Shown here: in pieces, positions 1 through 64,000 of the stretch
Position numbering within the stretch: position 1 is the first letter of the stretch
Layout of the letters: every line of letters starts with the position of its first letter
NCBI RefSeq assembly: GCF_003781945.1
Contig: NZ_RJJW01000013.1
Location: 1 to 64,000 of the forward strand
From: Halorubrum sp. CSM-61
GTDB taxonomy: Archaea; Halobacteriota; Halobacteria; Halobacteriales; Haloferacaceae
Reading direction: 5' to 3'
Length of the DNA stretch: 64,000 nt
Translations under genes and position numbers: made by a program
Notes under the pieces: generated by a model
The model's input: only the letters and a program-made list of their open reading frames with translations
What the model was told of the DNA's origin: nothing
Database searches by the model: none

Positions 1-81
1 CGTATACACGGTCGGCAGAACCACCGACACAGGCGTCTCTCTCGGAGTGAGGGAGTCTCGGTTCGAGACCGAGAGTCGGCA

Positions 82-203
82 TAAAGGCGGCCACAGCGGT
101 GGGGAAACACCCGTACCCATTCCGAACACGGAAGTTAAGCCCACCAGCGTACCGGGAAGTACTGGAGTGAGCGATCCTCTGGGAACCGCGGTTCGCCGCC
201 TGC
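82..203 (+). rRNA. 5S ribosomal RNA
   Basis: The stretch has the canonical archaeal 5S organisation. Terminal arms AAGGCGGCC and GTTCGCCGCC pair with each other. Between them lie the conserved blocks CCCGTACCCATTCCGAACACG and AAGTTAAGCCCACC. The length is about 122 nt, as in halobacteria. It is followed by hairpins and tRNA-Cys, the usual end of a haloarchaeal rRNA operon; the 23S gene would lie to the left of the window. The exact ends are estimated from the terminal pairing. Confidence 0.95.
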
Positions 204-213
204 CCAATCATTC

Positions 214-265
214 GGGAGAATACTCCCGCTTTCAGCCCACGGACGCAGCGTCCGTGGGCTGTTTT
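214..265 (+). terminator. Hairpin plus T-run after 5S rRNA
   Basis: A small hairpin (GGGAG-AATA-CTCCC, 214-227) is followed by a strong one: AGCCCACGGAC pairs with GTCCGTGGGCT around a GCAGC loop (234-260). GTTTT comes directly after. This looks like a factor-independent terminator or a 3'-end stabiliser for the rRNA transcript. Archaea usually need only a T-run, so a processing role is also possible. Confidence 0.6.
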
Positions 266-340
266 CATGTGTAGCGAGCGGTAGCGCCCTCCACACGCGA
301 CCGCTAGGCTTAAACGCTCGACTGCGGTACGTTCGATAGC

Positions 341-415
341 GCCAAGGTGGCAGAGTCTGGTCAGACGCAGCGGCCTGCAGAGCCGCCCAACGCCGGTTCA
401 AATCCGGCCCTTGGC
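341..415 (+). tRNA. tRNA-Cys (GCA)
   Basis: The acceptor arms GCCAAGG and CCTTGGC pair perfectly, and the T-arm reads GCCGGTTCAAATCCGGC. The anticodon arm is CGGC-CTGCAGA-GCCG, giving anticodon GCA. A T6 run at 416-421 follows as a probable terminator. It lies downstream of 5S rRNA, as is common in haloarchaeal rRNA operons. Confidence 0.95.
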
Positions 416-442
416 TTTTTTGAACTCCGTTTCGACTGCGTC

Positions 443-1246
443 TCAGAAGTCGCCGGCGTCGAGCACTTCGTGCGGGATGTTCTCGTCGCGGAGCCGCGCG
501 GTGTGTTTCGGTAGTTGATCGGTCGTGACCACCAACAGCACGTCCAGCCCTCGCACCGCGGCTTCGGCGACGGCGTCGGCCGTCCCGAACCGGATGTCCG
601 GGTTCGCGTCCGCCTGCGTCGCGAGCGCGTACGCCTCGGTGCCGGCGACGGCGAGGAGGCCCTCCGACGGGCGGATATCCGAGAGTATCTCGGAGGCAAC
701 CGACGCGGCGTCCGTGACGGCCGGAACGGGGAGGACCGTGACGTAGCCGGTGTCGTAGTCGACGACGCCTTCGAAGTCCGCGACGCCGACGGCGTCGCCC
801 GTCGCGGCGGCGGTGACGGTGACCGCCGTCGCCGTCCCGCCCGCGGGATTCGCGTGGAGGACTCCGTCGCGCATGACGAGACCGACGTCGCTCCCCTCGG
901 AGACGTCGTCCATCGCGATCGCGGCGTCGACGTCGACGCTCCCCAGGACGTCCGAGTTGACGCGGTCGAGGTACGTCTCTAGGCTGTCGGTTCGGGAGAT
1001 CAGCCAGTCGACGCCCTCCTTCGTCACTCCGTATCGTCCGCGCCCTTCCTTCTCGACGTAGCCGTGCTTCACGAGATCTCTGACGTAGTCGCTGACGGCC
1101 TGCGACGTCACGCCGATCGCGTCGGCGATCTCAGTTTGGCTCACTGCGGGTTGCCGGGCGGCGATTTCCACGAGGACTTGGTACCGGGTCGCGTCGCGCT
1201 TGCTGTCGAGAACTTCCGGTGGCGTCGCCCTCTCGGGATCCGTCAT
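443..1246 (-). CDS. Winged-helix (MarR/ArsR-like) transcriptional regulator
   Basis: A 267-residue DNA-binding protein. An N-terminal winged helix (about residues 15-75) has a clear helix-turn-helix around SQTEIADAIGVTSQAVSDYV, followed by the wing KEGRGRYGVTKEG. The C-terminal two thirds form an alpha/beta domain without recognisable catalytic residues, probably a ligand or partner domain. The ATG at 1246 is chosen over an upstream in-frame start because the minus strand carries a TATA-like TACTTTAAT about 27 nt before it, which fits a leaderless haloarchaeal transcript. It is a conserved haloarchaeal type, but its target is unknown. Confidence 0.8.
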   Translation of the reverse strand: MTDPERATPPEVLDSKRDATRYQVLVEIAARQPAVSQTEIADAIGVTSQAVSDYVRDLVKHGYVEKEGRGRYGVTKEGVDWLISRTDSLETYLDRVNSDVLGSVDVDAAIAMDDVSEGSDVGLVMRDGVLHANPAGGTATAVTVTAAATGDAVGVADFEGVVDYDTGYVTVLPVPAVTDAASVASEILSDIRPSEGLLAVAGTEAYALATQADANPDIRFGTADAVAEAAVRGLDVLLVVTTDQLPKHTARLRDENIPHEVLDAGDF

Positions 1247-1529
1247 TGTTGGGGATCGGTGGTGCACAATTAAAGTACTGTTGCAGAGTCTATCCGCCAA
1301 GCGGATTCTACGGGAGACTCTACGACGTTAGTGAATATTTACTTGTATTCGATCTGTTTTGGTTGTCTCGTGTTCGGACCTACTTGCGCTCGATCGGGAA
1401 CGCACCGTCAACCGTTGGCGACCGTCTACCGTCGGAACCGCGTTGTCGGGGGCTTTACTCCGCCTCGGCTTCGCGGTTCGAGAGCACGGCTTAGTAACCG
1501 TTATACACCGGGTGACCCATGCTGGAACT

Positions 1530-2024
1530 ATGCAACGACGCGCTGTGGCCGTGTACGCCGCGCTCTTCCTTCTCGTCGCGGGCGTGGCGGGTGTGCTCAC
1601 TGTGACGGCTGAGAGTCCGGAGGTCGCGTTCGAGAACCCCGACCACGAACTGTCCTCCGGTGACACGTTCGAAGTGGACGGCACGGAGTACGTTGTCGCC
1701 GAGATCTCCGAAGTCGAGGAGGGAGGAGGCGGCCACGGTGGGAGCGCCGAGACCTCGGTCGTGGCGACGATCGAACAGGGGAACGAAACGATCGAGGTCG
1801 AAGACGAGTCCACGGTAACCCTCGGTGAAACGGACTTCGTCGCGAACTTCCCCGACGGTACCTCGACGCTGACGCTGTCGTCGGACATGGATGAGTACGA
1901 GGCGCAGGTCGCGGGGATCAATCAGTTCGAGCAGTACAACTCGGGACTGACGCGCGTGCTGATTCTCTCGCTGTTCTCGGTCGTGCTCCTACTCGCGGCG
2001 GCGTTCGTCCCCTCGCGGTACTGA
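1530..2024 (+). CDS. Hypothetical membrane-anchored protein with two terminal TM helices
   Basis: The 164-residue product has an N-terminal hydrophobic helix (VAVYAALFLLVAGVAGVLTV) and a C-terminal one (VLILSLFSVVLLLAAAFV). Between them is an acidic beta-rich region of about 110 residues, so it is probably an extracellular domain held at both ends. The ATG at 1530 directly precedes the hydrophobic segment; longer in-frame starts add only arginine-rich, non-protein-like sequence. A T7 run at 2050-2056 probably ends the transcript. I do not recognise the family. Confidence 0.75.
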   Translation: MQRRAVAVYAALFLLVAGVAGVLTVTAESPEVAFENPDHELSSGDTFEVDGTEYVVAEISEVEEGGGGHGGSAETSVVATIEQGNETIEVEDESTVTLGETDFVANFPDGTSTLTLSSDMDEYEAQVAGINQFEQYNSGLTRVLILSLFSVVLLLAAAFVPSRY

Positions 2025-2049
2025 CTCTCTCGCTGCGGTCGCTTCTCTC

Positions 2050-2056
2050 TTTTTTT
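2050..2056 (+). terminator. Oligo-T terminator
   Basis: An uninterrupted run of seven T lies 26 nt after the stop codon of the membrane protein gene ending at 2024. Oligo-T runs are the usual archaeal transcription stop. Confidence 0.45.
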
Positions 2057-2174
2057 CACGGTTTCCGTTCGGTCGCCGTTCTTGTCCCGGTTCCCTTCCG
2101 TCGTCTCGTCGCGCTCGATCGACGGCCTCGTCAGCGACCGGCAAGCTATACCGTTCGGACCCGTTACGAGGCGT

Positions 2175-2390
2175 ATGACCGAGACCGATACCGCGGAGAA
2201 AGTCCGTCAGCTCGCCCCCCACTGGGGTGTGATGTTCGTCGTGATGTTCGTCGTGTTGGCGATCGCCGAGCGCGTCGTCGGGTCGCTCTCGTTCCTCCCG
2301 TCGATGCTCCTCGTGTTCCTCGTCGCGTTCGGCTATCCGGTCGTCGTTCGAGCGCTCGGAGTCGCCCCCCCGGTCTGGGAACGGTCCTAA
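2175..2390 (+). CDS. Small two-helix membrane protein, hypothetical
   Basis: The 71-residue protein has a charged N-terminus (MTETDTAEKVRQLAPHW) and two hydrophobic segments, GVMFVVMFVVLAIAERVV and MLLVFLVAFGYPVVVRALGV. The start at 2175 is preferred because upstream in-frame sequence is not protein-like and a TATA-like AAGCTATACC lies about 30 nt upstream. It is convergent with the microprotein gene at 2434-2580. No function can be assigned. Confidence 0.65.
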   Translation: MTETDTAEKVRQLAPHWGVMFVVMFVVLAIAERVVGSLSFLPSMLLVFLVAFGYPVVVRALGVAPPVWERS

Positions 2391-2433
2391 GTCCTCGGCT
2401 CGACCAACCGCGTCCCGCCCCGGTTCGTCGCGA

Positions 2434-2580
2434 TCACTCCTCGGCGGAGTTCCGGAACGGGGCGGCGAGCCGCCGGCCGTACGTGGCCGAAACGGCGCCG
2501 AGGACGAACGAGACGACCGCGGCGACCGCGATCCACAGGGTGTTCGGGTGTTCGAGTCCGGAGTGTAGCAGGATCTCCAT
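2434..2580 (-). CDS. Microprotein of the GLEHP type (paralogue of 27841-27996)
   Basis: This is a 48-residue protein beginning MEILLHSGLEHPN, followed by one hydrophobic helix (LWIAVAAVVSFVLGAVSA) and a basic then acidic tail ending NSAEE. A TATA-like CTTCTTAATCC lies about 27 nt before the ATG, supporting a leaderless transcript. Its N-terminus matches the microprotein upstream of cooS (MLDIVLHTGLEHPD), including the GLEHP box placed just before the helix, which argues strongly that both are real genes. Function unknown; probably a single-pass inner-membrane protein. Confidence 0.75.
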   Translation of the reverse strand: MEILLHSGLEHPNTLWIAVAAVVSFVLGAVSATYGRRLAAPFRNSAEE

Positions 2581-2763
2581 GTCCTTCGGTTCGCGCTGTC
2601 CGGATTAAGAAGTTCGCTTCGGCGGCGACGCCGTTTCGGTGGCGGTGTTCGCACTCCGTCGAGGTCCCAGCGGGCTCCGACGTTCGGCCGGATAACACCG
2701 ATGTCAGCGGGTGGCCCGGCGGTCCCTTTCGCTTTTATACGTGTTCGACTCGTTGGCAGTGGT

Positions 2764-3378
2764 ATGAGCGACGATATCCCGGCTCCGGTCACGCCGGAGC
2801 GTCCGGACGCACCGTTCCACACCACCGGCACCGATCACATCACCGTCTGGGGGAGCAACGAGGCCGACACGATCGCGTTCTACCGCGACCTGCTCGGCAT
2901 GCCGCTCGTCCTCCGTCAGCCGAACCTCGACGACCCCTCGCAGACGCACCTGTTCTTCGACACCGGCGACGGGCGCATCCTGACGTTCTTCGTGAGCGAC
3001 GACCGCCCCTCGGCCCGCGGTCAGCGCGCCGGCACCGGCGCCGTTCACCACCTCTGTTTCAGCGTCGACCCCGACGAGTACGAGGACATCATGGCGGCTC
3101 TCGAGGAGGCCGGCAAGGGGTACAACGTGTTCGACCGCGGGATATTCCACTCGATCTACACCCAGGACAACAACGGCCTCGTCATTGAGCTCTCCTCGGA
3201 CAAGTACGAGATCCCGGACGACCGCAAGGGCGAGGTGCTCGCGACCGCCCAGCGCATCCGCGAGGAGGACGGGGCCGACTTCGCGCAGGACCGCCACATG
3301 GAGGCCGCCTTGGAGGAGCTCGGACTGCCGGTGAACAAGTACGACCTCCCCGACGCGGACGCGGGCGTCGGCGTATGA
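2764..3378 (+). CDS. VOC-family (glyoxalase/ring-cleaving dioxygenase-like) protein
   Basis: The 204-residue protein has the vicinal-oxygen-chelate fold signature. The first half contains HITVWGSNEADTIAFYRDLLGMPL, the second AVHHLCFSVDPDEYEDIMAALEEAG, followed by FHSIYTQDNNGLVIELSSD. Candidate metal ligands are His in DHITV, His in HHLCF and Glu in VIELS. It overlaps the downstream esterase gene by 4 nt (ATGA), so the two are translationally coupled. A dioxygenase plus carboxylesterase pair recalls bacterial MhqO/MhqD quinone-detoxification genes; that role is inference. Confidence 0.85.
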   Translation: MSDDIPAPVTPERPDAPFHTTGTDHITVWGSNEADTIAFYRDLLGMPLVLRQPNLDDPSQTHLFFDTGDGRILTFFVSDDRPSARGQRAGTGAVHHLCFSVDPDEYEDIMAALEEAGKGYNVFDRGIFHSIYTQDNNGLVIELSSDKYEIPDDRKGEVLATAQRIREEDGADFAQDRHMEAALEELGLPVNKYDLPDADAGVGV

Positions 3379-4124
3379 GCCGGGGATCGCCGCACGCGGG
3401 CGACGACCCGCACGCGGGCGAGCCGCTGGTGACGGCCGGAACCCCGGTCGACTCGGCGGACGCGGCCGTCGTCCTCGTCCACGGTCGCGGCGCGACCGCG
3501 CGAAGTATCGTCGAGTTCGGGGAGCAGATCGCGGGCGACGGCGACGTCGGGCTGTCGCCGGCGGCTTCGCCGCCGGCTGCCAGAGAGACCTCCGGTCTCT
3601 CACTACTCGCCCCGCAGGCGGCCGCCAACACCTGGTACCCGAACTCCTTCCTCGCCCCCGTCGCGGACAACGAGCCCGGCCGGAGTTCCGGACTGCGGGC
3701 GGTCGGCCGAGCGGTCGCGACCGCGACGGACGCGGGGATTCCCGCCGAGCGCGTCCTTATCGGTGGCTTCTCGCAGGGCGCCTGTCTCGCGAGCGAGTTC
3801 GTCGCGCGGAACCCGACGCGGTACGGCGGGCTCGCGGTCCTGAGCGGCGGGCTCATCGGCGAGTCGATCGACCTCGACGACTACGTCTCCCACGCCGCGG
3901 CCGAGACCGACGGAGACGCCGCCGACGCGCTCGCGGGAACGCCGGCGTTCCTCGGCTGCAGCGACGTCGACCCGCACATCCCCGAGGAGCGGGTCCACGA
4001 GACCGCCGAGGTGCTGGAGGCGCTCGGCGCGGACGTTGACGAGCGGATCTACGAGGGGATGGGTCACGGGATCAACGAGGAGGAGACGGACGCCGTCGCC
4101 GCGCTGGTCGCGGACCTGGCGTAG
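3375..4124 (+). CDS. Alpha/beta-hydrolase, phospholipase/carboxylesterase family, with in-frame repeat insertion
   Basis: The 249-residue esterase contains VLVHGRGA (oxyanion-hole region), the nucleophile motif GFSQG (Ser133), GCSDVDP (probable Asp199) and GMGHG (His231), a complete Ser-Asp-His triad of the dienelactone hydrolase/MhqD-like group. Residues 61-75 (SPAASPPAARETSGL) are encoded by a palindromic DNA unit (3555-3601). Remembered homologues run almost directly into the LLAPQAAxNTWYPNSFLAP segment, so this is probably an in-frame insertion in a surface loop. The gene overlaps the upstream VOC gene by ATGA. Confidence 0.88.
   Translation: MSRGSPHAGDDPHAGEPLVTAGTPVDSADAAVVLVHGRGATARSIVEFGEQIAGDGDVGLSPAASPPAARETSGLSLLAPQAAANTWYPNSFLAPVADNEPGRSSGLRAVGRAVATATDAGIPAERVLIGGFSQGACLASEFVARNPTRYGGLAVLSGGLIGESIDLDDYVSHAAAETDGDAADALAGTPAFLGCSDVDPHIPEERVHETAEVLEALGADVDERIYEGMGHGINEEETDAVAALVADLA
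3555..3601. repeat. Palindromic double-hairpin unit inside the esterase gene
   Basis: Two adjacent hairpins occur here: GCCGGCGGC-TTC-GCCGCCGGC, then AGAGACC-TCC-GGTCTCT. The first 29 nt are identical to 38072-38100 inside repeat copy B. The following hairpin differs from the one there only by compensated base changes (AGGGACC/GGTCCCT). It keeps the reading frame and adds about 15 residues to the esterase. Confidence 0.75.
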
Positions 4125-4166
4125 GCCGGTACCGACCCGGCCCGTCGGACCGTTTCCGTCCGCTCG

Positions 4167-6251
4167 TCACGCCAGCCAGTCGTCGGGCTTCGTGTCGTAG
4201 TCGATCTCGTCGGCCGCGATCCGCTCGCGGATCTCCGGGTCGAGGTCGTGTTCGGTCACCTCGCCGCCGTCGTACTGGAAGCGAACGCCGACCTCCTCGC
4301 CCTCCGGCTCGGTGCCCCGCCGCTTGGCGCGTCGGAGCGCCTCCTCGGAGTACTCGACGCGGACCGTCGCGAGGTTCACCGGACGGCCCCACAGCTCGAA
4401 GACGCGCTTCAGGGTCTCCTTCGCCGCCGCCTCGTCGAGGGCGACCCCGTTATACCGGTGGCCCAAGAGGAGCTCCCCCCGGTTCCGGAAGTTGCCGTCG
4501 AGCACGACGACCGTCGGCTTCCCGAAGTTCGTGAACCGCAACAGGAGCTTCTTCCGCACGTCGTCGGCGTCGACGCTGGCGACGCGGTGCTGTTCGGTCG
4601 CCCGGCTGTACTCGTAGGTGAAGTAGTTCCCCTCGCGCACGAACTCGTCGGTGAGGAACGCGTCGATGAACGTCACGTCGTTGTGGCTCTCGCGGACCTC
4701 GAGCATTCGGTCCCAGCCGGCCGCACGATTGACGTCGTCGAGCGCCTCCTCGACGGTCGCGTACCGGTCGACGTCGAACATGTACCGCGCCCGCTCGGCC
4801 AGCGTCTCCCGCGAGACGTTCCGGAGGGCGCTCCGGTGTTCCGGCCGCGACAGGACGTAGTGGCGCTCGGCGAGCCCCTCGCGCGTGAGCAGCTTCCACG
4901 GGTAGCGCTCGACGTCCGGGCCGGCGTCGGGAGCGGTCTCGCCGTCGCCGTCGGTCGCCGGCCGCTCCCCGTCCCGCGCGGAGAGCGCCCGATCGACCGC
5001 CTCGGCGTCGACGCGCGGGTCGCCGTCGGCGGCGAGGTCGACGAGCTCGTCCAGCGTCGCCGGCCCCGCCCCGGCGATCGCCGGATGGGGCTCGAGCGCG
5101 TTGGCGACCTCGTCGAGGTCGATTTCGGAGTGGAAGTTCTCGGGCGTCACCCCCTCGACGCGGAGCAGCCTGTCGATCACGTCGCGCCGGGCGGCCCGCA
5201 GCTCGACGTGGGTCCACAGCTCGAACCCGAGCTTGTAGGGGTTAAGTCCGGGCGACCCGAGCACGCGGGACATGTGGTCCGCGTACGTGAGGAACTCGTC
5301 GGGGCCGGCGAACCCCTCGCCGCCCATCATAACAGATTCCCAATATGTTGCCCATCCCTCATTGAGCACCTTCGTCTGCTTCTGTCCCGCGAAGTAGTAC
5401 GCCTCCTCGCGGAGCGCGTCGATGACGGTCGTCTCCCACGGCTCGCGGTCGACCGCCTTCCCGCTGTCGGGGTCGTACCGCTTCCCGTGGTCGCGGAGGA
5501 ACGCGAGCACGTCCGGGCGCGGCTCCTCCGGCTCGACGCCCTCCCCTCTGGCCTCGAGCCACTCGTCGTCGAACACGTCGCGGCGCACCTCCTCGGTGAG
5601 GTCCAGATCCGCGATCCGGTCTTCGATCGCGGCGAGCGCGTCGCCGTCGGCGTCGCTCACGTCCTCGGCGATCCCCGGCCCCTCGACCGACCGGGCCGCG
5701 TCGACGGGGCTGTGCTGGTCGATCGTGTCCTCTAACGCGCTCACGGCGTCGATCAGGCGTTCGACCACGTCTCGGTCGACCCCCGAGCGGTCGGCGATCG
5801 CGGCGATCCGGTCGGCGTTGCGCTCCAGTCGCGCCGCCGCGTTCGGTCCCCCCTCGCCGCGGTCGGCGTACAGCCCGAACCACCGGTTGTTCGCGAAGAA
5901 GTCGGCGTGCGCCTCGACGTGGGTGATCACGGCCTTCTGGTCGGCGGGCGCGTTCGACTCCTGGAGGAACGCGTGGCTCGGGTCGTCGTTGTTGACGATC
6001 TCGAACGCCTTCCCGAGGCCGTGGCGGTCCTTCTTCCGCTGCCGCTCGTAGTTCATCCCCCAGCGCCAGTGGGGGTACCGCCGCTGGAAGCCGCCGTACG
6101 CGATCAGCTCGTTCATCTCGTCGTGGTCGACGACCCAGTACCGCACCGGGTACGGCTCCAGCCCGAGCCGTTCGGCGAGGTCGCGGGCCTCCGTCGCGGG
6201 CTCGTCGAGCGACGCCGCCTCGCGTTTCGCCTCGACGCGCTCGTCTCTCAT
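4167..6251 (-). CDS. spoVR: SpoVR family protein
   Basis: The 694-residue protein belongs to the SpoVR/YcgB family, typically encoded with PrkA kinase and YeaH. Family-like stretches include [66 protein letters not shown] and [11 protein letters not shown]. Its ATG overlaps the TGA of the DUF444 gene (ATGA), making it the last gene of the prkA-prkA-yeaH-spoVR operon. The biochemical activity of SpoVR is not known. The segment around residues 330-450 is acidic and low-complexity, longer than I recall in bacterial members. Confidence 0.95.
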
Positions 6252-7624
6252 CGGCGCTCACCCCCGTCGGTCCGCTCGCGCGCCGCCTCGCCGGCGGTCG
6301 CGCCGCCGCCCTCGGCCTCGGTGCTGAGGATCTCGTAGATGGCGTCGGTCACGTCGTCGGGCTCCGACACCCGCGCGACGGCGACGTCGTCGGCGTCGCC
6401 GAGCGCGTCCTCGACCTCGTCGGCGTGGCGCGCGTTCGCCGCGGCGCCGCCCGGCTGGGTCTCCACGTACGCGTGGAGGTTGGCGTCGATCGACTCCATC
6501 AGCGGGATCACCGATTCGGTCGTGTCCCTGCCGGCGTTCTCGGAGTCGCCGGCCGCGAACACGTAGCGGTTCCACTCGTCGTAGGGGTACGCTTCGAGGA
6601 TCTCCGCGACCAGCTCGTAGGCGCTGGAGATCTTCGTCCCCCCGCCCGACTGGATCCCGAAGAACTCCTCGCGGTCGACCTCCCACGCCTCAGCGTCGTG
6701 GACGACGTACCGGAACTCCGCGGCGTCGTACTTCCCGGTCAGGTACCAGTCCATCGGGGTGAACACGCGCTCGACAAGCTCGCGTTTCGTCTCGCGCATC
6801 GAGCCGGAGGCGTCTCGGACGTTGACGACGACGACGTTGCGCTCGCGCTTCTCGATCACCTCCGGGTGGCGGAACCGCTCGTCCTCCCGGCGGAAGGGGA
6901 CGCTGTCGAGCCCCTCCCGCCGGATCCGGTGCGTGGCGGGCTCGCGGTCGACCTCCTCGTCGAGTTCGTCGAAGCTCTCCCACCGATCCAGCGCCTCGAC
7001 GGGCCCGCCGTGCTCGTCGACTGCGGTGGCGGCCGCGTCGGCGATCCACGCCCGCGAGACGGGAATCCCCTGATCACGCGCCCACGCGAAGGCGTCGTCC
7101 ACGTCGGCGCCGGCGACGCGGAGTCCCTCCCGGACGTACGCCTCGTCGAAGTCGGTCGCGAGGTGGCGCTTCAGCCCGCGCTTGAAGAACTCGTCCACGT
7201 CGAGGGTGCCGCGCGGGCCGGAGCGGGCGGTGTCGGTGAAGTCGCCCTCCGTCTCCTCGACGACCCGCTTCCCCTTCGGTTCGAGGTCGAGCCCGAGCTC
7301 CTCGTCGAGCTCGCGCGCGAACTCCTCGGGGTCCATCTCGTAGTACTCGTGCTTGCCGCCCTCCTCGCCGGGGTCGCCCTCCTCGTCGCCGGGCTCGGGT
7401 TCGACCGGCTGGCCGGGCTGCGACTGCCCGCCCTGTCCCTGCCCGACGCCGCCGGCCTCCCGCCGGTCGTACTCGAACTCGGGGAGGTCGACGATCTTGA
7501 CGGGGATCCGGACCCGGTCGGGGCCGGAGCCGCCCAGGTCGCCGTGGCTGATGAACTCCGAGAGGTCCTCGCGGCGCTCCTCGCCCACCTCGCGGAAGCG
7601 CTCGCGGTCCTCGGTCAGTCCCAC
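6248..7624 (-). CDS. yeaH: DUF444 (YeaH/YhbH) VWA-like protein
   Basis: The 458-residue partner of PrkA and SpoVR. It carries a VWA-type domain with a MIDAS-like DASGS motif (about residues 271-275) in [14 protein letters not shown], followed by [23 protein letters not shown] and [14 protein letters not shown], both typical of DUF444. The N-terminal third has a Gly/Gln/Pro-rich linker. The start is GTG at 7624, overlapping the end of the upstream prkA-like gene; the long open frame further upstream is a shadow of that gene. The stop overlaps the spoVR start by 4 nt. Confidence 0.93.
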
Positions 7625-10086
7625 GTCCGACCACCCCCCTTCCGGCCGCCGCGGTCGTCCCTCGGCCCGTCCGAGGCGTCCGCGTCGGGCGCGTCGCCGT
7701 CGGCGGCCAGTCCCGCCCACTCGTCGCGGACGCGCCGCATCACGGCGCGGCTCGCCAGCTCGGCCGACGCGGGGCTGTACCCGCGGTCGACGAGCCGGTC
7801 GATCGCGGCCGCCTTCACGCGCCCCGTCTCGGTGTCGGCCGGCGGGTCGGCCCACTCGGCGGGGTCTAAGTCCGGGAACCGCCGCTTCACGCCGGCGAGG
7901 TCGTTCGACTCCAGCACCGCCTTCAGCTCCGGGATCTCGGCGAGCTCGACGTCGTCGACGCTGAACGCGTCGCCGCGGTTCCGCCACGCGTACCGGGTGA
8001 GCGCGCGGATCACCCGCTCGCGCCGGAACCTCGCGACAGACTCGCTCGGGTCCGTCCCGCGGTAGTCGCTCTCGTCGAACCGGCCGAGCGTCTCCGTCTC
8101 GAACACCTTCATCGCGAGCGCGTCCGGCTCCTCCGGGCCGCGCTCGGTCTCGACCGGCTCGTCGGCGTCCCACGCGTACACGTGCTCGACGTACTCGGCC
8201 ACGGTCGCCTCCGGCACGGTCTCCTCGGCGAGGACCGCGTCGACCACGTCCGCCCGCTGGCGCTCGCGCACGCGCTCGGCCACGGGCGACCGCCGGCTCT
8301 CGAACTCCGCGACCTCCGACCGCGAGAACACCGGCGCGTCGGAGAGCCCCTCGGCCATCGCGTCGAGCACGTCCGTCGGCGTGATCACCCGCTCGACCGG
8401 CAGCTCCGGGTGGCTGCGGTCGGCGTCCGCCCCCAGGAGCTCCGCGACCACGTCGCGGACGTAGGTGACCGGGAGTCCGTTCCGGCCGTCGCCGTCGCCG
8501 AACTCGACGTCGTCGACGGCGATCCGCTCCTCCTCGCCGCCCCGCTCGCGCCGGATCTCGCCGGCCTCGTACAGCTCCGCCTTCTCGACGAGGTCGATCC
8601 CCGCCGGGAGGTCGTCGGTGTCGAGCCGCGTGACGACCGCGTACAGCGCGGCCGCCCCGACCGCGTGGGGCGCGAGCTCGCGCTCCGTGACCCCGCCGTC
8701 GCCGTCGCGGACGCCGATCGTGAGCGCCGCCGCGCCGGGCTCGCTCGCGGGGTCCCGGGCCGGGTCGCCGTCGCGCTCGGCCGGGTCGTGCGGGGCGGAC
8801 TCGACGCCCTCGTCGCGTTCGACCCCGTCGACCGTCGGCACGCCCCGCGGTCCGCCGACCTCGCGCCGCAGGAGCTCCGCCTCCAGCCGCCGGTTCGTGA
8901 GGTAGCGGAACTCGTGGCGGGTGAGGCGACGCTTCAGCGCCTTCAGCGGGTCCGCCCCCTCGCGCTCGGCGTGGCGGTTGAGCTCGGCGTCGAGGTCGGG
9001 GTTCGAGATGACGACGAGCTGGGTGTCTACGTCCATCCCGATCCCCTTGTCGAGCTTCACGCGCCGCTCGTCGGGGACGTTGAGGAGCCGGCGGAGGAGG
9101 TCGGCGTGCTGGCTGGCGTCCTCGACGACGGTCGCGACCCCGTTCCCCTGCGAGAGCACGCCGTCGTAGCTGAACGCCTGCGGGTTCTTCCGCCCGCGCG
9201 AGTCGAGCTCGCGGAGCATCCCGCCCATCCACGAGCCGACGAGCCGCTCCTTCGGGCTCCCGTCGTCCTCGGCGTGGAGCACGCCGATCCCCTCGCCCAC
9301 GTCGACGACGTAGCTCGTCACGCGCAGGTGGTCGCGGTCGGTGATCGCCGAGAACAGGTCCCGGCGCCCCTCGTCGCGGTACGCGGACTCCAGGTGGTCG
9401 TACGCCTCGCGGCTGAACGGGTCTAGGTCCACGTCGGCCGCGATCGGGTAGTCGTCGTCGTCGACCGCCTCGGCGATCGACTCCCGGACCGCCTCCGGGA
9501 ACACCGAGAGGGGGTGCGTCTGGACGGGGCTCCGGTACCACGCCCCGGCGTCGCCGCCGTCCCCGTACGAGAGCGACGCGGCGCCTCCCCCGCCCCCGCC
9601 GCCGATCCCGCCACCGGCGCCGGTGACGTTCCACTCGACGGTGTAGCGCCGCCCGGCCTCGGTCTTCGAGAACTCGCGGAGGCCGTTCACCAGACAGCGC
9701 TTGAACTCCGACTTCCCGGTGGCCGTGGGGCCGTCGATCCACACGATCGTCTCGTCGTTGCCGCGCCCCGCGGCGGCGGCCCGGAGATCGTCGACGAACG
9801 CGTTGAGCGCCGCGGTGTTGCCCAGCACGGCGTGTTCCCCGTCGTTGAACGGGTCGTCGAAGAACCGGTAGCGCTCCAGTCGCTCGCCGCGCTCGCGGAC
9901 CTCGCGCGTCCCCCGCGACTCGACGGCCGCGAGCAGGTACCGCGCGCCGGAGGCGGCCGCGGTCGGGTTCTCCAACACCCGGTCGACGTACTCCTCGAGG
10001 CTCATCGGCGGGTCGTACGCCCCCCGGAGCGTCTCGTCGGCGTCGCGGACGAACGCGTCCCCGTCCGGCGTGTCGCGTTCGGTCAT
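7615..10086 (-). CDS. prkA: Second PrkA-type AAA+ serine protein kinase
   Basis: The 823-residue protein has a PrkA-type AAA+ core with Walker A GPTATGKS (residues 119-126), about 7 residues shifted from the first PrkA. Shared PrkA-like features are an N-terminal YVDRVLENP segment, the [50 protein letters not shown] stretch and a C-terminal winged-helix-like region. It is longer than the first kinase and carries low-complexity acidic inserts around residues 400-520 and at the C-terminus. It starts 1 nt after the stop of the first prkA, so it is clearly co-transcribed. Confidence 0.9.
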
Positions 10087-10087
10087 C

Positions 10088-12163
10088 TCAGTCCCCGCCG
10101 TCTTCGATCTCCGAGCGGGCGACGGCCGCGCCCGCGTACTCCAGCACCTCGGCGGCGCCGTCCTCGGAGTAGCCGCGGTCGACGAGGGCGTCGACCCACG
10201 CGCTCCGCTCCTCGTCGTCGAGGTCGGTCGCGGAGACCAGCGCCGAGAAGTTGATGTTGTGCTTCTTGTCCTCCCAGAGCTTGCGCTCCAAGGCGCGCCG
10301 GAGCCGGTCGTTCTCCCGCGGGTCGAAGCCGCGCCCCTCGCGGGCGCGCCGCGAGACCCAGTTCGACACCTCCTGCCGGAAGTCGTCCTTGCGGTCCGAG
10401 GGCACGTCGAGCTGCTCTTCGACCGCGCGCAGGAACGTCTCGTCCGGCTCGGTCTCCCTCCCCGTCAGCTCGTCGTCGACGGTGTCGTCGTCGATGTACG
10501 CCATCACGTGGTCCATGTACTTCTCGCCCTGCCGGCGGAGCTCGTCCACGTCGTACGCCAACGCGTGTCGCACGTCCTCGATGGCGCGTTCGCGGTACTC
10601 CTCGCGCACGGTCTCCAGGAGGCGCTCGTAGCGGTCGAGGTCCGACTCCGCGATCGATCCGTGGCCGCCGAGGTTCGCCTCGAAGTGGTCGAAGACGGAC
10701 AGCGGCGAGAGGTAGTTGCGGTCGCGGTGGGTGGCGTCCATGATCGCCTCGGCGATCTCGTCGCCGACGAACCGGGCGGAGATGCCGTCCATCCCCTCGC
10801 CCACGTCGGCGGACTCGGCGGCGTCCTCCCGGAGCTTCCGCCGATCGATCTCCTCGTCTTCCAGCTCGCCGTTGTACACCTTCGCCTTGTCCAACAGGCC
10901 CACCGTCTCGTCGGTCGGCTCCTCTAACCGGGTGAGCACGCCGAAGAGCCCGGCCATCTCCAGGGCGTGGGGCTCGACGTGGACGTTGGGCACGTCGGCG
11001 TTGTCGAGCATCTTGCGGTAGATCTCCGCCTCGCTGTCGTACTCTAACACGTAGGGGTAGTCGATCCGCTTGGTGCGGTCGTTGAACGCCTCCATCTTCT
11101 CGTCGCCGGTCTTCTCGCGGTACTCCGGCATGTTCGTCCGGCCGACGATCACCTGATCGATGTCGATCCGGGGGTTGTTCTTCGGCTTGATCGTCGACTC
11201 TTGGGAGGCGTGGAGGAAGTCGTAGAGGAACTCCCGCTGGAGTTTGAGCAGTTCCTCGCCGGAGAACAGCCCGCGGTTCGCGTTACAGAACGCGCCGGCG
11301 TAGTCGAACGCGCGCGGGTCGGACTCGCCGTACACCGCGAGCTTCGCGTAGTTGACGTCGCCGGTGAGCTCCGTCTCGTCCTGGTTCTTCTTGTCCTTCG
11401 GCTCGAACGTCTCGATGCACTCCCGGCGGTTCTCGTCGGCGACGAGCCGGACGACCTCGACGTGCTCTTCTAAGACGCGCTCCAGGTCGTCGTCGTAGTG
11501 CGCGAGCAGCTCGTTCAGGTAGAACTCCGAGGCCGGGTCCGGGTGCTGGTCGTTCCTGAGGGTGTAAGGGGCGTCGAGCCGCTCGTTGATCTCGTCGATC
11601 ACGCCCTCGCGCTGCTCGCACGGGACGAGCACGAGCGGGTCCTGATTCATCGGCGAGCGCACCGCGTCGTCGCCGGGGTCCTGGTCCTCGATCACGGAAC
11701 ACAGGTCGACCCAGCGGAAGGTGTACATCCGGCCGGCCTCCTCGCGGGTGTACGCCTCGAAGTACCGGCGGACCAGCCAGTCGAAGTGCGACTTGCCGGA
11801 GCCGACGGGGCCCAACAGGAGCTTGATCCGCTTTTCGGGTCCGAGGCCGCGGGCGCCGGATTTCACCTTGTTGACGAACTCGTGGATCGCCTCGTGGACC
11901 TCGCGGCCGTAGAAGACGTTCTCGCCGTCGTGAAGGGGGTCGTCCGCGGCGAGCCCGTACTCGACGACGCCGCGTTCCTCGTCGTATCGGGTGCCGTAGC
12001 GGTCGAACATGTCCGCGACGCGCTGGTGGGCGTTCCGCGCGATCCGCGGCTCCTCGTACAGCGCGTCGAGGTACCAGTCGAACGAGCGGGGTTCCCGGAG
12101 GTCGTCCGGGACGTTCGTCCGGTACTCCTCGCTGAGCCGTTCGAGCGTGTGTCGGTCTGGCAT
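10088..12163 (-). CDS. prkA: PrkA AAA+ serine protein kinase
   Basis: The 691-residue PrkA protein and first gene of the four-gene operon. Walker A is GPVGSGKS (residues 118-125). Other diagnostic stretches are FYGREVHEAIHEFVNKVKSGARGLGPEKRI, MNQDPLVLVP, ANRGLFSGEELLKLQREFLYDFLHASQE, NNPRIDIDQVIVGRTNMPEY and KTGDEKMEAFNDRTKRIDYPYVLEYDSE. In bacteria PrkA acts with YeaH and SpoVR in stress and stationary-phase signalling; substrates in archaea are unknown. The ATG at 12163 is chosen because the longer open frame upstream is Arg/Pro-rich and not protein-like. Confidence 0.95.
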   Translation of the reverse strand: MPDRHTLERLSEEYRTNVPDDLREPRSFDWYLDALYEEPRIARNAHQRVADMFDRYGTRYDEERGVVEYGLAADDPLHDGENVFYGREVHEAIHEFVNKVKSGARGLGPEKRIKLLLGPVGSGKSHFDWLVRRYFEAYTREEAGRMYTFRWVDLCSVIEDQDPGDDAVRSPMNQDPLVLVPCEQREGVIDEINERLDAPYTLRNDQHPDPASEFYLNELLAHYDDDLERVLEEHVEVVRLVADENRRECIETFEPKDKKNQDETELTGDVNYAKLAVYGESDPRAFDYAGAFCNANRGLFSGEELLKLQREFLYDFLHASQESTIKPKNNPRIDIDQVIVGRTNMPEYREKTGDEKMEAFNDRTKRIDYPYVLEYDSEAEIYRKMLDNADVPNVHVEPHALEMAGLFGVLTRLEEPTDETVGLLDKAKVYNGELEDEEIDRRKLREDAAESADVGEGMDGISARFVGDEIAEAIMDATHRDRNYLSPLSVFDHFEANLGGHGSIAESDLDRYERLLETVREEYRERAIEDVRHALAYDVDELRRQGEKYMDHVMAYIDDDTVDDELTGRETEPDETFLRAVEEQLDVPSDRKDDFRQEVSNWVSRRAREGRGFDPRENDRLRRALERKLWEDKKHNINFSALVSATDLDDEERSAWVDALVDRGYSEDGAAEVLEYAGAAVARSEIEDGGD

Positions 12164-12621
12164 TGTATCTGGTCTCTGATTGCTCGGTCGGGCGGCGACT
12201 CGCCGCGGGCCCCTCGACGCGCGGCCGCACGGCTCTGCGTGCCTGAAACGACGGCTCATCGAGCCGCGAACGCCGCTGTCGTCGAGGACGACCCGGGACG
12301 GATCGCCGTTCGCCCGTAACCGAGGCTATATGTATGGGAGGGATTCGCACGCATAAGTGTGTCGCCCGTTGGCATCTCTCGTACTACTTCGACCGTCTTC
12401 GGTGACGCGGTTTGACTCCCCTTAGCGGCCGTGAAACTCCCGTTTCGGCGTTTCGCCCGGCCCGGATCCCCATTCCCTCGGTTCTCCATCGTTCCAGATC
12501 CCCACTCGTTCGGATCTCTGCTCGTTCGAACCTCCGCTCGTTCGGATCCCCGATCGCGGACGGAACCGGAAACGCCGCCCCCGGAGCGCAGTCTTTTGCC
12601 GGTCGCCGTCCCACGACCGGT
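12164..12621. promoter_or_regulatory. Intergenic control region between prkA operon and DUF1028 gene
   Basis: A 458-nt divergent intergenic region. On the minus strand a TATA-like CATACATATAGCC (about 12330-12342) could start the prkA operon, which would give a leader of roughly 150 nt. It also contains three tandem 16-nt repeats listed separately. No ORF here looks real. Confidence 0.45.
12505..12552. repeat. Three tandem 16-bp direct repeats
   Basis: Three copies start at 12505, 12521 and 12537, each beginning CTCGTTCG followed by GATCTCTG, AACCTCCG or GATCCCCG. The strict 16-nt period puts successive copies about 1.5 helical turns apart. They lie between the prkA operon and the DUF1028 gene, roughly 70-117 nt before the latter's start, so they may be regulator-binding iterons. 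Confidence 0.6.
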
Positions 12622-13308
12622 GTGACGTTCAGCATCTGCGTTCGCGAGCGGTACACGGACGACGACGGCGGCGACCGGATCCGGTACGGCGTGGCGGTAA
12701 CCACGCGCCTACCGGGGGTCGGGACGCTGTGTCCGTTCGCGTCGGCGGACGGCGCGGTGGCGACCCAGTCGCTCGTCAACGTCGAGCTGGGGCGGAAGGG
12801 AATCGAGTACCTCGCCGACGGGCTCGCGGTCGACGACGCCTTGGAGGCCCTCTTAAACGCCGACGAGGGGAAACCCCAGCGCCAGCTCCACGGCGTCGAC
12901 GCCGACGGGACCTTCGCGTTCTCCGGCGAGGAGTGCAACGACTGGTACGGCCACGTCGTCGGCGAGAACTACACCGTCGCGGGCAACCTGCTGACGGGCG
13001 AGGACGTGATCGACGACACCGCGGCCGCCTACGAGTCGGCCGCCCACGGCGACGCCCCGTTGGCCGAGCGGCTGATCGACGCGCTCGCGGCGGGCCACGA
13101 GGCCGGCGGCGACAAGCGGGAGGACCTGGCGGTCCAGTCCGCGGCGCTGCTCGTGACGAACACCGAGGAGGAGGCCGACGACCCGTACTACAACGACCTC
13201 CGCGTCGACGCGAGCGAGACGCCGGTGGCCGACCTCCGCGAGACGTACGAGACGGCCAAGCGCGGCTACGAGACGGTGGTAGCGAAGTACGCGGACGACG
13301 AGGAGTAG
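12622..13308 (+). CDS. DUF1028 family protein (Ntn-hydrolase-like)
   Basis: The 228-residue protein shows the DUF1028 pattern. The N-terminus is MTFSICVRERY, followed by YGVAVTTRLPGVGTLCPFASADGAVATQS (usually AxRxxAVGxxxPxAxAGVGAVATQ) and HGVDADGTFAFSGEECNDWYGHVVGENYTVAGNLL. The family is predicted to be Ntn-hydrolase-like and is often linked to peptidase or deacylase genes; activity is unproven. The start is GTG at 12622, where the family N-terminus begins; the longer ATG frame upstream adds about 70 non-homologous residues. Confidence 0.88.
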   Translation: MTFSICVRERYTDDDGGDRIRYGVAVTTRLPGVGTLCPFASADGAVATQSLVNVELGRKGIEYLADGLAVDDALEALLNADEGKPQRQLHGVDADGTFAFSGEECNDWYGHVVGENYTVAGNLLTGEDVIDDTAAAYESAAHGDAPLAERLIDALAAGHEAGGDKREDLAVQSAALLVTNTEEEADDPYYNDLRVDASETPVADLRETYETAKRGYETVVAKYADDEE

Positions 13309-13324
13309 GTCGGCGCGGGTCCTT

Positions 13325-14179
13325 TTAGAGGTCCAGCCGCGCGATGATCGGCAGGTGATCGGAGGGGTACCGCCCCCGGTCGTCGCGGTCCGCGAGGGTC
13401 GCGAACGCCTCGACGCCCACCTCGGACGAGACGAGCGCGTGGTCGATCCGCCGCCCGTCGATCAGGCGCGCGAAGTCGGTGAGGCTGGTCTCCGGGCCGT
13501 GTCGGAGGTCGGCGGCCGCGGCCGCGTCGCGGAGGCGGAGTCGGTCGCCGTCGGTCGGCGCCGTGTCGGACTCACCCGCCGGACCGTCGCCGACGAGGAT
13601 CCGATGCGGATCGGACCCCGGCGTGCAGTTGAAGTCGCCGACGAGGGCGACGGGGGGCGTCCCGTCGGTTTCGGCTTCCTCTCCTCTCGCCGCGTCTCCC
13701 GCGATCTCCGGGAGCCGCTCGCGAAGCAACCGCGCCGATTCGCGGCGCGCCCGCGCGCTGACGTGGTCGAAGTGCGTGTTGACGACGAGGAGCGCGGCGT
13801 CGCCGTCGACCGCGCGGACCCGCGCCCACGTCGCGATCCGCGGGTAGTCCGCGTTCCAGCCGGTCGACGGCTCGCCCGGCGTCTCGGAGAGCCAGAACGT
13901 GTCGCGGTCGACGACCGTCCAGCGGTCCGTTCGGACCGCGATCGGGCACCCTTCCCCCTCACCGTCGGCCTTGCGGCCCCGACCGACGAACTCGTAGCTC
14001 GGAAGTCGCTCTCGCAGGTCGCGGCGCTGGTCGGGCAGCGGCTCCTGGAAGGCGGCGACGTCCGGGCGGTGGAAGCGGACGAGCCGACCGACGGCGTCCC
14101 GGCGATCGTGCCAGGCGTCGTGGTGGTCCCCGCGGTTGGCGTAGCGGACGTTGTAGCTCAGCACCCGAATCGCGGTCAT
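13325..14179 (-). CDS. Endonuclease/exonuclease/phosphatase (EEP) family hydrolase
   Basis: The 284-residue EEP-fold enzyme has the ordered motifs LSYNVRYAN, VAAFQEP (metal-binding Glu), VVNTHFDHVS, LVGDFNCTPGS, RRIDHALVS and the terminal catalytic SDHLPI. This group acts on phosphodiesters (nucleic acid or phospholipid head groups). There is no signal peptide, so it is cytoplasmic, unlike its relative at 28661-29683. It is convergent with DUF1028, and its upstream side faces repeat copy A. Confidence 0.88.
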   Translation of the reverse strand: MTAIRVLSYNVRYANRGDHHDAWHDRRDAVGRLVRFHRPDVAAFQEPLPDQRRDLRERLPSYEFVGRGRKADGEGEGCPIAVRTDRWTVVDRDTFWLSETPGEPSTGWNADYPRIATWARVRAVDGDAALLVVNTHFDHVSARARRESARLLRERLPEIAGDAARGEEAETDGTPPVALVGDFNCTPGSDPHRILVGDGPAGESDTAPTDGDRLRLRDAAAAADLRHGPETSLTDFARLIDGRRIDHALVSSEVGVEAFATLADRDDRGRYPSDHLPIIARLDL

Positions 14180-14747
14180 TACCGTGGGACTCGCAGGCGA
14201 GGTGATTAAAAGACGCGGAGCGATCGCGAATACGTGTGATACAGTTTCGGCCGTTGCGGTGTGGTCGACTCGGTCGACCGTTTATAAGCGGTTGCTGGTA
14301 GATCGACGGTGAACACCTTCAAAGCCCCAGCCGGTCGGCAGTACGTGATCGGCTCCTCCGCGATGACTACCTCCAAAGCCCCAGCCGGGAGGCCGACGTA
14401 CGCTCGCTGTCGTTCGAAAGGCGCGGAGCGCCTTTCGTGATGACGAGAGAGCTTCGCTCTCTCGAACCACGCGCTTCGGTCGCTCGCGGTGCTCGCTCCC
14501 TGCAGTGCTTACGTCGCCTGCGCCGGCCTCCCGGCTGCCCCTTTGAGTCCCACCCGCACCGCACAGCACCTCTCACCTCCCCAGCCTCGTCGGTGGTCCT
14601 CCGCTTCGCTCCGGACCACCGACTCCCTCGCGCGTGCTCCTCGCGGCCTGCCGGCCGCTCGGAGGCACGCGCCACCGCCTCGTTCATTTATAAATAGCCG
14701 TGGCGATCGCTGTCGTCGTTTATAAGCAAAATCCCGCTCGCGCCCGT
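14180..14747. other. Gene-free 568-nt stretch holding repeat copy A
   Basis: No credible protein gene is seen. Translations here are the recurrent pseudo-peptides of the structured repeat. The stretch is occupied by repeat copy A (14281-14696) and several TTTATAA boxes, including CGTTTATAAGC near 14720. Confidence 0.7.
14281..14696 (-). ncRNA. Structured repeat, copy A (putative non-coding RNA)
   Basis: Read on the minus strand it starts at a TATA box (ATTTATAAATG, 14684-14694). A hairpin GTCGGTGGTCC/GGACCACCGAC (14589-14599 with 14613-14623) follows, then the conserved core GAGGCTGGGGAGG and GGGTGGGACTCAAAGGGGCAG. Next is a 12-bp perfect stem (14524-14535 with 14384-14395) and the closing block CGGCTGGGGCTTTGGAGGT. 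The closing block occurs twice here (about 14314-14333 and 14367-14385). Two extra triloop hairpins (GAGAGAGC-GAA and CGAAAGGCGC-TCC) sit inside the apical part. The same architecture with different stem sequences recurs in copies B and D. Confidence 0.7.
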
Positions 14748-15230
14748 CTACGCCGAGAACTCGTACAGCTCATCGCCGACGTGGTGGATCGACTCGACGA
14801 CCTTTCCGCTGTCGCCGGCCATCTCGTCGCCGTCGACCATCGCGCGGCCGACCGCGAGCACCTTCTCGTGGGTCTCCTCGGCGACCACGACGAGGTCGCC
14901 CTCGCGGATCTCCGGGTCGGCCTCGACGATGCCGGGGCGCATCACGTCGGCGCCGTCGGAGACGAACGAGATGGCGCCCGCGTCGACCGTGACGATCCCC
15001 GTCTCCGGCTCGTAGTCGTTCGCGCCCCGCACGGTGAGGAACGGCTCGTCGTCGTCGACGTAGAACACCGCCGGCTCGCCGTCGACGAGGACGAGCTCGT
15101 AGTCCGCGTCCACGAACTCGACGAACTCGAAGGTGTCCCCGTCGATGTCGACGCCGAGGTGGTCGGCGACCGCCTCGCGGATCGCCGCGATGTCGTCGCT
15201 CCGGAGGTGGTGCCGCGATTTCACTTCCAT
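14748..15230 (-). CDS. PUA domain RNA-binding protein
   Basis: The 160-residue protein has a C-terminal PUA domain (about residues 75-155), recognisable from GIVTVDAGAISFVSDGADVMRPGIVEADPEIREGDLVVVAEETHEKVLAVGRAMVDGDEM. The N-terminal half (RHHLRSDDIAAIREAVADHLGVDI) is the pre-PUA domain found in archaeal MCT-1/eIF2D-like proteins. The likely role is RNA binding in translation or tRNA modification; no catalytic domain is present. Confidence 0.88.
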   Translation of the reverse strand: MEVKSRHHLRSDDIAAIREAVADHLGVDIDGDTFEFVEFVDADYELVLVDGEPAVFYVDDDEPFLTVRGANDYEPETGIVTVDAGAISFVSDGADVMRPGIVEADPEIREGDLVVVAEETHEKVLAVGRAMVDGDEMAGDSGKVVESIHHVGDELYEFSA

Positions 15231-15367
15231 GCGGGTCCAGTCGACCGCTCGGCCGATAAATGGACCGCTCCGTCGGTGGTTGGCGATCGAGGTACCGGCA
15301 GCGTCGGGGCTCTCACCCGATTGGACCGATCAAAACGGCCTTATGCCACCTCTCCATATCCGTTCGT

Positions 15368-15973
15368 ATGCTCAATCCGCTCATCGCGAACATCGCGAAC
15401 GTCCCCGCGATCGCTCTCGGGGCGCTCGCGACGCTGCTCGTCGTCTTCGTCAGCTCGCTGAAGGGGACGGGCTGGGAGCCCGCGACGGACATCTCGGATG
15501 AGGTTCTCGAACGCCGCGCCGCCACGGTCCCCGAGACCGAGTTCCCCGAGCCCGGAAACCGCGCCGTCGGCGGCGGCGGTGGCGGCGGTGCGATTCCCGC
15601 GGGCGGCGCGGACGGCGAGGGAGGCGAGCTGGAGGACGGCGAGTCCGGCGGCTCCGGCCCCGGCGACATCCCCGAAGACGAGGTCGAGTACTTCGAGGTC
15701 GAGTTCGTCAAGCAGGGCGAGACCGTCGAGCTCTCCAACGACGAGCCCATCCTCGATCAGGGCGAAGACGAGGGGTGGGACCTCCCGTACGCCTGCCGGC
15801 AGGGCCAGTGCGTCTCCTGTGCCGGCCGGATCGCCGACGGGCCGAGCGAGGACTTCGTCGAGCACGACAACCAGCAGATGTTAGAGGAGGCCGAGATCGA
15901 CGACGGCTACACCCTGACCTGCGTCGCGTACCCCCGCGATTCGTTCTCCATCGAGACCGGCGAGGCGCCGTAG
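15368..15973 (+). CDS. Membrane-anchored 2Fe-2S ferredoxin
   Basis: The 201-residue protein has an N-terminal membrane helix (NVPAIALGALATLLVVFVSSL) and a Gly-rich flexible linker (about residues 65-100). A plant-type [2Fe-2S] domain follows with ACRQGQCVSC (CX4CX2C) and the fourth cysteine in LTCVAYP. It should deliver or accept electrons at the cytoplasmic membrane face; the partner is not visible nearby. The ATG at 15368 directly precedes the TM segment, and upstream in-frame sequence is not conserved-looking. Confidence 0.88.
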   Translation: MLNPLIANIANVPAIALGALATLLVVFVSSLKGTGWEPATDISDEVLERRAATVPETEFPEPGNRAVGGGGGGGAIPAGGADGEGGELEDGESGGSGPGDIPEDEVEYFEVEFVKQGETVELSNDEPILDQGEDEGWDLPYACRQGQCVSCAGRIADGPSEDFVEHDNQQMLEEAEIDDGYTLTCVAYPRDSFSIETGEAP

Positions 15974-16066
15974 GCGTCCCGTAGATTCCCCCGCTCTCCC
16001 TCTCGCTCCGTTCCGTCCGTCGCCCGTTCGCGACACCCTTTTTCGCCTCTCGACCGAACGATCGCT

Positions 16067-16393
16067 ATGTCCCTCATCACGGTCCTCGGCGCCGGCATCG
16101 CCGCGCTCTTCGCCGCGGTCGCGACCGCGCTCGTCTACCGCGACGCCGAGCGGGTCGGCGTCGACCTCGGGTCGCCGCGCCTGTGGGCCGCCTTCGTCCT
16201 CGTCACGTCCGGCGTCGCCGCGGTCACCGTCCTCCTCGTCCCCGACGCGCCGCTCCCTGGCGTGCTCGTGATCGCGGCGCTCGGGCCGCTCCTTTACCTC
16301 CTCGAACGCGACGACTCCATGCACGGCGACGACCCCGCGGACCCGACCCGGCTCCCCAACGACGGGGACGACCGAGACCGTCCCGAGGAGTGA
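16067..16393 (+). CDS. Small membrane protein, hypothetical
   Basis: The 108-residue protein has three hydrophobic segments ([59 protein letters not shown]) and an acidic hydrophilic tail of about 30 residues. The topology resembles small haloarchaeal membrane proteins of unknown function. It lies 93 nt after the membrane ferredoxin on the same strand. Confidence 0.75.
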
Positions 16394-16496
16394 TCTGACT
16401 CTCTCCCGAAGGATCGACGGTGATACAGTTCCTTTCTCGTTCTCGCCGTGCTCGCAAACCGCAAGCTTCCATAGGCTCGGCCGCCAAGACGTGGCA

Positions 16497-16823
16497 ATGA
16501 GTGACGAGAGCCTCGCGGACCGGGTCGAGGAGTGGATGGTCGGACAGATGCCGATCATCCAGATGCACGGCGGCACGAGCGTCGTGCGCGAGGCGAACGC
16601 CGAGACCGGCGAGGTCGTTGTCGAGCTCGGCGGCACCTGCTCCGGCTGCGGCATCTCGAACATCACCGCCGACAACATCCGCCGCGACCTGATCATGGAC
16701 TTCGACGAGGTGGAGAACGTGACGGTGCGAACCGCCTCCTCCGGCGATCAGGGCGCCTCCACCGTCGAGGGCGGCCGCGGCGGCGAGCTGAAACACGAGA
16801 CCGAGTCCGCGAACCACTTTTAA
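16497..16823 (+). CDS. NifU C-terminal (Nfu) domain Fe-S scaffold/carrier protein
   Basis: The 108-residue protein has the Nfu core: [37 protein letters not shown], with the cluster-binding CSGC. The domain carries Fe-S clusters to apoproteins, which fits a neighbourhood with ferredoxins. ATG 16497 is preferred over the GTG two codons upstream. A T-rich tail follows shortly after the stop. The C-terminal 30 residues are a hydrophilic extension. Confidence 0.87.
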
Positions 16824-16883
16824 ACCGATCCGGCGGCTACGGCGCGAACTGGCCGACGCGAGCGCGTCGCCGTCGTCGCCGCC

Positions 16884-18362
16884 TCACAGCGCCTTTTCCA
16901 GCGCCGACGCCACGCTCCGCGCCTTCTCCGCCAGCGGCTCCGGCACCTCCCCGGCGGCCTCCGCCTCCCGCAGCTCGTCGTCGTCGAGGCGTTCGACGGT
17001 CCCGTCGGGGAGCTTCACCACGTCGACGTGGAGGTCCACGTAGCGCGCGGCGTCCGGGAACAGCTCGACCGGGGTACAGACGTTGACGTAGGTCCCGCGC
17101 ACCGTCCCGTCGCGCCCCCGGTACGTGGTCGGGTACCACCACCGGCCCTCCTTCAGGCTCGTCTCGGCGACGTCGCCGGCCTCGCGGGGCACGCCCAGCC
17201 CGTCGTAGGTCCCGCCGCCGGTCATCTCCCGCTCGACCGTCACCGAGCCGTCGGCGTCCACCGCGGTCACCGTCGCCTCGCCCAGCGTGATCAGCCGCCC
17301 GTCGGGCTTGCCGTGTTCGAGCCGGAGCGCGTCGCCCTCGGCCGGCCCGAACGCGTCGGTCACGACCCCGAACGGGAACGCGGCGTCCGCGTCGGGCTCG
17401 CAGAGCGCCTCCGCGAGGTCGACCCCCGCGGACGCGTCAGCCGACCCCGCCTTCACGCGGTGGTGGCCCGGCATCGTCGCGGTCGCCTCGCGGCGGCGGT
17501 CGTCGAGTCCGAACCGGCTCTCGCGGCCGAACCACGCCCAGACGCCGGCGTTCGGTGTCGCCAGCGGCTCCTCGCGGACGAGGTCGGACCCGTCGAGGAC
17601 GCCGACGCCGCCCGCCGCGTCGACGGCGGCGTCGAGCCCCTCCGCGGCCGCGACCGCCCGGTCGAGTCCGGCCTCGAGCTCCTCCGTGTCCGCGTCGACG
17701 GCGGGCGGCTTCCAGACGGCGCGCCACCCCTCCGGCGGCTCTAACCCGAGCAGGTCGAGCATCCCCGACAGCTCCCGGGCGGCCTCGTCGTTCCGTACGT
17801 CGACGCGGGTGCCGGAGCCGGGTTCGAGCGCGACGAGCCCGCCGCCCGCCCGCAACGACCCGTCCAGATCCGGGCGGCGGTCGGTCCACGGCGCCGCGGA
17901 CTCGCGCACCTGCACCCGGACCGGATCGCCCGTCTCGATCCGGTCGTCGACGCTCCCGTACGGGAGGTACCCCTCGGCGGTCCTCGCGGAGCCTTCGGCG
18001 CTGTCGCCGGCGGCGCTCTCGTCTCCGCCGACGCGAAGCCGCACCACCGCACCCCCGCCGAGCGTCTCGGTCACCTCCCCGTCGAGGACGGTTCCGGGAG
18101 GGGTCGGATCGGCCCACGCCAGCGCGTCGAGTCCCGCGTCGGTCAGGAGGTCGCGGAGCGACCCCACCGCGTCCGGGTCGCCGTGCGCGCCGACGCCCTG
18201 TCTGTCCGCCGTCGTCGCGATCCGGGCGTCGGGCGGCGCGCTCTCGAACTCGGCGTCGAAGCGCCGCCGGATCGGCGGGGAGGCGTCGACGACGTCGTGG
18301 CCCGCCTCGAGCAGGACCCACGTGAGCGCCGTCGCGTAGATGCCGCGCACGCGGGCCTTCAT
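16884..18362 (-). CDS. FAU-1-like RNA-binding protein (DUF402, RNase E/G-related)
   Basis: The 492-residue protein starts MKARVRGIYATALTWVLLEAGHDVV, typical of archaeal FAU-1, which has an S1-like RNase E/G-related N-terminal region and a C-terminal DUF402 domain. The DUF402 part is seen in GKPDGRLITLGEATVTAVDADGSVTVEREMTGGGTYDGLG and WWYPTTYRGRDGTVRGTYVNVCTPVELFPDAARYVDLHVDVV. FAU-1 binds AU-rich RNA and has been reported to have RNase activity. It overlaps the upstream gene by 4 nt (ATGA), so the two are coupled. Confidence 0.88.
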   Translation of the reverse strand: MKARVRGIYATALTWVLLEAGHDVVDASPPIRRRFDAEFESAPPDARIATTADRQGVGAHGDPDAVGSLRDLLTDAGLDALAWADPTPPGTVLDGEVTETLGGGAVVRLRVGGDESAAGDSAEGSARTAEGYLPYGSVDDRIETGDPVRVQVRESAAPWTDRRPDLDGSLRAGGGLVALEPGSGTRVDVRNDEAARELSGMLDLLGLEPPEGWRAVWKPPAVDADTEELEAGLDRAVAAAEGLDAAVDAAGGVGVLDGSDLVREEPLATPNAGVWAWFGRESRFGLDDRRREATATMPGHHRVKAGSADASAGVDLAEALCEPDADAAFPFGVVTDAFGPAEGDALRLEHGKPDGRLITLGEATVTAVDADGSVTVEREMTGGGTYDGLGVPREAGDVAETSLKEGRWWYPTTYRGRDGTVRGTYVNVCTPVELFPDAARYVDLHVDVVKLPDGTVERLDDDELREAEAAGEVPEPLAEKARSVASALEKAL

Positions 18363-18775
18363 AACTCGTCGGCGTCGCGCGCGAACCGGACGCGGTCGTG
18401 GACGGTCGCGCCGAGCGAGAGCTCGACGAGGACGGGGGTCTCGTCTCCTTCTGGGGTATCTCCCCCCGCCTCCGCCGTCCGCAACACCCGCCCGCCCTCG
18501 ACCGGGACGCCCCAGCCGTCGAGCGAGAGGTAGCCGCGGAGGTCGCTCCCGTGGGTGAACAGGTCCACGTCCGCCGTCGCGTGTTCCTGGATCTCGGCCG
18601 CGCTGTGGGCCATCTCCATGTCGGAGTGGTAGGGGCCGTCCGGCGCGAAGAACTCCCGGAGGCGGTCGGCGTCCTCGTCGACCAGCTCGGCGACCCGGTC
18701 GGACGCCGTCGCGATCGCGTCCGTGCCCAGTCCCGCCTCGCGGAGGGCCCGCTGGGTCCGTGCGTCGAAGTGCAT
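18359..18775 (-). CDS. Conserved haloarchaeal protein coupled to FAU-1
   Basis: The 138-residue acidic soluble protein begins MHFDARTQRALREAGLGTDAI. It ends in a beta-rich region (RVLRTAEAGGD, TPVLVELSLGATVHDRVRFARD). No catalytic motif is apparent. Its TGA overlaps the ATG of the FAU-1 gene, implying a joint function in RNA metabolism. I do not recognise a named function. Confidence 0.75.
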   Translation of the reverse strand: MHFDARTQRALREAGLGTDAIATASDRVAELVDEDADRLREFFAPDGPYHSDMEMAHSAAEIQEHATADVDLFTHGSDLRGYLSLDGWGVPVEGGRVLRTAEAGGDTPEGDETPVLVELSLGATVHDRVRFARDADEL

Positions 18776-18890
18776 ACCGCCCCTTCGGTCGCGGCGGTTT
18801 CAATACTGTCGGGTCGTCGCGTCGGCCTCGGTGACGGCTCGATCCCGAATTCTGGCCGGGCTTAAGTCGCCCCGGCCCGAAATCGGTGCC

Positions 18891-19901
18891 ATGCCATCAC
18901 GGTCAGATCCGGTCGAGTCGCGCGCCGACGACGACCGCGACCTCTACGACATCGCCACGTGGGAGGAGCGCACCTCCCTCGACGGGCTCTCGGTCGCGTT
19001 ACACTGGCTCATCACCCGGTCGGCGAAGGCGTTCGTCGTCTTCGTCGCGCTCCTCGGGCTCCTCGCGATCCTCGGCTCCTTCGGGCTGGGGCTCGTCTTC
19101 GACCCGGCGGTCGCGATGCTCGTCGGGCTCTCCGCGGTCCCGGCGCTCGGGCTCGCCGCGTACGTGTACGTCTCCGACGTGACCACCGGGGAACCGCTCT
19201 CGCTGCTCGTGGCGACGTTCCTGCTGTCGATCCTGACCGCGACGTTCGCGGCGGTCCTCAACGACCTCGCGCAGCCGTACTTCCGGCCGCTGGGGTTCCC
19301 CGGGCTCGTCCTCTTCTTCTTCGTGATCGTCGGTCCGGTCGAGGAGACGGTGAAGCTGCTCGCGGTCCGGCTGTACGCGTACACCGACGACCGGTTCGAC
19401 GCGGTGATCGACGGCGCGGTGTACGGCGCCATCGCCGGGCTCGGGTTCGCCGTCATCGAGAACCTGGTGTACATCGCGCAGACCGTCGATCTGGGGGAAC
19501 TGTCGCTCGGTCTCGCCACGCTCGGCGCCGGCGACGGGATCGCCGCGCTGCGCGCGCTCGCCGGCCCGGGACACGTCATCTACTCCGCGTTCGCGGGGTA
19601 CTACCTCGGGCTCGCCAAGTTCAACCCCGAGAACCGCGGGCCGATCGTCGTGAAGGGGCTCGTCATCGCCGCCGTGATCCACGCGCTGTACAACTCGCTC
19701 GTGGGGCCGGTGACGACGGTGCTCTCGCTGGCGACCGGGCTCCCGCAGCTCGTCTCCCTGTTCGTCTTCGTGATCGTATTCCAGGGCGCGTTCGGGTACG
19801 TCCTCTTGCGGAAGCTCCGCCGGTACCGGGACGCGTACCTCGAGACGCGGGACGCGGTCGATCCGGACGTCCAGCCCGAGATGACCGAGTTCGAAGATTG
19901 A
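18891..19901 (+). CDS. PrsW-type intramembrane metalloprotease
   Basis: The 336-residue membrane protein has about eight hydrophobic segments and the PrsW signature: EE in GPVEETVKLLAVRLYAY (Glu151-152), a conserved Glu in GLGFAVIENLVY (Glu190), His in GPGHVIYSAFAGYYLG and a C-terminal AVIHALYNS. Bacterial PrsW cleaves anti-sigma factors; archaeal substrates are unknown. The ATG at 18891 follows a TATA-like GGCTTAAGT about 27 nt upstream. Confidence 0.9.
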   Translation: MPSRSDPVESRADDDRDLYDIATWEERTSLDGLSVALHWLITRSAKAFVVFVALLGLLAILGSFGLGLVFDPAVAMLVGLSAVPALGLAAYVYVSDVTTGEPLSLLVATFLLSILTATFAAVLNDLAQPYFRPLGFPGLVLFFFVIVGPVEETVKLLAVRLYAYTDDRFDAVIDGAVYGAIAGLGFAVIENLVYIAQTVDLGELSLGLATLGAGDGIAALRALAGPGHVIYSAFAGYYLGLAKFNPENRGPIVVKGLVIAAVIHALYNSLVGPVTTVLSLATGLPQLVSLFVFVIVFQGAFGYVLLRKLRRYRDAYLETRDAVDPDVQPEMTEFED

Positions 19902-19958
19902 CCGGGCCCGTCGCTGGGGCGGCGTTCCGCTCGTCCTCGTCCCGGCGGCGACTCGACC

Positions 19959-20939
19959 TCACCCCGGCGGGGACTCCACCCGGGACCGGTCGCCCGTGCC
20001 CCCGGTGAGCGCGCTCGCGAGCGCCCCCTTCACCACCACCTCGTCGCCGAGCTCGGTGATCCGCACCTCGGGGACGTTGATGAACACCATCTCGGCGAGC
20101 TTCTCGCGGATCGGGTCGAGCACCCGCTCGGGGTTGTTGAGCGCGACCGCGCCGCCGACGCTCACGACCAGCGGGGCGTACGCGTGGATGACGTTGGCGA
20201 CCCCCATCGCGTTCCAGTGGGCGACCTGCTCGATCACGTGGTCGGCGAAGGTGTCCTCGCCGGCCGCCTCGAACACGTCGATCGCGGAGAAGTCGGGGTC
20301 CTCGATCGGAAGCGAGGTCTCGATAGGGTCCTCCTCGTGGAGCTCGCGCGCGTACTTCGGGATGTTGTTGCCCGAGCAGTACCCCTCCCAGTGGCCGTCG
20401 AGCCCGCACCCGCAGGTCATGAAGCCGTGCGGGTCGACCGTCATGTGACCGACCTCGCCCGCGTTGCCGTCCCACCCCGAGAGCACGTTGCCGTCGACGG
20501 CGACGCCGGCGCCGATCCCCGAGGAGATGGTGAGGTACACCATGTCGTCGGGGTTGCGCTCGGAGTGGAACCGCTCGCCGATGACGCCGGCGATGGTGTC
20601 GTTGTGGAGGTGGACCTCGTCGGTGTCTAAGAGCTGCGAGACCGGTCCGACGAGGGGGATCCGCTCGACGGTGTCCGGGAGGTTCGCCGGTCCCTGCACG
20701 ACGCCGGCGGCCAGATCGAGGGGCCCGATCGAGCCGATCCCGGCCGCGACGACCGCGGTCGGGTCGATACCGGCGTCGTCGCACGCGCCGCGGACCACGC
20801 CGAGGACGGCCTCGGTGACCGCGATCCCGTTCGGCCCGCGCGGGGTCCCTCGCGAGTCGGATCCGAGGACCGTCGCGGTCTCGTCGCCGACGACCGCTCG
20901 GACGTTGGTCGCGCCGAGGTCGACGCCCACGTAGTACAT
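19959..20939 (-). CDS. ROK family sugar kinase (glucokinase-like)
   Basis: The 326-residue kinase has the ATP-binding DLGATNVR near the N-terminus and a catalytic Asp in VHLHNDTIAGVIGE. The ROK zinc signature follows (GEVGHMTVDPHGFMTCGCGLDGHWEGYCSG, with His and CGCG/C). The C-terminal VSVGGAVALNNPE is also typical. It should phosphorylate glucose or a related hexose. Start MYYVGVDLG at 20939; the longer frame adds 17 residues not typical of the family. Confidence 0.9.
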   Translation of the reverse strand: MYYVGVDLGATNVRAVVGDETATVLGSDSRGTPRGPNGIAVTEAVLGVVRGACDDAGIDPTAVVAAGIGSIGPLDLAAGVVQGPANLPDTVERIPLVGPVSQLLDTDEVHLHNDTIAGVIGERFHSERNPDDMVYLTISSGIGAGVAVDGNVLSGWDGNAGEVGHMTVDPHGFMTCGCGLDGHWEGYCSGNNIPKYARELHEEDPIETSLPIEDPDFSAIDVFEAAGEDTFADHVIEQVAHWNAMGVANVIHAYAPLVVSVGGAVALNNPERVLDPIREKLAEMVFINVPEVRITELGDEVVVKGALASALTGGTGDRSRVESPPG

Positions 20940-21061
20940 CGGATAAAACAGCGAACCGATATCACTTAAGCGGGACGCTTCAGGGGACACGCGCCGGTGC
21001 GTGTCGCCCTTTATTCCGTGTATATTCGGCGCCTAACGGCCGTAAAACGCGGACTGAGAGA

Positions 21062-21517
21062 TTACGATGCCGAGCGCACGAACGTCACCGGACACGGCGA
21101 CGAGAGGATGACCTCCTGCGCGACGCTCCCGAAGACGGCCTTCCCGGTCGGCGACCGACGGCGTCCGCCGACGACGACGCGGTCGGCGTCGACCGCCGCC
21201 GCCGCCTCGACGACCTCGTCGGCGTGGTCGCCGACGGCGCCGCGGACCGAGTGCGACACGCCGGCCTCGGTGAGCGCCTTCGAGAGCGCCCGCGTGGTCG
21301 TGTGTCGCTCGGCGACGGCGTCGGGGGTCGACCCCTCGCTCGATCCGTCGACGCCCAGCCGCGACCTGACCTCGTCGAACTCCTCGTCGGTGAACACGTG
21401 GGTCAACACGATCTCGGCGCCGGCGGGCTCGGCCATCGCGATAGCCTCCTCGGCGAGCTGTTCGGCCTCTTCCTCGTCTTCCGTTCCGACCGCTAGCATG
21501 ACTGTCTCGATGCTCAT
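21062..21517 (-). CDS. Universal stress protein (UspA family)
   Basis: The 151-residue UspA-fold protein starts MSIETVMLAVGTEDEEEAEQLAEEAI and has the ATP-binding tail VVVGGRRRSPTGKAVFGSVAQEVI (GxxG-9x-GS pattern), ending PCPVTFVR. It stands alone, with AT-rich sequence upstream (about 21545-21580) as probable promoter. Confidence 0.92.
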   Translation of the reverse strand: MSIETVMLAVGTEDEEEAEQLAEEAIAMAEPAGAEIVLTHVFTDEEFDEVRSRLGVDGSSEGSTPDAVAERHTTTRALSKALTEAGVSHSVRGAVGDHADEVVEAAAAVDADRVVVGGRRRSPTGKAVFGSVAQEVILSSPCPVTFVRSAS

Positions 21518-21680
21518 ACTTCCCCTTCGTCCCCCGATGGCTTAAAGTCACCGAAGATTAACTCAATATCGAATAAACTTTTACACCGATCGATCCTGAC
21601 AGTCATCGGATCGATGGTACCGCCGCTGGCGACACGCAGAAATCGTCGAAAAGCGGAACCACAGAAGGCGAACTGACCGT

Positions 21681-22064
21681 TCAGTAGTCGGGCGCGTCGT
21701 CCTCGACTTCGCGCTTCAGCGAGTCGCGCCGGGACTTCGCGTCGCGTCCGGTCGCCTCCAGGAGGAAGTCGTTCTTGGCGTCGACCGCGTCGGCGGCGGC
21801 GTCGGCGTTCCCCTCCGCGATCACGTCCTCGGCGGGGCGCTCCTCGAAGTGGACCGCGAGCTTGTCTTTCTTGCTGCCGTACTCGGCCGCACCGGCCACG
21901 ATACGGTCGAACACGGGGTTGTCGGGGTCCTCGACGACGTACAGCTCGTGACCCTGCCACTCCTCCGTGTCGGTGACCTCGCCGAAGTACTCCTCGACGG
22001 AGCCTTTCAGGTCGGGCATGCGGTCGTCCAGATGCTCGCCGCGGCGCATCTTGTACTCCTTCAT
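21681..22064 (-). CDS. DUF5611 family protein
   Basis: The 127-residue acidic protein begins MKEYKMRRGEHLDDRMPDLKGSVEEYFGEV and ends GRDAKSRRDSLKREVEDDAPDY. This matches my recollection of the archaeal DUF5611 family, small cytosolic proteins of unknown function. ATG 22064 is the family start; the frame is open 14 codons further upstream. Confidence 0.75.
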   Translation of the reverse strand: MKEYKMRRGEHLDDRMPDLKGSVEEYFGEVTDTEEWQGHELYVVEDPDNPVFDRIVAGAAEYGSKKDKLAVHFEERPAEDVIAEGNADAAADAVDAKNDFLLEATGRDAKSRRDSLKREVEDDAPDY

Positions 22065-22190
22065 GCCGCGTTCGTTCGACAGGGGGCCGTAAACCAGTTT
22101 CGTCACGGGGTCTTCGCCCGGTTCGTCGGCGGGCGGAGATTCCGGGACGGGAGAGCGCTCGGGAGAAGAGTGTCTCGCGACGGGTCGGCG

Positions 22191-23330
22191 CTAGACCGGT
22201 CGTTCGTCGACGTACCCGCGCTTGCACTCGGGACAGATGTCGCCCGCGCGCATGGAGTTGCCGTCGGCGGCGCGGGTCATCTCGCACTCGGGGCAGTAGT
22301 ACTCCGTCGTCACGTCGGAGCCCGACGTCTCGAGGTCGGGGCTCTCGCCGCGGGTGATCCCGGCGCCCTCGTCGACCGCGCCGCCGGTCCCGGCCGCGCC
22401 GTCCGCCTCGCCCGTCGATCGCGCCGGCGCCTCGACGTACTCCGCGTCCTCGTCGTCGGTCGGCGAGTCGGCGGCCTCGGGCGTGAGCCCCCCGCCGAAC
22501 TCCACCTCGCCCGTGCCGCCCTCGCCGACCTCGGCGCTGAACCCCTCGTCCTCCCCCCCGTGTTCGGGCCACGGCGTCGCCTCGCCGTCGCCGTCCTCGG
22601 ACTCGTCCACGTCGGGCCACGCGCCGCGCTCGCGGTCGTCGTCGGGCTCGCCATCCTCGTCGAGGATCACGCCGTCGTCGGTCTCGGCGCGCTCCTCGTC
22701 GGCGGGCGCGTCGTTCGTCTCCGCCTCGGGATACGCCGCGTACTCGCCCTCGTCGCGTCCGAGGGTGTCGTCGTCGAGGTCGCTCCCGCGGTCCCCCTCG
22801 CCGCCCGCGCCCGACGGCCCGTCGTCGATCAGCTCCGCGCCGTCGCTCTCGGCGGGCGCGTCCGTCGCCGACTCGCCGGGCTTGCCCGGCTCCGCCTCCG
22901 CGGACCCGGCGTCGGCCGCGCCGTGGTCGGAGCCGTCGGCCGCGCCGTCGGCGCTCCCGATGTCGTCGTCGAGGATCACGGCGTCATCGCTGCCGACGTC
23001 GCCGTCGTCATCGACCCCGACCGCGGCCGCGGTCCCCGCGTCGGTCCCGACTTCGACGCCCTCGTCGACGCGGGTGCCGGGCGTCTCGCGCTCCGAACCG
23101 GCGTCGGGCCCCGTCGGCTCGTCGCCCGCGGCGGTGGCCTCGTCGGTCAGCTGCTCCATCGTCGTGACCTCGGTGTTCTCGCTGACCACCTGCGTCTCGC
23201 CGCAGCGAGCGCAGGTCTTCACCTCGGTGACGGTGGTGACGACCTCGTTCCCGTCCTCCTCGCGCTCGCGCTGTAGTTCGGGCTCGTTGAAGTCGTGCCC
23301 GAGCAGACACCTGAGTCCCATTATGCCCAT
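22191..23330 (-). CDS. Two-zinc-ribbon acidic protein, haloarchaeal
   Basis: The 379-residue protein starts MGIMGLRCLLGHDFNEPE. An N-terminal half-ribbon (KTCARCGETQ) and a C-terminal zinc ribbon (YYCPECEMTRAADGNSMRAGDICPECKRGYV) flank about 250 residues of Asp/Glu/Gly/Ala-rich low-complexity sequence. The ribbons suggest nucleic-acid or protein binding; the linker looks disordered. ATG 23330 or 23321 (three codons apart) could be the start. Confidence 0.75.
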   Translation of the reverse strand: MGIMGLRCLLGHDFNEPELQREREEDGNEVVTTVTEVKTCARCGETQVVSENTEVTTMEQLTDEATAAGDEPTGPDAGSERETPGTRVDEGVEVGTDAGTAAAVGVDDDGDVGSDDAVILDDDIGSADGAADGSDHGAADAGSAEAEPGKPGESATDAPAESDGAELIDDGPSGAGGEGDRGSDLDDDTLGRDEGEYAAYPEAETNDAPADEERAETDDGVILDEDGEPDDDRERGAWPDVDESEDGDGEATPWPEHGGEDEGFSAEVGEGGTGEVEFGGGLTPEAADSPTDDEDAEYVEAPARSTGEADGAAGTGGAVDEGAGITRGESPDLETSGSDVTTEYYCPECEMTRAADGNSMRAGDICPECKRGYVDERPV

Positions 23331-23530
23331 CCTGCGGTGCCGAGGGTAAAAAACGCCCCGTCCGGCGTCCGACGCCCGGCAGACGAGATTCGCGTCGGGG
23401 CGCTCCCGCTCCGGCGCCGCCCGCGAGCCGCTCGGCGTCGCGTCGTCCGACGAACCGGTCGCGACGCCGGGGACCGAGCTGCCGCCCCCGACGATTCTTT
23501 GTGATTCGGTCACGTACCTCTCGATCGTCC

Positions 23531-23845
23531 ATGCCGACCGTATCCTACCAAGGCGAAGAGATCGAGTGCGAAGAGGGGGACAATCTCCGCGACGTGCTCA
23601 AGGAGGCCGGGCTCTCGGTGTACAACGGCCGGGCCGAGCAGCTCAACTGCCGCGGAATGGGGTCGTGCGGTACCTGCGCCGTGCAGGTCGAGGGCGAGGT
23701 CAGCGAGCCCGGTAAGAAGGAGAAGGCCCGCCTGTGGGCCCCGCCGCACCACCCGAGCCACGACGTGCGCCTCGCGTGTCAGGTCCGCGTCGAGGGCGAC
23801 GTCGAGGTGACGAAGGGGCGCGGGTTCTTCGGTCAGCACGTCTGA
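23531..23845 (+). CDS. 2Fe-2S ferredoxin
   Basis: The 104-residue soluble ferredoxin starts MPTVSYQGEEIECEEGDNLRDVLKEAGL. Cluster cysteines are in NCRGMGSCGTCAVQV (CX5CX2C) and RLACQVRV. It carries one electron; the redox partner is not adjacent. It is the second 2Fe-2S protein in the window, the other being membrane anchored. Confidence 0.93.
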   Translation: MPTVSYQGEEIECEEGDNLRDVLKEAGLSVYNGRAEQLNCRGMGSCGTCAVQVEGEVSEPGKKEKARLWAPPHHPSHDVRLACQVRVEGDVEVTKGRGFFGQHV

Positions 23846-24009
23846 GCGATCGCTCGTCGTCGCGGGCCGCCTCGATCGGCGGCGGCGACGCTCGGTGTCG
23901 TAATAAGAACCCGCGTCGGACGTGAATCCGGGGGCGGGCAGAAGTCTCGTTGTCGCGTGTCAGAGTCGCGTTCGGCGTCAGCCGGACCGACCCACCGTAT
24001 CGGATCGGC

Positions 24010-24204
24010 TTACTGCCGAACGACGTTGGACGCGCGCGGCCCCTTGGGCGAGGACTCGATGTCGAACTCGAGCTCCTGGCCCTCTTCGAGGTCCGGCCCT
24101 TCGACGTCTTCCATGTGGAAGAACACGTCGTCGTCAGCGTCGTCAGTCTCAATAAATCCGTAGCCGCCAGTGTCGTTGAAGAAATCAACCTTTCCGGTCG
24201 CCAT
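24010..24204 (-). CDS. cspA: Cold shock domain protein
   Basis: The 64-residue CspA-type OB-fold protein has RNP1 TGGYGFIE and RNP2 DDVFFHME. It is an RNA chaperone of the kind common in haloarchaea. Full family length; ends ASNVVRQ. Confidence 0.95.
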   Translation of the reverse strand: MATGKVDFFNDTGGYGFIETDDADDDVFFHMEDVEGPDLEEGQELEFDIESSPKGPRASNVVRQ

Positions 24205-24427
24205 TGCATCCTAACGGACGCCCCCTCGGGAGATAAGGATTGCGAGTGTACAGTTACCACGGGTGTCGCCGGACGTTTGTCGTCGAAATGTGTGGTTACC
24301 GAGACTATCGGTGGCCGTACATTCGCCTCCGGCTCGTCACGACGACCGACCTGTCGGTTCCTTCGAGTTCGAGAGCGCGACCGCCACCGGGGAGACGTTT
24401 ATCTTCGGCCACCGCGATCGATCCGCC

Positions 24428-24535
24428 GTGTTCCGGTCGCTCCGCGAGAACGGGCCGGCGCTGCTCGTGCCGGCGGCGTGGCTCGTCGCCGCCGGGCAGA
24501 CGGCCGGCATCCTCGACGCGACGCTGCGGTACTGA
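24428..24535 (+). CDS. Possible 35-residue membrane microprotein
   Basis: A GTG-initiated reading frame encodes MFRSLRENGPALLVPAAWLVAAGQTAGILDATLRY, a basic N-terminus followed by one hydrophobic helix. A TATA-like CGTTTATCTT lies about 27 nt before the GTG, so a leaderless transcript is plausible. I cannot confirm homology; a longer ATG frame from 24263 exists but its N-terminal part looks random. Confidence 0.35.
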   Translation: MFRSLRENGPALLVPAAWLVAAGQTAGILDATLRY

Positions 24536-24610
24536 GGCCTCGGTGTCGTGATCGAGTATGTTGCATGCGATCGCCACACAATACCTAAGCCTCCGGCCCG
24601 TAGGATCCGC

Positions 24611-24946
24611 ATGATCGACCTCGGGCCGGTCTACCTCGCGGTCGCGGGAGCGCTGCTGCTCGTCGCGCTGGGGTTGGGGTTCCGCGTGCTCCGCGGAATC
24701 GTCCGCGACGGGCGTGACCGGCAGCGCCGTCGGCGGGCCGGGGAGATAGAGAAGTACACGGAAGACGAGGAGTTCGGAGGAGAACCGCCGGCGGACTCCA
24801 GGGACGATCGCGGGGAGGAACGGGAGCGGGGCGAATCGGACGGCTCGAACGATCCGGCCGCGACGTGCCCTCACTGCGGGGCGGACAACGAGCCGGGCTT
24901 CAGCTACTGCCGCCGATGCGCGGCGCCGCTCCCTCCCGGCGCCTAG
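24611..24946 (+). CDS. Membrane-anchored zinc-ribbon protein
   Basis: The 111-residue protein has one N-terminal TM helix (VYLAVAGALLLVALGLGFRVL), a basic then acidic linker, and a C-terminal zinc ribbon ATCPHCGADNEPGFSYCRRCAAPLP. This topology places the ribbon in the cytoplasm. Its end is convergent with, and overlaps by a few nt, the cooC gene. Function unknown. Confidence 0.75.
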   Translation: MIDLGPVYLAVAGALLLVALGLGFRVLRGIVRDGRDRQRRRRAGEIEKYTEDEEFGGEPPADSRDDRGEERERGESDGSNDPAATCPHCGADNEPGFSYCRRCAAPLPPGA

Positions 24947-25887
24947 TTCGCGGGTTTCGCCCCTCCCTCAGCCTCGTCGTGGTCGCCCGATGTCGTCCGA
25001 AACGCGCCGACGACCTCGGTGGCGGCGTCACGTAGGCGCGCGCTCGCTCGAACCGGGGAGTCGCCGCCGAGTCCGGCGGCCGCGATCTCCTCGTCGTACG
25101 GTAGCGTCGCGATCACCGGTACGTCGAGCTTGTCGGCGACCGTCTCGGCGTTCCCTCGCGTCTTGTTGACGACCGCTCTGACCGTGTCGACGCCGAGATC
25201 GGCCGCGAGTTCCGTGATGCGCTCGGCCGTGTCGATCGAGGTTCGAGACGGTTCGACGACGACGACGAACGCGTCCACCGCCTCGGCGGTACCGCGCCCG
25301 AGATGTTCGATCCCGGCGGGCATGTCCATCACCACGTACTCTTCGGCGAGCGCACTCGACACGAGCGATCGCACGAAACTGTTCTCGGGACACATGCAAC
25401 CGGTGTTCCCCGCGGCCGGCGCTCCGATCGTCAGCAGCCGCCCTTCCGGTCCGAACTCCGCCGAGTGCGTCTCCAGTACGTCTTTCACGTCCGGTGTCAG
25501 CCGAATGAGACCACCACCGGTTCCCGCCCGATCCTCGATGAGATCGCGTTCGTCCGTCACCGGACTCGGCTCCTCGACGCCCAGCGATGTCGCGAGGTTC
25601 ATGTCCGGGTCGGCGTCGATGGCCGTGGTTTCGTGCCCGTTAGCCAGCCGTTGGGCGACTGCGGCCGCCACCGTCGATTTTCCGACGCCGCCTTTCCCCG
25701 TGATCGCGATCCGAACCGTTCCGTCCGTGTCGACGGTCGCATCCGGCTCGGTGACTCGGCCGTCATGGTCTTTTCGGTGGTCGTGACCGTGAGTATGCTC
25801 GTGGTCTTCTCGGTGGTCCTGACCGTGGCTACCGTTCGATCCGTCGTGGCTGTTCCCGTCTCCGTGGCGTCCGCACGCGTCGCACAT
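24943..25887 (-). CDS. cooC: CooC-type ATPase (Ni insertion into CO dehydrogenase) with His-rich N-terminus
   Basis: The 314-residue P-loop ATPase has the deviant Walker A GKGGVGKST (about residue 64), the metal-binding GCMCPEN motif diagnostic for CooC, and VVMDMPAGIEHLGRGT. Residues 1-45 hold roughly ten histidines and two cysteines (MCDACGRHGDG, DHEHTHGHDHRKDH), resembling the nickel-storing tail of CooJ or HypB. Such a domain fused to CooC would combine nickel storage and insertion; the fusion role is inference. It starts 6 nt after the cooS stop. Confidence 0.9.
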   Translation of the reverse strand: MCDACGRHGDGNSHDGSNGSHGQDHREDHEHTHGHDHRKDHDGRVTEPDATVDTDGTVRIAITGKGGVGKSTVAAAVAQRLANGHETTAIDADPDMNLATSLGVEEPSPVTDERDLIEDRAGTGGGLIRLTPDVKDVLETHSAEFGPEGRLLTIGAPAAGNTGCMCPENSFVRSLVSSALAEEYVVMDMPAGIEHLGRGTAEAVDAFVVVVEPSRTSIDTAERITELAADLGVDTVRAVVNKTRGNAETVADKLDVPVIATLPYDEEIAAAGLGGDSPVRASARLRDAATEVVGAFRTTSGDHDEAEGGAKPAN

Positions 25888-25893
25888 GGCGGA

Positions 25894-27774
25894 TCAGGCC
25901 TCCTCGAACAGGGCCGTCCGGCGGTCGTCGAGCGCGCTCGCGATAGCGTCGGCGGCCGCCTTCGGGTCCTCCTCTTGGATCGCGAACCCTCCGGTGATGT
26001 CTTTTAAATCCTCGGTCATGATCCGCGTGACTTCCTCGCTGTGGTCCATGTGGAGCGTGGGTGCGGTGTGCAGCGGTAACCCCAGCGCGAGCGCCCACGT
26101 GCCGATGCTGACCGCCTTTTCGGCGATAAGCTCTGGAGCGCTCGCGACGACCGGGAGTTCCCGGGTCGGCACTCCGGCGTCTTCCGAGATCGCGCGGACG
26201 ACGTTCCCGATCCGGGAGTTGTCGACGCACGATCCCATGTGCCAGACCGGCGGCAGCGGTCCGTCGAGTCCGGCCGCTTCGCCAAGGTCGTTCAGGACCG
26301 CCGCCAGTCCGTCGCCCGCGAGTTCGTCGGTCATCGCCGGATCGAGATACCCGTTCTGGGCCGTAATGTGGCCGATACAACCGGTCACCACCGGAAGCAC
26401 GTTCTCGGCGAGCAGCTCCTCGATCAGGATCTCGGTCATGTCCGCGGTGCGCATCTTGGGGTTCGGACAACCGACGATCCCCACGATTCCGTTGAGGTCA
26501 CCGGCCTCCATCGCGTCGACGAGCGGGCGCGACGGGTTCTCGGGATTCGCCGACTCGAGCACGTTCAACACGAAATCGTCCGAGACCCCGACCATCGCGT
26601 CCGTCGTCCGGTCCGGAATCTCGACGGTGTAGTCCTGTCGGCTGTGGCGGTCGCCGAACGCCGCGATGCCCCGACGGACGATCTCCTCTGCGTCCTCCGC
26701 CGCGGTCTCCGGATCGAAGGAGACGTGTTCGGCTCCCGGGATCCGGACGTAGTCGACGGTCGTGATGAGCCGCGTGTGATGACACTCGACGACGTCGCCG
26801 ATCCCCGGCCAGATACACTGGATGTCCGCGACCATCGCGTCGAGCGCCCCCGTCGTGACCGCGAGTTCCGCCTGACTGCTGTGGGCGGCCAACGGTACCT
26901 TCTGTCGCTCGGCCAGCTCGTTGCCCGTACAGCAGATCCCCACGATGTTGATCCCGTCTGCGCCGGCCTCGATCGCCTCGTCTTCAAGCTCGTTCGCGTG
27001 CTTGACCACCATCTCGCTGAGGACCGGTGAGTGGCCGTGGACGGCGATGTTGACGGCGTCCTCTCTCAACGTCCCGAGGTCGGCCTCCGTCTGGACCGGC
27101 TGTGGCGTTCCGAACACGACGTCCTGCAGGTCGGTTCCCATCGTCAGCCCGGCGTATCCGTCGGTGAGACCCGCCTCGACCGCACCGGTCAAGAGGTGTT
27201 TCGGGTCCGCGTCGTTCCCCTGTGTCGTCCGATGCATGGCCCGCGCGACCTCCTTGTCCGCGCTCGGGAGCGGCTCGATCCCCTGCTTGGCGAGGTACTC
27301 GCGCTGCTCGTCCGGCATCCGGTCGAGCCAATTCAGCGTCTCTCCACCCTCCTGAAAGTCCTCGATCGCCGCCTCGGCGACCTGCTCGGCGACCGCGCTG
27401 ACGTCCCCCTCCGCGTCGAGACCGAGATCCGCCGCGATCGTCCGAAGCTTCTCGGGGTCGGCGATGTCGTACGCCGACAGCTCGCCGTCGGCGATCTCCG
27501 CGAGTACCGTCGCGATCTCTCGGGCGTGATCCGCGTGGCTCGCCGCCCCGGACGCGATCTCCCGGTAGACGTTCCGTGCCGCTACGGTCCCCGGCGTCGC
27601 TCCGCAGACGCCGCGCTCCATGCCGTGTGCCCCGTCGCTGACGCGGCACGGGCCCATATAACAGATGCGACAACAGCTCCCACCGACGCCGAACGGGCAC
27701 TGCGGCTGGCTCTCTTCGAGGCGCTCCTCGGGCAGTTCTGGTGTCGTCGGTTCGTCGTCTTCGGATGTGGCCAT
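25894..27774 (-). CDS. cooS: Anaerobic (Ni-Fe-S) carbon monoxide dehydrogenase catalytic subunit
   Basis: The 626-residue CooS carries B/D-cluster cysteines in QCPFGVGGSCCRICYMGPCR and MERGVCGATPG. C-cluster residues are seen in VHGHSPVLSE (His), GICCTGNE, GIVGCPNPKM, VTGCIGHITAQNG and MGSCVDNSRIG. All usual ligand motifs look intact. It catalyses CO/CO2 interconversion; no CooF, hydrogenase or acetyl-CoA synthase genes are visible in the window, so the electron route is unknown. ATG 27774 is preferred to an upstream in-frame start. The operon order is microprotein - cooS - cooC. Confidence 0.95.
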   Translation of the reverse strand: MATSEDDEPTTPELPEERLEESQPQCPFGVGGSCCRICYMGPCRVSDGAHGMERGVCGATPGTVAARNVYREIASGAASHADHAREIATVLAEIADGELSAYDIADPEKLRTIAADLGLDAEGDVSAVAEQVAEAAIEDFQEGGETLNWLDRMPDEQREYLAKQGIEPLPSADKEVARAMHRTTQGNDADPKHLLTGAVEAGLTDGYAGLTMGTDLQDVVFGTPQPVQTEADLGTLREDAVNIAVHGHSPVLSEMVVKHANELEDEAIEAGADGINIVGICCTGNELAERQKVPLAAHSSQAELAVTTGALDAMVADIQCIWPGIGDVVECHHTRLITTVDYVRIPGAEHVSFDPETAAEDAEEIVRRGIAAFGDRHSRQDYTVEIPDRTTDAMVGVSDDFVLNVLESANPENPSRPLVDAMEAGDLNGIVGIVGCPNPKMRTADMTEILIEELLAENVLPVVTGCIGHITAQNGYLDPAMTDELAGDGLAAVLNDLGEAAGLDGPLPPVWHMGSCVDNSRIGNVVRAISEDAGVPTRELPVVASAPELIAEKAVSIGTWALALGLPLHTAPTLHMDHSEEVTRIMTEDLKDITGGFAIQEEDPKAAADAIASALDDRRTALFEEA

Positions 27775-27840
27775 CGTTGTGGTGTGTAACACGTCGTTCG
27801 AGGCCAATACTCCCGCGCGCGACCGCTCGCCGCTCCGCGG

Positions 27841-27996
27841 TCAGCTGTCGTCGATCCCGTCGGTGACTCGCGCGCTCGTCTCGTTTCGGCCCGCCGATCC
27901 GATACCGACCCCCGCGAGGAAAGTCAACAGGCTCGGCACGACGATCCACCAAATATCCGGGTGTTCGAGGCCCGTGTGGAGTACAATATCGAGCAT
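27841..27996 (-). CDS. Microprotein of the GLEHP type upstream of cooS
   Basis: The 51-residue protein MLDIVLHTGLEHPD... has one hydrophobic helix (IWWIVVPSLLTFLAGVGIG) and a hydrophilic tail ending DGIDDS. It is 66 nt upstream of cooS on the same strand and so probably in its transcript. Its N-terminal half matches the microprotein at 2434-2580 at most positions, including GLEHP. AT-rich sequence at 28033-28060 provides a promoter. A single-pass membrane topology is predicted; function unknown. Confidence 0.75.
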   Translation of the reverse strand: MLDIVLHTGLEHPDIWWIVVPSLLTFLAGVGIGSAGRNETSARVTDGIDDS

Positions 27997-28096
27997 ACAC
28001 CGTTTGCTACGGCCTCGTTCGCAGAGAGACTAGTCCTTCATAATCGTCCGGTTTAAAACCGATTCCTCGCTCCCCTCGAGCTCGCGACTCGTCTGA

Positions 28097-28567
28097 TCAC
28101 CCCGTCTGGGCGTCGTCGCTTCCGGATCCGAATTCGGACTCCGGGCACGTGTACCACCACGCCCACAGCAGCAACACGCCCTGCAACGGGAGCCGCGCCC
28201 ACGCCGCCGCCCGGGCGACCCCCGAGAGGCGGTCGGGAGCGAGCTCTGCCGCCACGCCGTCGGTCGCCATGTACACGTTCGCGGGGAAGACGGCGCCGAG
28301 CAGCGCCATGATCCCCCACGCCGACCCGCGTCGCGTCCGATCGCAGGCGACCCCGAGGCCCAACCCGACCTCCGCGATCCCGGAGAGGTACACGAGGGCG
28401 CGCGGTCTCGGGAGCCCGGGCGGGACGACCCGCGCGAACGCCTTCGGCGCGAGGAAGTGCGCGATCCCCGCGATCACGTAGGCCGCGCTCATCGCGTAGC
28501 GAAGCGGGCGTTTCCGACCGGCGAGCGGTCCGACCGGGTCGCCGTCTGACTCCGTCTCGTCGCTCAT
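28097..28567 (-). CDS. DoxX-like membrane protein
   Basis: The 156-residue four-helix membrane protein has the DoxX-type segments YAMSAAYVIAGIAHFLAPKAFARVVPPGLP, LVYLSGIAEVGLGLGVA, WGIMALLGAVFPANVYMA and LPLQGVLLLWAWWYT. It is related to the DoxX/SURF4 group of uncharacterised redox-associated membrane proteins. It lies upstream of the CO dehydrogenase operon on the same strand but about 100 nt separate. Confidence 0.82.
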   Translation of the reverse strand: MSDETESDGDPVGPLAGRKRPLRYAMSAAYVIAGIAHFLAPKAFARVVPPGLPRPRALVYLSGIAEVGLGLGVACDRTRRGSAWGIMALLGAVFPANVYMATDGVAAELAPDRLSGVARAAAWARLPLQGVLLLWAWWYTCPESEFGSGSDDAQTG

Positions 28568-28660
28568 CCGCGACGGTAGCCGCGCACGGCTATTGAGCGT
28601 TCCCCCGAGCGCATGACCCGACGGCGATCCCCCTACCCCTTCGATCGAACACCGCCGCGA

Positions 28661-29683
28661 TCAGGGCAGCTCAAGCTCCGCCGTGACTCCCGCGTGGTCG
28701 GACGGCCACCGCCCCTCGACGCGAGCGGTCCGATCGTTCCCGATGCGTTCGGCCCCGAGCGCTTTCACATCGCCCCGCGTGAACACGTGATCGATCCGCC
28801 GGTTCAGCGTCGATTCCTCGTTGGTGAGCGACGGTCGCTGACAGCACGTGTGGCCGCTCTCGTCCGGATTCGCCGCGGCGTACGCGTCGGTGTAGCGCCG
28901 CGTCAACACGTCGTACGCCCGGGCGGTGGGCGTGTTCGGGCCGCTGTTGAAGTCCCCGACGAGGACGGTCGGCGGGTCCCGAAACCGCGCCGCCAGCTCC
29001 GCCGCTTGAACGCGTTGGAGAACGGGGACGCCGGGCGGAGACAGGTGGGTGTTGACGAACGTGAACGCGCCCTCCACGGTCGTCGAACAGTACCCGCGCC
29101 CGATGCCGAACTCCCTGCCTCCCGTGTAGTACGCCCCCGCGTCGGCCCCGCTCGTTTCCACTCCCTCGCGGGCGAGGATCACGTCGCGGTTCGAGAACCG
29201 AACCCGATCGAGCGGCGAGTCGTCCGCGACCGAAAACTCGGCGTCGAACGTCTCGACGGCGGCGCGCTCGCCGTACGACAGCCCCTTCGACTCGAGTTCC
29301 TCCAGGAAGGTCTGCAGATAATCGCGCGTCGTCGCCTCGCCGCCCCGTTCCTCGAAACGGGCGACCTCCTGAAGCCCGATCGCGTCCGGCTCGACGTCGG
29401 CGACCCGATCCGCCAACGCCCCGGCACGCAGGTCGAAACGGCTCTCGAGGGCGTTTCGGTAGATGCGTTCGGTCGTCCTCTCGAACTCGGCCTCCGTCTC
29501 CGCTTCCAGTGCCGGCGCGAGCGCCGCTCCCAGAAAGAGGTTCTGGGTCAGCACGCTCACAGTCTCGGGTGAACGAGCGGCCACGCCGCCCGTCACACAG
29601 AGGCTACCGCCGGCAACCGCTACGCCCGATTTCAGCACCGCTCGACGGGAGGCCGAACCAGACGCGACGGGTCGTGGAGTCAT
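28661..29683 (-). CDS. Secreted EEP-family hydrolase (Tat substrate)
   Basis: The 340-residue protein begins with a Tat-type signal, SRRAVLKSGVAVAGGSLCVTGGVAA. The EEP domain has LTQNLFLGA, AIGLQEVARFEE, TFVNTHLSPPG, VLVGDFNSGPN, NRRIDHVFTRGD and WPSDHAGVT. All catalytic motifs are present, so it probably cleaves extracellular phosphodiesters (nucleic acid or phospholipid). Confidence 0.88.
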   Translation of the reverse strand: MTPRPVASGSASRRAVLKSGVAVAGGSLCVTGGVAARSPETVSVLTQNLFLGAALAPALEAETEAEFERTTERIYRNALESRFDLRAGALADRVADVEPDAIGLQEVARFEERGGEATTRDYLQTFLEELESKGLSYGERAAVETFDAEFSVADDSPLDRVRFSNRDVILAREGVETSGADAGAYYTGGREFGIGRGYCSTTVEGAFTFVNTHLSPPGVPVLQRVQAAELAARFRDPPTVLVGDFNSGPNTPTARAYDVLTRRYTDAYAAANPDESGHTCCQRPSLTNEESTLNRRIDHVFTRGDVKALGAERIGNDRTARVEGRWPSDHAGVTAELELP

Positions 29684-29945
29684 CGTTCACTATCGGTATC
29701 GGCCTCTCGCTAAGGTTACAAACCACTTAGCGAGCCGAACGCGAGGCGGTCCTCGCGAACTCACGTCCCCGTTCGCGGGGTCGCCACGCCGAACACGGCG
29801 GTTACCGCGCGTTCCCTCCACCCCTCTCCCTGACGCTATCGCCCGGTAATCGTCGCTTATCGGTTCCTCCCGTTCCCACCGAAGAGAGCGAAGCGGGGGC
29901 GTACCGGACGGCGTCCTGATCGGGAGTGGTCCGTGCCCAGAGCGA

Positions 29946-30584
29946 TTAGGCTTCCGAGGAACTACTGGCGCCGTCGGTTTCGTCCGCCGCCTTCTCGTCG
30001 CCTTCCACCATCTCCTCTACTACCTCCTCGCCTGATTCTTCAGTCTTGTCGGACGCCTTCTCACCGGCTTCTTCAGTCTTCTCCGATGCTTTTTCACCGG
30101 CCTCTTCGGCCTTGTCGGACGCCTTCTTCCCGGTCTCTTCGGCCTTGTCAGACGCCTTCCCGCCCGCTTCCTCCGCCCGATCCGCCGCCTTCTCGCCGGC
30201 CTCTTGGACCGCTTCGCTGGCCCGCTCCGAGCCCTCCTCGATCCGTTCGGAGGCGGCCTCGCTCCCCGCTTCGATGCTCTCTGCGGCCTGGTGGATCCGG
30301 TTGGCCGTCATGTCTTTGACGCCCCTGACGACCTCGTCCGGCTTCTTGGAGTTCCGGGACCAGTAGGCGAACCCGAGCGCCCCCGCTCCCAACAGCAAGA
30401 GCTTTTTCAGTCTCATCCCTCCCGACCGTTTCGCGGGCCTGATCTCGATGATCCTGTCGTTCGACGAGAGGGCGTCAGCGATCGCTTCCGTCACCGGATC
30501 GCCTTCCTCGGACTCGTCCTCTTCGAGGCGGTCTTCGAGCTCCGACCGTTTCCTCATCAACTGGTCTTTGAGTGAGCGTTTCAT
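29946..30584 (-). CDS. Membrane-associated protein with 11-residue LEA-like repeats
   Basis: The 212-residue protein starts MKRSLKDQLMRKRSELEDRLEEDE and has one hydrophobic segment, LKKLLLLGAGALGFAYW (about residues 57-73). A long amphipathic C-terminal region follows with near-perfect 11-residue repeats of the type AEEAGEKASDK / TEEAGEKASEK (about residues 135-195). Such repeats resemble LEA_4/apolipoprotein-like helices that lie on membranes or protect proteins. The frame is also open from 30689, adding 35 residues, but ATG 30584 gives the cleaner N-terminus. Confidence 0.7.
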   Translation of the reverse strand: MKRSLKDQLMRKRSELEDRLEEDESEEGDPVTEAIADALSSNDRIIEIRPAKRSGGMRLKKLLLLGAGALGFAYWSRNSKKPDEVVRGVKDMTANRIHQAAESIEAGSEAASERIEEGSERASEAVQEAGEKAADRAEEAGGKASDKAEETGKKASDKAEEAGEKASEKTEEAGEKASDKTEESGEEVVEEMVEGDEKAADETDGASSSSEA

Positions 30585-30926
30585 CGTGATCGAGTGGTAC
30601 CGCGTTCGGTTGCGTTCGAGCACGGTCGCGCCACCGTGAACCGCGATTCGGATAGCGTTACGCTCGTAATCTGGTCTCTCATCGGCCACACGTTGACCGC
30701 GTTCGCGTATTGTTATGCCCCCGTACGGCGTCGTTAGGTCTCACTGAATCCGTCTGGCAGAGAACGAGTCCCGTGTCGGCCCTCCCGGCGACGACCCCCG
30801 ATTGTGAAATTGGGACCGACTCCTGCTCGCATCGGCCGGGAGCGGTTCAACCGTTCGCTGCTCACGGCTTCGCCGTTCCCCGTCGAGGGCTCTCTCCGAT
30901 CGCCCTCGCGCCGCTCAGGTGTTCAG

Positions 30927-30951
30927 AATATGCCGCCTCCTCGATTTGAAC
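30927..30951 (-). repeat. Duplicate of the tRNA-Phe 3' end (attachment-site scar)
   Basis: Twenty-five nucleotides match the 3' end of the tRNA-Phe gene at 31055-31079 with one mismatch (CTCCTCGATT against CTCCCCGATT). A direct repeat of a tRNA 3' end just downstream of that tRNA is the classic trace of tyrosine-recombinase integration and later loss of the element. Only about 100 nt remain between the two sites. Confidence 0.65.
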
Positions 30952-31058
30952 TCCGGAAGACGATCGCGCTCACTCCGTTCGCGCGCTGCGACTCGCCTGC
31001 TCAAATCGACTCGGCGTCGTTTTCTCGACGGTTCGCTACGCTCACCGTCTCGAAATAT

Positions 31059-31131
31059 GCCGCCTCCCCGATTTGAACGGGGGACAGCTCGATCTTCAGT
31101 CGAGTGCTCTCCCAGTCTGAGCTAAGGCGGC
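31059..31131 (-). tRNA. tRNA-Phe (GAA)
   Basis: On the minus strand the acceptor GCCGCCT pairs with AGGCGGC. The D-arm has TAGCTCAGACTGGGAGAGC, the anticodon arm CTCGA-CTGAAGA-TCGAG gives anticodon GAA, and the T-arm GTTCAAATC is standard. Its 3' end is duplicated further left. Confidence 0.95.
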
Positions 31132-31435
31132 TCGCACTCGGACCAACGCCGATTCGAGACAAAAGGATTTCGAAAGGCGGCGGACCGATCGGCGAGTCGC
31201 GTCGGCCTCGCGGTCGTCCGCGCGCCGGTTCCGCTCGCCCCGCCTCGAACCCGATCGAGGTCGCCACCGCCCCCCGAATCCGCTTTTCCACTTCAAAGCA
31301 CTGTTCGTTTCGATCGCTTACTTGAAAGCAACGGCCGTTGATCCGATCAACTCCGTTCAAGTCGCCCGAAATCGGTTCAATTCAACGCCACGGTTTCCGG
31401 TTTTTACTACCCTTCCGCCACATCGACCGGATGCG

Positions 31436-32392
31436 ATGACCCGACACACTCGACGTTCGGTCGTGAAGCTCGCAGGCGCATCGGTCGCGGCCGCCGCGGT
31501 CCCCGGCGTCGCGTCGGCGGACGAGGAGTCGGCCTCGGACTGGACCGTCGCGAAGACCCCGGTCGACGAGAGCCTCCACGACGTCCGGTACACCGCCACG
31601 AACCCGCACGCTGTCGGCGCGGGCGGCGTGCTGATCGAGCGGACGGCGGCCGGCTGGGAGACCGCGTTCCGCGGCGGCGTCTCCGGCAACGGAAACGGCC
31701 TCCGCGGCGCCGGGGTCACCGACGACGGCGAGCGCCTCTGGATGGTCGGCAACAGCGGCGCCGTCGGTGAGTACGACGTGACGACCGGGAACCTGGTCGA
31801 CCGGTCGCAGCCGGACGACGCCTCCAACCAGTTCAACTCCGTCGCGGTCACCGGCCCCGCGGGCGACGCGGACGTGTACGTGGTCGACGACTCCGGACTG
31901 GTGTACTACAGCTTCGAGAACGGCGAGGAGGGCACCTGGAACTACCTCACGCCCGGCTCCGGCGCCGGCATCCCCGCCGTCGACTTCCACGGCGCCCGCG
32001 CGGGGACCCTGATCGACACGAACGGGACGGTGTTCGCTACCGACGACGGCACCACGTGGGAGCCGTTCGGCGTCGAGGACGCGGACACCACCTTCGCCGG
32101 ACTCGACGCCGACGCCCCCGACGACGTGACCGTGGTCGGCGGCGGCTCGCTCTACGCCTACGACGGCGTCGAGTGGCGGTCCGACCGGATCGCCGAGGCC
32201 GGCCTCAAGGACGTGATCACGGGCGACGCCGGCGGCGTCGCCGTCGGTGGGAGCGGCACCGTCGTCGAGCGCGAGGGCGGGGACTGGAGCGTCGTCGACA
32301 CGCCCTCTGGCCAGAACCTCCGCGCCGTCGCGGCGTTCGACGGCGACCGCGACTACGTCGTCGGCGCCAGCGGGACGGTGCTAGAGCGGTAA
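31436..32392 (+). CDS. Tat-exported beta-propeller-like protein
   Basis: The 318-residue protein has a Tat signal (TRRSVVKLAGASVAAAAVPGVASA). Repeated blades follow with the pattern VGxGGxLxERxxxGWE / VGNSGAVGEYD / VYVVDDSGLVYY / TVVGGGSLYAYDG / VAVGGSGTVVERE / VVGASGTVLER. This resembles Ycf48/BNR-type or WD40-like propellers. A TATA-like TTTTTACTA about 27 nt before the ATG supports a leaderless start. The role outside the cell is unknown. Confidence 0.8.
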   Translation: MTRHTRRSVVKLAGASVAAAAVPGVASADEESASDWTVAKTPVDESLHDVRYTATNPHAVGAGGVLIERTAAGWETAFRGGVSGNGNGLRGAGVTDDGERLWMVGNSGAVGEYDVTTGNLVDRSQPDDASNQFNSVAVTGPAGDADVYVVDDSGLVYYSFENGEEGTWNYLTPGSGAGIPAVDFHGARAGTLIDTNGTVFATDDGTTWEPFGVEDADTTFAGLDADAPDDVTVVGGGSLYAYDGVEWRSDRIAEAGLKDVITGDAGGVAVGGSGTVVEREGGDWSVVDTPSGQNLRAVAAFDGDRDYVVGASGTVLER

Positions 32393-32444
32393 GGTCCTTT
32401 TTCGGTGCTGATTCTTTGGAAAATAGCCGAGACGGCATGTCCAT

Positions 32445-33593
32445 TTATATTGGCCTCAAATTTTCTAATAGGTAATTCTCTGAAAAATTAATCCGGCTAT
32501 CCTCTTTTTCGGGCGGCTCTATCCGAAGCGAGATGGAGCTCTCAAACGAATCATCTGACACGAGATACCACTCCTCTTTTTCATGATTCTTGAACGAGTA
32601 GTACTCGGCATCGTTGCCGTTTGCATTGAACCGGAGTAGCCCTTCCTCAATCCACGCCGGTTCGACGCGGACTCGAAAAGTCGACTCCTCACAATACACC
32701 GTTGCCGTCTTTTCCCCGTCGCATTCTACTCGGTCGTACGCCATTTGGCCTTCTTCCAGTCTACTGATGAACTGTGTCAGCTCCGGCGTTTGATCTGTCG
32801 GTGAACTCCCGACAACTTCTGGGGGCCAGTTGTTCTCAAACGTGTACTCACCGGCCGGATTCGATCTTGTGTTTCGGGTACCTTTGTTGTCTACCCGGAA
32901 CGAGATCGATTCATTAAATTCGTCAGAATGTACGGACAGTAGATCACCTAAGTCCTCACAATATATGAGATGGTACTCCGCGGATTCGCTCGGCGTGAAC
33001 CTGACTCGACCGTTCACGATCCATCCGGTCTCGACTCCAATCTGATGTGTTTCACCGTCTGTGTCCACAAACAATAGATTCCGGCTGTCCTCTTTGGTCG
33101 GATCGACGTATACGGAGCCCCCTACACTCTCAAGCGCGCCGATAGCCGCGGAGACCGCTGCCTCACGTCTGTTGTGGTTACTTGGTGGCCACTGCTGGTC
33201 GAGACGATAGTCCCCGGCCCAATTGATCTGGTTAGTTTTCTGGGTGGGCGGATCGACACGCAAGTGCATCGAGGTGCCAACCTCCCCCGAATCGACAAGA
33301 TAAGTCTCTCCTGTCTCGTCGCAGTGTACGAGGAAACAGTCGACATCGTCACCGTACTGCTTGTAGACGTGGCCAGACGAGTTCGTATGCTGACTTACTC
33401 CCTTGAATCGGACGACCCCCTCTTTCAATCGCCCCGTTTTGACCTGTGCACGCAACAGCCCGCCGTCCGGTGTTTCCAAGACGAGATCGTATCGTTCGTT
33501 GTCGCCTACCGGTGTTGATACGCTAATATCTCGTTTCTTTAACTCCGTGATGACAATTTGCTCGGTGAGATCGCCTCGCCTGTGTGACTCCAT
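32445..33593 (-). CDS. PD-(D/E)XK endonuclease-like protein with three repeated modules
   Basis: The 382-residue protein. Residues 1-60 look like a group-I-intron-associated PD-(D/E)XK nuclease: GDLTEQIVITELKKRDISVSTPVGDNERYDLVLETPDGGLLRAQVKTGRL, with candidate catalytic Asp in YDLVLE and QVK. The region then shows three versions of one module, each ending in a related block: SMHLRVDPP...GDYRLDQQWPP, SISFRVDNK...GEYTFENNWPP, SISLRIEPP...ENYLLENLRP. Only the first keeps the nuclease residues. The gene is AT-richer than its surroundings and lies beside tRNA-Pro, suggesting recent transfer. Confidence 0.75.
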   Translation of the reverse strand: MESHRRGDLTEQIVITELKKRDISVSTPVGDNERYDLVLETPDGGLLRAQVKTGRLKEGVVRFKGVSQHTNSSGHVYKQYGDDVDCFLVHCDETGETYLVDSGEVGTSMHLRVDPPTQKTNQINWAGDYRLDQQWPPSNHNRREAAVSAAIGALESVGGSVYVDPTKEDSRNLLFVDTDGETHQIGVETGWIVNGRVRFTPSESAEYHLIYCEDLGDLLSVHSDEFNESISFRVDNKGTRNTRSNPAGEYTFENNWPPEVVGSSPTDQTPELTQFISRLEEGQMAYDRVECDGEKTATVYCEESTFRVRVEPAWIEEGLLRFNANGNDAEYYSFKNHEKEEWYLVSDDSFESSISLRIEPPEKEDSRINFSENYLLENLRPI

Positions 33594-33706
33594 ATCTGTC
33601 GTGATTCGGTATCCGGTTTGGGAGTCATGACACTTACATTTGTATATTTACAAATCTTTTGATCGAACAGCGTCAAACAGTTACCAGACAGGAGTGTACA
33701 CGGGCT

Positions 33707-33910
33707 ATGGCACGAACACGTGCTCTGCTTACCGAGACCGAGCGTGAACACCTCCGATCGGAGACCACTGGTTCGGACCAGTATCAGGCCGTGTCACGAA
33801 TCCGAAACCGGATTCACGAAGAACTCCAAACTGACGTAGAGGTTCTCAGACAACACCACCCGGATCTTCATGCAGAACTGGAACAGATCGTCTGTACCGG
33901 GCAAGAATAA
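33707..33910 (+). CDS. Small haloarchaeal accessory protein
   Basis: The 67-residue charged protein MARTRALLTETEREHLRSE... contains YQAVSRIRNRIHEELQTDVEVLRQHHPDL and is predicted all-helical. Sequences of this type recur in haloarchaeal accessory regions; no function is known to me. It is divergent from the PD-(D/E)XK gene and ends 5 nt before tRNA-Pro. A longer frame starts at 33659. Confidence 0.65.
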   Translation: MARTRALLTETEREHLRSETTGSDQYQAVSRIRNRIHEELQTDVEVLRQHHPDLHAELEQIVCTGQE

Positions 33911-33914
33911 CGGA

Positions 33915-33985
33915 TGGGGCCGCTGAGAGTCGAACTCAGGTCCACTGCACCCAAGGCAGCGAGGATACCACTACCCCACGGCCCC
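33915..33985 (-). tRNA. tRNA-Pro (TGG)
   Basis: On the minus strand the acceptor GGGGCCG pairs with CGGCCCC. The D-arm contains GGGGTAGTGGTATCC, the anticodon loop CTTGGGT gives anticodon TGG, and the T-arm reads GTTCGACTC. The AT-richer island at 32400-33910 abuts its 3' end. Confidence 0.95.
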
Positions 33986-34064
33986 GCACCCATACGTACC
34001 CGCATCGTCCGGTAAAGCGTTTCGTTGCGCGGACGCGGGACCCCTCCGGTTTCCCGTCCGCGCC

Positions 34065-36119
34065 TCACTCCTCGTCGTCGCGCAGTTCGAGGTCGGCGAC
34101 GATCTGGTAGGGGTCGGTCCCCTTCCGGATCGCGTCGAGCATGAAGAACGCCTCGTCGGGCGCGAGGAAGTGTCTCGTGATCCCCCGACCGAGGGGCGTC
34201 GGATCGAAGCCGTCGATGAACTCCCACTCCAGCAGCTTCCCGATCGCGTGTTTCGTCGGTACCTCGCCGATCATCCGGTCGTTGAGTCGCTTGGCCTTCT
34301 TACCCGAGACGACGACGTTTGCCAGCGTCTCCTCGACCGCGGCGGTCTCGTCGTAGTGGGTCGCCACGTCCTCCATCTCGCCTTTGAGCAGCGTAAAGGC
34401 GACCTCGTCTTCGGTGCGGTCCATGGAGTTGTGGTAGACGCCGTCGGGCTCGACGAGGAGGTACACCCGGCCGCGGTCGTGGTAGTCCGGCCGGCCGGCC
34501 CGGCCGAGCATCTGGGAGAACTCCTGGACGGAGAGCCACTCGATCCCCATCGCCAGCGAGTCGAAGATCACCTGCGAGGCGGGGAAGTCGACGCCGGCCG
34601 CGAGCGCCGCGGTCGTGACGACCGCCGAGAGGTCCTGGTTCCCGAACTGGCGTTCGACCGTCTTCCGGCGCTTGTAGTCGAGGCCGGCGTGGTACGGCGC
34701 GGAGTCGTACCGGAGCTTCCGGCTGATCTCGTGGCAGCGCCGCCGGGAGTTCGTGAAGATGATCGTCTGCCCGCGGTACCCCTTCGAGGACTTCGTGTCG
34801 AACTCGCGTTTGACGAGCTTGTCGGCTATCTGGGCCTTCTCGCGGCTGTCCGCGAAGGTGACGTGGCGTTCGATGGGGACGGGACGCTCCTCGTACTCGA
34901 TCAGCGTCGCCCGGAGCTTCTCGGCGAGCCACTCGGGGTTCCCGACGGTCGCGGAGAGGTAGACGAACTGCGTGCCGTCGTAGCCCTCGTGGGTCGCCAT
35001 CCGCTCTTCGCTGTAGTACTTCAGTCGGGAGATGAGCCCGTCGAGCCGGTGGCCGCGCTCGCCCTCCTTCAGGGTGTGGACCTCGTCGATGACCACCGTC
35101 CCCACGTCGCCCAGGTCCTTGCCGGTCCGGAGCGCGTGGTCGATCCCCTCGTAGGTGCCGACGATCACGTCCGCGTTCGGGTCGAAGCGGTTGCCGTCGT
35201 CGTTCACCCGCGAGGAGCCGACCCGGATCGAGACGTTCAGCAGGTCGCCGTAGCGGTCCTCGAAGTCCTCGTGCTTCTGGTTGGCGAGCGCGACGAGCGG
35301 GACCAAGAAGAGGAGCTTGCCGTCCCCCTTCAGCGCCCGGTCGATCCCCGTCAGCTCGCCGACGAGGGTCTTCCCGGTCGCGGTCGCGCTCACGACGAGC
35401 TGGTCGTTCCCCTCGAGCAGGCCGTTCCGCACCGAGAGGCTCTGGACCGGGAGCAGCTCCTCGAAGCGGCCCTGGAGGTGCGCGGACAGATCGGGGTGGA
35501 GGTCCAGGTCCTCGGTCCGGACCGGCGAGATGTCGTCGACGTTCGCGGAGACCTCGTCGTACTTCGTGAGGTCGGGGTCGAGCCCGCCCTGCAGGAGGTT
35601 GACGATCCGGTCTAAGTCGCCCGACTCGTAGAGCAGTTCTTCGAGGCGCTCCTCGGCGGCGCCCGTGAACTCGCCTTTGTACGACAGCTCCCGCTCTAAC
35701 TCCCGGCGGGCGCAGTCCCGGCAGATCAGCTCGCCGTTGTGCTCGATCGCGCTCTCGCTCGTGATGGGACCGTACCGCCCGTCGCTCGCGCAGCGCCGGC
35801 AGGTCCGGACCGCCGTCGCCTCCAACTGGTAGCCGTCGAGCATTGCCTTCAGCCGCGTCCGGTTCTCCGGCGAGGTCTGCTCGGAGATCCGGATCCGGCC
35901 GGCCGCGCGGGCGAGGTCGACGAACTCGTCGGGTTGACGGGGCTGGTCCTCGCCGTCGCGGATCACCCGGAACTTGCCCGGTCGCGGGCCCGCGGAGGTC
36001 TCCTTGAGTTCGAGCCGCCCGCGGAGCACGCGGTTGCCGTCGCGGTTCGCGACGACGGTGTAGTCGCTCCGCGCCTCGTGGAGGAACAGCGTCTCGACCT
36101 CGGCCAACTGCTGTGACAC
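34065..36119 (-). CDS. DEAD/DEAH-box superfamily 2 helicase (Ski2/Hel308-like) with N-terminal zinc ribbon
   Basis: The 684-residue helicase has an N-terminal DUF5814-like region with cysteines CRRCASDG...CRDCARRE (about residues 107-140). The motor follows: motif I SATATGKT, motif II DEVH, motif III LSATVGN, and motif VI QMLGRAGRPDYHDRGR with the motif V region TTAALAAGVDFPA. Its C-terminus is a helical bundle (DETAAVEETLANVVVSGKK). It probably unwinds or remodels nucleic acids in repair or RNA turnover. Close to tRNA-Pro but not co-directional in function. Confidence 0.9.
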   Translation of the reverse strand: MSQQLAEVETLFLHEARSDYTVVANRDGNRVLRGRLELKETSAGPRPGKFRVIRDGEDQPRQPDEFVDLARAAGRIRISEQTSPENRTRLKAMLDGYQLEATAVRTCRRCASDGRYGPITSESAIEHNGELICRDCARRELERELSYKGEFTGAAEERLEELLYESGDLDRIVNLLQGGLDPDLTKYDEVSANVDDISPVRTEDLDLHPDLSAHLQGRFEELLPVQSLSVRNGLLEGNDQLVVSATATGKTLVGELTGIDRALKGDGKLLFLVPLVALANQKHEDFEDRYGDLLNVSIRVGSSRVNDDGNRFDPNADVIVGTYEGIDHALRTGKDLGDVGTVVIDEVHTLKEGERGHRLDGLISRLKYYSEERMATHEGYDGTQFVYLSATVGNPEWLAEKLRATLIEYEERPVPIERHVTFADSREKAQIADKLVKREFDTKSSKGYRGQTIIFTNSRRRCHEISRKLRYDSAPYHAGLDYKRRKTVERQFGNQDLSAVVTTAALAAGVDFPASQVIFDSLAMGIEWLSVQEFSQMLGRAGRPDYHDRGRVYLLVEPDGVYHNSMDRTEDEVAFTLLKGEMEDVATHYDETAAVEETLANVVVSGKKAKRLNDRMIGEVPTKHAIGKLLEWEFIDGFDPTPLGRGITRHFLAPDEAFFMLDAIRKGTDPYQIVADLELRDDEE

Positions 36120-36259
36120 TGCGGTTCGGTACGCGAGCGAGGTATTTCAGGTGTTCGGCTCGGGACTCGAAACCGGTGCCGTGCGCGCGTCGCCGCGGCT
36201 ACGCGTCGCGATCGCGCGGAAAAAGAACCCGCCTCGAACGGACGGGAAACCGATCGTCT

Positions 36260-36790
36260 CTACGAGACGAGCAGCGTCTCGCCGCGGTCGACCGTGATCC
36301 GGCACGGCGGCGAGAGCTTGTTGTACGCGCGGCGGAACGCCTCCTTCACGACGGGCGCCTGGTCGACGTCGCAGTACGCCGTGAAGACGACGTCGTCCTT
36401 GTCGAGCCGCGCGGCGGTCCCGACCGGCTTGCCGAACGCCTGTCGCATCCCGTCGGAGACGCGGTCCGCGCCGGCGCCGGTCGCCTGCTTGTTCTCCCGG
36501 ATGACCTGGTGGGGGAACTTGCGGAGGGTCATCTTGTAGTTGCCCTCGCCGAGCTCCTTGATGAGGTGGCGATTCGCCGAGAGGCGCGCGCTCTCGAGCG
36601 AGCCGTGTCGGATCTGGAGCTCCTCCTCGACGCGGAGGCTGATCTGGACGGGGTAGTCGTCCGGCTCCGCGGAGAGGTCGCCCATGTTGTGCTGGGCGAT
36701 CTTCGATCCGGGGATACCCGTGATGTATTCGCGGCGGGTGTACGACGGCTTATCGATCGTCCGATACATAGAGGCGGGTTTATCAGACAT
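36260..36790 (-). CDS. rpl10e: 50S ribosomal protein L10e (uL16)
   Basis: The 176-residue archaeal uL16 starts [37 protein letters not shown] and contains [38 protein letters not shown] and [17 protein letters not shown]. Start 36790 matches the family N-terminus. It is a stand-alone gene as in other haloarchaea. Confidence 0.97.
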
Positions 36791-36948
36791 GGCTACTTGT
36801 CCGATGTAGCCGGTGCAGCGGCGATAAAGCCTTCGATAGCGAGGCGTCACCGTCGGATGCTTCGAGACCTGTGCGGGCCCGCAACCGGATCGCGGCGCGT
36901 GTTGACATGCCCCCGTATCGCGCCCTCGGACCGGGTCGCGCCGCTCGA

Positions 36949-37716
36949 TCACTCCCCCGGCGTCGGTTCGAGCGCGACGTGGTCGAACCCGCGCTCCGCG
37001 AGCCGCTCGGCGGCCCGGTCGGTGATCGAGGGCGCGACGAGGACGCCGCGAACGGTGGAGGTGTCGTCGCGGTCCGCGGCGGAGTCGTCGCCGTCGCGCT
37101 CCTCCACCCCCAACTCCTCTCTGAGCGCCCGCACGTACCGGGCGAGCTGGCCGACCGCGTCCGGGCCGACCCGCCGCCGTTTCAGTTCGACGACGACCGG
37201 GGTGCCGTCGGCGTCGACGCCGAACACGTCCATCGGTCCGGCGCTGGAGGGACGCTCGACCTCGCGGGGTTCGAACCCCGGCTCGACGAGTTCGGGCCGT
37301 TCTAGGATCCGGGTCCGGAGATCCTCCTCGCTCCCGTGGAGCGTGAGGTCGCGCCCGCCCGTGACCGACATCGCGGAGAGGTGGTGCACGTCCGAAAAGC
37401 GGACCGTCAGCGTCTCGTCGGGGTTGGTTCGTGTCGAGCGCACGCGAAGCCGTCCCCCGCGTACCGCGGCGCGGTGTTCGGACCCCGGGGGCTGCCAGTT
37501 GACGGGCTGACGCCCCTCGTCGGTGTGGACGAGGGCGGCGCCGTCGGGCTTCAACACGAGCAGTCGGTCGCCGTCGCCGAGGTCGGAGGCGGCGCGGCCC
37601 TCGTAGCTGACGGTACAGCGACCGAAGACGCTTATCAGGTCGCCGCGCTCGAAGGCGTCCTCCAGCTCCCAGAGGGCCTCGCGGTGGCTCGGGTCGTGGA
37701 CGCTAGTGACTGTCAC
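36949..37716 (-). CDS. nucS: Endonuclease NucS
   Basis: The 255-residue protein has the NucS layout. The N-terminal DNA-binding half contains [50 protein letters not shown] and VNWQPPGS. The RecB-like nuclease domain has the catalytic [20 protein letters not shown] (Asp and ExK) and QLARYVRAL. NucS cleaves branched or mismatched DNA and interacts with PCNA. GTG 37716 matches the family start better than the TTG nine codons upstream. Confidence 0.93.
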
Positions 37717-37838
37717 TACTGCGTGTAGGGGGTTGCGGCTCAAAAAGGGCGCGAGGGAGAGGTTTGTGAGGGTGGTCGGTCGTAAGTCGTCGTTGGCGAT
37801 GGCGCGCTGTACGAAATCGGCGTCTCTGTCGATCGCTT

Positions 37839-38165
37839 ATAAATGGCTACCGACGGATCGACGGCGGACACTTCCAAAGCCCCAGTCGTTGAGGCGGGCG
37901 CACGCTCGCTGCGGTCCTCAGTCGGTCGCTACCGCTCCCTCCTTGCGGTCCTTGCGTCCCCTGCGCCCGCCTCAACGACTGCCCCTTTGAGTCCCACCCG
38001 CAACTGCACAGCACCTCACGCCTCCCCAGCCTCGTCGGTCGCCTGCGGCGACCGACTCCCTCGCACCGGCGTCGCCGGCGGCTTCGCCGCCGGCTGCCAG
38101 AGGGACCTTCGGTCCCTCGCGGCTCGCGGCCCAGAGGACCGCTCGCCGGGGCGCGCCATTTATAC
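37839..38165 (-). ncRNA. Structured repeat, copy B (putative non-coding RNA)
   Basis: On the minus strand it begins at a TATA box (GAGTATAAATGG) immediately after the vapC stop codon. A palindromic double-hairpin (38072-38119, shared with the esterase gene) follows, then the GTCGGTCGCC-GCA-GGCGACCGAC hairpin (38034-38056) and the core GAGGCTGGGGAGG / GGGTGGGACTCAAAGGGGCAG. A 17-bp perfect stem follows (37963-37979 with 37885-37901), then the closing block CGACTGGGGCTTTGGAAGTG. The stem sequence differs from those of copies A and D but is fully paired. Confidence 0.7.
38072..38119. repeat. Palindromic double-hairpin unit within copy B
   Basis: The first 29 nt are identical to 3555-3583 in the esterase gene; the second hairpin is AGGGACC-TTC-GGTCCCT, a compensated variant of the one there. 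It adds an extra arm to repeat copy B that copy D lacks. Confidence 0.7.
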
Positions 38166-38555
38166 TCAATAGCTCTCAATCTCGACGTCCAGTCGTTCGA
38201 AGTCCTCGACGTTTCGGGTCAGTACCGGTTCGTCGACGACTTCGGCAGTGGCGGCGATGATCACGTCGCCGTCGCCCACAGGCGTCCCTTCGTTCTGTAG
38301 CTCACCCGCGAGCCGCCCGGCCTTCCGCATGACGGCGGTGTCGGCCGGATGGATCGGCTTCGAGGCGAGGATGTCTTCGACCGTTTGACGCTCGCTCTCT
38401 GACTCGGTCGCTCGGGCGATACCGTAGTACAGTTCGAACAGCGTCATCGAGGAGATGCGCTGCTGGACGAGTTCCGTCTCCAACTCCCGAGCCTTTTTGA
38501 CGGCGTCCTCGTCTCCGTTCATCAAATCGATGAGGAACGAGGTGTCAAGCAGCAC
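38166..38555 (-). CDS. vapC: VapC-type PIN-domain toxin
   Basis: The 129-residue PIN-domain ribonuclease has acidic active-site residues in MLLDTSFLIDL (Asp4), MTLFELYYGI (Glu) and GDGDVIIAATA (Asp), with a final Asp in NVEDFERL. It follows vapB with 1 nt between the genes. It should cleave RNA when free and be held inactive by VapB. Its stop codon abuts the TATA box of repeat copy B. Confidence 0.92.
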   Translation of the reverse strand: MLLDTSFLIDLMNGDEDAVKKARELETELVQQRISSMTLFELYYGIARATESESERQTVEDILASKPIHPADTAVMRKAGRLAGELQNEGTPVGDGDVIIAATAEVVDEPVLTRNVEDFERLDVEIESY

Positions 38556-38556
38556 G

Positions 38557-38793
38557 CTACGCCTCTCGAAGCCGGTCGGCGGTGTCCTCTAGCTCAGCGG
38601 CGCGTCGATCACGTCGTTCCTCGACAGCTTCGCGGAGCGCGTCGGCTTCGTCGTCGCTCAGAACCCCCGCGAGTTCCAGCAGCGATCGCTCGCCGGCGAG
38701 CCGGAGAACGACGTCGGAGAACGTCTCATCGTCCCGCTTGTGAGCCGCGAGCCGATCGTATGCCTCCTCGGAGAGGCGGATGCTCTTCGACAT
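38557..38793 (-). CDS. vapB: VapB-type ribbon-helix-helix antitoxin
   Basis: The 78-residue antitoxin has a CopG-like ribbon-helix-helix N-terminus (MSKSIRLSEEAYDRLAAHKRDDETFSDVVLRLA) and an acidic/helical tail that would wrap VapC. ATG 38793 is preferred; an in-frame ATG two codons upstream (38799) is equally possible. Both starts lie in or next to a perfect inverted repeat, consistent with autorepression. Confidence 0.87.
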   Translation of the reverse strand: MSKSIRLSEEAYDRLAAHKRDDETFSDVVLRLAGERSLLELAGVLSDDEADALREAVEERRDRRAAELEDTADRLREA

Positions 38794-38794
38794 G

Positions 38795-38812
38795 TGCATA
38801 CGGTTGTATGCA
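38795..38812 (-). promoter_or_regulatory. Probable VapB operator at the vapBC start
   Basis: A perfect inverted repeat TGCATAC-AACC-GTATGCA overlaps the start region of vapB. Ribbon-helix-helix antitoxins bind such short palindromes to repress their own operon, and the overlap with the start of a leaderless gene would block initiation directly. Confidence 0.65.
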
Positions 38813-38853
38813 GACTCACAAAGGCCTTTCTCAGGGGTCGTCGCTGACCCGCT

Positions 38854-40143
38854 TTATGTCCCGTGCTCCCAGCTGTCCATGTACTCGCGCTGCTCGTCGC
38901 TGAGGTCGTCGTACGCGACGCCCTCGGCGGTGAGCTTGATGTCCGCGACCTCGCGGTCGAGCTCGTCGGGCACGTCGTGGACGCCGGGCTCGTAGCTCTC
39001 GCCGTTTTCGGCGAGTTCGCGCACGACGACCGCCTGCACGCCGAAGCTCTGGTCCATCACTTCGACCGGGTGGCCGAGGGCGATGGGGGCGGCGAGGTTG
39101 ACGAGCCGCCCCTCGGCGATCACGTTCAGGACGCGGCCGTCGGCCATCTCGAAGCCCTCGACGCCGTCGCGGACCTCGTAGCGGTCCACGGCCAGCTCGT
39201 CGAGGTCGTCGAGGTTCACTTCGACGTCGAAGTGGCCGGCGTTCGCGAGGAGCACGCCGTCCCCCATCTCCTCGAAGTGCTCGCGGGTGATCACGTCGCG
39301 GTTGCCGGTCGTCGTAATGAACACGTCGCCCTTCTTCGCGGCCTCGACCATCGGCAGCACCTCGTACCCCTCCATGTGCGCTTCGAGGGCCTTCCGGGGG
39401 TCGACCTCGCAGACGATGACGTTCGCGTTCTGGCCCGAGGCCTTCTTGGCGACGCCCTTCCCGCACTGGCCGTACCCGCCGACGACGACGTTCTTGCCGG
39501 CCCACGAGAGGTTCGTCGTCATCGCGATGGTCGCGAGCGACGACTCGCCCGTGCCGTGGACGTTGTCGAACAGCTGCTTCATCGGCGTGTCGTTCACGGC
39601 GAAGACGGGGTAGTGGAGCTCGCCGTCGGCGTCCATCGCGCGCAGGCGGTCGACGCCGGTGGTCGTCTCCTCGGCGCCGCCGACGATGGAGTCGATCAGG
39701 TCGGGGTACTCCTCGTGGACGAGCTTCACCATGTCCATCCCGTCGTCGACGGTGATGGTCGGCCCGTGGGCGATACAGGCGTGCATCGCGTCGTAGTACC
39801 CCTCGTCGTCGACGCCCCGGACCGCGTAGGAGGTGATCGACTCGTGGGTGTCTAAGGCGGCTGACACGTCGTCGTGGGTCGAAAGCGGGTTACACCCGGT
39901 GATCGCGACCTCGGCGCCGCCCTCGGCGAGCAGTTCGACGAGGTTCGCCGTCTTCGCCTCGACGTGCATCGCCATCGCGATCGTCTCGCCGGCGAGCGGC
40001 TGCTCGTCGACGAACTCCTCGCGGAGGGCGTTCAGAATCGGCATGTGCTGGAGCGCCCAGTCCATCTTCCGGCGTCCCTCCTCGCGGGCCGTTTCGAGGT
40101 CCGAGAGGTGCTGTGACACCGGCGGATACGAAGTCTCGCTCAT
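38854..40143 (-). CDS. ahcY: S-adenosyl-L-homocysteine hydrolase (adenosylhomocysteinase)
   Basis: The 429-residue enzyme has NAD-binding VVVGGYGQCGKGVAKKASGQNANVIVCEVDPRKALEAHMEGYEV and substrate residues in ITGCNPLSTHDDVSAAL and NGVHGTGESS-type segments, plus FAVNDTPMKQLFDNVHGTGES. It removes S-adenosylhomocysteine after methylation. The gene at 58200-59525 encodes a deaminase that can act on the same adenosine metabolites. Start MSETSYPPVSQ at 40143. Confidence 0.96.
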   Translation of the reverse strand: MSETSYPPVSQHLSDLETAREEGRRKMDWALQHMPILNALREEFVDEQPLAGETIAMAMHVEAKTANLVELLAEGGAEVAITGCNPLSTHDDVSAALDTHESITSYAVRGVDDEGYYDAMHACIAHGPTITVDDGMDMVKLVHEEYPDLIDSIVGGAEETTTGVDRLRAMDADGELHYPVFAVNDTPMKQLFDNVHGTGESSLATIAMTTNLSWAGKNVVVGGYGQCGKGVAKKASGQNANVIVCEVDPRKALEAHMEGYEVLPMVEAAKKGDVFITTTGNRDVITREHFEEMGDGVLLANAGHFDVEVNLDDLDELAVDRYEVRDGVEGFEMADGRVLNVIAEGRLVNLAAPIALGHPVEVMDQSFGVQAVVVRELAENGESYEPGVHDVPDELDREVADIKLTAEGVAYDDLSDEQREYMDSWEHGT

Positions 40144-40245
40144 ACGATGCGGTTCGCTCACGGCGCACTAAACCCTGCCGACACCGAGTGAGTCCGGAAA
40201 AAGAGCCGTCAGCGATCGCGCATCGGACCGACGCGGGACGCGCCG

Positions 40246-41610
<1,365 letters not shown>

Positions 41611-41734
41611 GTCCACTCGGGCCCTGGCACCGTTACCCTATAAAAAGGGAACTCCGTTAAGCCGGTTTAAATCGGATTGTATCCGGGTTTCCGGTCCTGA
41701 ATCGACCGTTCGGCTGTTTTGCCGGATCGAGCGG

Positions 41735-41850
41735 TTACTCGAGGGACTCCGTCCCTCGCTGGACGCGGTGAGCGCTCGGAGAGCGCGAACCGCGAGGCTG
41801 GGGAGGTGTGAGGTGCTGTGCGGAGTGGAACTCAACGCCCACCCGGAAGG
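41735..41850 (+). ncRNA. Structured repeat, copy C (5' part only)
   Basis: On the plus strand it has a GAGGGAC-TCC-GTCCCTC hairpin and an imperfect hairpin CGCGGT...GCGCTC-GGA-GAGCGC...ACCGCG (41764-41794). The conserved core GAGGCTGGGGAGGTGTGAGGTGCTGTGCGG (41793-41822) follows. The sequence then leaves the family consensus, so the large stem and the CTGGGGCTTTG block are missing. Confidence 0.5.
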
Positions 41851-41990
41851 GTTTGAGGCCGAGTTCATGGACAAGCCCCATCACCAGAAGTCTGTGACTT
41901 CTGGTTAGCAGCCAGAACTCGAAGAGTTCTGGCGACACCCTCCACGAGCGAACCCGTCAGGGTGAGCGAAGTAGGGTGGGGTAGTTGATC
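41850..41990 (+). mobile_element. Possible right-end remnant of an IS200/IS605 (IS1341-type) element
   Basis: Two perfect 9-bp hairpins with short loops (CCAGAAGTC-TGT-GACTTCTGG at 41884-41904; CCAGAACTC-GAA-GAGTTCTGG at 41912-41932) are followed by an outer CACCCT/AGGGTG pairing around an ACCC-GTCA-GGGT hairpin. The end reads GTAGGGTGGGGTAGTTGATC. This layout resembles haloarchaeal IS1341-type right ends, where a TnpB guide RNA scaffold would lie. No tnpA or tnpB gene is present. Confidence 0.4.
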
Positions 41991-42040
41991 CGCTCTATCT
42001 AGGTTTTTGCATCTCTAGCGCCAAGAAGACACGAGCGATT

Positions 42041-42544
42041 ATGGAAACACCCCAGACAGCCGACGGCGACTCGACAGAGACGGACAGGTTCCGTACGGCC
42101 CGAGAGCGGTTCGACCGCGTCGATCGCGAGATAACGCGGCAGATGAACCGACTCGGGATCCCGGCGCTACGGGTCGCGCTCGGGATCGTCTTCGTCTGGT
42201 TCGGCGGCCTGAAGGTGATCGGCGGGAGCCCGGCCGCGGACCTCGTCGCGGCGACGGTGTACGTGGTGCCGGCGGAGCTGTTCGTCCCGATTTTGGGTGT
42301 CTGGGAGGTGCTCATCGGGCTGTGTCTGCTGTACCGACCGCTGATCCGGGTCGGTATCCTGCTCCTGTTCCTCCAGATGCCGGGGACGTTCCTCCCGATC
42401 GTGTTGCTGCCGGAGGTCGTGTTCGTCACGTTCCCCCACGAGCTGACCGTCGAGGGGCAGTACATCATCAAGAACCTCGTCATTATCGGGGCGGCGATCG
42501 TCGTCGGCGGGACCGTCCGCGAGGGCGAGGGGAAACCGGAGTAG
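42041..42544 (+). CDS. DoxX-like membrane protein
   Basis: The 167-residue membrane protein has a charged cytoplasmic N-terminus and four helices: IPALRVALGIVFVWFGGLKVIGGSPAADLV, LFVPILGVWEVLIGLCLLYRPLIRVGILLLFLQMPGTFLPIVLLP, and a C-terminal YIIKNLVIIGAAIVVGG. The pattern fits the DoxX family, distinct from the shorter DoxX at 28097. Function unknown. Confidence 0.8.
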   Translation: METPQTADGDSTETDRFRTARERFDRVDREITRQMNRLGIPALRVALGIVFVWFGGLKVIGGSPAADLVAATVYVVPAELFVPILGVWEVLIGLCLLYRPLIRVGILLLFLQMPGTFLPIVLLPEVVFVTFPHELTVEGQYIIKNLVIIGAAIVVGGTVREGEGKPE

Positions 42545-42588
42545 CGCCCCGGGAAACCTTGATGGGTCGCGGCGACGACCTCTCGCGT

Positions 42589-43008
42589 ATGTCCGAAGAC
42601 TGCGTCTTCTGTTCGATCGTCGACGGCGACATCCCGGCTCGAACCGTCCACGAGACCGACGACGTGCTGGCGTTCCTCGACGCCAACCCGCTCGCGCGCG
42701 GGCACACGCTCGTGATCCCGAAGTCGCACGCCCAACACGTCGGGGACCTCGACGACGACCTCGCGAGCGACCTCTTCGCGGCCGTGACGGAGCTCGCGCC
42801 GCGCGTCCAGTCGACCGTCGGCGCCGACGGCGCGAACGTCGGCATCAACGACGGCGAGGCGGCCGGCCAGGAGGTCCCGCACGTCCACGTCCACATCATC
42901 CCGCGGTTCGAGGGGGACGGCGGCGCGCCCCTCCACGCCGTCGGCGGCGAGCGGCCCGAGCTCTCCGACGACGAGCTGGACGCGGTGGCCAAGGCGATCG
43001 CCGAGTGA
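42589..43008 (+). CDS. HIT-family nucleotide hydrolase
   Basis: The 139-residue HIT protein starts MSEDCVFCSIVDGDIPARTVHETDDVLAFLDANPLARGHTLVIPKSHA and has the catalytic HVHVHIIPR triad. HIT enzymes hydrolyse adenosine phosphoramidates or dinucleoside polyphosphates. It lies 44 nt after the DoxX gene on the same strand. Confidence 0.95.
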   Translation: MSEDCVFCSIVDGDIPARTVHETDDVLAFLDANPLARGHTLVIPKSHAQHVGDLDDDLASDLFAAVTELAPRVQSTVGADGANVGINDGEAAGQEVPHVHVHIIPRFEGDGGAPLHAVGGERPELSDDELDAVAKAIAE

Positions 43009-43080
43009 GCGGTCGATCCGGGCGGTCGATCCGAGCGGTCGCTCACGGCGCCGACCGGCGGTCGAACGCCCGCCGGTCCG

Positions 43081-44298
43081 TCACCCCCGTCCCCCGGCCA
43101 GTCGGTCGGCCTCCGGAAGCGTGCGGAGCCACAGCATCGCGCCGGTTCCCACGAGCGGGCCGACGACGAGCGGGGCGAAGGCCCACCGCCAGCCGGCGGC
43201 GTCCCGCACGAGGGGGACCAGCTGGATCGAAGCGATGGTGATGAGGAAGCCGACGGCGGTCTGCAGGGTCAGCGCGGAGCCGACGTAGCTCTCGTCGGCG
43301 AGTTCGGAGACGGCGGCGGAGAACTGCGCGGAGTCGGCCACGATGAAGAATCCCCAGACGAGGACGAACGGGACGACCACGAGCGGCGGCGAACCGAAGA
43401 CGACGCCCGCGAGCAGACAGGCGGTCCCCGAGACGCCCATGGACAGGCTGGTGACGGCGGACCGACCCCAGCGGTCGGCCGCGGATCCGGCCAGCCACGC
43501 GCCGACGCCGCCGATAGCGATGGTCGCGAACGCCAGCAGCGCGGCGCGGCCGTCGGCGTCGGCCATCCCGCCGACCTCGAAGCTCGCGGCGATATAGAAC
43601 GGGATCCACGTCCAGACCGCGTACAGCTCCCACATGTGACCGAAGTAGCCGGTGTTCGCGAGGACGACGCCGCGGTCGGTGACGATCCGCCGGATCGCGC
43701 CGGGATCGAACGGCGCCGTCTCCGGCTGGTGTGGCCCGTCCTCGTACGCGAGGACGAGCGCGCCGCCGAGCGCCGCCAGCGCGGCCGTGCCGTACAGGAC
43801 CGCGTCGGGGCGACCGATCCAGCCGACCGCCCGGAGGAGGTGCGGCGAGGCCGATCCGACCGTCAGCGCGCCGACCAGAACGCCGATGGCGAGCCCTCGG
43901 CCCCCGTCGAACCACGACGCCATCATCTTCATGCCGGTGGGATACACCCCCGCGAGCGCGACGCCCGTCAGGAATCGCAGGGCGATCGCGGGCGGACCGC
44001 TGGCGACGAGCGCCGCGATGGCCGCCGTCCCCGCCGCGCCGAGCAGGGCGGAGCCGGCGAACAGGTACCGCGGCGGAACCACGTCGGCGATCGTCAGCGA
44101 CGCCGACGCGAGGGCTCCCGCGACGAAGCCGAGCTGGACCGCGTTGGTCAGCCAGGCCGTCTCGGCCGCGGAGAGTCCCCACGCCGCGGCCAACTCCGGC
44201 CCGACGGCCGTGCCGCTGAACCAGAGCGTCATCGCGAACAGCTCCGCGACGCCGACGAGCGCGAGCGCGCGCCACTTTCCGTCTGCGATAGCGGCCAT
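43081..44298 (-). CDS. MFS transporter
   Basis: The 405-residue major facilitator has 12 hydrophobic segments. Family features include the motif RFLTGVALAGVYPTGMKMMASWFDGGRGLAIGVLVGALTVGSASPHLL and a second-half ADRWGRSAVTSLSMGVSG. The substrate cannot be read from the sequence. It is divergent from the MinD-like gene across an AT-rich promoter. Confidence 0.9.
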   Translation of the reverse strand: MAAIADGKWRALALVGVAELFAMTLWFSGTAVGPELAAAWGLSAAETAWLTNAVQLGFVAGALASASLTIADVVPPRYLFAGSALLGAAGTAAIAALVASGPPAIALRFLTGVALAGVYPTGMKMMASWFDGGRGLAIGVLVGALTVGSASPHLLRAVGWIGRPDAVLYGTAALAALGGALVLAYEDGPHQPETAPFDPGAIRRIVTDRGVVLANTGYFGHMWELYAVWTWIPFYIAASFEVGGMADADGRAALLAFATIAIGGVGAWLAGSAADRWGRSAVTSLSMGVSGTACLLAGVVFGSPPLVVVPFVLVWGFFIVADSAQFSAAVSELADESYVGSALTLQTAVGFLITIASIQLVPLVRDAAGWRWAFAPLVVGPLVGTGAMLWLRTLPEADRLAGGRG

Positions 44299-44392
44299 GT
44301 ATCAATCCGTTATTAATAAATATGATATAAATATTGTGTCGAGCGCTGAAGCGATCCGCGACGCTTAACAATCGACTCCAGTGAGCGGAGCC
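44299..44392. promoter_or_regulatory. AT-rich divergent promoter
   Basis: Between the MFS and MinD-like genes, positions 44309-44337 are almost pure A/T (TTATTAATAAATATGATATAAATATTG), which is striking in this GC-rich genome. Overlapping TATA-like boxes can serve both directions. Confidence 0.6.
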
Positions 44393-45220
44393 ATGCACAC
44401 CAGAACGCTCGCGCTCGTCGGGGCGACCGGCGGTGCGGGGACGACGCGAACCGCGGTCGAACTGGCGGCGCTCGGCGCGCGCGACGGTCGCGACGTGGCG
44501 GTCGTCGACGCCGCGTTCACGACGCAGGGGCTCTCCGAGTACGTCACCGGCCGGATCGGAACCGACCTCACGACCCTGATAACCGACGAGACCGGCGCGT
44601 CGCTGTCGGCGGCGACGTACCCGATCGTCGCGGGAGGCGGACGCGCCGGGAACGTCGGGAACGCCGGGGACCCCGGCGGAAGAGACGGCGATGCCCCGGA
44701 CCTCCCGGGCCGCGCCGACGCGCTCCCGGCCCGCGCCCCCTTCGAGCGCGCCGCGCGGGCGAAGACCGCGGAGGCGGCCCGGAAGCTCGAACGGCGGATC
44801 GACGAGGCCGCGACGGGCTACGACGCCGTGATCGTCGACGCCGCGCCGGTCGGCTCGAACGAGGCGGTCGCGGGGGTCACCGCCGCGGACCGGACGGCGG
44901 CGGTGTACCCGGCGACGACGCACGGGCGCGACGCCCTCCAGCGGCTCCGCGGCCGCGTCGCCGACGTAGGGGGCGGGGTGGACCGGTCGATCGCGGTGGC
45001 GCGGGGCGTCGGAGCGGACGGGACCGTCGGAGGCGACGCGGAGGGCGACGCCGACGTTCGCCTCCCGCCGACCGATCCCGCGGTCGCGAGCGCGCCGACG
45101 GCGGCGACGAGGGACGGAGAATACGCGCGTGCCGTCGCGGCGGCGTTCGAAGACGCCTTCGACGCGACCGTCGATATCGAGTTCGAGGAGCCCGGGCTAG
45201 TCGATCGGCTGACGCCCTGA
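44393..45220 (+). CDS. MinD/ParA-like protein with degenerate P-loop
   Basis: The 275-residue protein has the ParA/MinD layout: an N-terminal P-loop region TLALVGATGGAGTTRTAVELAALGA, DVAVVDAAFTTQGLSEYV, and YDAVIVDAAPVGSNEAVAGVTAADRTAAVYPAT. The usual KGGxGKT is replaced by ATGGAGTTRT; both lysines are absent. ATP hydrolysis is therefore doubtful, suggesting a non-catalytic nucleotide-binding or partner role. Start MHTRTL at 44393. Convergent with the next gene. Confidence 0.8.
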   Translation: MHTRTLALVGATGGAGTTRTAVELAALGARDGRDVAVVDAAFTTQGLSEYVTGRIGTDLTTLITDETGASLSAATYPIVAGGGRAGNVGNAGDPGGRDGDAPDLPGRADALPARAPFERAARAKTAEAARKLERRIDEAATGYDAVIVDAAPVGSNEAVAGVTAADRTAAVYPATTHGRDALQRLRGRVADVGGGVDRSIAVARGVGADGTVGGDAEGDADVRLPPTDPAVASAPTAATRDGEYARAVAAAFEDAFDATVDIEFEEPGLVDRLTP

Positions 45221-45283
45221 GTGGAGGCGAGGAGAGGCGAGAAGTGGAGAGAGGGCGAAGCGAGCGGAGAGCGCGCCCGGCGC

Positions 45284-45829
45284 TCAGCGGAGACCGTCGG
45301 GCGACCCGAGCGCGCCGCCGAGCGCGTCGCCGTCGCTTCCGGCGGGTCCGGCCGATCCCGCGGAGCCGCCGCCGAGCGGGGCGGAACCGGCCACGTGGGC
45401 GTCGACCGCCTCGACGATCTCCGACGGCGGGTCGTGGGTCTCGACGTACGTCGCCAGCGCGAAGTCCGCCTCGTCTCCGCCCGCGAGCGCGACGGCCTCG
45501 CTGCGCGCGATCCGGCCGTCCAGCCAGTCGCGGACCACCTCTCGGCGAGTCGGCGCGAGCGGACAGACGCCCTCGACGCCGCAGCGGTGGAGGGCCTTCG
45601 CGCCCGTCATCGGCGTCACGCCGGCCTCGCGGGCGGCGTCGCCGACGCTCCGTCCGGCGGTGTAGGCGTCGACGAGCGTCGCCGTCGCCTCCGGCGTGCA
45701 CGGGAGGTCGTCCGCGTGCTCCGCGAGCCGATCGACGAGCGGGGTCTCCGTGTCGTCCGCGACGGCGACACCCCGGTCGCGCTGGCTCGCGGTCACTTCG
45801 AGGCCGTCCGCGATCTCCGACAGCGTCAT
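45284..45829 (-). CDS. Conserved haloarchaeal HTH-containing protein
   Basis: The 181-residue protein starts MTLSEIADGLEVTASQRDRGVAVADDTETPLVDRLAEHADDLPCTPEATATLV. It contains a helix-turn-helix-like segment (AGRSVGDAAREAGVTPMTGAKALHRCGVEGVCPL), with cysteines that may bind metal. The C-terminus is Gly/Ser-rich and low-complexity. It is likely a regulator; its neighbour, the MinD-like gene, is convergent. Confidence 0.75.
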   Translation of the reverse strand: MTLSEIADGLEVTASQRDRGVAVADDTETPLVDRLAEHADDLPCTPEATATLVDAYTAGRSVGDAAREAGVTPMTGAKALHRCGVEGVCPLAPTRREVVRDWLDGRIARSEAVALAGGDEADFALATYVETHDPPSEIVEAVDAHVAGSAPLGGGSAGSAGPAGSDGDALGGALGSPDGLR

Positions 45830-45992
45830 GCGAACCGATGGTTCGCTCGGAGGGTTAAAACCACCGTACTGCGGCGGGGTAAGTCGGGATATCACCGATC
45901 GGTTACCGGTCGGTTCGAGCGCGCCGTTCCGGCCGATCCGCCCCGAATTCTCCCGGGTTTAAGTAAGGCATCGGGCCCGAGTTCGACGTGTG

Positions 45993-47060
45993 ATGAGTGA
46001 GGCACGCTCGACCCAGACCCGTTCGCCCCGCACCGAGACCGACGACGCCGCGACCGCGAGCCGCGCCGGCACCACTGACCGCGCCGCGACCGTCGACACC
46101 GGCGAGACTGCCACCGCCGACCGCGCCGCGACGACCGGCGCTGACGAGACCGACCGCGCCGCGACGACCGGCGCGGACGAAACCGCGGACGCCGGCGAGA
46201 CCGCCGCCCGCGAGACCTGCCCCGAATGCGGCGGTCGGACGCGCGTCGACGCCGCGGAGCGCGTCTGTGCCGACTGCGGGCTCGTCGTCGAGTCCGACCG
46301 GATCGACCACGGCCCCGAGTGGCGGTCGTTCGACGACGACGACACGAACCCCAAGCGCACCGGCGCCCCGTTGACGCGCTCGCGACACGACCGCGGACTC
46401 TCGACCGAGATCGGCCGGTCGACGAAGGTCAAGGGGCGCAAGCGGCGGCGGCTCGCCCGGATGCGCACCCAGCACAACCGCGCGCAGATCTCGACGAAGC
46501 GCGACCGCAACAAGGTGTACGCGTACACCGAGATCCGGCGGCTGACCGGCGTCCTGGAGCTCCCCGACAGCGTCCGCGACACCGCCTGCACGCTGTTCGA
46601 CTCGGCGCAGGACGAGAGCCTGCTCCGCGGCCGGTCGCTGGAGGGGTTCGCGGCCGCCTGCCTGTACGTCGCCTGCCGCACCGCGGACGTGGCCCGCACC
46701 GTCGGCGAGATCTGCGCCGAGGCGAAGGCGACGGAAGAGGAGCATCAAGCGGCCTTCGACGCGATGAACCGCGAGCTCGGGCTGCCGATCGCGCCGACCG
46801 GCCCGGCCGAGTACCTCCCGCGGTTCGCGAGCGACCTCGGCTGCGGCGCCGACGTGGAGCGCCGCGCCGGCGAACTGGCCGAGCGCGCCGTCGAGGAGGG
46901 GATCGCGAACGGCCGCAACCCGGTCGGCGTCGCCGCCGCCTGCCTGTACACCGCGGCCCGCGAGCTGGACGCCGAGTGCACCCAGCGGGAGGCCGCCGAC
47001 GTCGCCGACGTGACGCCCGTGACCGTCCGGAGAACGTACGTGGACCTGACCGCCGAGTGA
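45993..47060 (+). CDS. tfb: Transcription initiation factor IIB (TFB) with N-terminal repeat extension
   Basis: The 355-residue TFB has a zinc ribbon CPECGGRTRVDAAERVCADCGLVVE, the B-finger linker WRSFDDDDTNPKRTGAP...TEIGRSTKVKGRKRRRLARMRTQH, and two cyclin folds, each with an ACLYxAxR-type segment (GFAAACLYVACRTADVARTVGEIC; GVAAACLYTAARELDAECTQREAADVADVTPVTVRRTY). An extra N-terminal stretch of about 70 residues is low-complexity and contains an 11-residue tandem repeat (DRAATTGADET). Haloarchaea carry several TFBs for promoter choice; this one is distinguished by its extension. A TATA box (GTTTAAGTAA) lies about 30 nt upstream. Confidence 0.95.
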   Translation: MSEARSTQTRSPRTETDDAATASRAGTTDRAATVDTGETATADRAATTGADETDRAATTGADETADAGETAARETCPECGGRTRVDAAERVCADCGLVVESDRIDHGPEWRSFDDDDTNPKRTGAPLTRSRHDRGLSTEIGRSTKVKGRKRRRLARMRTQHNRAQISTKRDRNKVYAYTEIRRLTGVLELPDSVRDTACTLFDSAQDESLLRGRSLEGFAAACLYVACRTADVARTVGEICAEAKATEEEHQAAFDAMNRELGLPIAPTGPAEYLPRFASDLGCGADVERRAGELAERAVEEGIANGRNPVGVAAACLYTAARELDAECTQREAADVADVTPVTVRRTYVDLTAE

Positions 47061-47355
47061 GCCGGGACGGAGCCCCGACTGCGAAGTGATCGAAGGGACA
47101 GTCGTCTTCTGTGCCGCGAGTCGAGATCCGCCGAAAGCGCGAGCTATCGGTCTATCGATCGCGCCGTTCGGCGACGCTGGGGACCGATGTGTCCATACGT
47201 CCGTTCCATCCGGCGATCGCTTAAAAGGTGCGTCGAGGTCGTCGGTCGGGGGCGGCGACGACTCCGGACCGCTTCCGAGCCCTCGATACCGATCACGTGG
47301 CATGGGGACCCATCGCACGAAAACCGTTAAGCCCGGCTGTCGCCTACGAGCGGAC
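47061..47355. promoter_or_regulatory. Leader region of the GTPBP1-like gene
   Basis: A 295-nt intergenic region in which no separate gene is seen; although the frame is open through it, the peptide is not protein-like. A TATA-like AAACCGTTAAGCCC lies about 27-30 nt before the ATG at 47356. Confidence 0.4.
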
Positions 47356-49077
47356 ATGAGCGCTGACCGGTCCGCCCTCCGGCGGGCCATCGAGCGCGGC
47401 GAACGGGACGGCGGAGAAATCGAGTTCAAGGAGCGCCTGACTCGCGAGGTCCACCTGGCGGAGGGCCGGATGGAGTCGCTCGTGGCCCAGCTCCGCCACC
47501 GCGTGCTCTCCGGCGACGGCGAGGCCACCTACGTCCTCGGCGTCACCGACGACGGCGGGCTGGCCGGAATCGCCCCCGACGCCTTCTCCGAGACGATGGA
47601 CGTGCTCTCGCTTCTGGCCGACGAGGCGGACGCCCACATCGCCGACGTGGAGACGTGGAGCGCCGGCTCCGCCGGCGCGTCGCCCGGCGTCGCGAGCGAC
47701 CGAACGGAGTCCGGTGACGGCGACGGGAGTACGGGAGGGCTCGTCGGCCTCGCTACCCTCCGCGACGGCGGGATGTTCGAGACCGACGACGACCACCTCG
47801 TTATCGGCACGGCCGGCCACGTCGACCACGGGAAGTCGACGCTCGTCGGCACCCTCGTCACCGGCCGGGCCGACGACGGGCAGGGCGGCACGCGCGGCTT
47901 CCTCGACGTGCAGCCCCACGAGGTCGAACGCGGGCTCTCCGCCGACCTGTCGTACGCCGTCTACGGCTTCGACGAGGACGGCGACGAGCCGGTCCGGATG
48001 GACAACCCGCACCGCAAGTCCGACCGCGCGCGGATCGTCGAGGAGGCGGACCGGCTGGTCTCGTTCGTCGACACCGTCGGCCACGAGCCGTGGCTCCGGA
48101 CGACGATCCGCGGGCTCGTCGGCCAGAAGCTCGACTACGGGCTCCTCGTCGTCGCCGCCGACGACGGGCCGACGAAGACGACCCGCGAGCACCTCGGCAT
48201 CCTGCTGGCGACCGAGCTCCCGACGGTCGTCGCGATCACGAAGGCGGACGCCGTGAGCGACGAGCGGCTCGCCGAGGCCGAGCGCGAGGTCGAGTCGATG
48301 CTCCGGGACGTCGGCCAGACCCCCCTCCTCGTCGACCGCCACGGGATCGACACGGCGGTCGCGGAGGCCGGCGACGGCGTCGTTCCCCTGCTCCGCACCA
48401 GCGCGGTGGCGAAGGAGGGGATCGACTCGCTCGACAGGCTCTTCGAGACGCTCCCGAAGCGGGCGACGCCGGAGCGCGCGGAGTTCCGGATGTACGTCGA
48501 CCGGAGCTACAAGGTGACCGGCGTCGGCGCGGTCGCGTCCGGCACGGTCAACTCCGGTACCGTGGAGGCCGGCGACGAGCTCCTCTTGGGACCGATGGCC
48601 GACGGCTCCTTCCGCGAGGTGGAGGTCAGGTCGATCGAGATGCACTACCACCGGGTCGACAAGGCGACCGCCGGCCGGATCGTCGGTATCGCGCTGAAGG
48701 GCGTCGACGAGGCGGAGATCGAGCGCGGGATGGCGCTGGTCCCCCGCGGGAGCGACCCCCGACCGGTCCGGGAGTTCGAGGCCGAGGTGATGGTGCTGAA
48801 CCACCCGACGCGGATACGGGAGGGGTACGAGCCGGTCGTCCACGTCGAGACCGTCTCGGAGGCGGCCGTCTTCTCGCCCGAGGGCGGGCGGCTCCTCCCC
48901 GGAGACACCGGGCGGACGACGGTCCGGTTCAAGTTCCGCCCGTACCTGATCGAGGAGGGCCAGCGGTTCGTCTTCCGAGAGGGGTCGAGCAAGGGGGTCG
49001 GAACCGTGCGGGCGATCGGGGAGGTCGACGGAGAAGCGAACGATGAGGGCGACGGGACCGACGATCGCACGGAGTGA
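47356..49077 (+). CDS. GTPBP1-family translational GTPase
   Basis: The 573-residue EF-Tu-like GTPase has G1 GHVDHGKST, G2/switch region with a conserved GLSADLSYAVYGF, G3 DTVGH, and G4 TKAD. It continues into EF-Tu domain 2/3-like modules (VTGVGAVASGTVNSGTVEAGDELLLGP; FRPYLIEEGQRFVFREGSSKGVGTV). The N-terminal 130 residues (IEFKERLTREVHLAEGRMESLVAQLRHRVL, GVTDDGGLAGI) are typical of GTPBP1. Eukaryotic GTPBP1 works in mRNA turnover and ribosome-associated quality control; archaeal role unknown. Confidence 0.93.
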   Translation: MSADRSALRRAIERGERDGGEIEFKERLTREVHLAEGRMESLVAQLRHRVLSGDGEATYVLGVTDDGGLAGIAPDAFSETMDVLSLLADEADAHIADVETWSAGSAGASPGVASDRTESGDGDGSTGGLVGLATLRDGGMFETDDDHLVIGTAGHVDHGKSTLVGTLVTGRADDGQGGTRGFLDVQPHEVERGLSADLSYAVYGFDEDGDEPVRMDNPHRKSDRARIVEEADRLVSFVDTVGHEPWLRTTIRGLVGQKLDYGLLVVAADDGPTKTTREHLGILLATELPTVVAITKADAVSDERLAEAEREVESMLRDVGQTPLLVDRHGIDTAVAEAGDGVVPLLRTSAVAKEGIDSLDRLFETLPKRATPERAEFRMYVDRSYKVTGVGAVASGTVNSGTVEAGDELLLGPMADGSFREVEVRSIEMHYHRVDKATAGRIVGIALKGVDEAEIERGMALVPRGSDPRPVREFEAEVMVLNHPTRIREGYEPVVHVETVSEAAVFSPEGGRLLPGDTGRTTVRFKFRPYLIEEGQRFVFREGSSKGVGTVRAIGEVDGEANDEGDGTDDRTE

Positions 49078-49086
49078 CGCGGCCGG

Positions 49087-49653
49087 TCAGGCGTCGCCGT
49101 CGTCGGTACCGTCGCCGACGGTGACCGTGCTCGTGGCGGCGTCCTCGTTCGGGGGCGCGACGAGCGGCTCGAACTCCTCGTACCGGAAGCGGCCGAGGAT
49201 CTCCCCGGAGATGGTCTTGAAGTGACTGTACAGCGCGCCCTCGTCGAGGGCGGACTGCGTCATCCCCTCCGACGTCGTCATGTCGTACTTACACGGAACG
49301 AAGATCGACCGCTCCTCCTCCGGGTCGATGAGCTCGATGGCGACGTACATCACCCCGTCGATGGCGTCACCGTACACGAGGTACTCGGTGTACGCCTCCT
49401 CGTCGTACGCCTCGACGAACGCGTCGGCGTAGTTGTTCGGGACCACGTGCATCAGCCCGAACCGGTCGTGCTCTTTCATGTCCCTGCTTACCGTGTCTGT
49501 GTGGGGGACCATGACGACGGTCGCCTCCCAGCCGTCCTCGCGGCGGTCCTCGGCGAGCATGTCGGTCTCTTCGAGCGTCTGCTCCCACGCGGCGATGTGT
49601 TCCTCGCCGTACCGCTGTCGCTGACGGGCGAAGGCGTCTTCCTCGGGGTCCAT
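49087..49653 (-). CDS. Conserved haloarchaeal protein, hypothetical
   Basis: The 188-residue acidic cytosolic protein has no signal or membrane segment. Notable stretches are RYGEEHIAAWEQTLEETD, VVMVPHTDTVSRDMKEHDRFGLMHVVPNNYADAFVEAYDEE and MYVAIELIDPEEERSIFVPCKYDM. No catalytic motif recognised. It is convergent with the GTPase gene. Confidence 0.75.
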   Translation of the reverse strand: MDPEEDAFARQRQRYGEEHIAAWEQTLEETDMLAEDRREDGWEATVVMVPHTDTVSRDMKEHDRFGLMHVVPNNYADAFVEAYDEEAYTEYLVYGDAIDGVMYVAIELIDPEEERSIFVPCKYDMTTSEGMTQSALDEGALYSHFKTISGEILGRFRYEEFEPLVAPPNEDAATSTVTVGDGTDDGDA

Positions 49654-49701
49654 TGTTGTCTGCGACTGGTCGCGGGAGAAGGATAACTCTTTTCGACCCG
49701 T

Positions 49702-50106
49702 TCAGGCGACGCCGAACGCCGTCTCCATCAGCAGCGATCCCGCGAGCGTCGCGACGCCGGCGAGGAACACCTTCCCGGCGACCCGGACCCGCTCCGGCGG
49801 GGCCGGAAGCCGGATCCACCGGAGCGGCGGGACCGCGCGGACGAGCCCCTCGAGGCGCGTGCCGCGCGCACTCACCGCCGGCCCGTCGAGGTCGTCGACG
49901 GAAGCGGGCCACAGCCGTACCGTGGCGTAGCCGACGAGGAGCCAGCCGGCGACGAACGCCAACATCTTCCCCCGGACGAATCCACCGCCGGTCGCGAGCC
50001 CGAGCGCCAGCGCGCCGAGGGTCACGACGCTCGCGAGCGCCAACGCGTACGCGAACGCGTCGGCCCACGCGCGAGCGCGCTTCGAGAGCCGCCGGGGAAC
50101 GTCCAT
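49702..50106 (-). CDS. Small membrane protein downstream of the ABC transporter
   Basis: The 134-residue protein has four hydrophobic segments (FAYALALASVVTLGALALGLA; MLAFVAGWLLVGYATVRLW; VFLAGVATLAGSLLMETAF; and a weaker one). Start ATG at 50106 lies 2 nt after the dppF stop, so it is probably the last gene of the dpp transcript or coincidentally adjacent. Family not recognised. Confidence 0.72.
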   Translation of the reverse strand: MDVPRRLSKRARAWADAFAYALALASVVTLGALALGLATGGGFVRGKMLAFVAGWLLVGYATVRLWPASVDDLDGPAVSARGTRLEGLVRAVPPLRWIRLPAPPERVRVAGKVFLAGVATLAGSLLMETAFGVA

Positions 50107-50108
50107 GG

Positions 50109-51473
50109 CTAGCTGCGGTCGTCGATCACGGTCGCCGTCTCCCGGTACCGCTCGTCGTGGCGGTGACAGTAGCTCAGGCGGCCGCTGTCGCTCACCTCGT
50201 AGTACTCGGGTTCGACGGGCTCGTCGCCGCCGTCCGGGTCGACGCCGTCACAGACGCTCCCGAACTCGGCGTTGAGCCGGTCGAGCGCCTCCCGCTCCTC
50301 GTGGTCGCCCGCGGCGTCGGTGATCTCGGAGAGGACGCGATCGACCTCGTCCGGCACCGCGAGGTCGCCGAACAGCTCGTCGTACGTCTCGTCGATCGTG
50401 GCGAACCGGGTCTCCAGACCGAACCGCTCGCGGACGCGCTCCCGGATCGACCGGTCGGCGCGCATGCGCTCGCGGATGATCTCGCGGAGCCCGTTGATCC
50501 CCTCCCAGACCTCGTCGTCGAGGTTCTCGTGCTCGTCGGGGCGGATGCGGACCGGACAGCGCGTGCTGAACGGACAGCCCGTCGGCGGGTACCGCGGGTT
50601 CGGCGGCGTCCCGTGGAGCGTGATCCGGTCGCGGCTCGCGGTGGGGTCCGGCTTCGGGATCGCCGAGAGGAGCGCGTGGGTGTACGGGTTCGCGGGGTCG
50701 GTGAACAGCTCCTCGGTCGGACCGATCTCCATGATGTTGCCGAGGTACATCACCGCGACCCGGTCGCAGATGTGCCGGACGACGGAGAGGTCGTGCGCGA
50801 TGAACAGGTACGTGAGATCGAACTCCTCCTGGAGGTCCTCCAGGAGGTTGATGATCTCGGCCTGCACCGAGACGTCGAGCGCGCTCACCGGCTCGTCGAG
50901 CACGATGAACTCGGGGTTCAACGCGAGCGTCCGCGCGATGCCGATCCGCTGGCGCTGCCCGCCCGAGAACTGGTGCGGGTACCGGTAGTAGTGCTCGGGC
51001 GAGAGCCCGACCTCGTCCAGCAGGGACTTGACGCGCTCCCGGCGGTCGGCGGGCGTCTTCCAGTCGTGGACGTCGAGCGGCTCTCGGACGATCTCGCCGA
51101 TCGTCATCCGGTCGTTCAGGCTGGAGTCCGGGTCCTGAAACACCATCTGTGCGTTCCGACGCCACTCGTAGAGCTGGTCGCCGCGCAGCGACGTGATGTC
51201 GGTGCCGTCGAACAGCACCTCGCCGTCGGTCGCCTCTTCGAGCCGGATGAGCGTCCGACCGAGGGTGGTCTTCCCGCAGCCGGACTCTCCGACGAGCCCG
51301 AGGGTCTCTCCCCGCCGGATGTCGAAGCTGACGCCGTCGACCGCCTTGACCGGACGGTCGTCCAACAGGCCGCCCCCCTCGTAGTACGTCTTCAGGTCCC
51401 GCACCTTCACCATCGTGTCGGGCGCGGGTCTCCCCTCGTCGCCCGGCGTCGTCGGAGCTGTGTGTCGACTCAT
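50109..51473 (-). CDS. dppF: Peptide-type ABC transporter ATP-binding protein (DppF/OppF)
   Basis: The 454-residue ATPase has Walker [11 protein letters not shown]-loop [15 protein letters not shown], signature [17 protein letters not shown], Walker [17 protein letters not shown] and H-loop [15 protein letters not shown]. The C-terminal oligopeptide-transporter extension ([20 protein letters not shown]) is present, but the protein carries about 100 further residues, longer than the usual 330. ATG overlaps the dppD stop by 4 nt. Confidence 0.93.
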
Positions 51474-52831
51474 TCTCGATCACCTCGTCGGTTCCGCTCC
51501 CGATGACGCGCGACGGCCTCCTCCGTCGGGACGCCTTCGGGGTACAGCAGGCACGCGGCCGTGTGGTCGTCCGTCTCCTCGTCGACCGGCGTCGGGACCG
51601 GATGGACCGAATCGCACTCGTCGAACGCCTTCGGGCACCGAGGCGCGAACCGACAGTACGTCGCCGGCTCGTTCGGCGTCGGAACGCTGCCGTCGATCGT
51701 CGACAGCCGCTCGCCGAGCTGCCCGCCCGGGATCGAGCTGAGGAGCCCGTTCGTGTACGGGTGTTTCGGGTCCGCGAACAGCGGTTCCACGTCGGCGGAC
51801 TCGACTATCTCGCCGGCGTACATCACGTTGACCCGGTCGGAGACGTCGGCGATCACGCCCATGTCGTGGGTGATGAACATCACCGCCACGTCCCGCGACT
51901 CCTGGATCTCCGAGAGCAGGTCCAGGATCTGGGCCTGTATCGTCACGTCGAGCGCGGTGGTCGGCTCGTCGCAGATCAGCATGTCGGGCTCGCACGCCAG
52001 CGCCATCGCGATGACGGCGCGCTGGCGCATCCCGCCCGAGAACTGGTGCGGGTACTCGTTGACCCGCCGGCGGGCGTCCGGGATCCCGACCGCTTCGAGC
52101 AGCTCCGCGGCCTCCTGCGTGGCCGCCTTCCCGGAGAGCCCCTGGTGGAGCTCCAGCGCCTCCTCGATCTGGTTGCCGACCGTGTAGACGGGGTTGAGGC
52201 TGGTCAGCGGGTCCTGGAACACCATCGCGATCCGGCCGCCGCGCATCTTGCGCTGGGCCTCGCCGGAGAGGCGGGTGATCTCGACGAACCCGTCGCGGAT
52301 CGACTCCGGCGAGCCGGCGTCGCCGTCGAGGACGAAGACGCACTCGTCGCCGTCCGTGATCCCGACCTCGTCGGTGTACCCGGCCGCGGCCACGTCGACC
52401 ACCGGCACGTCGCCGGGCTCCGCGTAGCCGAACTCCTCGGGGGTCGCGTCGGTCTCACCGAACACCTCGGCGGGGTCGTACCTCGCGTCGAGCGCCTCGA
52501 CCGCGACCGTCCGCTTCGAGAACGTGCGGGCGAACTCGCGGACCGCGTCGAGGTCGCGGTAGCGGACGCTGCTCCCCCGGAGCACGCGCCCGGGCGACTC
52601 GATCAGCCCCATCAGCGAGCGGGCCGTGACGCTCTTTCCGCTCCCGCTCTCGCCGACGATGCCGACCGTCTGGCCGGAGTCGATCGAAAAGTCGATCCCG
52701 TCGACGGCGCGGATCGTCTCCTTGTCGGTGAAGAAGGCGGTCTGGAGGTTCCGGACGTCGATGAGCGGGTCGTCGTCCCGAGCCCCGTCGGCCGTCCCGG
52801 TCGCGGACGCGGACCGCTCCTCGGCGGCCAT
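51470..52831 (-). CDS. dppD: Peptide-type ABC transporter ATP-binding protein (DppD/OppD) with an inserted domain
   Basis: The 453-residue ATPase has Walker A GESGSGKS (residues 60-67), Q-loop [17 protein letters not shown], signature [17 protein letters not shown], Walker [17 protein letters not shown] and H-loop [15 protein letters not shown]. Between the first beta strands and the Q-loop there is an extra segment of about 90 residues (roughly 95-185, including [29 protein letters not shown]), where typical DppD has about 20. ATG 52831 overlaps the dppC stop (TGATG). Confidence 0.92.
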
Positions 52832-54573
52832 CACGCACCACCTCCGGTGGCGGCGGCCTCGCTCTCGTCCACGTCGGCCTCCGGATCGATCGCGTCGCGG
52901 ATCGCGTCACCGAGCGCGTTGAACGCGATGACCACTAAGACGATCGCGATGCCGGGAATGGTCGCGACGTGCCAAGAGTCGGTGGCGACGTACGACTGCC
53001 CGCCGTCGATGAGCCGCCCCCACTCGGGGGTCGGCGGGTTGATTCCCAGTCCGAGGAAGGTCAGCGCCGCGGTCGAGATGATCACGGCGCCGATCAGAAG
53101 CGATCCGTAGATCAGGATGTAGCCGGCGATGTAGGGTGCCATGTGTTTTCGCATCGTCTGTAAGGGCGTCTGTCCGTAGCTCTTCGCGGCGTCGACCCAC
53201 TCCTGTTCGGACACCTGTAACGAGGGGCCGCGGATGGAACGCCACATCCCCGGCCAGTAGGCGAACGCGAAGATGAGCGCCAACAGGAGTCCGCCGTCGA
53301 GGGGTTGCGCGATCGGGTGGTTCGCCTCTTGGAAGACGACCGAGACGAGCATGATGAGGAGCAGCGCCGGGACGGCCTGAATGGTGTCGCTCGCCATCAC
53401 CGTCACGATGTCGGTGACTCCCTTGTAGTACGAGGAGAGGAGCGAGAGGACGACCGCGATGAGCGCGCCGAGCCCGATCGCCGTCAACCCGATGACGAGC
53501 GAGGTCCGGGCGCCGTACGAGAGATGCGTCATCATGTCCTGGCCTCGGTTCGTCGTCCCCAGCGGTGCCCACCTGTCGTAGTCGTCGTAGCTCATCGGTC
53601 CGATCGTGTTCTGGCCGTCGGAGCGGCTCTGGAGGTTCGCGAACACGTGCGTGGTCGAGGTGACCTCGCCGTCCTCGGAGAGGTACTGGAACTCGTGGGA
53701 GTTCGGCTCGTAGATGTTGTGCTGCGCCTCGACCGGACTCACCGCCGGCGCCCACAGCGCCATCACGACGAACAGGAAGACGATCGCGAAGCCGAACAGC
53801 CCCCAGTAGTTGTTCCGGAACCGGCGGACCGTGTCGTCTCGCGGCGTCCAGTCCGCGAGCCGGTAGTGGGTCCGGTAGACGTCGAAGCCCCGCCACAGCC
53901 AGACGAGGGCCGTCGTCGCGTACGCGAACACGAGCCCCGTCCGGATCGCCCACGCGGTCGCGGGCGAGAGGCCGAGGAACGTCCCCTCCCAGCCCCCCTC
54001 GGGCAGCCGGTGTCCCGTGTTCGGGATCAGATCGCGGCTGGTGATCGAGGGGAGGGAGGCGGCGAGCGCGTCGACGCCGCCCGTGATCGCGCCGATGAGC
54101 GCGGAGAACGCGCCGCCGACCGGCGTGTACGCGACGAGTCCGGCTGCGGCGACGAGGACGAACGTCAGCTCGGCGCGCTTCGCCCAGCGGCGGCCCCGTC
54201 GCGAGAGGTCGAGTCCGAGGACGTCGACGGCGCCGTCGGGCACGCTTCCGGCGACGGGAACCGTGACCGCGAAGGCCATCAGGACGGCCGTAACCGCGGT
54301 CGCGACGAACCCGGCCGCGGAGCCGAGCGTCCCCGCCACGTTGTCGCCCACGGAGGTCGGAACGCTCGCGAGGAGCTCGACGGTGAATCCGACGATCCCG
54401 AACGCCTGCCCGACGCCGGCGAACACGCGACCGATCTCGAGCAAGAGCAGGAACGCGAGCCCGGCGAGCCACGCCATCGCCGGCCGCGGGTTCTCCCGGA
54501 CGCGGTCTCGGAACAGCTTGTCGTCGTCCGGTTCCTCGAGTCCGTCCGTGGAATCGCTCTGTGTCGTACTCAT
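52831..54573 (-). CDS. dppC: Peptide-type ABC transporter permease (DppC)
   Basis: The 580-residue permease has a typical BPD_transp_1 C-terminal half (about residues 340-560: WAPLGTTNRGQDMMTHLSYGARTSLVIGLTAIGLG; EWVDAAKSYGQTPLQTMRKHMAPYIAGYILIYGSLLIGAVIISTAALTFLGLGINPP). The family EAA-like loop is in EWVDAAKSYG. The N-terminal half adds about 250 residues with several membrane helices, making it about twice the usual 300 residues, a known haloarchaeal style. It overlaps dppD and follows dppB by 4-nt overlap. Confidence 0.92.
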   Translation of the reverse strand: MSTTQSDSTDGLEEPDDDKLFRDRVRENPRPAMAWLAGLAFLLLLEIGRVFAGVGQAFGIVGFTVELLASVPTSVGDNVAGTLGSAAGFVATAVTAVLMAFAVTVPVAGSVPDGAVDVLGLDLSRRGRRWAKRAELTFVLVAAAGLVAYTPVGGAFSALIGAITGGVDALAASLPSITSRDLIPNTGHRLPEGGWEGTFLGLSPATAWAIRTGLVFAYATTALVWLWRGFDVYRTHYRLADWTPRDDTVRRFRNNYWGLFGFAIVFLFVVMALWAPAVSPVEAQHNIYEPNSHEFQYLSEDGEVTSTTHVFANLQSRSDGQNTIGPMSYDDYDRWAPLGTTNRGQDMMTHLSYGARTSLVIGLTAIGLGALIAVVLSLLSSYYKGVTDIVTVMASDTIQAVPALLLIMLVSVVFQEANHPIAQPLDGGLLLALIFAFAYWPGMWRSIRGPSLQVSEQEWVDAAKSYGQTPLQTMRKHMAPYIAGYILIYGSLLIGAVIISTAALTFLGLGINPPTPEWGRLIDGGQSYVATDSWHVATIPGIAIVLVVIAFNALGDAIRDAIDPEADVDESEAAATGGGA

Positions 54574-55640
54574 TGTTCGTACCCCACCCGGGGATCGATG
54601 ACGGTGTACAGGAAGTCCTGGAGGATGTTGAGTCCCAAGATGATCAGCGTGAAGAGGAACAGCAGGGCCCCGGCCATCGGCAGGTCACCCTGCGTGAGCG
54701 CCTGGAAGAAGATCCGCCCGAGCCCGTTGATGTTGAAGATCTGTTCGACGATCACGGAGCCGCCGATGAGGAGGAACGCCTCGCTCGTGATGACCGGCAA
54801 CAGCGGGATCAGGGCGTTCCGGAAGATGTGTTTCCAGACGATCACCCGGTCGGTGACCCCCTTCGCCTTCGCGGTCTCGACGAACTTCGAGTTGACCGTC
54901 TCCAGCATCGCGGTCCGTCCGATGCGCAGCTCCGCCGCCATCGACGCCGACCCGAGAATGATCGCCGGCGGGAGGATGAGCTTGACGTCGATCGCCAGCG
55001 CCGTCCAGTCGCTGACGTACGGCACCGGGAACATGAGGATATCGGTGGTCGAGAACCACTCGAGGTTCGGTGTCCCGGTGATGCTGATGTTCCGAGACGC
55101 GAAGTCCGGACCGAACGCGTACCAGTCGAACCCGAAGGGTCCGCCGCCGTTCCGGGTTCGCCGGAGCACCGCCAGCGCGATCACGCACAGCCAGAAGTTC
55201 GGCAGGGCCTGCCAGACGATGCCGCCGAGGGAGGCCGTGTAGTCGCCGAGCGTGTTGGGGTTGAGCCCGGCGTAGAAGCCGAGGGGGATCCCGATGAAAA
55301 GCGGCAGCAGGATCGCCCAGAAGCCGAGCCAGAGCGTCGCCGGCGCGGCGTTCACGGCGATGTCGAGGATGTCTCGCTCGGCCTGGACCACCCACGACTG
55401 GCCGAAGTTGAAGGTGATGAAGTCGGTGATGAAGTCGACGTACTGTTCCCAGAGGGGATCGTTGAGACCGAGGCGCTCCCGGAGCTGCGCCCTGTCCGCC
55501 GCGCCCGCTTGGGGACCGAGCCGAGCGGCCACCGGATCGATCGGTCCCGCCCGGAGCATGATGAACAGGAACGTCAGCACGGAGAACAACACCGGGACGG
55601 TGAGTAGCAGCCGCTTGACGAAGTACTCCCAGCGGCTCAT
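54570..55640 (-). CDS. dppB: Peptide-type ABC transporter permease (DppB)
   Basis: The 356-residue permease starts MSRWEYFVKRLLLTVPVLFSVLTFLFIMLRAGPIDPVAARLG, typical of DppB. It has six helices and the cytoplasmic loop TVNSKFVETAKAKGVTDRVIVWKHIFRNALIPLLPVITSEAFLLIGGSVIVEQIF. It pairs with DppC to form the membrane channel. Four-nt overlap with dppC. Confidence 0.95.
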   Translation of the reverse strand: MSRWEYFVKRLLLTVPVLFSVLTFLFIMLRAGPIDPVAARLGPQAGAADRAQLRERLGLNDPLWEQYVDFITDFITFNFGQSWVVQAERDILDIAVNAAPATLWLGFWAILLPLFIGIPLGFYAGLNPNTLGDYTASLGGIVWQALPNFWLCVIALAVLRRTRNGGGPFGFDWYAFGPDFASRNISITGTPNLEWFSTTDILMFPVPYVSDWTALAIDVKLILPPAIILGSASMAAELRIGRTAMLETVNSKFVETAKAKGVTDRVIVWKHIFRNALIPLLPVITSEAFLLIGGSVIVEQIFNINGLGRIFFQALTQGDLPMAGALLFLFTLIILGLNILQDFLYTVIDPRVGYEQ

Positions 55641-55745
55641 GGCGTCTTACGGTCTCTTAGGGTCGTGGTGGGCATGGATCGACTCAATATCGGAGGGTAA
55701 CTCCTGCAGTAACTAAATGCTTCGATAACGGGAGGACGAGGGGTT

Positions 55746-57611
55746 CTACTCGGCCTCTTCGTTGAGTTCGGTCTGCCAGTCGAGGTAGAACCCGTTCGTC
55801 TGAGTGGGCATCGTCGACGTGTCCGTGTTACGCGGTTCGAGCTGGAACATCCCGTACGGAACGGCGGGCCAGCTCCAGATCCACCCGAGGCTGTACATCT
55901 CCAGGTCGCCGTCCTCCCCGCGGCTCTGCAGGACGGAGAACTGCGCCGTCTCCAGCGACAGGTTGACGCCGGTCCCGGAGATCAGGTCGCGGACGAGCTC
56001 GCCGGCCGTCTGGAACACCTCGCTCTCGTAGGTGGTGAGCGTCATGTCGACCGGGTCGTCGGACGAGATGCCGGCCTCTTCGAGGGCCGACTGCGCGCCC
56101 TGCGGGTCGCTCTCGCCGCGGCTGTAGGGGTACTGGTCGAGGAAGTCGTTGTAACCGTCGTTGCCGGTCGGCCAGATCGCCGGGGGGAGGAAGCTGTATG
56201 CCGGCGTGCCGCGGCCGGCGAACACCTCTTGGACGATCTGCTCTTTGTTCATCACGTACGCGATCGCCTGCCGGACCGCGCGCTCCGTGTTCGCGACGTT
56301 GAACGCGAAGTAGAACGTGCTGATCTCGGAGACGCCGACGTAGTTGACCTCTTCGTCCAGCTCGCCCGCCGGACCGTACGTCCCGACCTGGCGGCCGCGG
56401 TCGTCGGCCTCGGCGTTGACGGCGCTCGCCTCGTACGCGAACGTCGGCATCTCGAAGATGTCGGCGTTCTGCTCGAGGGCGTAGGTCCACCGCGCCTGGC
56501 TGTCCTCGATGATCTCCCAGTGGACGGACTCGACGCTCGCGACCTCGCCGTAGTAGTCGTCGTTGCGGAGGACGGTGACGTCCTCGTCGACGTTGAACTC
56601 GCCGAGTTCGAACGGTCCGGTCCCGTTGGCGACCTCGGTCGAGAACTCCTGGTGGGTGACCTCGCCGTCGTACCCCTCGATGTCGCCGACGTACCCCTCG
56701 GGGAGGACCGCGAAGCTGGAGTACGCGATGACGTCGAGCACGTCGGGGTTCGGTCCGACGAGCTGGATCTCGATGGTGTAGTCGTCGACGACTTCGACCG
56801 CCAGCGAGTCGGGGACGACGTTTCCGTCGTCGTCCGTCTCGGCGTCGATGCCGAGTCCGACCGGCTGGTTGAGGGTGAAGCCGGCGCGCTCGGAGAACTC
56901 CGACTCGACGGTGCGGCGCCAGGAGTACTTCACGTCCTGGGCCGTCAGATCGGTGCCGTCGTGGAACTGGACGTCGTCGCGCAGCGTCAGCGTCCACGTG
57001 GTCCCGTCCTCGGAGACCTCGTACTCGTCTAAGAGCTGGTTTTCGATCTCCGGGACCCCGTTGGGGAACGCCGTGAGGTTCTCGTAGATCTGCGTGATGA
57101 CCCGAGAGGACTCCGTGTCCGTCGACATGATCGGGTCGAGTTCGTCGAACGTACTGGCGATGAGGTTGAGCTCGGAGTCGCCCTCGACGGTCGTCGTGTT
57201 GAGCTGCTGCCAGTGGGAACCGAGCGCACCGGTCAGCGGAACGTCGACGTAGTCGTACCAGAACCGCTCCGTGAGGCTGTGATACAGCGGGATGACAGCG
57301 GCGTCGTCGCGGACCGCCTCCTCCATCTCGATGTACGCCTCCTGTCGGAGTTCCTCGTCCTCCGGAAGTGGGTTGTTGACGGCGCGCTCCCAAGCGGTCT
57401 GCGCCTTGTCGGCGTTGGTGGGCCCGGAATCGTCCTCGCCGTCTTCACCGTCCGTCCCGTCTTCGCCGTCGGTGTCGTTACCGTCGCTACCGTCGGAGGG
57501 CTCCTGATCGGAACAGCCGGCGATGCTTACCGCCGCCCCGCCGCCGAGGAGGCCGAGTAGCCGTCGTCGCTTCGTGCTCTCAACTGCCTCTCCATTTGCT
57601 GGATCGGGCAT
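55746..57611 (-). CDS. dppA: Substrate-binding lipoprotein (SBP_bac_5), apparently circularly permuted
   Basis: The 621-residue extracellular binding protein has a Tat-like signal (RRRLLGLLGGGAAVSIAGC) with lipobox Cys33 and an acidic linker (34-65). Residues 66-142 (NADKAQTAWERAVNNP... AVIPLYHSLTERFWYDYVDVP... GSHWQQLNTT) look like the extreme C-terminus of ordinary members. From residue 143 (NLIASTFDELDPIMSTDTES) the normal N-lobe begins. The protein ends at FYLDWQTELNEEAE, where ordinary members would continue into the DKAQTAWE segment. It is therefore a probable natural circular permutation. It is the first gene of the transporter operon. Confidence 0.93.
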   Translation of the reverse strand: MPDPANGEAVESTKRRRLLGLLGGGAAVSIAGCSDQEPSDGSDGNDTDGEDGTDGEDGEDDSGPTNADKAQTAWERAVNNPLPEDEELRQEAYIEMEEAVRDDAAVIPLYHSLTERFWYDYVDVPLTGALGSHWQQLNTTTVEGDSELNLIASTFDELDPIMSTDTESSRVITQIYENLTAFPNGVPEIENQLLDEYEVSEDGTTWTLTLRDDVQFHDGTDLTAQDVKYSWRRTVESEFSERAGFTLNQPVGLGIDAETDDDGNVVPDSLAVEVVDDYTIEIQLVGPNPDVLDVIAYSSFAVLPEGYVGDIEGYDGEVTHQEFSTEVANGTGPFELGEFNVDEDVTVLRNDDYYGEVASVESVHWEIIEDSQARWTYALEQNADIFEMPTFAYEASAVNAEADDRGRQVGTYGPAGELDEEVNYVGVSEISTFYFAFNVANTERAVRQAIAYVMNKEQIVQEVFAGRGTPAYSFLPPAIWPTGNDGYNDFLDQYPYSRGESDPQGAQSALEEAGISSDDPVDMTLTTYESEVFQTAGELVRDLISGTGVNLSLETAQFSVLQSRGEDGDLEMYSLGWIWSWPAVPYGMFQLEPRNTDTSTMPTQTNGFYLDWQTELNEEAE

Positions 57612-57695
57612 GTAATACCGGTTTTGGTAGGTTATACTAAAGTCTTCCTCAAAGTTCCTTATAATCCCGGGAGGAATTGCAACTTGAGTAAACAG
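57612..57695 (-). promoter_or_regulatory. Promoter of the ABC transporter operon
   Basis: The minus strand has TTTAGTATAACCTACC (around 57630-57645), a good TATA-type box about 25-30 nt before the dppA ATG at 57611. A further AT-rich stretch, TTAATTAACTG, lies near 57700. Confidence 0.5.
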
Positions 57696-58073
57696 TTAAT
57701 TAGTTGTACCACTTCCGTCGGTACCCTCCGACTCACCCTCGACCGCGACCAACTCCATCAGGGGGTAGCCGTCGCGCATCGCCATCCGGGTGCGGACGGT
57801 CACGCCCTCGTAGGCGATCCGCATCTCGACGTCCATCAGCGAGCCCGTGAGCTCCGTGTAGCCGTTCTCGTGGTCGATCGCGTCCGCGACGCGGTCGTCG
57901 CGGATCTCGACGGTCACCGACTCGCAGAACGGCTGGTTCTCGATCGCCTCGGCCATCGCCGCCTCCAAGCTTCGGGCGCTCGCCGGGCTGACGGGCGTCC
58001 CCGCGAACTGGTGATACAGCGAGCCGAACTTGATCCCGGCCTCGAAACACGCCTGCTGGGCGTCGGTTGCCAT
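57696..58073 (-). CDS. mptD: Archaeal dihydroneopterin aldolase (MptD)
   Basis: The 125-residue enzyme begins MATDAQQACFEAGIKFGSLYHQFAGTPVSPASARSLEAAMAEAIENQPFCESVTVEI and continues DHENGYTELTGSLMDVEMRIAYEGVTVRTRM, matching the archaeal MptD family, which makes 6-hydroxymethyl-dihydropterin in tetrahydrofolate/methanopterin-type pathways. A longer open frame reaches into the next gene's antisense and is not used. Confidence 0.92.
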   Translation of the reverse strand: MATDAQQACFEAGIKFGSLYHQFAGTPVSPASARSLEAAMAEAIENQPFCESVTVEIRDDRVADAIDHENGYTELTGSLMDVEMRIAYEGVTVRTRMAMRDGYPLMELVAVEGESEGTDGSGTTN

Positions 58074-58199
58074 GAGCGGGACTCCGGCGGCGGCGGGGAA
58101 AGAACGTTCGGAGGGGAGCACCGAGGGAGACTGCGCCGCGCGCCGGCCGCGCCGCTCCCGAACGGAAGGCGTTAGGTCCGCCGGGCGGAAGCGGGTGGC

Positions 58200-59525
58200 A
58201 TGAACGCGCTTCGCGTGACGGACGGACGGGTGCTCCGGCCCGACGGCCGGGTGACCGAGTCGGACGTGCTGGTCGACCGCGACGCCGGGACGATCGTCGC
58301 GGTGGGGGAGGAGACGGGAGGCGATGAGACGATAAGCAGCGATCCGGCCGACGACGAGACCCTCGACGCCGACGGCGGGCTCGTGATCCCGGGGCTCGTC
58401 AACGCCCACACCCACGTCGCGATGACGCTCCTCCGCGGGTACGCCGACGACAAGCCGCTCGACCCGTGGCTGCGCGAGGACATCTGGCCGGCCGAGGCCG
58501 AGCTCACGCCGGACGACATCGAGGTAGGCGCCGAACTCGGCGTTCTGGAAATGATTCGATCCGGGACGACCGCCTTCGCGGACATGTACTTCGCCATGGA
58601 CCGCGTCGCGGACGTGGTGGATCGGGCGGGAGTGCGGGCGCGACTTGGCCACGGCGTCGTCACCGTTGGCAAAGACGACGCGGACGCGCGCGCCGACGTG
58701 GAGGAGAGCCTGGCGGTCGCCAAGGAACTGGACGGCGCCGCGAACGGTCGGATCCGGACCGCGTTCATGCCCCACTCGCTGACGACGGTGGGCGAGGAGT
58801 ACCTCCGCGAGGGCGTCGCCGAGGCCCGAGAGGCGGACGTTCCGGTCCACCTCCACGCCAACGAGACGACCGACGAGGTCGCCCCGATCGTCGACGAGCG
58901 CGGGGAGCGACCGATCGCGTACGCCGAGGATTTGGGGGCGCTCGGCCCGGACGACTTCTTCGCGCACGGCGTCCACCTCGACGGCTCGGAGATCGACCGG
59001 CTCGCCGACGCCGGGACCGCGATCGTCCACTGCCCGGCCTCGAACATGAAGCTCGCCAGCGGGATGGCCCCGGTCCAGCGCCTCCGCGAGGCGGGCGTGA
59101 CCGTCGCGCTCGGCACCGACGGAGCGGCCTCGAACAACGATCTGGACGTGTTCGACGAGATGCGCGACGCCGCCATGCTCGGGAAGCTCGCCGCGGACGA
59201 CGCGAGCGCGGTCCCCGCCGAAGCCGTCGTGGAGATGGCGACCGCCGGCGGGGCCGACGCCCTCGGCTTCCCCGGCGGCCGGATCGAGCCGGGCGCGGCC
59301 GCCGACTTCGCGGTCGTCGACCTCGACGCCCCCCACCTCACGCCGGTCCACGACCCCGTCTCGCACCTCGCGTACGCGGCGCGGGGGAGCGACGTGCGCC
59401 ACACGGTCTGTGACGGCGAGGTGCTGATGCGCGACCGCGAGGTTCTGACGCTCGACGTCGACGCGGTTCGAGAGCGGGCCGCGGACGCCGCGAGCGACCT
59501 CGTCGACCGGGTTACAGAGTCGTAA
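58200..59525 (+). CDS. Amidohydrolase: SAH/MTA/5'-deoxyadenosine-type deaminase
   Basis: The 441-residue enzyme of the cytosine-deaminase-like superfamily has metal ligands in NAHTHVAMTLLRGYADD, HLHANET (His and Glu), HGVHL, HCPASNMKLASG and LGTDGAASNNDLDVFDEM. The pattern DLDVFDEMRDAAML is typical of MtaD/DadD deaminases acting on S-adenosylhomocysteine, 5'-methylthioadenosine or 5'-deoxyadenosine. It complements AhcY encoded at 38854-40143. The in-frame stop is followed by copy D. Confidence 0.92.
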   Translation: MNALRVTDGRVLRPDGRVTESDVLVDRDAGTIVAVGEETGGDETISSDPADDETLDADGGLVIPGLVNAHTHVAMTLLRGYADDKPLDPWLREDIWPAEAELTPDDIEVGAELGVLEMIRSGTTAFADMYFAMDRVADVVDRAGVRARLGHGVVTVGKDDADARADVEESLAVAKELDGAANGRIRTAFMPHSLTTVGEEYLREGVAEAREADVPVHLHANETTDEVAPIVDERGERPIAYAEDLGALGPDDFFAHGVHLDGSEIDRLADAGTAIVHCPASNMKLASGMAPVQRLREAGVTVALGTDGAASNNDLDVFDEMRDAAMLGKLAADDASAVPAEAVVEMATAGGADALGFPGGRIEPGAAADFAVVDLDAPHLTPVHDPVSHLAYAARGSDVRHTVCDGEVLMRDREVLTLDVDAVRERAADAASDLVDRVTES

Positions 59526-59550
59526 TCGGCGTCTCAGGCGGTCCTGAGGG

Positions 59551-59977
59551 ATATCGGGAGTGGGTATTGCAGATCGGTGGCGGCGAGAGAGTATTAAAAC
59601 GACCGAGAGCGACGGCGACGATCGCTTATAAATGACGTGCGGTGGCGCGTGCCTCCGAGCGGCCGACAGGCCGCAAGGAGCACGCGCGAGGGAGCCCGCG
59701 GCCGCGGCGAGGCTGGGGAGGTGTGAGGCGCGGTTGCGGCGTTGTGCGGGTGGGATTCAAAGGGGCAGCCGTGAGGGCGGCGCAGGCGACGCGAGCACCA
59801 CAACGAGGGAGCAACGCGACCGAGTGAGGAGCGCGGCGAGCGTGCGCCGCCCTCACGGCTGGGGCTTTGCAGGTCTTCACCGCAATACCGTCGATCACTT
59901 ATAAACAGCCGCCAGCAACACCACTCGATCGCTTATAAACAACCGATCAACCAATGTGCTATACCCACTCCCGCTAT
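59551..59977. repeat. Imperfect 21-bp inverted repeats bracketing copy D
   Basis: Positions 59551-59571 (core CGGGAGTGGGTAT) and 59957-59977 (core ATACCCACTCCCG) are inverse complements at 19 of 21 positions. They enclose copy D completely, like terminal inverted repeats of a small non-autonomous element, although similar ends were not found around copies A and B. Confidence 0.6.
59620..59940 (+). ncRNA. Structured repeat, copy D (putative non-coding RNA, reference copy)
   Basis: On the plus strand it starts at a TATA box (CGCTTATAAATG). A long first hairpin pairs GCGCGTGC with GCACGCGC, with GCGGCC-GACA-GGCCGC at the tip. A palindrome CCGCGGCCGCGG (59696-59707) precedes GAGGCTGGGGAGG. Then comes GGGTGGGATTCAAAGGGGCAG, followed by a perfect 15-bp stem (59769-59783 with 59844-59858) and CGGCTGGGGCTTTGCAGGT. 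CAAAG-GGG-CAG opposite CTG-GGG-CTTTG extends the stem with a symmetric GGG/GGG internal loop. Confidence 0.75.
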
Positions 59978-60086
59978 TGATCATCGTTACGTTTGTACTG
60001 AGCGAATAAGTGTGAGAAATTATCGACTACTAAGGATTTCAACAAAGTCCGAGAGCCGGAAACGACCGAAAGCGAGTCGCCTGCGC

Positions 60087-61190
60087 TCAGAACTCGCGGA
60101 GCGCTTCGAGCACGTCGTGCGCGGAGCCGTCGTCGATGACCTCTCGGGCCGCGTCGAGGCCCGCCTCGATCGAGTCGACGTCTTCGCGGGCGTAGATGCG
60201 GAGCGCGGCGTTGACCGCGACCGCGTCGGCGAAGGGGCCGTCGCGCTCGCCGGTCAGCACCGCCTCGGTGATTTCGGCGGACTCGGCCGCGACGTCGTCG
60301 ACCGCGAGGTCCTCCTCCTCGAGGTCCATGCCGTACTCGGCGGTCTCGATCTCGAAGTCGGTGAAGGAGGCGGCCTCGGATCCCGCCGCGGCGCCGTCCG
60401 CGTCGCCCCCGTCCGCGTCCCACTCGGCGACCTTGGTGTAGCCGGGGCGCACGTCGTCGTACCCCTCCATCCCCTGGAACATCAGGACGCGGTCGAGGTC
60501 GTGGAACTCGCTCTCGACGAACGTGTCGACCACCTTCTTCGCGAACGCGAGGTGGTAGAAGGAGCCGAGGTGGACCGACGCCCCGGCGGGGTTCGCGAGC
60601 GTCTCGATCGTGTTGACGAACGTGCGGACGCCCATCTGGTCGCGGCGGTCGAACAGGTCGTCGATCGCGGGGTTGAACGCGGGCTGGTAGTAGAAGCCGA
60701 AGCCGGTCTCGTCGACCATGTCGGCGGAGTCGGCGGGCGTCAGCTCGGTGTGGACGCCCAGCTCATCGAGGACGTGCTTGTACGCGTCCTGCTTCTGCGT
60801 GGGGACCCGGTCGCCCGAGTGGACCACGACGGGGGTGCCCGCGGCGGCCGCGACGACGCCGGCCGCGACGCCGAGGATCGCGGTCCTGCCCTTCCCGTCG
60901 TAGTTGGCGCCGCAGTCGACGGGGTCGGCGTCGGGCTCGGCGTACTCGACGCGCTCGCACATGGCGTCGACGTACGCGCCGAGCTCCTCGGGCGTGTTCC
61001 GCTTCCAGCGGTTCGCGAGCCAGAACGCCCCGAGCGTGGTCGGGTCGGGCTCGTCCGCGAGGATGCGCTCGAACGCCTCGGTCGCCTGCGCGCGCGTGAG
61101 GTCGTCGGCCGACTTGTGGCCGGAGCCGCAGACCTCGGTCATCAGCCGTTTGAGGGGCCAGTCGCCGAACTCCTGGGTCGCCTGAGCCAT
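60087..61190 (-). CDS. Anthranilate phosphoribosyltransferase-like protein (TrpD2/YbiB-type)
   Basis: The 367-residue glycosyl transferase family 3 protein starts MAQATQEFGDWPLKRLMTEVCGSGHKSADDLTRAQATEAFERILADEPDPTTLGAFWLANRWKRNTPEELGAYVDAM, typical of the TrpD2 subgroup. The glycine-rich substrate loop is replaced by DCGANYDGKGRTAILGVAAGVVAAAAGTPVVVHSGDRVPTQ. TrpD2-like proteins often bind nucleic acids instead of making tryptophan. The region around 270-310 is acidic and low-complexity. The gene is followed by copy D. Confidence 0.87.
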   Translation of the reverse strand: MAQATQEFGDWPLKRLMTEVCGSGHKSADDLTRAQATEAFERILADEPDPTTLGAFWLANRWKRNTPEELGAYVDAMCERVEYAEPDADPVDCGANYDGKGRTAILGVAAGVVAAAAGTPVVVHSGDRVPTQKQDAYKHVLDELGVHTELTPADSADMVDETGFGFYYQPAFNPAIDDLFDRRDQMGVRTFVNTIETLANPAGASVHLGSFYHLAFAKKVVDTFVESEFHDLDRVLMFQGMEGYDDVRPGYTKVAEWDADGGDADGAAAGSEAASFTDFEIETAEYGMDLEEEDLAVDDVAAESAEITEAVLTGERDGPFADAVAVNAALRIYAREDVDSIEAGLDAAREVIDDGSAHDVLEALREF

Positions 61191-61254
61191 ACGCGTCGTT
61201 CGGGGCCTCCGGCGAAAAGTCCCTCGCTCGGCTCCCGACCGCTGGGAAGGGGAC

Positions 61255-61300
61255 GGACCGGACCGAACCGGATCGGGCCGGGCCGGACCGGGTGCGGGCG
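61255..61300. repeat. Short GC-rich tandem GGACCG-type repeats
   Basis: The stretch consists of variations on a GGACC/GGGCC 5-6-nt unit (GGACCGGACCGAACCGG, then GGGCCGGGCCGGACCGG). This is typical of slippage-prone DNA. It lies just upstream of the lipoprotein promoter. Confidence 0.5.
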
Positions 61301-61337
61301 CAGAAGATATTTATTCCGCCCCGCCGCGGGACGGATC

Positions 61338-61829
61338 GTGACCGATCGAGCCCCGAGCGCCCCGGGTCGAAGCCCTGCGGTCGAACGCCGATACCGAGCG
61401 ACGAGGCGGGCGGTCCTCGCCGGCTCCGCGCTCGCGGTCGGCGGCGTCTCCGGCTGTCTCGGCCGGGCGTCCCGCGACGATCTCCCGGCGGCGACCGTGT
61501 CGGCGCGGTCGACCGAGCGGGTCGACGACCCCGAACACGACGCGACCGTCGAGGTGGCCGATCGGACCGCGCGGATCGAGGGGCGGTTCGCCGCGCCGGT
61601 CGACTGCGTCGCCCTCGACGCGAGCGTGTTCACCTCGAGACCCGACGAGGGCGTCGCTCTCGTGGAGATCACGGCCGCGGAGACCGAAGCGGGCTGTGAC
61701 GGTCCCGCGGCCGTCGCGTACGAGGGCGAGATCGAGTTCGAGTTCGCGGTCCGCGATTTCACCCTGACACACTATCTCCGCGACGACGAGGACCAAGTTC
61801 ACGTGGCGCGCTACGAGCGAGGCGACTGA
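61338..61829 (+). CDS. Small predicted lipoprotein, haloarchaeal
   Basis: The 163-residue protein has an Arg-containing, Tat-like N-terminus (RYRATRRAVLAGSALAVGGVSGC) with lipobox Cys (LAVGGVSGC) and a secreted beta-rich domain (CVALDASVFTSRPDEGVALVEITAAETEAGCDGPAAVAYEGEIEFEFAVRDFTLTHYL). The start is GTG at 61338, about 27 nt after a TATA box GATATTTATTCC, which fits a leaderless transcript. Longer upstream frames are antisense of trpD2. Confidence 0.75.
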   Translation: MTDRAPSAPGRSPAVERRYRATRRAVLAGSALAVGGVSGCLGRASRDDLPAATVSARSTERVDDPEHDATVEVADRTARIEGRFAAPVDCVALDASVFTSRPDEGVALVEITAAETEAGCDGPAAVAYEGEIEFEFAVRDFTLTHYLRDDEDQVHVARYERGD

Positions 61830-61896
61830 CCGCCGTCCCCGTTCCCGGCGCGAGCGAGCGACGGACACCGGCGAGCCGGCGGCTCGCACCGGTTCT

Positions 61897-61920
61897 GTGT
61901 CACACGGTGACACACTATAA
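61897..61920 (+). promoter_or_regulatory. Inverted repeat abutting a TATA box
   Basis: A perfect 7-bp inverted repeat GTGTCAC-ACG-GTGACAC (61897-61913) is directly followed by ACTATAAC, a TATA-like box. This is the expected position for a regulator that acts at the BRE/TATA. A transcript starting about 25 nt further would precede the small gene at 62050 by about 110 nt. Confidence 0.5.
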
Positions 61921-62049
61921 CGGGACGAACGTCTTCTTTTATCGCAAGATACATCGTGTTCGTACAGATCTGAGTCCTTTACATTTTGTAACGCGCCTCT
62001 ATCAGCGTTAGAGTTATATGTTCGTCCACCTAGAGAACTGTTGTTCCCG

Positions 62050-62208
62050 ATGACGTCCAAATCCGTCGCCACCGCGCTCACGCTGTACCGCGCCCGCACG
62101 CTGACGCTCGAACAGGCCGCGACCGTCGGCGGCTGCTCGACGGCGCAGCTCGAGGAGAGCGCCCGCGCGTTCGCGCCGACGCCGAGCGAGGCTCCCGTCG
62201 ACGACTGA
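62050..62208 (+). CDS. Small haloarchaeal HTH-like protein
   Basis: The 52-residue protein MTSKSVATALTLYRARTLTLEQAATVGGCSTAQLEESARAF... resembles a conserved haloarchaeal small family with a short helix-turn-helix. A TATA-like GAGTTATATG about 33 nt upstream supports the ATG. It is probably a DNA-binding or accessory protein, like the N-terminal part of UPF0175-type proteins. Confidence 0.65.
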   Translation: MTSKSVATALTLYRARTLTLEQAATVGGCSTAQLEESARAFAPTPSEAPVDD

Positions 62209-62323
62209 CCGTTCCCGGCGACGACTCACCCCATCGCCCCCGCTGACGACCGATCGGTCCGGATCCCCGACCCGCCGGACCGTCTCCGAAACCGGTACGT
62301 AGGCGCGACCCCTAACCGGTGTA

Positions 62324-63382
62324 ATGAGTCTGGACGCCGACTGGCGGGCCGATCTCGACGCGGTCGACGCGGCCCTCATCGACGAGTACCAGAGCGGCTT
62401 CCCCGTCGAGCCGCGCCCCTTCGATCGGGTCGCCGGCGAAATCGCGGTCGAGACGGACGTCGACGTCGACGGCGAGGCGGTCCTCGACCGCGTCCGCGAC
62501 CTCCGAGAGCGCGGCGTGTTCCGGCGGTTCGGGGCGGTGCTCAACCCCCCGGTCATCGGCTCCTCGACGCTCGCGGCGGTGCGCGCGCCCGAGGACCGGT
62601 TCGACGAGATCGCCGGGGTCATCAACGGCTACCGGCAGGTGAATCACAACTACCGCCGCGACCACGAGTGGAACCAGTGGTTCGTCGTCACGGCGGGCTC
62701 GCGGGAGACGCGCGACGCGATCCTCGCCGAGATCGAGGAGCGGACGGGCTGCGAGGTGCTGAACCTTCCGATGCTCACGGACTACTACATCGACCTGGAG
62801 TTCCCCGTCGTCAACGGCGACCGTTTTGCGCGAGAATCACTGGAAGAGACCGCGGTCTCCGCCACCCGCATCTCCGAGAGCGCCCGCGGCGATCTCACGC
62901 CCCTCGAAGGCGACCTCCTCTTAGCGATCCAGGACGGCTTCCCGCTGTCTCCGACACCCTACGCCGACGTGGCGAGCGAGATCGACGCCTCCCGCGAAGA
63001 CGTGCTCGCGGCGGTCGAGCGCCTGCTCGCCGACGGCTGCATCAAGCGGATCGGCTGCGTCGTCAACCACGTCGTCACCGGCTTTACGAACAACTGCATG
63101 GTGGTCTGGGACGTGCCCGACGACGAGCTGGACGAGCGCGGCGAGGCGGTCGGGAGCCTCCCGTACGTCACGCTGTGTTACCACCGGCCGCGCCGGAGCG
63201 AGCAGGGCTGGGAGTACAACCTGTTCACGATGATCCACGGGCGCGAGGCCGAGGCCGTCGACGCGAAGATCGACGAGCTGGCGGCCGATCACCTCCCCTT
63301 CTCTCACGAGCGGCTCTACTCGACGGAGACGCTGAAACAGACCGGCGCGCGGTACGAGGATCTGGTCGCGGACGGGGAGTAG
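62324..63382 (+). CDS. Siroheme decarboxylase, fused AhbA-AhbB type
   Basis: The 352-residue protein has two tandem Lrp/AsnC-like modules: residues 15-165 (LIDEYQSGFPVEPRPFDRVA... VFRRFGAVLNPPVIG... VNHNYRRDHEWNQWFVVTAG) and 190-350 (LLLAIQDGFPLSPTPYADVASEI... CIKRIGCVVNHVVTGFTNNCMVVWDVPDDELDERGEAVGSLPYVTLCYHRPRRSEQGWEYNLFTMIHG). This pair is typical of AhbA/AhbB, which decarboxylate siroheme to didecarboxysiroheme in alternative haem synthesis; here both are in one polypeptide. Confidence 0.9.
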   Translation: MSLDADWRADLDAVDAALIDEYQSGFPVEPRPFDRVAGEIAVETDVDVDGEAVLDRVRDLRERGVFRRFGAVLNPPVIGSSTLAAVRAPEDRFDEIAGVINGYRQVNHNYRRDHEWNQWFVVTAGSRETRDAILAEIEERTGCEVLNLPMLTDYYIDLEFPVVNGDRFARESLEETAVSATRISESARGDLTPLEGDLLLAIQDGFPLSPTPYADVASEIDASREDVLAAVERLLADGCIKRIGCVVNHVVTGFTNNCMVVWDVPDDELDERGEAVGSLPYVTLCYHRPRRSEQGWEYNLFTMIHGREAEAVDAKIDELAADHLPFSHERLYSTETLKQTGARYEDLVADGE

Positions 63383-63424
63383 AAGAGAAAGGGGAGGAAG
63401 AGGGGAACGGAAACGGAACTCGTC

Positions 63425-64000
63425 TCAGTCGTCGCCGAGGACGGTCGTGTGCTCCTCGGCGTCGGGGTCGACGTCGAAGTCTATGCCGTCGGAGCCCGCG
63501 TCGAGCCCGCGCTCGGCGCCGAGACGGTCGAGCGCGTCGGCGCCCGCGACCGCGACGACGACGAAGCCGACCTTCGAGACGACGTCGAGGTAGACGAACA
63601 CGAGCATCTCAGTCGCCGGCGTCAGCAGGCCGAAGCCGGTGGGCGCGAGCAGCCACACGACCGGATACAGCGTCCACAGCACCACCGTGATGTTCCGGAG
63701 CGTGCCGAAGACGGCGCGGACCCGGTCGCCCTCCGCCGAGGCCGACCGCGGGAGCGAGACGAGCAGGCCGTAGACGAGTCCGAGGTACGCGACCCCGGCG
63801 ACGCCGAAGGCGACCCACGAGACCGTTCCGGCGGTCGCGGCGGCGGCGATCCCGCCGGCGATGATCACCACGTCGATCCCGATCAGCCCGGCGAGAACGC
63901 CTCGCGACGGGCGGGCGAGCAGCCCGAGATAGAGGAGCAGAAGCGGCGTCGTCACGAGCCAGTCGACGTACCGGACCACTTCGAGCTCGCCGGTCGCGAT
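63425..64000 (-). CDS. sop2: Sensory rhodopsin II (5' part outside the window)
   Basis: The visible C-terminal 191 residues begin just before helix C: RYVDWLVTTPLLLLYLGLLA. The counter-ion Asp is present and the position of the proton donor Asp96 of bacteriorhodopsin is Tyr, as in sensory rhodopsins. Helices E-G include TLRNITVVLWTLYPVVWLL, very close to Halobacterium/Natronomonas SRII, and the retinal Lys in FVYLDVVSKVGF. The acidic tail ends HTTVLGDD. It senses blue-green light through an Htr transducer, which would be expected upstream, outside the window. Confidence 0.9.
   Translation of the reverse strand: MATGELEVVRYVDWLVTTPLLLLYLGLLARPSRGVLAGLIGIDVVIIAGGIAAAATAGTVSWVAFGVAGVAYLGLVYGLLVSLPRSASAEGDRVRAVFGTLRNITVVLWTLYPVVWLLAPTGFGLLTPATEMLVFVYLDVVSKVGFVVVAVAGADALDRLGAERGLDAGSDGIDFDVDPDAEEHTTVLGDD

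Follow-up and report, generated by a model that had tools for sequence, protein, structure and literature searches.

The window, a stretch of 64,000 nucleotides from a Halorubrum genome, carries an Abhydrolase_2 esterase gene whose GFSQG motif is intact. Its reading frame contains a short double-palindromic segment that recurs in a composite non-coding repeat, copy B, elsewhere in the window (Table 1). The original prediction had reported this match, and its sequence and coordinates proved correct on direct reading. The identical stretch, given there as 29 nt, is indeed shared with copy B and runs to 32 nt (3554-3585 against 38071-38102). Hairpin 2 differs between the two copies by the compensated pair that had been described (AGAGACC/GGTCTCT against AGGGACC/GGTCCCT) and also by a loop change (TCC/TTC).

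Table 1. Features of the esterase gene, the palindromic unit and the composite repeats in the window
Feature	Position	Strand	Basis
Esterase gene, Abhydrolase_2, 249 aa, carrier of the insertion	3375-4124	+	ORF; Pfam PF02230, E = 3.1e-17
51-nt in-frame insertion TCGCCGG...CACTA, residues S61-L77 (17 residues)	3555-3605	+	Empty site in orthologues
Hairpin 1: GCCGGCGGC TTC GCCGCCGGC	3557-3577	+	Fold of 3545-3615
Linker TGCCA between the hairpins, resembling a CCA tail	3578-3582	+	Direct reading
Hairpin 2: GAGAGACC TCC GGTCTCTC	3583-3601	+	Folding; compensated pair against copy B, read directly
Copy B, a composite non-coding repeat from whose relatives the unit probably came	37870-38155	+	Dispersed family; no Rfam match
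Unit copy within copy B, AGGGACC form	38072-38122	+	100% query match
Related composite, right end approximate, with an empty junction (GTGCTC^CTCGCG, 14634-14647)	14476-14700	+	blastn in window; junction pattern
Related composite without the unit at junction GTGCTC^CTTGCG	59639-59882	-	blastn in window and reading
Conserved composite fragment in a further divergent copy	41789-41821	-	94% identity over 34 nt (blastn)

An inserted segment in an esterase gene

The unit consists of two unlike hairpins in a fixed order, and head-to-head dimers are not seen. Stems are of 9 bp with a 3-nt loop or of 8 bp with a 5-nt loop; the first stem pair is G-C (A-T in some distant copies) and the second C-G. The segment 3545-3615 folds strongly, at -40.5 kcal/mol as RNA (z -4.3) and with a z of -3.7 as DNA. 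The linker recurs as TGYCA or TTCCA in copies from this genome and from other families, in a tally whose pattern required CA. Most species have TTC as the loop of hairpin 1; in the esterase inserts of three genomes (G028, G032 and G016; loci L023, L025 and L028) this loop reads GAA, the reverse complement, or a GAA/GGA-like form, as a flip or an exchange of the hairpin tip would produce.

Sequence comparison identifies the esterase segment 3555-3605 as a derived, in-frame insertion of a dispersed double-palindrome unit. An esterase orthologue was found in 43 of 52 Halorubrum genomes. The insert is present in 12 of these and missing from 31, where the exact empty site is GCG-CTC^CTC-GCG. Outside the genus, 22 orthologues from other haloarchaeal genera were examined; two fell outside the reading pattern, and the insert is missing from all 20 that could be scored. 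The expectation that most orthologues, including distant haloarchaeal ones, would be without these residues was thereby borne out. The predicted extent, residues 61-75, was in frame and slightly too short, since orthologues give 51 nt and residues 61-77. Insert lengths in esterases are 51, 48 and 39 nt, each divisible by three, and hairpin 1 is shortened in G019 and G042. In several filled genes the codon to the left of the insert is CTG, ATC, GTC or GTG, not CTC.

The closest solved relative (PDB 4h0c) has about 7 residues where the esterase has about 25, and the inserted segment is absent from it. In an AlphaFold2 model with a mean pLDDT of 91.6, the insert falls in a loop of low confidence that joins helix 42-53 to strand 75-80; pLDDT is below 50 at residues 56-61 and 64-67. 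The insert would occupy a loop modelled as disordered within an otherwise confident fold. Among the 12 filled esterases, divergence is 0.10 at codon positions 1 and 2 against 0.28 at third positions, and the esterase outside the insert is, judged from sequence, under purifying selection. Within the insert, third-position divergence is 0.127 against 0.28 for the rest, lower than in any of 208 windows of the gene. At 0.93, the ratio of positions 1 and 2 to position 3 in the insert exceeds that of every one of the 208 windows, so codon-level constraint on the insert looks absent.

Composite repeats and the dispersed unit

Composite repeats related to copy B are the usual home of the unit. At least six scored copies per genome were found in all eight Halorubrum genomes sampled, with partial matches in other haloarchaea. 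Within the window, Rfam covariance models matched 5S rRNA and three tRNAs at the gathering score and nothing else; copy B, which the original prediction had treated as an RNA, has no match and is at most a putative RNA gene. The composite repeat, of which Table 1 lists four copies or fragments, is marked by a paired CAAAGCCCCAG...CTGCCCCTTTG stem and a CAGCACCTCACNCCTCCCCAGCCTCG core. It is very abundant, strongest in Halorubrum, and modular, with exchangeable hairpins and TATA-like boxes nearby, and may represent a family of RNAs or mobile elements not yet described. In genome G003, one composite (L209, 1400-2050) contains many successive hairpins with short linkers, CTAGCAG and GACGACAT, as if units had inserted recursively into one another. 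A separate repeat in the window (40757-41539) comprises three tandem direct repeats of 261 nt, with 79% and 61% identity to the first; 261 nt is a whole number of codons, and these are therefore probably repeated protein domains.

About 37-49 copies of the unit are present in this genome. A 66-nt query from copy B gave 49 whole-genome matches, the esterase copy among them at 89% identity (E = 1.6e-15), and a 23-nt core for which shuffles predict 0.03 matches in the window was observed twice. The predicted recurrence of the core, across this genome and many others, was thus confirmed. The AGAGACC form occurs in 16 of the 52 genus genomes (reversed-pattern control, 0), and the exact AGAGACC pattern is restricted to Halorubrum in a collection of 84,980 species; no match to the unit was found in the plasmid collection. 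In other haloarchaeal families the double-hairpin unit occurs alone, apparently in intergenic DNA, with a CGTC tag and a CCA-like linker (L240-L257).

The original prediction was right that a repeated, palindromic unit inhabits non-coding repeats and also a protein gene whose frame stays intact. A spread into many genes, as in Rickettsia palindromic elements (RPEs), was not found. With calls based on sequence signatures, TATA-like boxes and codon-position bias, 36 of the 37 distinct copies in this genome lie in non-coding DNA, nearly all of them bearing signatures of the composite repeat, and the esterase copy is the sole coding one. Among 44 distinct copies sampled from other species (eight genomes screened), the coding ones are esterases only, and the other flagged loci are intergenic. 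Several candidates for further coding copies were rejected: L228 lies downstream of, and outside, an unrelated 469-aa ORF; L209 is the nested composite described above; and large ORFs spanning composite copies either have no haloarchaeal codon-position bias or place the unit close to the ORF edge.

Filled and empty composites differ by exactly the unit, at the junction GACTCCCTCGCGCGTGCTC^CTCGCGCCC and with no target duplication. A duplication of CTC was rejected because CTCCTC is native to the empty sites. The junction consensus, GYGCTC^CTCGCG, is the same as the empty site of the esterase, which in some unfilled orthologues extends up to GCGCTC^CTCGCGCC. Empty junctions occur in 50 of 52 genomes, often tens in each, with reversed-pattern controls near zero. 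Across the composite insertion junctions the left flanks vary (GCTC, GAGG, GCAG, GGCG), and the other junctions share no target word. This 3.7-Mb genome has 51 sites of the form GYGCTCCTCGCGSC (reversed control pattern, 19); arithmetic from the site count puts the chance of a random insertion landing on one at about 7 in a million. Either flank similarity or an enzyme recognising the junction would therefore have guided the insertion; the flank match leans towards similarity but is compatible with both. Each of the 11 distinct AGAGACC-type units found at this junction in composites measures 51 nt and has no stop in any of the three forward frames, which makes insertion in this orientation frame-neutral. 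The sequence GCGCTCCTCGCGCC is proposed for a reporter that would trap new insertions.

Origin and spread of the insert

The insert is patchily distributed on the esterase tree: parsimony needs 8 changes, where shuffled data need 10.8 on average. One filled allele, that of G048, sits among empty relatives with 96-99% support. The codons flanking its insert are among the least like those of its own clade and nearer to filled alleles, which is what a short conversion tract would leave, although the signs of recombination tracts are only suggestive. Variants seldom found in composites recur among the esterase inserts (p about 0.008 when relatedness is ignored), which argues for a common origin of these inserts. 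No AGAGACC-type donor is now present in this genome, so we infer the donor event from other species. This history suggests one or few insertion events, followed, we infer, by spread and loss via short-tract recombination.

The reading that we consider probable, if not strongly so, is a rare, flank-guided transfer of the unit into the esterase, with short-tract spread and loss of a tolerated passenger. A filled composite would have passed its unit to the esterase on one or a few occasions, through microhomology, short gene conversion or an enzyme recognising the junction, and without target duplication. The filled allele would then have moved between species and later been lost by short-tract recombination. 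The insert would be tolerated because it is 51 nt long, has no stop in any forward frame and lies in a surface loop; it looks like a passenger, and no protein-level function is indicated. Set against this account are the shortness of the junction match, up to 14 nt, the lack of a present AGAGACC-type donor in this genome, the left codons other than CTC in several filled genes, and the several losses or transfers that a single insertion needs on the tree. Part of CTCGCG, moreover, belongs to the conserved tail of the unit in distant relatives, so the true insertion boundary is uncertain.

The main competitor holds that the unit is a genuine mobile element of REP, PATE or MITE type, mobilised in trans by a putative transposase or recombinase with a preferred target, and that it entered the esterase by transposition, possibly several times. 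We regard this as a serious possibility, though unlikely. It would accommodate the solitary units in several other haloarchaeal families, the presence of the unit at several different composite junctions, and the lack of target duplication between filled and empty sites, a trait also of IS605-related PATEs and of SMRs. No transposase is linked to the unit, however, and the single Y1 gene of this genome is without unit-like ends; the lack of a common target word at the other junctions is a further difficulty, and the uncommon variants common to the esterase inserts weigh against repeated independent insertion. Selection on the hairpins of the esterase mRNA or DNA, for instance for translation pausing or regulation, appears improbable. 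The folds are strong, 96.5% of base-pair cells are kept among the esterase inserts, one pair in G021 is altered on both sides, and third-position divergence is low. Yet pair statistics within the inserts are no higher than in shuffles, hairpin 1 is shortened in two genomes, and most species have no insert; these comparisons give no evidence that the hairpins or the insert are under selection for a role.

Less probable still is an ancestral segment of the esterase, precisely deleted in the lineages without it and passed from the gene to the composites. Patchy presence would fit such a history, and the shortened inserts of G019 and G042 show that deletions occur. It has to contend with the segment's absence from every readable orthologue outside the genus and from most within it, with units in the intergenic DNA of other families, and with repeated units in the composites of genomes whose esterase is free of the insert. 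Chance similarity can be set aside almost entirely. Short palindromes are abundant in a GC-rich genome such as this, but the genome-wide E value of 1.6e-15 and the 0.03 core matches expected in the window refute it, as do the reversed-pattern control, which is zero in 52 genomes, and the exact empty site in orthologues.

Relation to known palindromic repeats

Enzymes into which dispersed palindromes have inserted in frame are known in Rickettsia and in some other bacteria, and the unit in the Halorubrum esterase is a rare archaeal counterpart of those protein-invading palindromes. A literature search, mainly of open-access papers, found no description of the Halorubrum repeat, and the genus is absent from the main text of a REP survey covering archaea (PMC12306157).

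The CGTC-tagged REPs of bacteria, which include Rickettsia RPE-4 and RPE-6, have a CGTC tag (variants TGTC, CCTC), an 8-9 bp stem with a loop of 4-5, A-T pairs at stem positions 1 and 2 and an unpaired CCA tail. Head-to-head dimers predominate; copies are mostly intergenic, with some in frame within genes, and no dedicated transposase is known (PMC3733652). The Halorubrum unit is likewise a short palindrome with a stem of 8-9 bp, a CCA-like tail, an intragenic copy and no known transposase, and part of its copies carry a CGTC or TGTC tag. The tag position reads TGTC in the window copy; of 8 scored copies from other genera, 7 have CGTC and one has TGTC; 68 Halorubrum loci include CGTC (10), TGTC (9), TCTC (27), AGTC (12) and GGTC (8). 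The tail reads TGCCA in the window and TGTCA, TGCCA or TTCCA in most copies, again under a tally pattern that required CA. Unlike these REPs, the unit is archaeal, has neither the A-T pairs at stem positions 1 and 2 nor head-to-head dimers, and comprises two unlike, ordered hairpins that are nested in composites and found in one gene.

The PATEs of Haloquadratum walsbyi have terminal-only forms of 52 bp, with palindromes near their ends and no target duplication, and the SMR-A elements of the same species are transposase-free and prefer other repeats as insertion sites; in the available part of that account, no in-frame gene insertion of either was found (PMC3119063). As described there, both resemble the Halorubrum unit in being haloarchaeal, short, palindromic, transposase-free, without target duplication and nested in repeats. 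The unit has palindromes near its ends and no target duplication in filled and empty composites and esterases alike, and it inserts into composites as SMRs do. It differs in that no IS605-type ends are linked to it (the ends of the single Y1 gene in this genome are unlike the unit), its left flanks vary where PATEs have a fixed target word of 4-6 nt, and its own ends, TCGCC...CACTA, form no SMR-style terminal inverted repeat on direct reading. With these REP features missing and no PATE-type ends, the unit is therefore filed as a member of neither group; by analogy, it appears to work like CGTC-tagged REPs and PATE/SMR elements.

RPE-1, of about 150 bp, occurs in dozens of Rickettsia genes (PMC10969869). 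Both it and the Halorubrum unit are palindromic repeats of non-coding and coding DNA that sit in frame at a tolerated position, and here the unit is 51 bp long and confined to one gene, with 1 of 37 copies coding rather than many insertions in unrelated genes. A bolder and rather unlikely extension would unite these copies in a haloarchaea-wide family of CGTC-tagged double palindromes, frame-neutral in its Halorubrum form, with a mobilising activity of its own, nested in repeats and occasionally in protein genes, as an archaeal counterpart of REPs and RPEs. The locus points to a little-described and very abundant modular repeat system in haloarchaea. It also comes with natural controls: across 43 species the esterase exists in filled and empty alleles, and the donor repeats, too, occur filled and empty at the shared junction. 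How new protein segments arise from repeat DNA and then spread is therefore testable here.

Follow-up and report, generated by a model that had tools for sequence, protein, structure and literature searches.

A reading frame of 51 codons lies directly in front of the carbon monoxide dehydrogenase genes of Halorubrum sp. CSM-61, and a similar frame of 48 codons stands elsewhere on the same contig. Are these frames genes, is CO dehydrogenase their partner, and what might the encoded proteins do? The window analysed is a DNA stretch of 64,000 nucleotides (assembly GCF_003781945.1, contig NZ_RJJW01000013.1, positions 1 to 64,000 of the forward strand).

The two genes and their surroundings

24943–25887, minus strand: cooC-like ATPase with an N-terminal MCxxCG motif and His-rich extension (CbiA/ParA domains; weak NifH/MinD relatives; sequence).
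25894–27774, minus strand: cooS, catalytic subunit of Ni-dependent anaerobic CO dehydrogenase (TIGR01702, 590.4 bits, cut-off 478; Prismane/CODH, PF03063).
27841–27996, minus strand: microprotein gene, 51 aa (translation; family profile, E = 7.6e-22).
28052–28058, minus strand: TTTTAAA, probable TATA box of the microprotein–cooS–cooC unit (inspection).
2434–2580, minus strand: stand-alone gene of the second microprotein, 48 aa (translation; Halorubrum orthologues; conserved neighbours; dN/dS).
2604–2610, minus strand: AT-rich TATA-like box about 27 nt before the ATG of the second microprotein gene, a probable leaderless arrangement (inspection).

The minus-strand frame 27996–27841 is translated as MLDIVLHTGLEHPDIWWIVVPSLLTFLAGVGIGSAGRNETSARVTDGIDDS (51 aa) and the frame 2580–2434 as MEILLHSGLEHPNTLWIAVAAVVSFVLGAVSATYGRRLAAPFRNSAEE (48 aa). 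Translations of the plus strand at both sites are unrelated to the microproteins. In the 51-aa protein an HTGLEHP box at the N-terminus leads into a single membrane helix. Used as the query in a six-frame search of the 3.7-Mb genome, it retrieved itself and the 48-aa copy only (E = 5.7e-6, 41% identity). Similarity of this order is not due to chance. Two short genes with a common N-terminal pattern, as reported in the earlier note, are thus confirmed as true relatives, and the TATA box of its own that was ascribed to the lone copy is found as the AT-rich box about 27 nt upstream of the ATG.

Orthologues of the 48-aa copy, 79–92% identical, occur in nine other Halorubrum genomes. Its site is conserved in the genus, with a VOC (glyoxalase-fold) gene on one side and the gene of a 67–71 aa membrane protein on the other. 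The latter (2178–2391 of the window, plus strand) is convergent with the stand-alone microprotein gene in most Halorubrum carriers examined. On the family tree the stand-alone copy falls in a supported Halorubrum clade (97/91). The cooS-linked copy, at the end of a long branch, is unplaced and does not group as the sister of that clade. The two are thus distant relatives; recent duplication as their origin is ruled out by the tree, in which only the lone copy belongs to the Halorubrum clade.

The 51-aa gene is the first gene before cooS, whose start (27774) lies 66 nt past the microprotein stop. The cooC-like gene follows 6 nt downstream of cooS; on the other side, 100 nt upstream of the microprotein gene, is a DoxX-like gene. 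A single transcript of the microprotein gene with cooS–cooC is plausible. In the window cooC-like gene the MCxxCG motif and His-rich stretch (25722–25887, minus strand) precede the Walker A motif. Such an N-terminus is present in four of eight haloarchaeal CooC proteins (the window, G129, G317 and G359; loci L189, L194 and L195) and resembles the nickel-binding N-terminus of HypB.

Description of the family

Single-helix membrane proteins, 48–61 aa in length, present in about 120–130 of 391 haloarchaeal genomes. A search with a single query gave relatives in 126 genomes (36 of 86 genera); a profile built from 12 sequences gave matches in 145, the weakest being partly chance helix matches. Solid carriers were counted as 121 of 391. 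The collection, filtered on H.G..HP, comprises 136 ORFs, of which 116 are distinct. All 116 combine a length of 48–61 aa, the pair H-x4-H before a single helix and an Arg-rich segment after it; about a dozen profile matches with variant motifs stand beyond them. A GTDB-wide peptide scan of low sensitivity found carriers in Halorubrum, Halobellus, Natrinema, Haloterrigena, Natrialba, Natronorubrum, Halopiger and MAGs labelled Haloarculaceae or Halococcaceae, and none outside the haloarchaea except one MAG labelled only Euryarchaeota. Locus L122, from a Euryarchaeota MAG, holds a variant copy that has no recognisable start codon and comes after several cobalamin-biosynthesis-like genes in a row.

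The members agree in start position, length and stop across several haloarchaeal families, and the loss of the frame in relatives, which the earlier note had named as the outcome that would speak against it, did not occur. dN/dS is about 0.24–0.33 among the Halorubrum orthologues of the 48-aa copy. Pairwise pN/pS is 0.31 for stand-alone Natrinema copies and 0.44 for urease-linked copies. The frame is clearly under purifying selection, and these are real coding genes, as had been supposed. They are often missed by gene calls, as also predicted: the plasmid copies of Natrinema zhouii are unannotated in three of three cases, and the copies of N. versiforme and Halocatena are annotated as 'hypothetical protein'.

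Neither window microprotein matches Pfam or NCBIfam above cut-off. PDB searches by profile and by fold gave no meaningful remote homology. Literature searches of an open-access collection, from which most subscription papers are missing, returned no title or abstract on such a family. The profile also weakly matches a transmembrane segment of proteins of about 600 aa in many Halorubrum (E about 1e-3, positions 14–38); this was treated as generic helix similarity, and these proteins were not accepted as relatives.

Conserved core and predicted orientation

The conserved core is a histidine pair, H-x4-H, usually H-x-G-x-E-H-P, placed directly before the helix; the pair precedes the helix in all members. 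Within GLEHP, L varies freely and E occurs in 89 of 116 sequences; both histidines of the pair hardly vary. In the profile matches that fail H.G..HP the histidines are still five positions apart and proline is replaced by A, S, T or V; rare variants lack the glycine or the second histidine. A tryptophan stands no more than a few residues past the box in 106 of 116 sequences. GLEHP, which had been taken for the conserved box, gives way to the histidine pair as the family-wide constant part. The proposal of a binding site at the membrane boundary stands as regards position, the box lying at the mouth of the membrane helix, where a putative site would be suitably placed; it does not stand as regards the box itself, which is not GLEHP.

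Lysine and arginine are absent before the helix (0 of 116 sequences, mean 0.00). The 14 residues past the helix hold 2.63 on average (n = 116), and the segment is Arg-rich. Under the positive-inside rule, by which the positively charged flank lies inside the cell, this distribution places the N-terminus and the histidine pair outside and the C-terminus inside, an orientation predicted from sequence. The AF2 model has a short helix (2–11) and a long helix (13–43), with pLDDT 72 and pTM 0.41. As a prediction it is too simple to inform function.

Distribution of cooS

CooS is rare: a class-wide search found it in 8 of 391 haloarchaeal genomes, belonging to 5 genera. It occurs together with the microprotein in two of the eight, the window genome (G000) and G129, and in the latter the two genes are about 600 kb apart. 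They adjoin in the window genome only (one of eight); none of the remaining seven cooS loci has a microprotein gene upstream (0/7). Across the 391 genomes the presence of one is uncorrelated with that of the other. The association with cooS as such, and the co-occurrence expected from it, thus failed, and cooS as the general partner is rejected by its distribution and by the seven other loci.

Gene settings

The majority of copies are solitary genes that face a convergent gene downstream, with no nickel gene nearby. These stand-alone copies occupy conserved places in several genera; those of Natrinema adjoin bcp-like and pheA-like genes (named by eye). Microprotein copies have a promoter-like box about 27 nt upstream.

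A minority of copies lead an operon. The microprotein gene is first before urease in at least eight genomes on several branches of the tree (loci L049, L050, L092, L125, L103, L155, L081/L127 and L064; G351 by coordinates). It is followed by ureB, ureC, ureA, ureG, ureD, ureE and ureF (families verified), with 27–70 nt before ureB in several loci. A 568-aa neighbour at first suggested a terminal oxidase subunit; this candidate was rejected, the neighbour being UreC. The 'urease-linked' label needs at least five changes on the tree, two of them forced by supported branches. At locus L054 (genome G049) the microprotein gene lies 2 nt before the small subunit of a [NiFe]-hydrogenase, followed by the large subunit (both verified) and by cytochrome b, maturation protease and hyp genes (read by eye). 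Other operon-leading copies precede an MBL-fold hydrolase (L124, L126, L065) or unrelated genes.

About 16 loci have a same-strand gene within 100 nt downstream, and in a post hoc tally eight of these genes are nickel enzymes of three unrelated kinds. The pattern thus extends beyond cooS to urease, [NiFe]-hydrogenase and CooS operons, all of nickel enzymes. Genome-wide co-occurrence with urease is not significant (41 of 121 carriers vs 72 of 270 other genomes, p = 0.15), and most Halorubrum carriers have neither urease nor cooS.

An element like GGYMAATWTNGCC lies just upstream of the TATA region in urease-linked copies and in several stand-alone Natrinema copies (L073, L081, L092, L125, L144, L155, L165, L062, L111), with 0–2 exact matches per genome. 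None of its other genomic matches precedes a recognisable nickel gene; as evidence of a nickel regulon it was rejected on this ground.

Natrinema zhouii has four microprotein copies in all. On its plasmids 1 and 3 (L124:9001–10021 and L126:9001–10023; also L072) an unannotated copy lies 7–8 nt before an MBL-fold metallohydrolase gene.

Nickel transporters in urease genomes

Where a urease cluster lacks the microprotein, ureB often has a nickel transporter as its neighbour, either a UreH/NicO-type permease (L205, L208, L209) or NikMNQO/CbiMNQO with NikR (L210, L213). Of 80 genomes with urease, 41 have the microprotein, and 5 of these have NikM-type CbiM or UreH; of the 39 without the microprotein, 25 do (p = 2e-6). 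This exclusivity is largely a family (taxonomic) effect, Natrialbaceae lacking both transporters (0 of 25 genomes with the microprotein vs 1 of 10 without). Outside Natrialbaceae the transporters occur in 5 of 16 carriers vs 24 of 29 non-carriers (p = 0.001), and within family f3 in 1 of 7 vs 8 of 9 (p = 0.009). A transporter adjacent to urease (20 genomes) and an adjacent microprotein (12 genomes) coincide in none of the 80 (P = 0.023), where adjacency includes same-strand copies up to about 7 kb away and two copies assigned by inference despite contig breaks (G299, G164), and does not extend to G333, with a stand-alone copy 8 kb from a urease cluster with UreH.

No CbiM/NikM, UreH or NicO match was found in the window genome or in the hydrogenase genome. 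NikR is present in both and in all 80 tested genomes; its distribution is uninformative and was set aside as evidence. PF03824 missed a UreH homologue of G003 that was found by protein query, so absences drawn from PF03824 alone are weak. Both NikM-type CbiM and UreH are absent from 50 of the 80 genomes, 36 of which carry the microprotein. They are also absent from 14 of the 39 genomes without the microprotein, and other nickel uptake routes must thus exist.

Possible function

Some functional link of the family to nickel is rather probable. More specifically, and a little short of even probability, we propose an outward-facing microprotein that handles nickel and probably aids its uptake. Of the readings that take in the three nickel enzymes, the external histidine pair and the mutual exclusion with known nickel permeases, it is the simplest. 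The histidine pair, probably in an oligomer, would bind Ni(II) at the outer face of the membrane. The microprotein would serve as a subunit for capture or in an accessory role, making more nickel available to the enzyme encoded downstream, wherever a genome has neither NikMNQO nor UreH/NicO permeases. A single helix of 50 residues is unlikely to form a complete channel, and a partner transporter or homo-oligomerisation is assumed for this reason. Stand-alone copies might do the same from their own promoters, or might handle a related divalent metal. The weak points of a nickel role are the stand-alone majority, the lack of a genome-wide correlation with urease and the other operon partners. 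A fuller version is doubtful: that this is a previously undescribed, haloarchaea-specific family of outward-facing Ni-binding proteins of about 50 residues, which substitutes for, or forms the capture part of, an importer unrelated to NikMNQO, UreH and NicO, and which was recruited several times before urease, [NiFe]-hydrogenase and CODH operons.

If the family handles nickel, it would name a missing component of the nickel supply for urease in haloarchaea, above all in Natrialbaceae. A large set of small proteins that are now unannotated would also gain a role, and nickel-dependent metabolism in hypersaline systems a marker. Culturable strains carry urease operons on plasmids (Natrinema versiforme pNVE414; N. 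zhouii).

Unlikely, but the strongest of the alternatives, is a general accessory or regulatory microprotein for divalent metals (Co, Zn, Cu or Ni) that modulates a partner transporter, the nickel operons being one of several settings. It agrees with the two near-constant histidines and with the fact that most copies stand alone in genomes that have neither urease nor cooS. Archaea are known to have small proteins that modulate transporters, such as one of Methanosarcina mazei that inhibits ammonium transport (PMC10714827). Against it, half of the enzyme-operon settings are those of nickel enzymes of three unrelated kinds, and no gene for another metal recurs as operon partner.

Less likely still, the protein may have an unrelated function (respiratory or stress), its promoter-plus-gene unit having come to lie before operons by chance. 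The promoter-like box of its own, the GGYMAATWTNGCC-like element common to urease-linked and stand-alone Natrinema copies, and the occurrence of other downstream genes fit such hitchhiking. They are opposed by the pairing with urease on separate tree branches and by the presence in so short a list of three different nickel enzymes, which have few genes per genome; by a post hoc estimate this is unlikely to arise by chance.

A role as a subunit that assembles the downstream enzyme or anchors it to the membrane is distinctly improbable. Close spacing would suit it (2 nt before the hydrogenase small subunit, 27–70 nt before ureB in several loci, 66 nt before cooS), but the enzymes are unrelated in fold and location (hydrogenase is Tat-exported, urease and CooS are cytoplasmic), the predicted orientation turns the conserved box outward, and no such enzyme accompanies the stand-alone copies. 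That the ORFs are spurious and alike by chance, as very short ORFs in GC-rich DNA often are spurious, can be discounted almost entirely in view of the start, length, stop and motif conserved across several families, the Halorubrum dN/dS and the conserved synteny, which already contradict this reading.

Comparison with known systems

The nearest functional analogues of the proposed nickel-handling microprotein are CbtB, CbiN/NikN, and CooJ with CooT. Compared with the defining features of each, the family is filed under none.

CbtB has about 60 aa and one membrane helix followed by a membrane-edge histidine motif, pairs with CbtA and serves cobalt supply. The microprotein resembles it in size, single helix, membrane-edge histidine motif and proposed link to transition-metal supply, but its histidine pair precedes the helix, whereas the histidines of CbtB follow it. 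PF09489 (CbtB, the cobalt transporter subunit) gave no match at E ≤ 10 with either window protein. No cbtA-like gene was recognised, by eye, among the nearest neighbours of the microprotein loci.

CbiN/NikN is likewise a small membrane accessory protein in nickel supply, and its haloarchaeal versions also lie beside urease (L210, L213). Those CbiN-like proteins differ in having about 100 aa and in being encoded with CbiM, Q and O; no CbiM-type gene was found near the collected microprotein loci or in the window genome.

UreH/NicO/HoxN permeases share the place next to ureB (L205, L208, L209) and a His/acid motif near the N-terminus. They are multi-helix proteins of about 240–300 aa with an HAxxxDH motif, whereas the microprotein has 48–61 aa and one helix, and in the AF2 model one short and one long helix. 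Pfam and NCBIfam searches detected no sequence similarity between them.

CooJ and CooT are very small nickel-handling accessory proteins encoded in bacterial CODH operons, and they become important under nickel scarcity; in CooJ (12.6 kDa) the C-terminal domain is rich in histidine, while CooT binds nickel via Cys2 (PMC6006190). The likeness lies in very small size and in a place in cooS operons. The microprotein differs from them in its membrane helix and in that no more than two histidines are conserved, and co-occurrence with cooS, expected of such proteins, amounts to adjacency in one of eight cooS genomes.

Five genomes (G062, G064, G105, G274, G281) have two urease alpha genes in tandem, separated by 12 to about 600 bases.

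Follow-up and report, generated by a model that had tools for sequence, protein, structure and literature searches.

The window analysed here (a stretch of 64,000 nucleotides at the start of contig NZ_RJJW01000013.1 of Halorubrum sp. CSM-61) carries a gene whose product would be the substrate-binding lipoprotein of an Opp/Dpp-type ABC importer (Table 1). The protein matches the SBP_bac_5 profile PF00496 (1.2e-66, 225.8 bits against a gathering cut-off of 32.4) and thereby belongs to the SBP_bac_5 family, or cluster C; this match, over residues 188-589, is the only one returned by Pfam. Its signal reads RRR followed by the lipobox IAGC with Cys33 (the signature of an archaeal Tat lipoprotein), and Cys33 is presumably the lipid-modified residue. 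Across 42 proteins of the same architecture (type A, described below), R15, R16, G32 and C33 are invariant. Behind the signal and an acidic tether lies a segment comprising two helices, a long strand that probably belongs to the hinge, and a C-terminal tail. The remaining body covers the canonical chain from its N-terminus onwards, including most of the second lobe.

Since OppB- and OppC-type permeases and two ATPases are encoded 3' of this gene on the same strand (50109-55640), the operon specifies a complete Opp/Dpp-type importer. The next-best family match in the same genome is just 28% identical to the window protein. As for the importer genes themselves, the OppC-type permease carries ~240 extra, hydrophobic-looking residues ahead of OppC_N. 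The two ATPases are of 454 aa each, with ~100 residues apparently inserted after the Walker A region of the OppD/DppD-type enzyme and a long insertion near the C-terminus of the OppF/DppF-type enzyme.

Table 1. Features of the binding-protein gene and its operon in the window
Feature	Positions	Strand	Basis
Circularly permuted SBP_bac_5 lipoprotein, type A, 621 aa	55746..57611	-	ORF, ATG start
Tat-type signal peptide, residues 1-33, lipobox IAGC	57513..57611	-	sequence MPDPANGEAVESTKRRRLLGLLGGGAAVSIAGC
Acidic low-complexity tether, residues 34-65	57417..57512	-	sequence; pLDDT <50 for residues 1-61
Relocated C-terminal segment, residues 66-142	57186..57416	-	61% identity to canonical C-terminus, E 2e-30
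Body, residues 143-621, up to new C-terminus	55749..57185	-	homology; VIA match of 142-618
OppB/DppB-type permease	54570..55640	-	PF00528 1.9e-32, BPD_transp_1_N
OppC/DppC-type permease, 580 aa	52831..54573	-	PF00528 1e-22, OppC_N; synteny
OppD/DppD-type ATPase	51470..52834	-	ABC_tran, oligo_HPY; synteny
Second ATPase, OppF/DppF-type	50109..51473	-	Walker motif and FSGGQRQR signature, read from translation

Swapped order of segment and body

The original prediction held that this protein is a natural circular permutant, in which a segment belonging at the C-terminus of SBP_bac_5 proteins follows the lipobox linker and the chain stops where that segment would normally start. The canonical reference was a protein of genome G141 (locus L085, an 854-aa stop-to-stop frame). 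When segment and body are aligned separately, residues 66-142 match L085 776-852 (E 2e-30, 61% identity over 77 residues) and residues 143-621 match L085 298-778 (54% identity). Both thus have their counterparts in one canonical protein, the segment at its C-terminus and the body in the N-terminal remainder, but in opposite order. The stretches AQTAWERAVNNPLPEDEELRQ, IPLYHSLTERFWYDYVDVP and GSHWQQLNTT, by which the original prediction had marked the segment, all lie within 66-142, directly behind the tether at 34-65. On a profile built from canonical proteins (552 positions), window residues 60-143 correspond to positions 466-551 and residues 148-615 to positions 1-469. The breakpoint falls where it had been placed: canonical proteins read GYYLDWQAADSENVQKAQDAW, whereas the window protein ends in ...FYLDWQTELNEEAE-stop and carries NADKAQTAW at its front. 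Furthermore, the old C-terminus is joined to the old N-terminus nearly seamlessly (LNTTTVE-GDSE-LNLI). Because both parts are homologous to a canonical relative, with one copy of each in swapped order and the C-terminal segment preceding the body instead of coming last, the window protein is filed as a permuted variant of the SBP_bac_5 family.

The permuted order is a stable trait of the close relatives. Family-level genomes were searched twice, once for the whole protein and once for the segment; the segment lay 3' of the body in most, and 5' of it, as in the window protein, in ten close orthologues. These orthologues come from 10 genomes besides the window's own, all of Halorubrum except for one relative, and the order is constant among them, the single-contig genome G146 included; those near relatives that bear names are Halorubrum species. 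Among nine orthologue pairs (eight with measurable synonymous change in the segment), pairwise dN/dS ranges from 0.03 to 0.30 for the segment and from 0.14 to 0.37 for the body. Whether the binding-protein gene is permuted or canonical, the permeases and ATPase in most cases follow it downstream in one and the same arrangement. Purifying selection together with a conserved operon argues for a working binding protein and not a broken gene. A misassembly, frameshift or wrong gene model can practically be dismissed. Several member genomes are drafts or MAGs (the type C protein L082, below, sits on a 5 kb contig), but the same architecture occurs in 11 orthologues from separate assemblies, a single-contig genome among them, and in dozens of more distant type A proteins, with uninterrupted frames under purifying selection.

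Hardly more credible is the reading that the segment is an extra copy, or an unrelated domain, added to an already complete binding protein. Such N-terminal additions to binding proteins are common, and a Pfam match confined to 188-589 would miss one. However, each of the 78 permuted proteins from the haloarchaeal survey, the window protein among them, has a single copy of the segment according to the family profile, and the duplicate at both ends of the homologues, which would have spoken against a permutation, is absent. Moreover, the window protein stops where the canonical segment begins, and the relocated segment has 61% identity to a canonical C-terminus.

The canonical operon of L085 occupies the same chromosomal site as the window operon, with permeases just 60-63% identical. 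Since the neighbouring mptD-like and amidohydrolase genes of G141 match the window's at 90% and 85%, this genome was at first a likely candidate for the immediate canonical precursor of the locus. It was then set aside, its permease B showing only 63% identity when the values among other Halorubrum are 83-96%; this looks like replacement of the whole operon within the genus.

The AlphaFold2 (AF2) model of the window protein, computed from 42 type A sequences, has a mean pLDDT of 80 and a pTM of 0.76, with pLDDT below 50 only in residues 1-61 and two short loops; the canonical control L085 reaches 84 and 0.82. Residues 71-142 are confidently folded (10-residue pLDDT means of at least 83) and contain two helices followed by a long strand, as does the canonical C-terminus. 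After rotation of the window protein in silico, its predicted secondary structure agrees with that of L085 at 95% of 550 aligned positions, and within the segment at 77 of 77. VIA-align matches the window model to PDB chains over 142-618 only; on the chains, the match runs from the N-terminus to about residue 440, leaving the last ~65-70 residues unmatched. Against 1dpe, for instance, the match covers 1-439 of 507 (Z 22.5, 406 aligned), compared with 1-507 (Z 33.4, 474 aligned) for L085; the unmatched chain stretch is the C-terminal stretch that is found at the front of the window protein. Cluster C chains are matched with Z 22-24 over 142-618, the model having long strands at 106-118 and 422-437; no cluster B chain is among the structural matches listed, all of which are of cluster C type. 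In Foldseek, the permuted model reaches only modest TM scores (0.42-0.55, normalised by query length), as expected from a sequential aligner, and these do not constitute independent proof. Taken from these models, the probable fold of the window protein is the usual bilobed one of cluster C binding proteins.

Cut types and independent origins in archaea

Permuted family 5 proteins were surveyed in archaeal genomes only. A class-wide search for junction-spanning matches detected a permuted family protein in at least 72 of 391 Halobacteria genomes, and cut types were assigned by position on the canonical profile. Type A, cut near 470, has 45 members including the window protein, and type B, cut near 346, has 29. 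Type D (cut near 111) is known from two proteins, L140 and L143, and single proteins represent type A' (L144, cut near 456-469) and type C (L082, cut near 453-475), the latter from a more distant subfamily. The canonical protein L232 is 51% and 49% identical to the two blocks of L082, in swapped order. In L082 (1736-3892, reverse strand), ~60 to 70 extra residues stand between the tether and the relocated segment.

Signal, lipobox and tether stand in front in all haloarchaeal permutants apart from L120, which is cut by its contig, and L136, which is a fusion. The latter (4364-7288, forward strand, genome G275) is a 975-aa open frame whose start is not assigned; a protein-kinase-like N-terminal region (PF00069, E 2e-5, below the gathering score) is followed by an RR-containing hydrophobic segment and then by a type A permuted binding protein. 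From its domain order, L136 is possibly a kinase-coupled receptor.

A phylum-wide search added genome G584, which lies outside the order of the window's genome and encodes a permuted family 5 protein; it is taken to represent another class because the class-wide draw returned genomes of the same order only. This protein (L231 / L235) carries a C-terminal PGF-CTERM anchor in place of the N-terminal lipobox. In three more genomes of the same order as G584, permuted lipoproteins are cut in the same way; in this type E, the cut comes immediately behind the helix at whose front edge type B is cut. These permutants (L236, L237 and L238) are accompanied by congeners in canonical order (L240). Compared with L240, L236 and L237 show 86% identity over the first block and 83-85% over the second (DNA ~78-80%). 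The blocks correspond to 39-363 and 363-525 of 527 canonical residues, so that practically no residue is lost at the cut. Judging from these identities, the type E permutation is a recent event and the best material for studying the mechanism. By inspection of the DNA by eye, no left-over second copy was seen downstream of the recent type E permutants.

In a tree of 118 rotated sequences, the permuted types are scattered among canonical proteins, and a careful binding-protein tree of 60 rows requires 7 order changes. A single clade of all permuted forms is rejected (delta lnL 612, AU p 2e-38). Type B is one clade (100/100), and the two type D proteins are separate events. Type A alone is likewise rejected as one clade (p 0.0035), with the canonical proteins L085 and L159 nesting within it; therefore, type A was gained more than once or reverted at least once, and re-permutation of L085 and L159 to the canonical order is indistinguishable from repeated gains of A. 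The tree of the neighbouring permease, a gene that is not permuted, also needs 7 changes and displays the same scatter. Several independent permutations, in four or five cut regions, have thus occurred among archaeal SBP_bac_5 proteins. If the canonical order, which is that of the matched solved structures of family 5, is taken as ancestral, the haloarchaea account for at least six gains (A, A', B, C and D twice).

That one ancient permutation, later re-cut or reverted, lies behind all permuted members is very improbable. Types A, A' and C are cut in nearly the same region, and the nesting of L085 and L159 leaves room for reversion within A. Nevertheless, the cuts differ (about h110, h346 and h453-475), the single permuted clade is rejected, the permease reproduces the scatter, and type E comes from a different class, where a canonical congener still shares 83-86% identity with it.

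Tether position and route of permutation

The cuts can be placed on the canonical protein L085, where that of type D lies at 175-184 (adjoining a loop with pLDDT <50 at 180-185), that of type B at 411-415 (a helix end), that of type E near 435 and that of type A at 537-541 (between two helices). The AF2 model of L085 contains two long strands, 344-359 and 581-593, and cuts A, B and E fall between them. A two-strand hinge helps to define cluster C binding proteins (PMC7312458), and the two modelled strands fit this hinge. If they are indeed the hinge, cuts A, B, C and E would lie in the second lobe and cut D in the first. With cuts A, B and C in the second lobe, the lipid tether would enter there; going by topology, canonical proteins are probably tethered via the first lobe and types A, B and C via the second.

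The order of the parts and its conservation are observed, as are purifying selection, an intact operon and more than one origin; with high confidence, they are explained by a permuted mature domain that would retain the same fold and serve the same importer, tethered at the second lobe and representing one of several independent permutations. The mature domain would have been rotated behind an unchanged Tat signal, lipobox and tether, its old C-terminal tail fused straight onto the old N-terminal strand and new ends opened in the loop between two second-lobe helices. The product would remain an ordinary Venus-flytrap binding protein, with its lipid tether entering not at the first lobe but at the second, between the two presumed hinge strands. 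As to the possible route, the data would fit an in-frame tandem duplication with fusion of the copies and trimming downstream of signal and tether; an in-frame shift of the segment to the same effect would fit as well.

No duplicated intermediate was found, and no remnant second copies lie beside the permuted genes; where a locus gave extra matches, as a few did, they belong to large ORFs of their own, interpreted as paralogues. The long frames of L085 (854 aa) and L232 (1006 aa) were considered as duplicated intermediates and rejected, their extra length being non-homologous upstream frame. At locus L102 (G021:C13), two canonical family members stand ~4 kb apart on the same strand, the arrangement that a duplication route needs. 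A rather unlikely alternative is permutation via a split gene, by fission and re-fusion. All N-anchored permutants have kept signal and tether at their front. A split-gene route would account for this, whereas simple duplication followed by trimming of the ends would not by itself, and the missing tandem intermediate also speaks for it. Yet a split two-gene version was not found either, and the type E blocks join with almost no residues lost.

With regard to function, it is possible, though the proposal is tentative, that recurrent permutation behind a fixed export and anchor module has been adaptive, moving the tether from the first to the second lobe for docking to the importer, independently in haloarchaea and in the second class (the PGF-CTERM protein included). 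The prospects are close to even that the permutation is instead functionally neutral drift, the position of the tether being irrelevant. The same operon surrounds permuted and canonical forms and several cut sites are tolerated, as drift would have it; the location of most cut regions in the second lobe, and the wide and long-lived occurrence of types A and B, are no more than suggestive against it.

Significance and comparison with known systems

Natural circular permutants are usually isolated, ancient pairs. The present family forms a natural permutation series, with canonical relatives ~55% identical within the genus and 83-86% identical in one lineage, making testable both the DNA route by which proteins become circularly permuted and the effect of tether position on delivery to an ABC importer. 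No paper on permuted peptide-binding or haloarchaeal binding proteins was found in a literature search that lay largely outside subscription journals, and recurrent multi-site permutation in cluster C appears to be undescribed. Since annotation by local profiles (Pfam, NCBIfam) passes over permutants, permuted binding proteins may be widely overlooked.

The window protein resembles DppA (1dpe), OppA (1ola), DppE (8azb) and MppA (4toz) in its PF00496 profile and in its modelled fold over 142-618, and it shares the operon type of cluster C peptide-binding proteins. Unlike in these four, its last ~70-80 residues come first and the tether enters elsewhere. A parallel in architecture is TpMglB-2 (Tp0684) of Treponema pallidum, a permuted cluster B binding protein designated 'type Ic / cluster Bc', for which tethering was suggested as a possible cause of the permutation (PMC4990184). 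Both are natural circular permutations of a tethered binding protein of an ABC importer. The permutation claimed in the original prediction is real; its description as unusual has to be amended, in view of this published case and of the recurrence within the family. TpMglB-2 differs in having a cluster B sugar-binding fold and not that of family 5, and in presenting one architecture, as against four or five cut regions in archaeal family 5. The direction of the move also differs: in TpMglB-2 the initial strands have gone to the C-terminus, and in the window protein the C-terminal part has come to the front.

Among other proteins, DNA methyltransferases have been permuted repeatedly and with documented intermediates, of which no counterpart was seen for the archaeal binding proteins. 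Saposin/swaposin and the DNA methyltransferases are natural circular permutants in which the fold is kept (reviewed in PMC3320104). In contrast to both, the archaeal binding proteins keep the export signal and tether in front while the domain behind them rotates.

Follow-up and report, generated by a model that had tools for sequence, protein, structure and literature searches.

The PATEs of Haloquadratum are high-copy, transposase-free, palindromic elements derived from IS605 and are targets of smaller nested repeats (PMC3119063). Streptomyces telomeres form a single-stranded DNA fold of GNA-capped palindromes, with sheared G.A pairs and compensatory changes (PMC7205883). The DNA mini-hairpin d(GCGAAGC) stands out for its extraordinary stability (PMC10527192), and GAA has been called the most stable of known DNA loops (PMC9828363). 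Here we describe a dispersed folded element from a Halorubrum genome (G000), one copy of which lies at 59551-59977 of the window, meaning the whole stretch of 64,000 nucleotides that we analysed.

The initial annotation of this DNA had reported a motif, CAAAG-GGG-CAG opposite CTG-GGG-CTTTG, in three copies. Both 11-mers were found exactly, so the motif is real in the window. The 5' 11-mer CAAAGGGGCAG has exactly three matches (59758-59768 on the plus strand, 37979-37989 and 14535-14545 on the minus strand) and the 3' 11-mer CTGGGGCTTTG has four (59859-59869 on the plus strand; 37875-37885, 14374-14384 and 14320-14330 on the minus strand), the last of which belongs to an extra tandem 3' unit of the copy at 14356-14678. 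The chance expectation is 0.3 for each 11-mer, and the observed counts were reached in none of 100 shuffles. The sequences quoted after the motif (CTTTGCAGG, CTTTGGAAG and CTTTGGAGG) were also correct. The interval that had been given for the loop, 59769-59858, is that of the stem it encloses; the motif itself occupies 59758-59768 and 59859-59869. It forms the base of the main hairpin (domain 3) of an intergenic element of about 250 nt with three domains. RNA and DNA folding models both yield the main stem with the 3x3 GGG/GGG loop open between two helices, and both folds were far from those of shuffled sequences (z = -6.6 for the RNA model and -5.9 for the DNA model).

The copy at 59551-59977 contains no ORF and sits in a convergent gap between an amidohydrolase-type gene (58200-59525, plus strand) and a trpD-like gene (60087-61190, minus strand). 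Three full copies and one fragment are present in the window, with the following features:

59551-59977, plus strand: whole element; the same arrangement occurs at many sites of the genome.
59551-59578 and 59950-59977: imperfect terminal inverted repeats of about 28 bp (inverted repeat I10, 86% complementary), with the left and right terminal repeats also delimited at 59554-59567 and 59961-59974.
59625-59632, plus strand: TATA-like box CTTATAAA, read from the sequence, preceding the fold.
59639-59887, plus strand: conserved folded core, a full match to covariance model R1 (224 bits, E 1e-50).
59645-59687, plus strand: domain 1, a hairpin with a tandem G.A step; helices 1 and 2 covary.
59690-59710, plus strand: domain 2, a variable hairpin that is short in this copy (alignment A1 and copy comparison).
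59711-59721, plus strand: conserved linker GGCTGGGGAGG, with near-invariant columns.
59748-59754, plus strand: conserved GGGTGGG tract 5' of domain 3, kept across genera.
59758-59869, plus strand: domain 3.
59758-59762, plus strand: CAAAG, 5' strand of outer helix P3a, covarying with CTTTG.
59763-59765, plus strand: 5' GGG of the symmetric internal loop, each position G in 66 of 66 copies.
59766-59778, plus strand: 5' strand of inner helix P3b, starting with CAG (59766-59768).
About 59783-59846 (approximate), plus strand: inner arm, with 2-bp steps between tandem G.A steps and an apical triloop (helices 5-7; loop counts).
59849-59861, plus strand: 3' strand of inner helix P3b, ending in CTG (59859-59861), from covariation.
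59862-59864, plus strand: 3' GGG of the symmetric internal loop, each position G in 66 of 66 copies.
59865-59869, plus strand: CTTTG, 3' strand of outer helix P3a, covarying with CAAAG.
59870-59935, plus strand: 3' unit region with TATA-like boxes; the unit is tandemly repeated in other copies.
14356-14678, minus strand: second full copy (185 bits), with a nested double-hairpin insert in domain 3.
14280-14333, minus strand: extra 3' unit of the second full copy, read from the sequence.
37857-38109, minus strand: third full copy (178 bits).
41735-41863, plus strand: fragment with domain 2 and the linker only, without domain 3 (46 bits and sequence).

A closing stem P1 (GCGGTG/CACCGC) was predicted by folding; its covariation was not seen by eye and the stem is not claimed. 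A small double-hairpin module is inserted in the loops of various copies, in either orientation and with exchangeable stems. It consists of two hairpins separated by a short spacer (for example TGGCAGCC) and followed by GGCGACG, and is similar to small mobile Haloquadratum repeats for which palindromes are the reported targets. The module was seen in the window at 14360-14480 (minus strand) and 41880-41940, and at loci L004, L006, L007, L020, L022 and L038. The 3' unit (CTGGGGCTTTGGAGGTGTTCACCG...TTTATAA, with a period of about 52-57) is repeated in tandem up to about five times, which supplies alternative 3' strands for the base of the stem; examples are G026:C1 221518-, 276591- and 320592-, and L038.

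The fold was recovered from the copies themselves: mutual information across 124 copies returned the helices without a prior structure. In the 66-copy Halorubrum alignment, where the copies are related and the counts therefore not independent, pairing reaches 96.8% of cells and both partners have changed in 31 of 48 pairs; the 376 double-change cells compare with 97.8 after shuffling (none of 500 shuffles as high) and with 22-48 in slid controls. A second alignment of 40 distinct copies from other haloarchaea, which was fitted to the model and so leans towards it, gave 94.8% pairing, double changes in 39 of 48 pairs, and 332 double-change cells against 89. Dense compensatory covariation thus shows a multi-hairpin fold of the plus strand.

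The helices on either side of the loop share in this exchange. All 66 Halorubrum copies have C-G as the outermost pair of P3a, and all 38 copies of other genera have G-C; within Halorubrum, CAAAG/CTTTG alternates with CGAAG/CTTCG, and GAAAG/CTTTC is among the compensated variants across the family. On the inner side, P3b (helix 4) is 98.5% paired with double changes in nine of 13 pairs, and CAG/CTG is replaced by CTG/CAG outside Halorubrum. At L282, a shortened copy, CAACG-GGG-CAG and CTG-GGG-CGTTG enclose a much smaller stem. Because these pairs covary, they are true pairs and not coincidence, and the GGG/GGG feature is, as first proposed, a symmetric internal loop with a genuine helix on each side; both folding models leave it open.

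The loop itself is invariant while the neighbouring pairs are exchanged. All six of its columns are G in 66 of 66 Halorubrum copies, 30 of which come from unselected stretches (the window, 400 kb of G000 and 400 kb of a second Halorubrum species) and are unbiased for the loop; the other 36 came from a pattern search that included the 5' GGG and are unbiased on the 3' side only. Every legible copy from another genus likewise retains both tracts. A search for members in which the GGG tracts are freely substituted returned none among these copies, and the loop proved to be the most conserved feature of the family, both within Halorubrum and across haloarchaeal families, in agreement with the initial annotation. 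The GGGYGGG tract just 5' of the stem is about 90% or more conserved across genera. The exchange of the flanking pairs shows that the loop Gs are conserved for their identity and do not belong to a frozen sequence. It is a reasonable inference from this invariance amid covarying pairs that GGG/GGG is a putative recognition site for a protein or ligand. That the stems vary freely and the loop does not points to one factor in the cell that would read the loop, and six invariant bases inside exchangeable stems offer an experimental handle for finding it.

We evaluated copy number and range with a covariance model built from the 66 copies, whose E-values are rough. The unselected stretches of G000 and of a second Halorubrum (864 kb in total with the window) carry 20-28 copies per 400 kb, or roughly 200 per genome, and the model search found at least 150 full-length copies in G000, all with E 3e-26 or better. 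Every Halorubrum genome tested carries the element. Across Halobacteriales, 183 of 243 genomes, representing 60 of 77 genera, gave model matches, and about 200 other genomes of the phylum gave none; in a phylum-wide sample, 33 of 33 positives were Halobacteriales. Genome searches scored a limited number of candidates; among the matches so listed, eight other genera have 7-98 per genome. The family is haloarchaea-specific, high-copy and dispersed. No match was found in phage records or viral contigs. Some large haloarchaeal plasmids carry copies, mostly without an annotated feature in the plasmid records examined; several carry a domain-3 copy of similar length (L275, L276; plasmid hits H9-H11 and H13), and two of the plasmid copies viewed lie about 0.5 kb upstream of a gene pair for a DNA-binding protein and an endonuclease, the others having mixed neighbours. 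The single-copy genomes G045 and G071 were considered as a clue to host function, as their copies adjoin restriction-type genes; these copies are uninformative because they are near-identical.

With Rfam 15 at the gathering threshold, the window yields only 5S rRNA and tRNAs, and at relaxed thresholds the sub-threshold matches for the 59551-59977 copy and four copies of other genera are chance-like. The family was not found in the literature as far as our searches by topic and sequence string covered it, and the element is apparently undescribed so far. A family present in most haloarchaeal genera, at up to about 200 copies per genome, is therefore absent from Rfam.

The fold is read on one strand. 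Stem cells contain 75 G.U against 24 A.C combinations, and tandem G.A steps between 2-bp steps are kept on the plus strand, where the other strand would have T.C mismatches. The G.U excess and the one-strand G.A steps together indicate that selection sees the folded plus strand, either as RNA or as single-stranded DNA. Some of these stem features, namely the tolerance of G.U and the tandem G.A steps, would suit an RNA as well, as would a U.G pair that is fixed at the base of the stem. Apical loops offer a further view of the molecule. At the tips of domain 3 in Halorubrum, 92 of 121 loops are triloops, of which 57 are GNA; non-GNA triloops (ACC, AAC) are common there. Most of the Halorubrum tetraloops are GNNA whose third base is a pyrimidine, GNRA accounting for only four of about 25 (P about 0.0005 against one half, relatedness ignored), and no UNCG was seen among these tips. 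All 19 tips that were clear in other genera are triloops, 17 of them cGNAg. The caps are thus of DNA type (cGNAg, GNNA) rather than GNRA or UNCG, which is suggestive, the copies being related.

The initial annotation had implied a transcript as the acting molecule, a view that the orientation of copies, the lack of a suitable promoter and the apical loops do not support. The strongest alternative to a DNA reading is a multicopy structured non-coding RNA, in which each copy would be transcribed and the RNA would bind a protein through the GGG/GGG loop. The strand-specific covariation, in which G.U outnumbers A.C threefold, an RNA fold far better than that of shuffles and a TATA-like box upstream of the fold in 28 of 39 Halorubrum copies all speak for it. 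The box, however, lies only 10-20 nt before the fold. Archaeal transcription starts about 25 nt downstream of the box. A box-driven transcript would therefore begin inside domain 1 and lack the 5' strand of that domain. The copies viewed in other genera, including those with domain 3 only, have no TATA-like box, which tells against a transcript. Divergent inverted pairs of domain-3-only copies, separated by 10-26 nt, occur in several genera (L210, L218, L226 and L227), and this spacing leaves no room for two promoters; full-length copies were also seen paired tail to tail, as large palindromes (L213 and L215). Copies in tandem-gene gaps are divided evenly, 25 sense and 25 antisense, by our own, crude gene calls. 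With GNRA and UNCG loops nearly absent and no Rfam family to which the copies belong, we consider this RNA explanation less likely than DNA, though a serious rival. Orientation and placement, the position of the box, the apical loops and the many G000 copies inside terminal inverted repeats favour DNA, and we would give even odds that, going by these sequence features, the acting molecule is folded single-stranded DNA.

Different Halorubrum species have copies at corresponding sites, and these same-site copies are 65-88% identical (for example, G000:C11:343138 and G026:C1:233180); most loci were chosen for carrying a copy, which biases the shared-site proportion upwards. Same-site copies are no more alike than random ones (78.1% against 78.6% identity), which suggests conversion among dispersed copies; either recombinational homogenisation or saturation under structural constraint may have produced the pattern. 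Empty sites were found (L201 compared with L053, and L135 with G026), and by this comparison the inserted DNA seems to include the TATA-like boxes and 3' units. The empty sites are too diverged for exact boundaries, and target-site duplication was not evident by eye. Terminal inverted repeats flank about half of the copies in the examined G000 stretch and occur in some relatives; they are mostly absent in the second Halorubrum (G026) and in other genera. At L300 (G000:C16:62292), an apparent insertion sequence interrupts the linker after the GGCT of GGCTGGGGAGG.

The terminal repeats of many G000 copies, together with the nested insertions and tandem 3' units, are what would be expected of inert transposon debris, that is, MITEs whose stems seem conserved through arm copying or because the copies are young. 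Same-site copies have nevertheless diverged and stayed paired, with 121 paired cells changed on both sides against 37 expected; arm copying would erase the strand-specific G.A steps and the GGG/GGG loop, and most occurrences of the fold in the second species lack terminal repeats. We regard debris as an unlikely explanation. A 3'-end or terminator-type element in the transcripts of neighbouring genes, like REP in mRNA ends, would account for the placement of copies by our own gene calls (64 of 138, or 46%, in convergent gaps against 15% of gaps, a threefold enrichment; depletion in divergent gaps; and, with these crude calls, none inside genes) and is very improbable given the even sense and antisense split despite a strand-specific fold and the many copies that do lie in divergent gaps.

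Our main reading, to which we assign a probability of roughly 0.5, is that of a non-autonomous dispersed element that is vertically inherited and works as folded single-stranded DNA with a GGG/GGG recognition core. The loop would be the recognition core for one putative trans-acting haloarchaeal factor, with the Gs being read and the helices serving only as a scaffold. The folded molecule would more likely be transient single-stranded DNA, as in replication, repair or strand-transfer intermediates, than a transcript. The element would spread rarely as DNA and pass vertically, its copies being homogenised by recombination. More tentatively, haloarchaeal chromosomes may carry, at up to about 200 sites per genome, a type of functional single-stranded DNA fold that has so far gone undescribed, combining DNA-type hairpin caps, stacked tandem sheared G.A pairs and an invariant G-rich core. 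The GGG/GGG loop, perhaps as a K+-stabilised quadruplex together with the GGGYGGG tract, would be read by a putative haloarchaea-specific factor in replication, recombination or strand-transfer mobility. If it does act as single-stranded DNA, it would be a rare archaeal chromosomal case of long-term selection on folded single-stranded DNA, besides transposon ends.

Several known identities were considered and rejected. The fold was at the ends of none of 41 tnpB or Y1 loci in four carrier genomes (41 IS605-type loci, 30 PF07282 and 11 PF01797), which have two distant full copies and otherwise weak fragments only; because of this absence, we do not file the element as an IS605 end, a PATE or a TnpB guide RNA. 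The sole Y1 gene of G000 (C20:106562) lies about 1 kb from tnpB (C20:105465), so the genome has no stand-alone Y1 transposase and the element is not a RAYT-linked REP. Retro-mobilised RNA (group II intron, retron or SINE-like) was rejected, as RVT_1 is absent in five carrier genomes in which controls were positive.

The element nevertheless resembles several described systems. Like PATEs, it is high-copy, transposase-free, palindromic and targeted by nested repeats; unlike those IS605-derived elements, it does not have its fold at the ends of IS605-type loci. Like MITEs, the 59551-59977 copy has imperfect terminal inverted repeats and no ORF, whereas most copies of the second Halorubrum and of other genera are without such ends, and neither a parent transposon nor a mobilising enzyme was identified. 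It shares with the Streptomyces telomere folds (PMC7205883) GNA-capped palindromes, sheared G.A pairing and compensatory changes; those folds lie at chromosome ends, whereas the haloarchaeal copies are at dispersed internal sites, and we claim no sequence relation. Overall, the element appears to behave as a REP-type dispersed folded element, with membership in a named family not established. It differs from bacterial REP/REPIN in being a haloarchaeal element of 115-250 nt with multiple domains, dense covariation, an invariant GGG/GGG core and no solitary RAYT. Like them, it is present as hundreds of folded copies that lie between genes, pass vertically, are enriched in convergent gaps and in some cases form inverted pairs.
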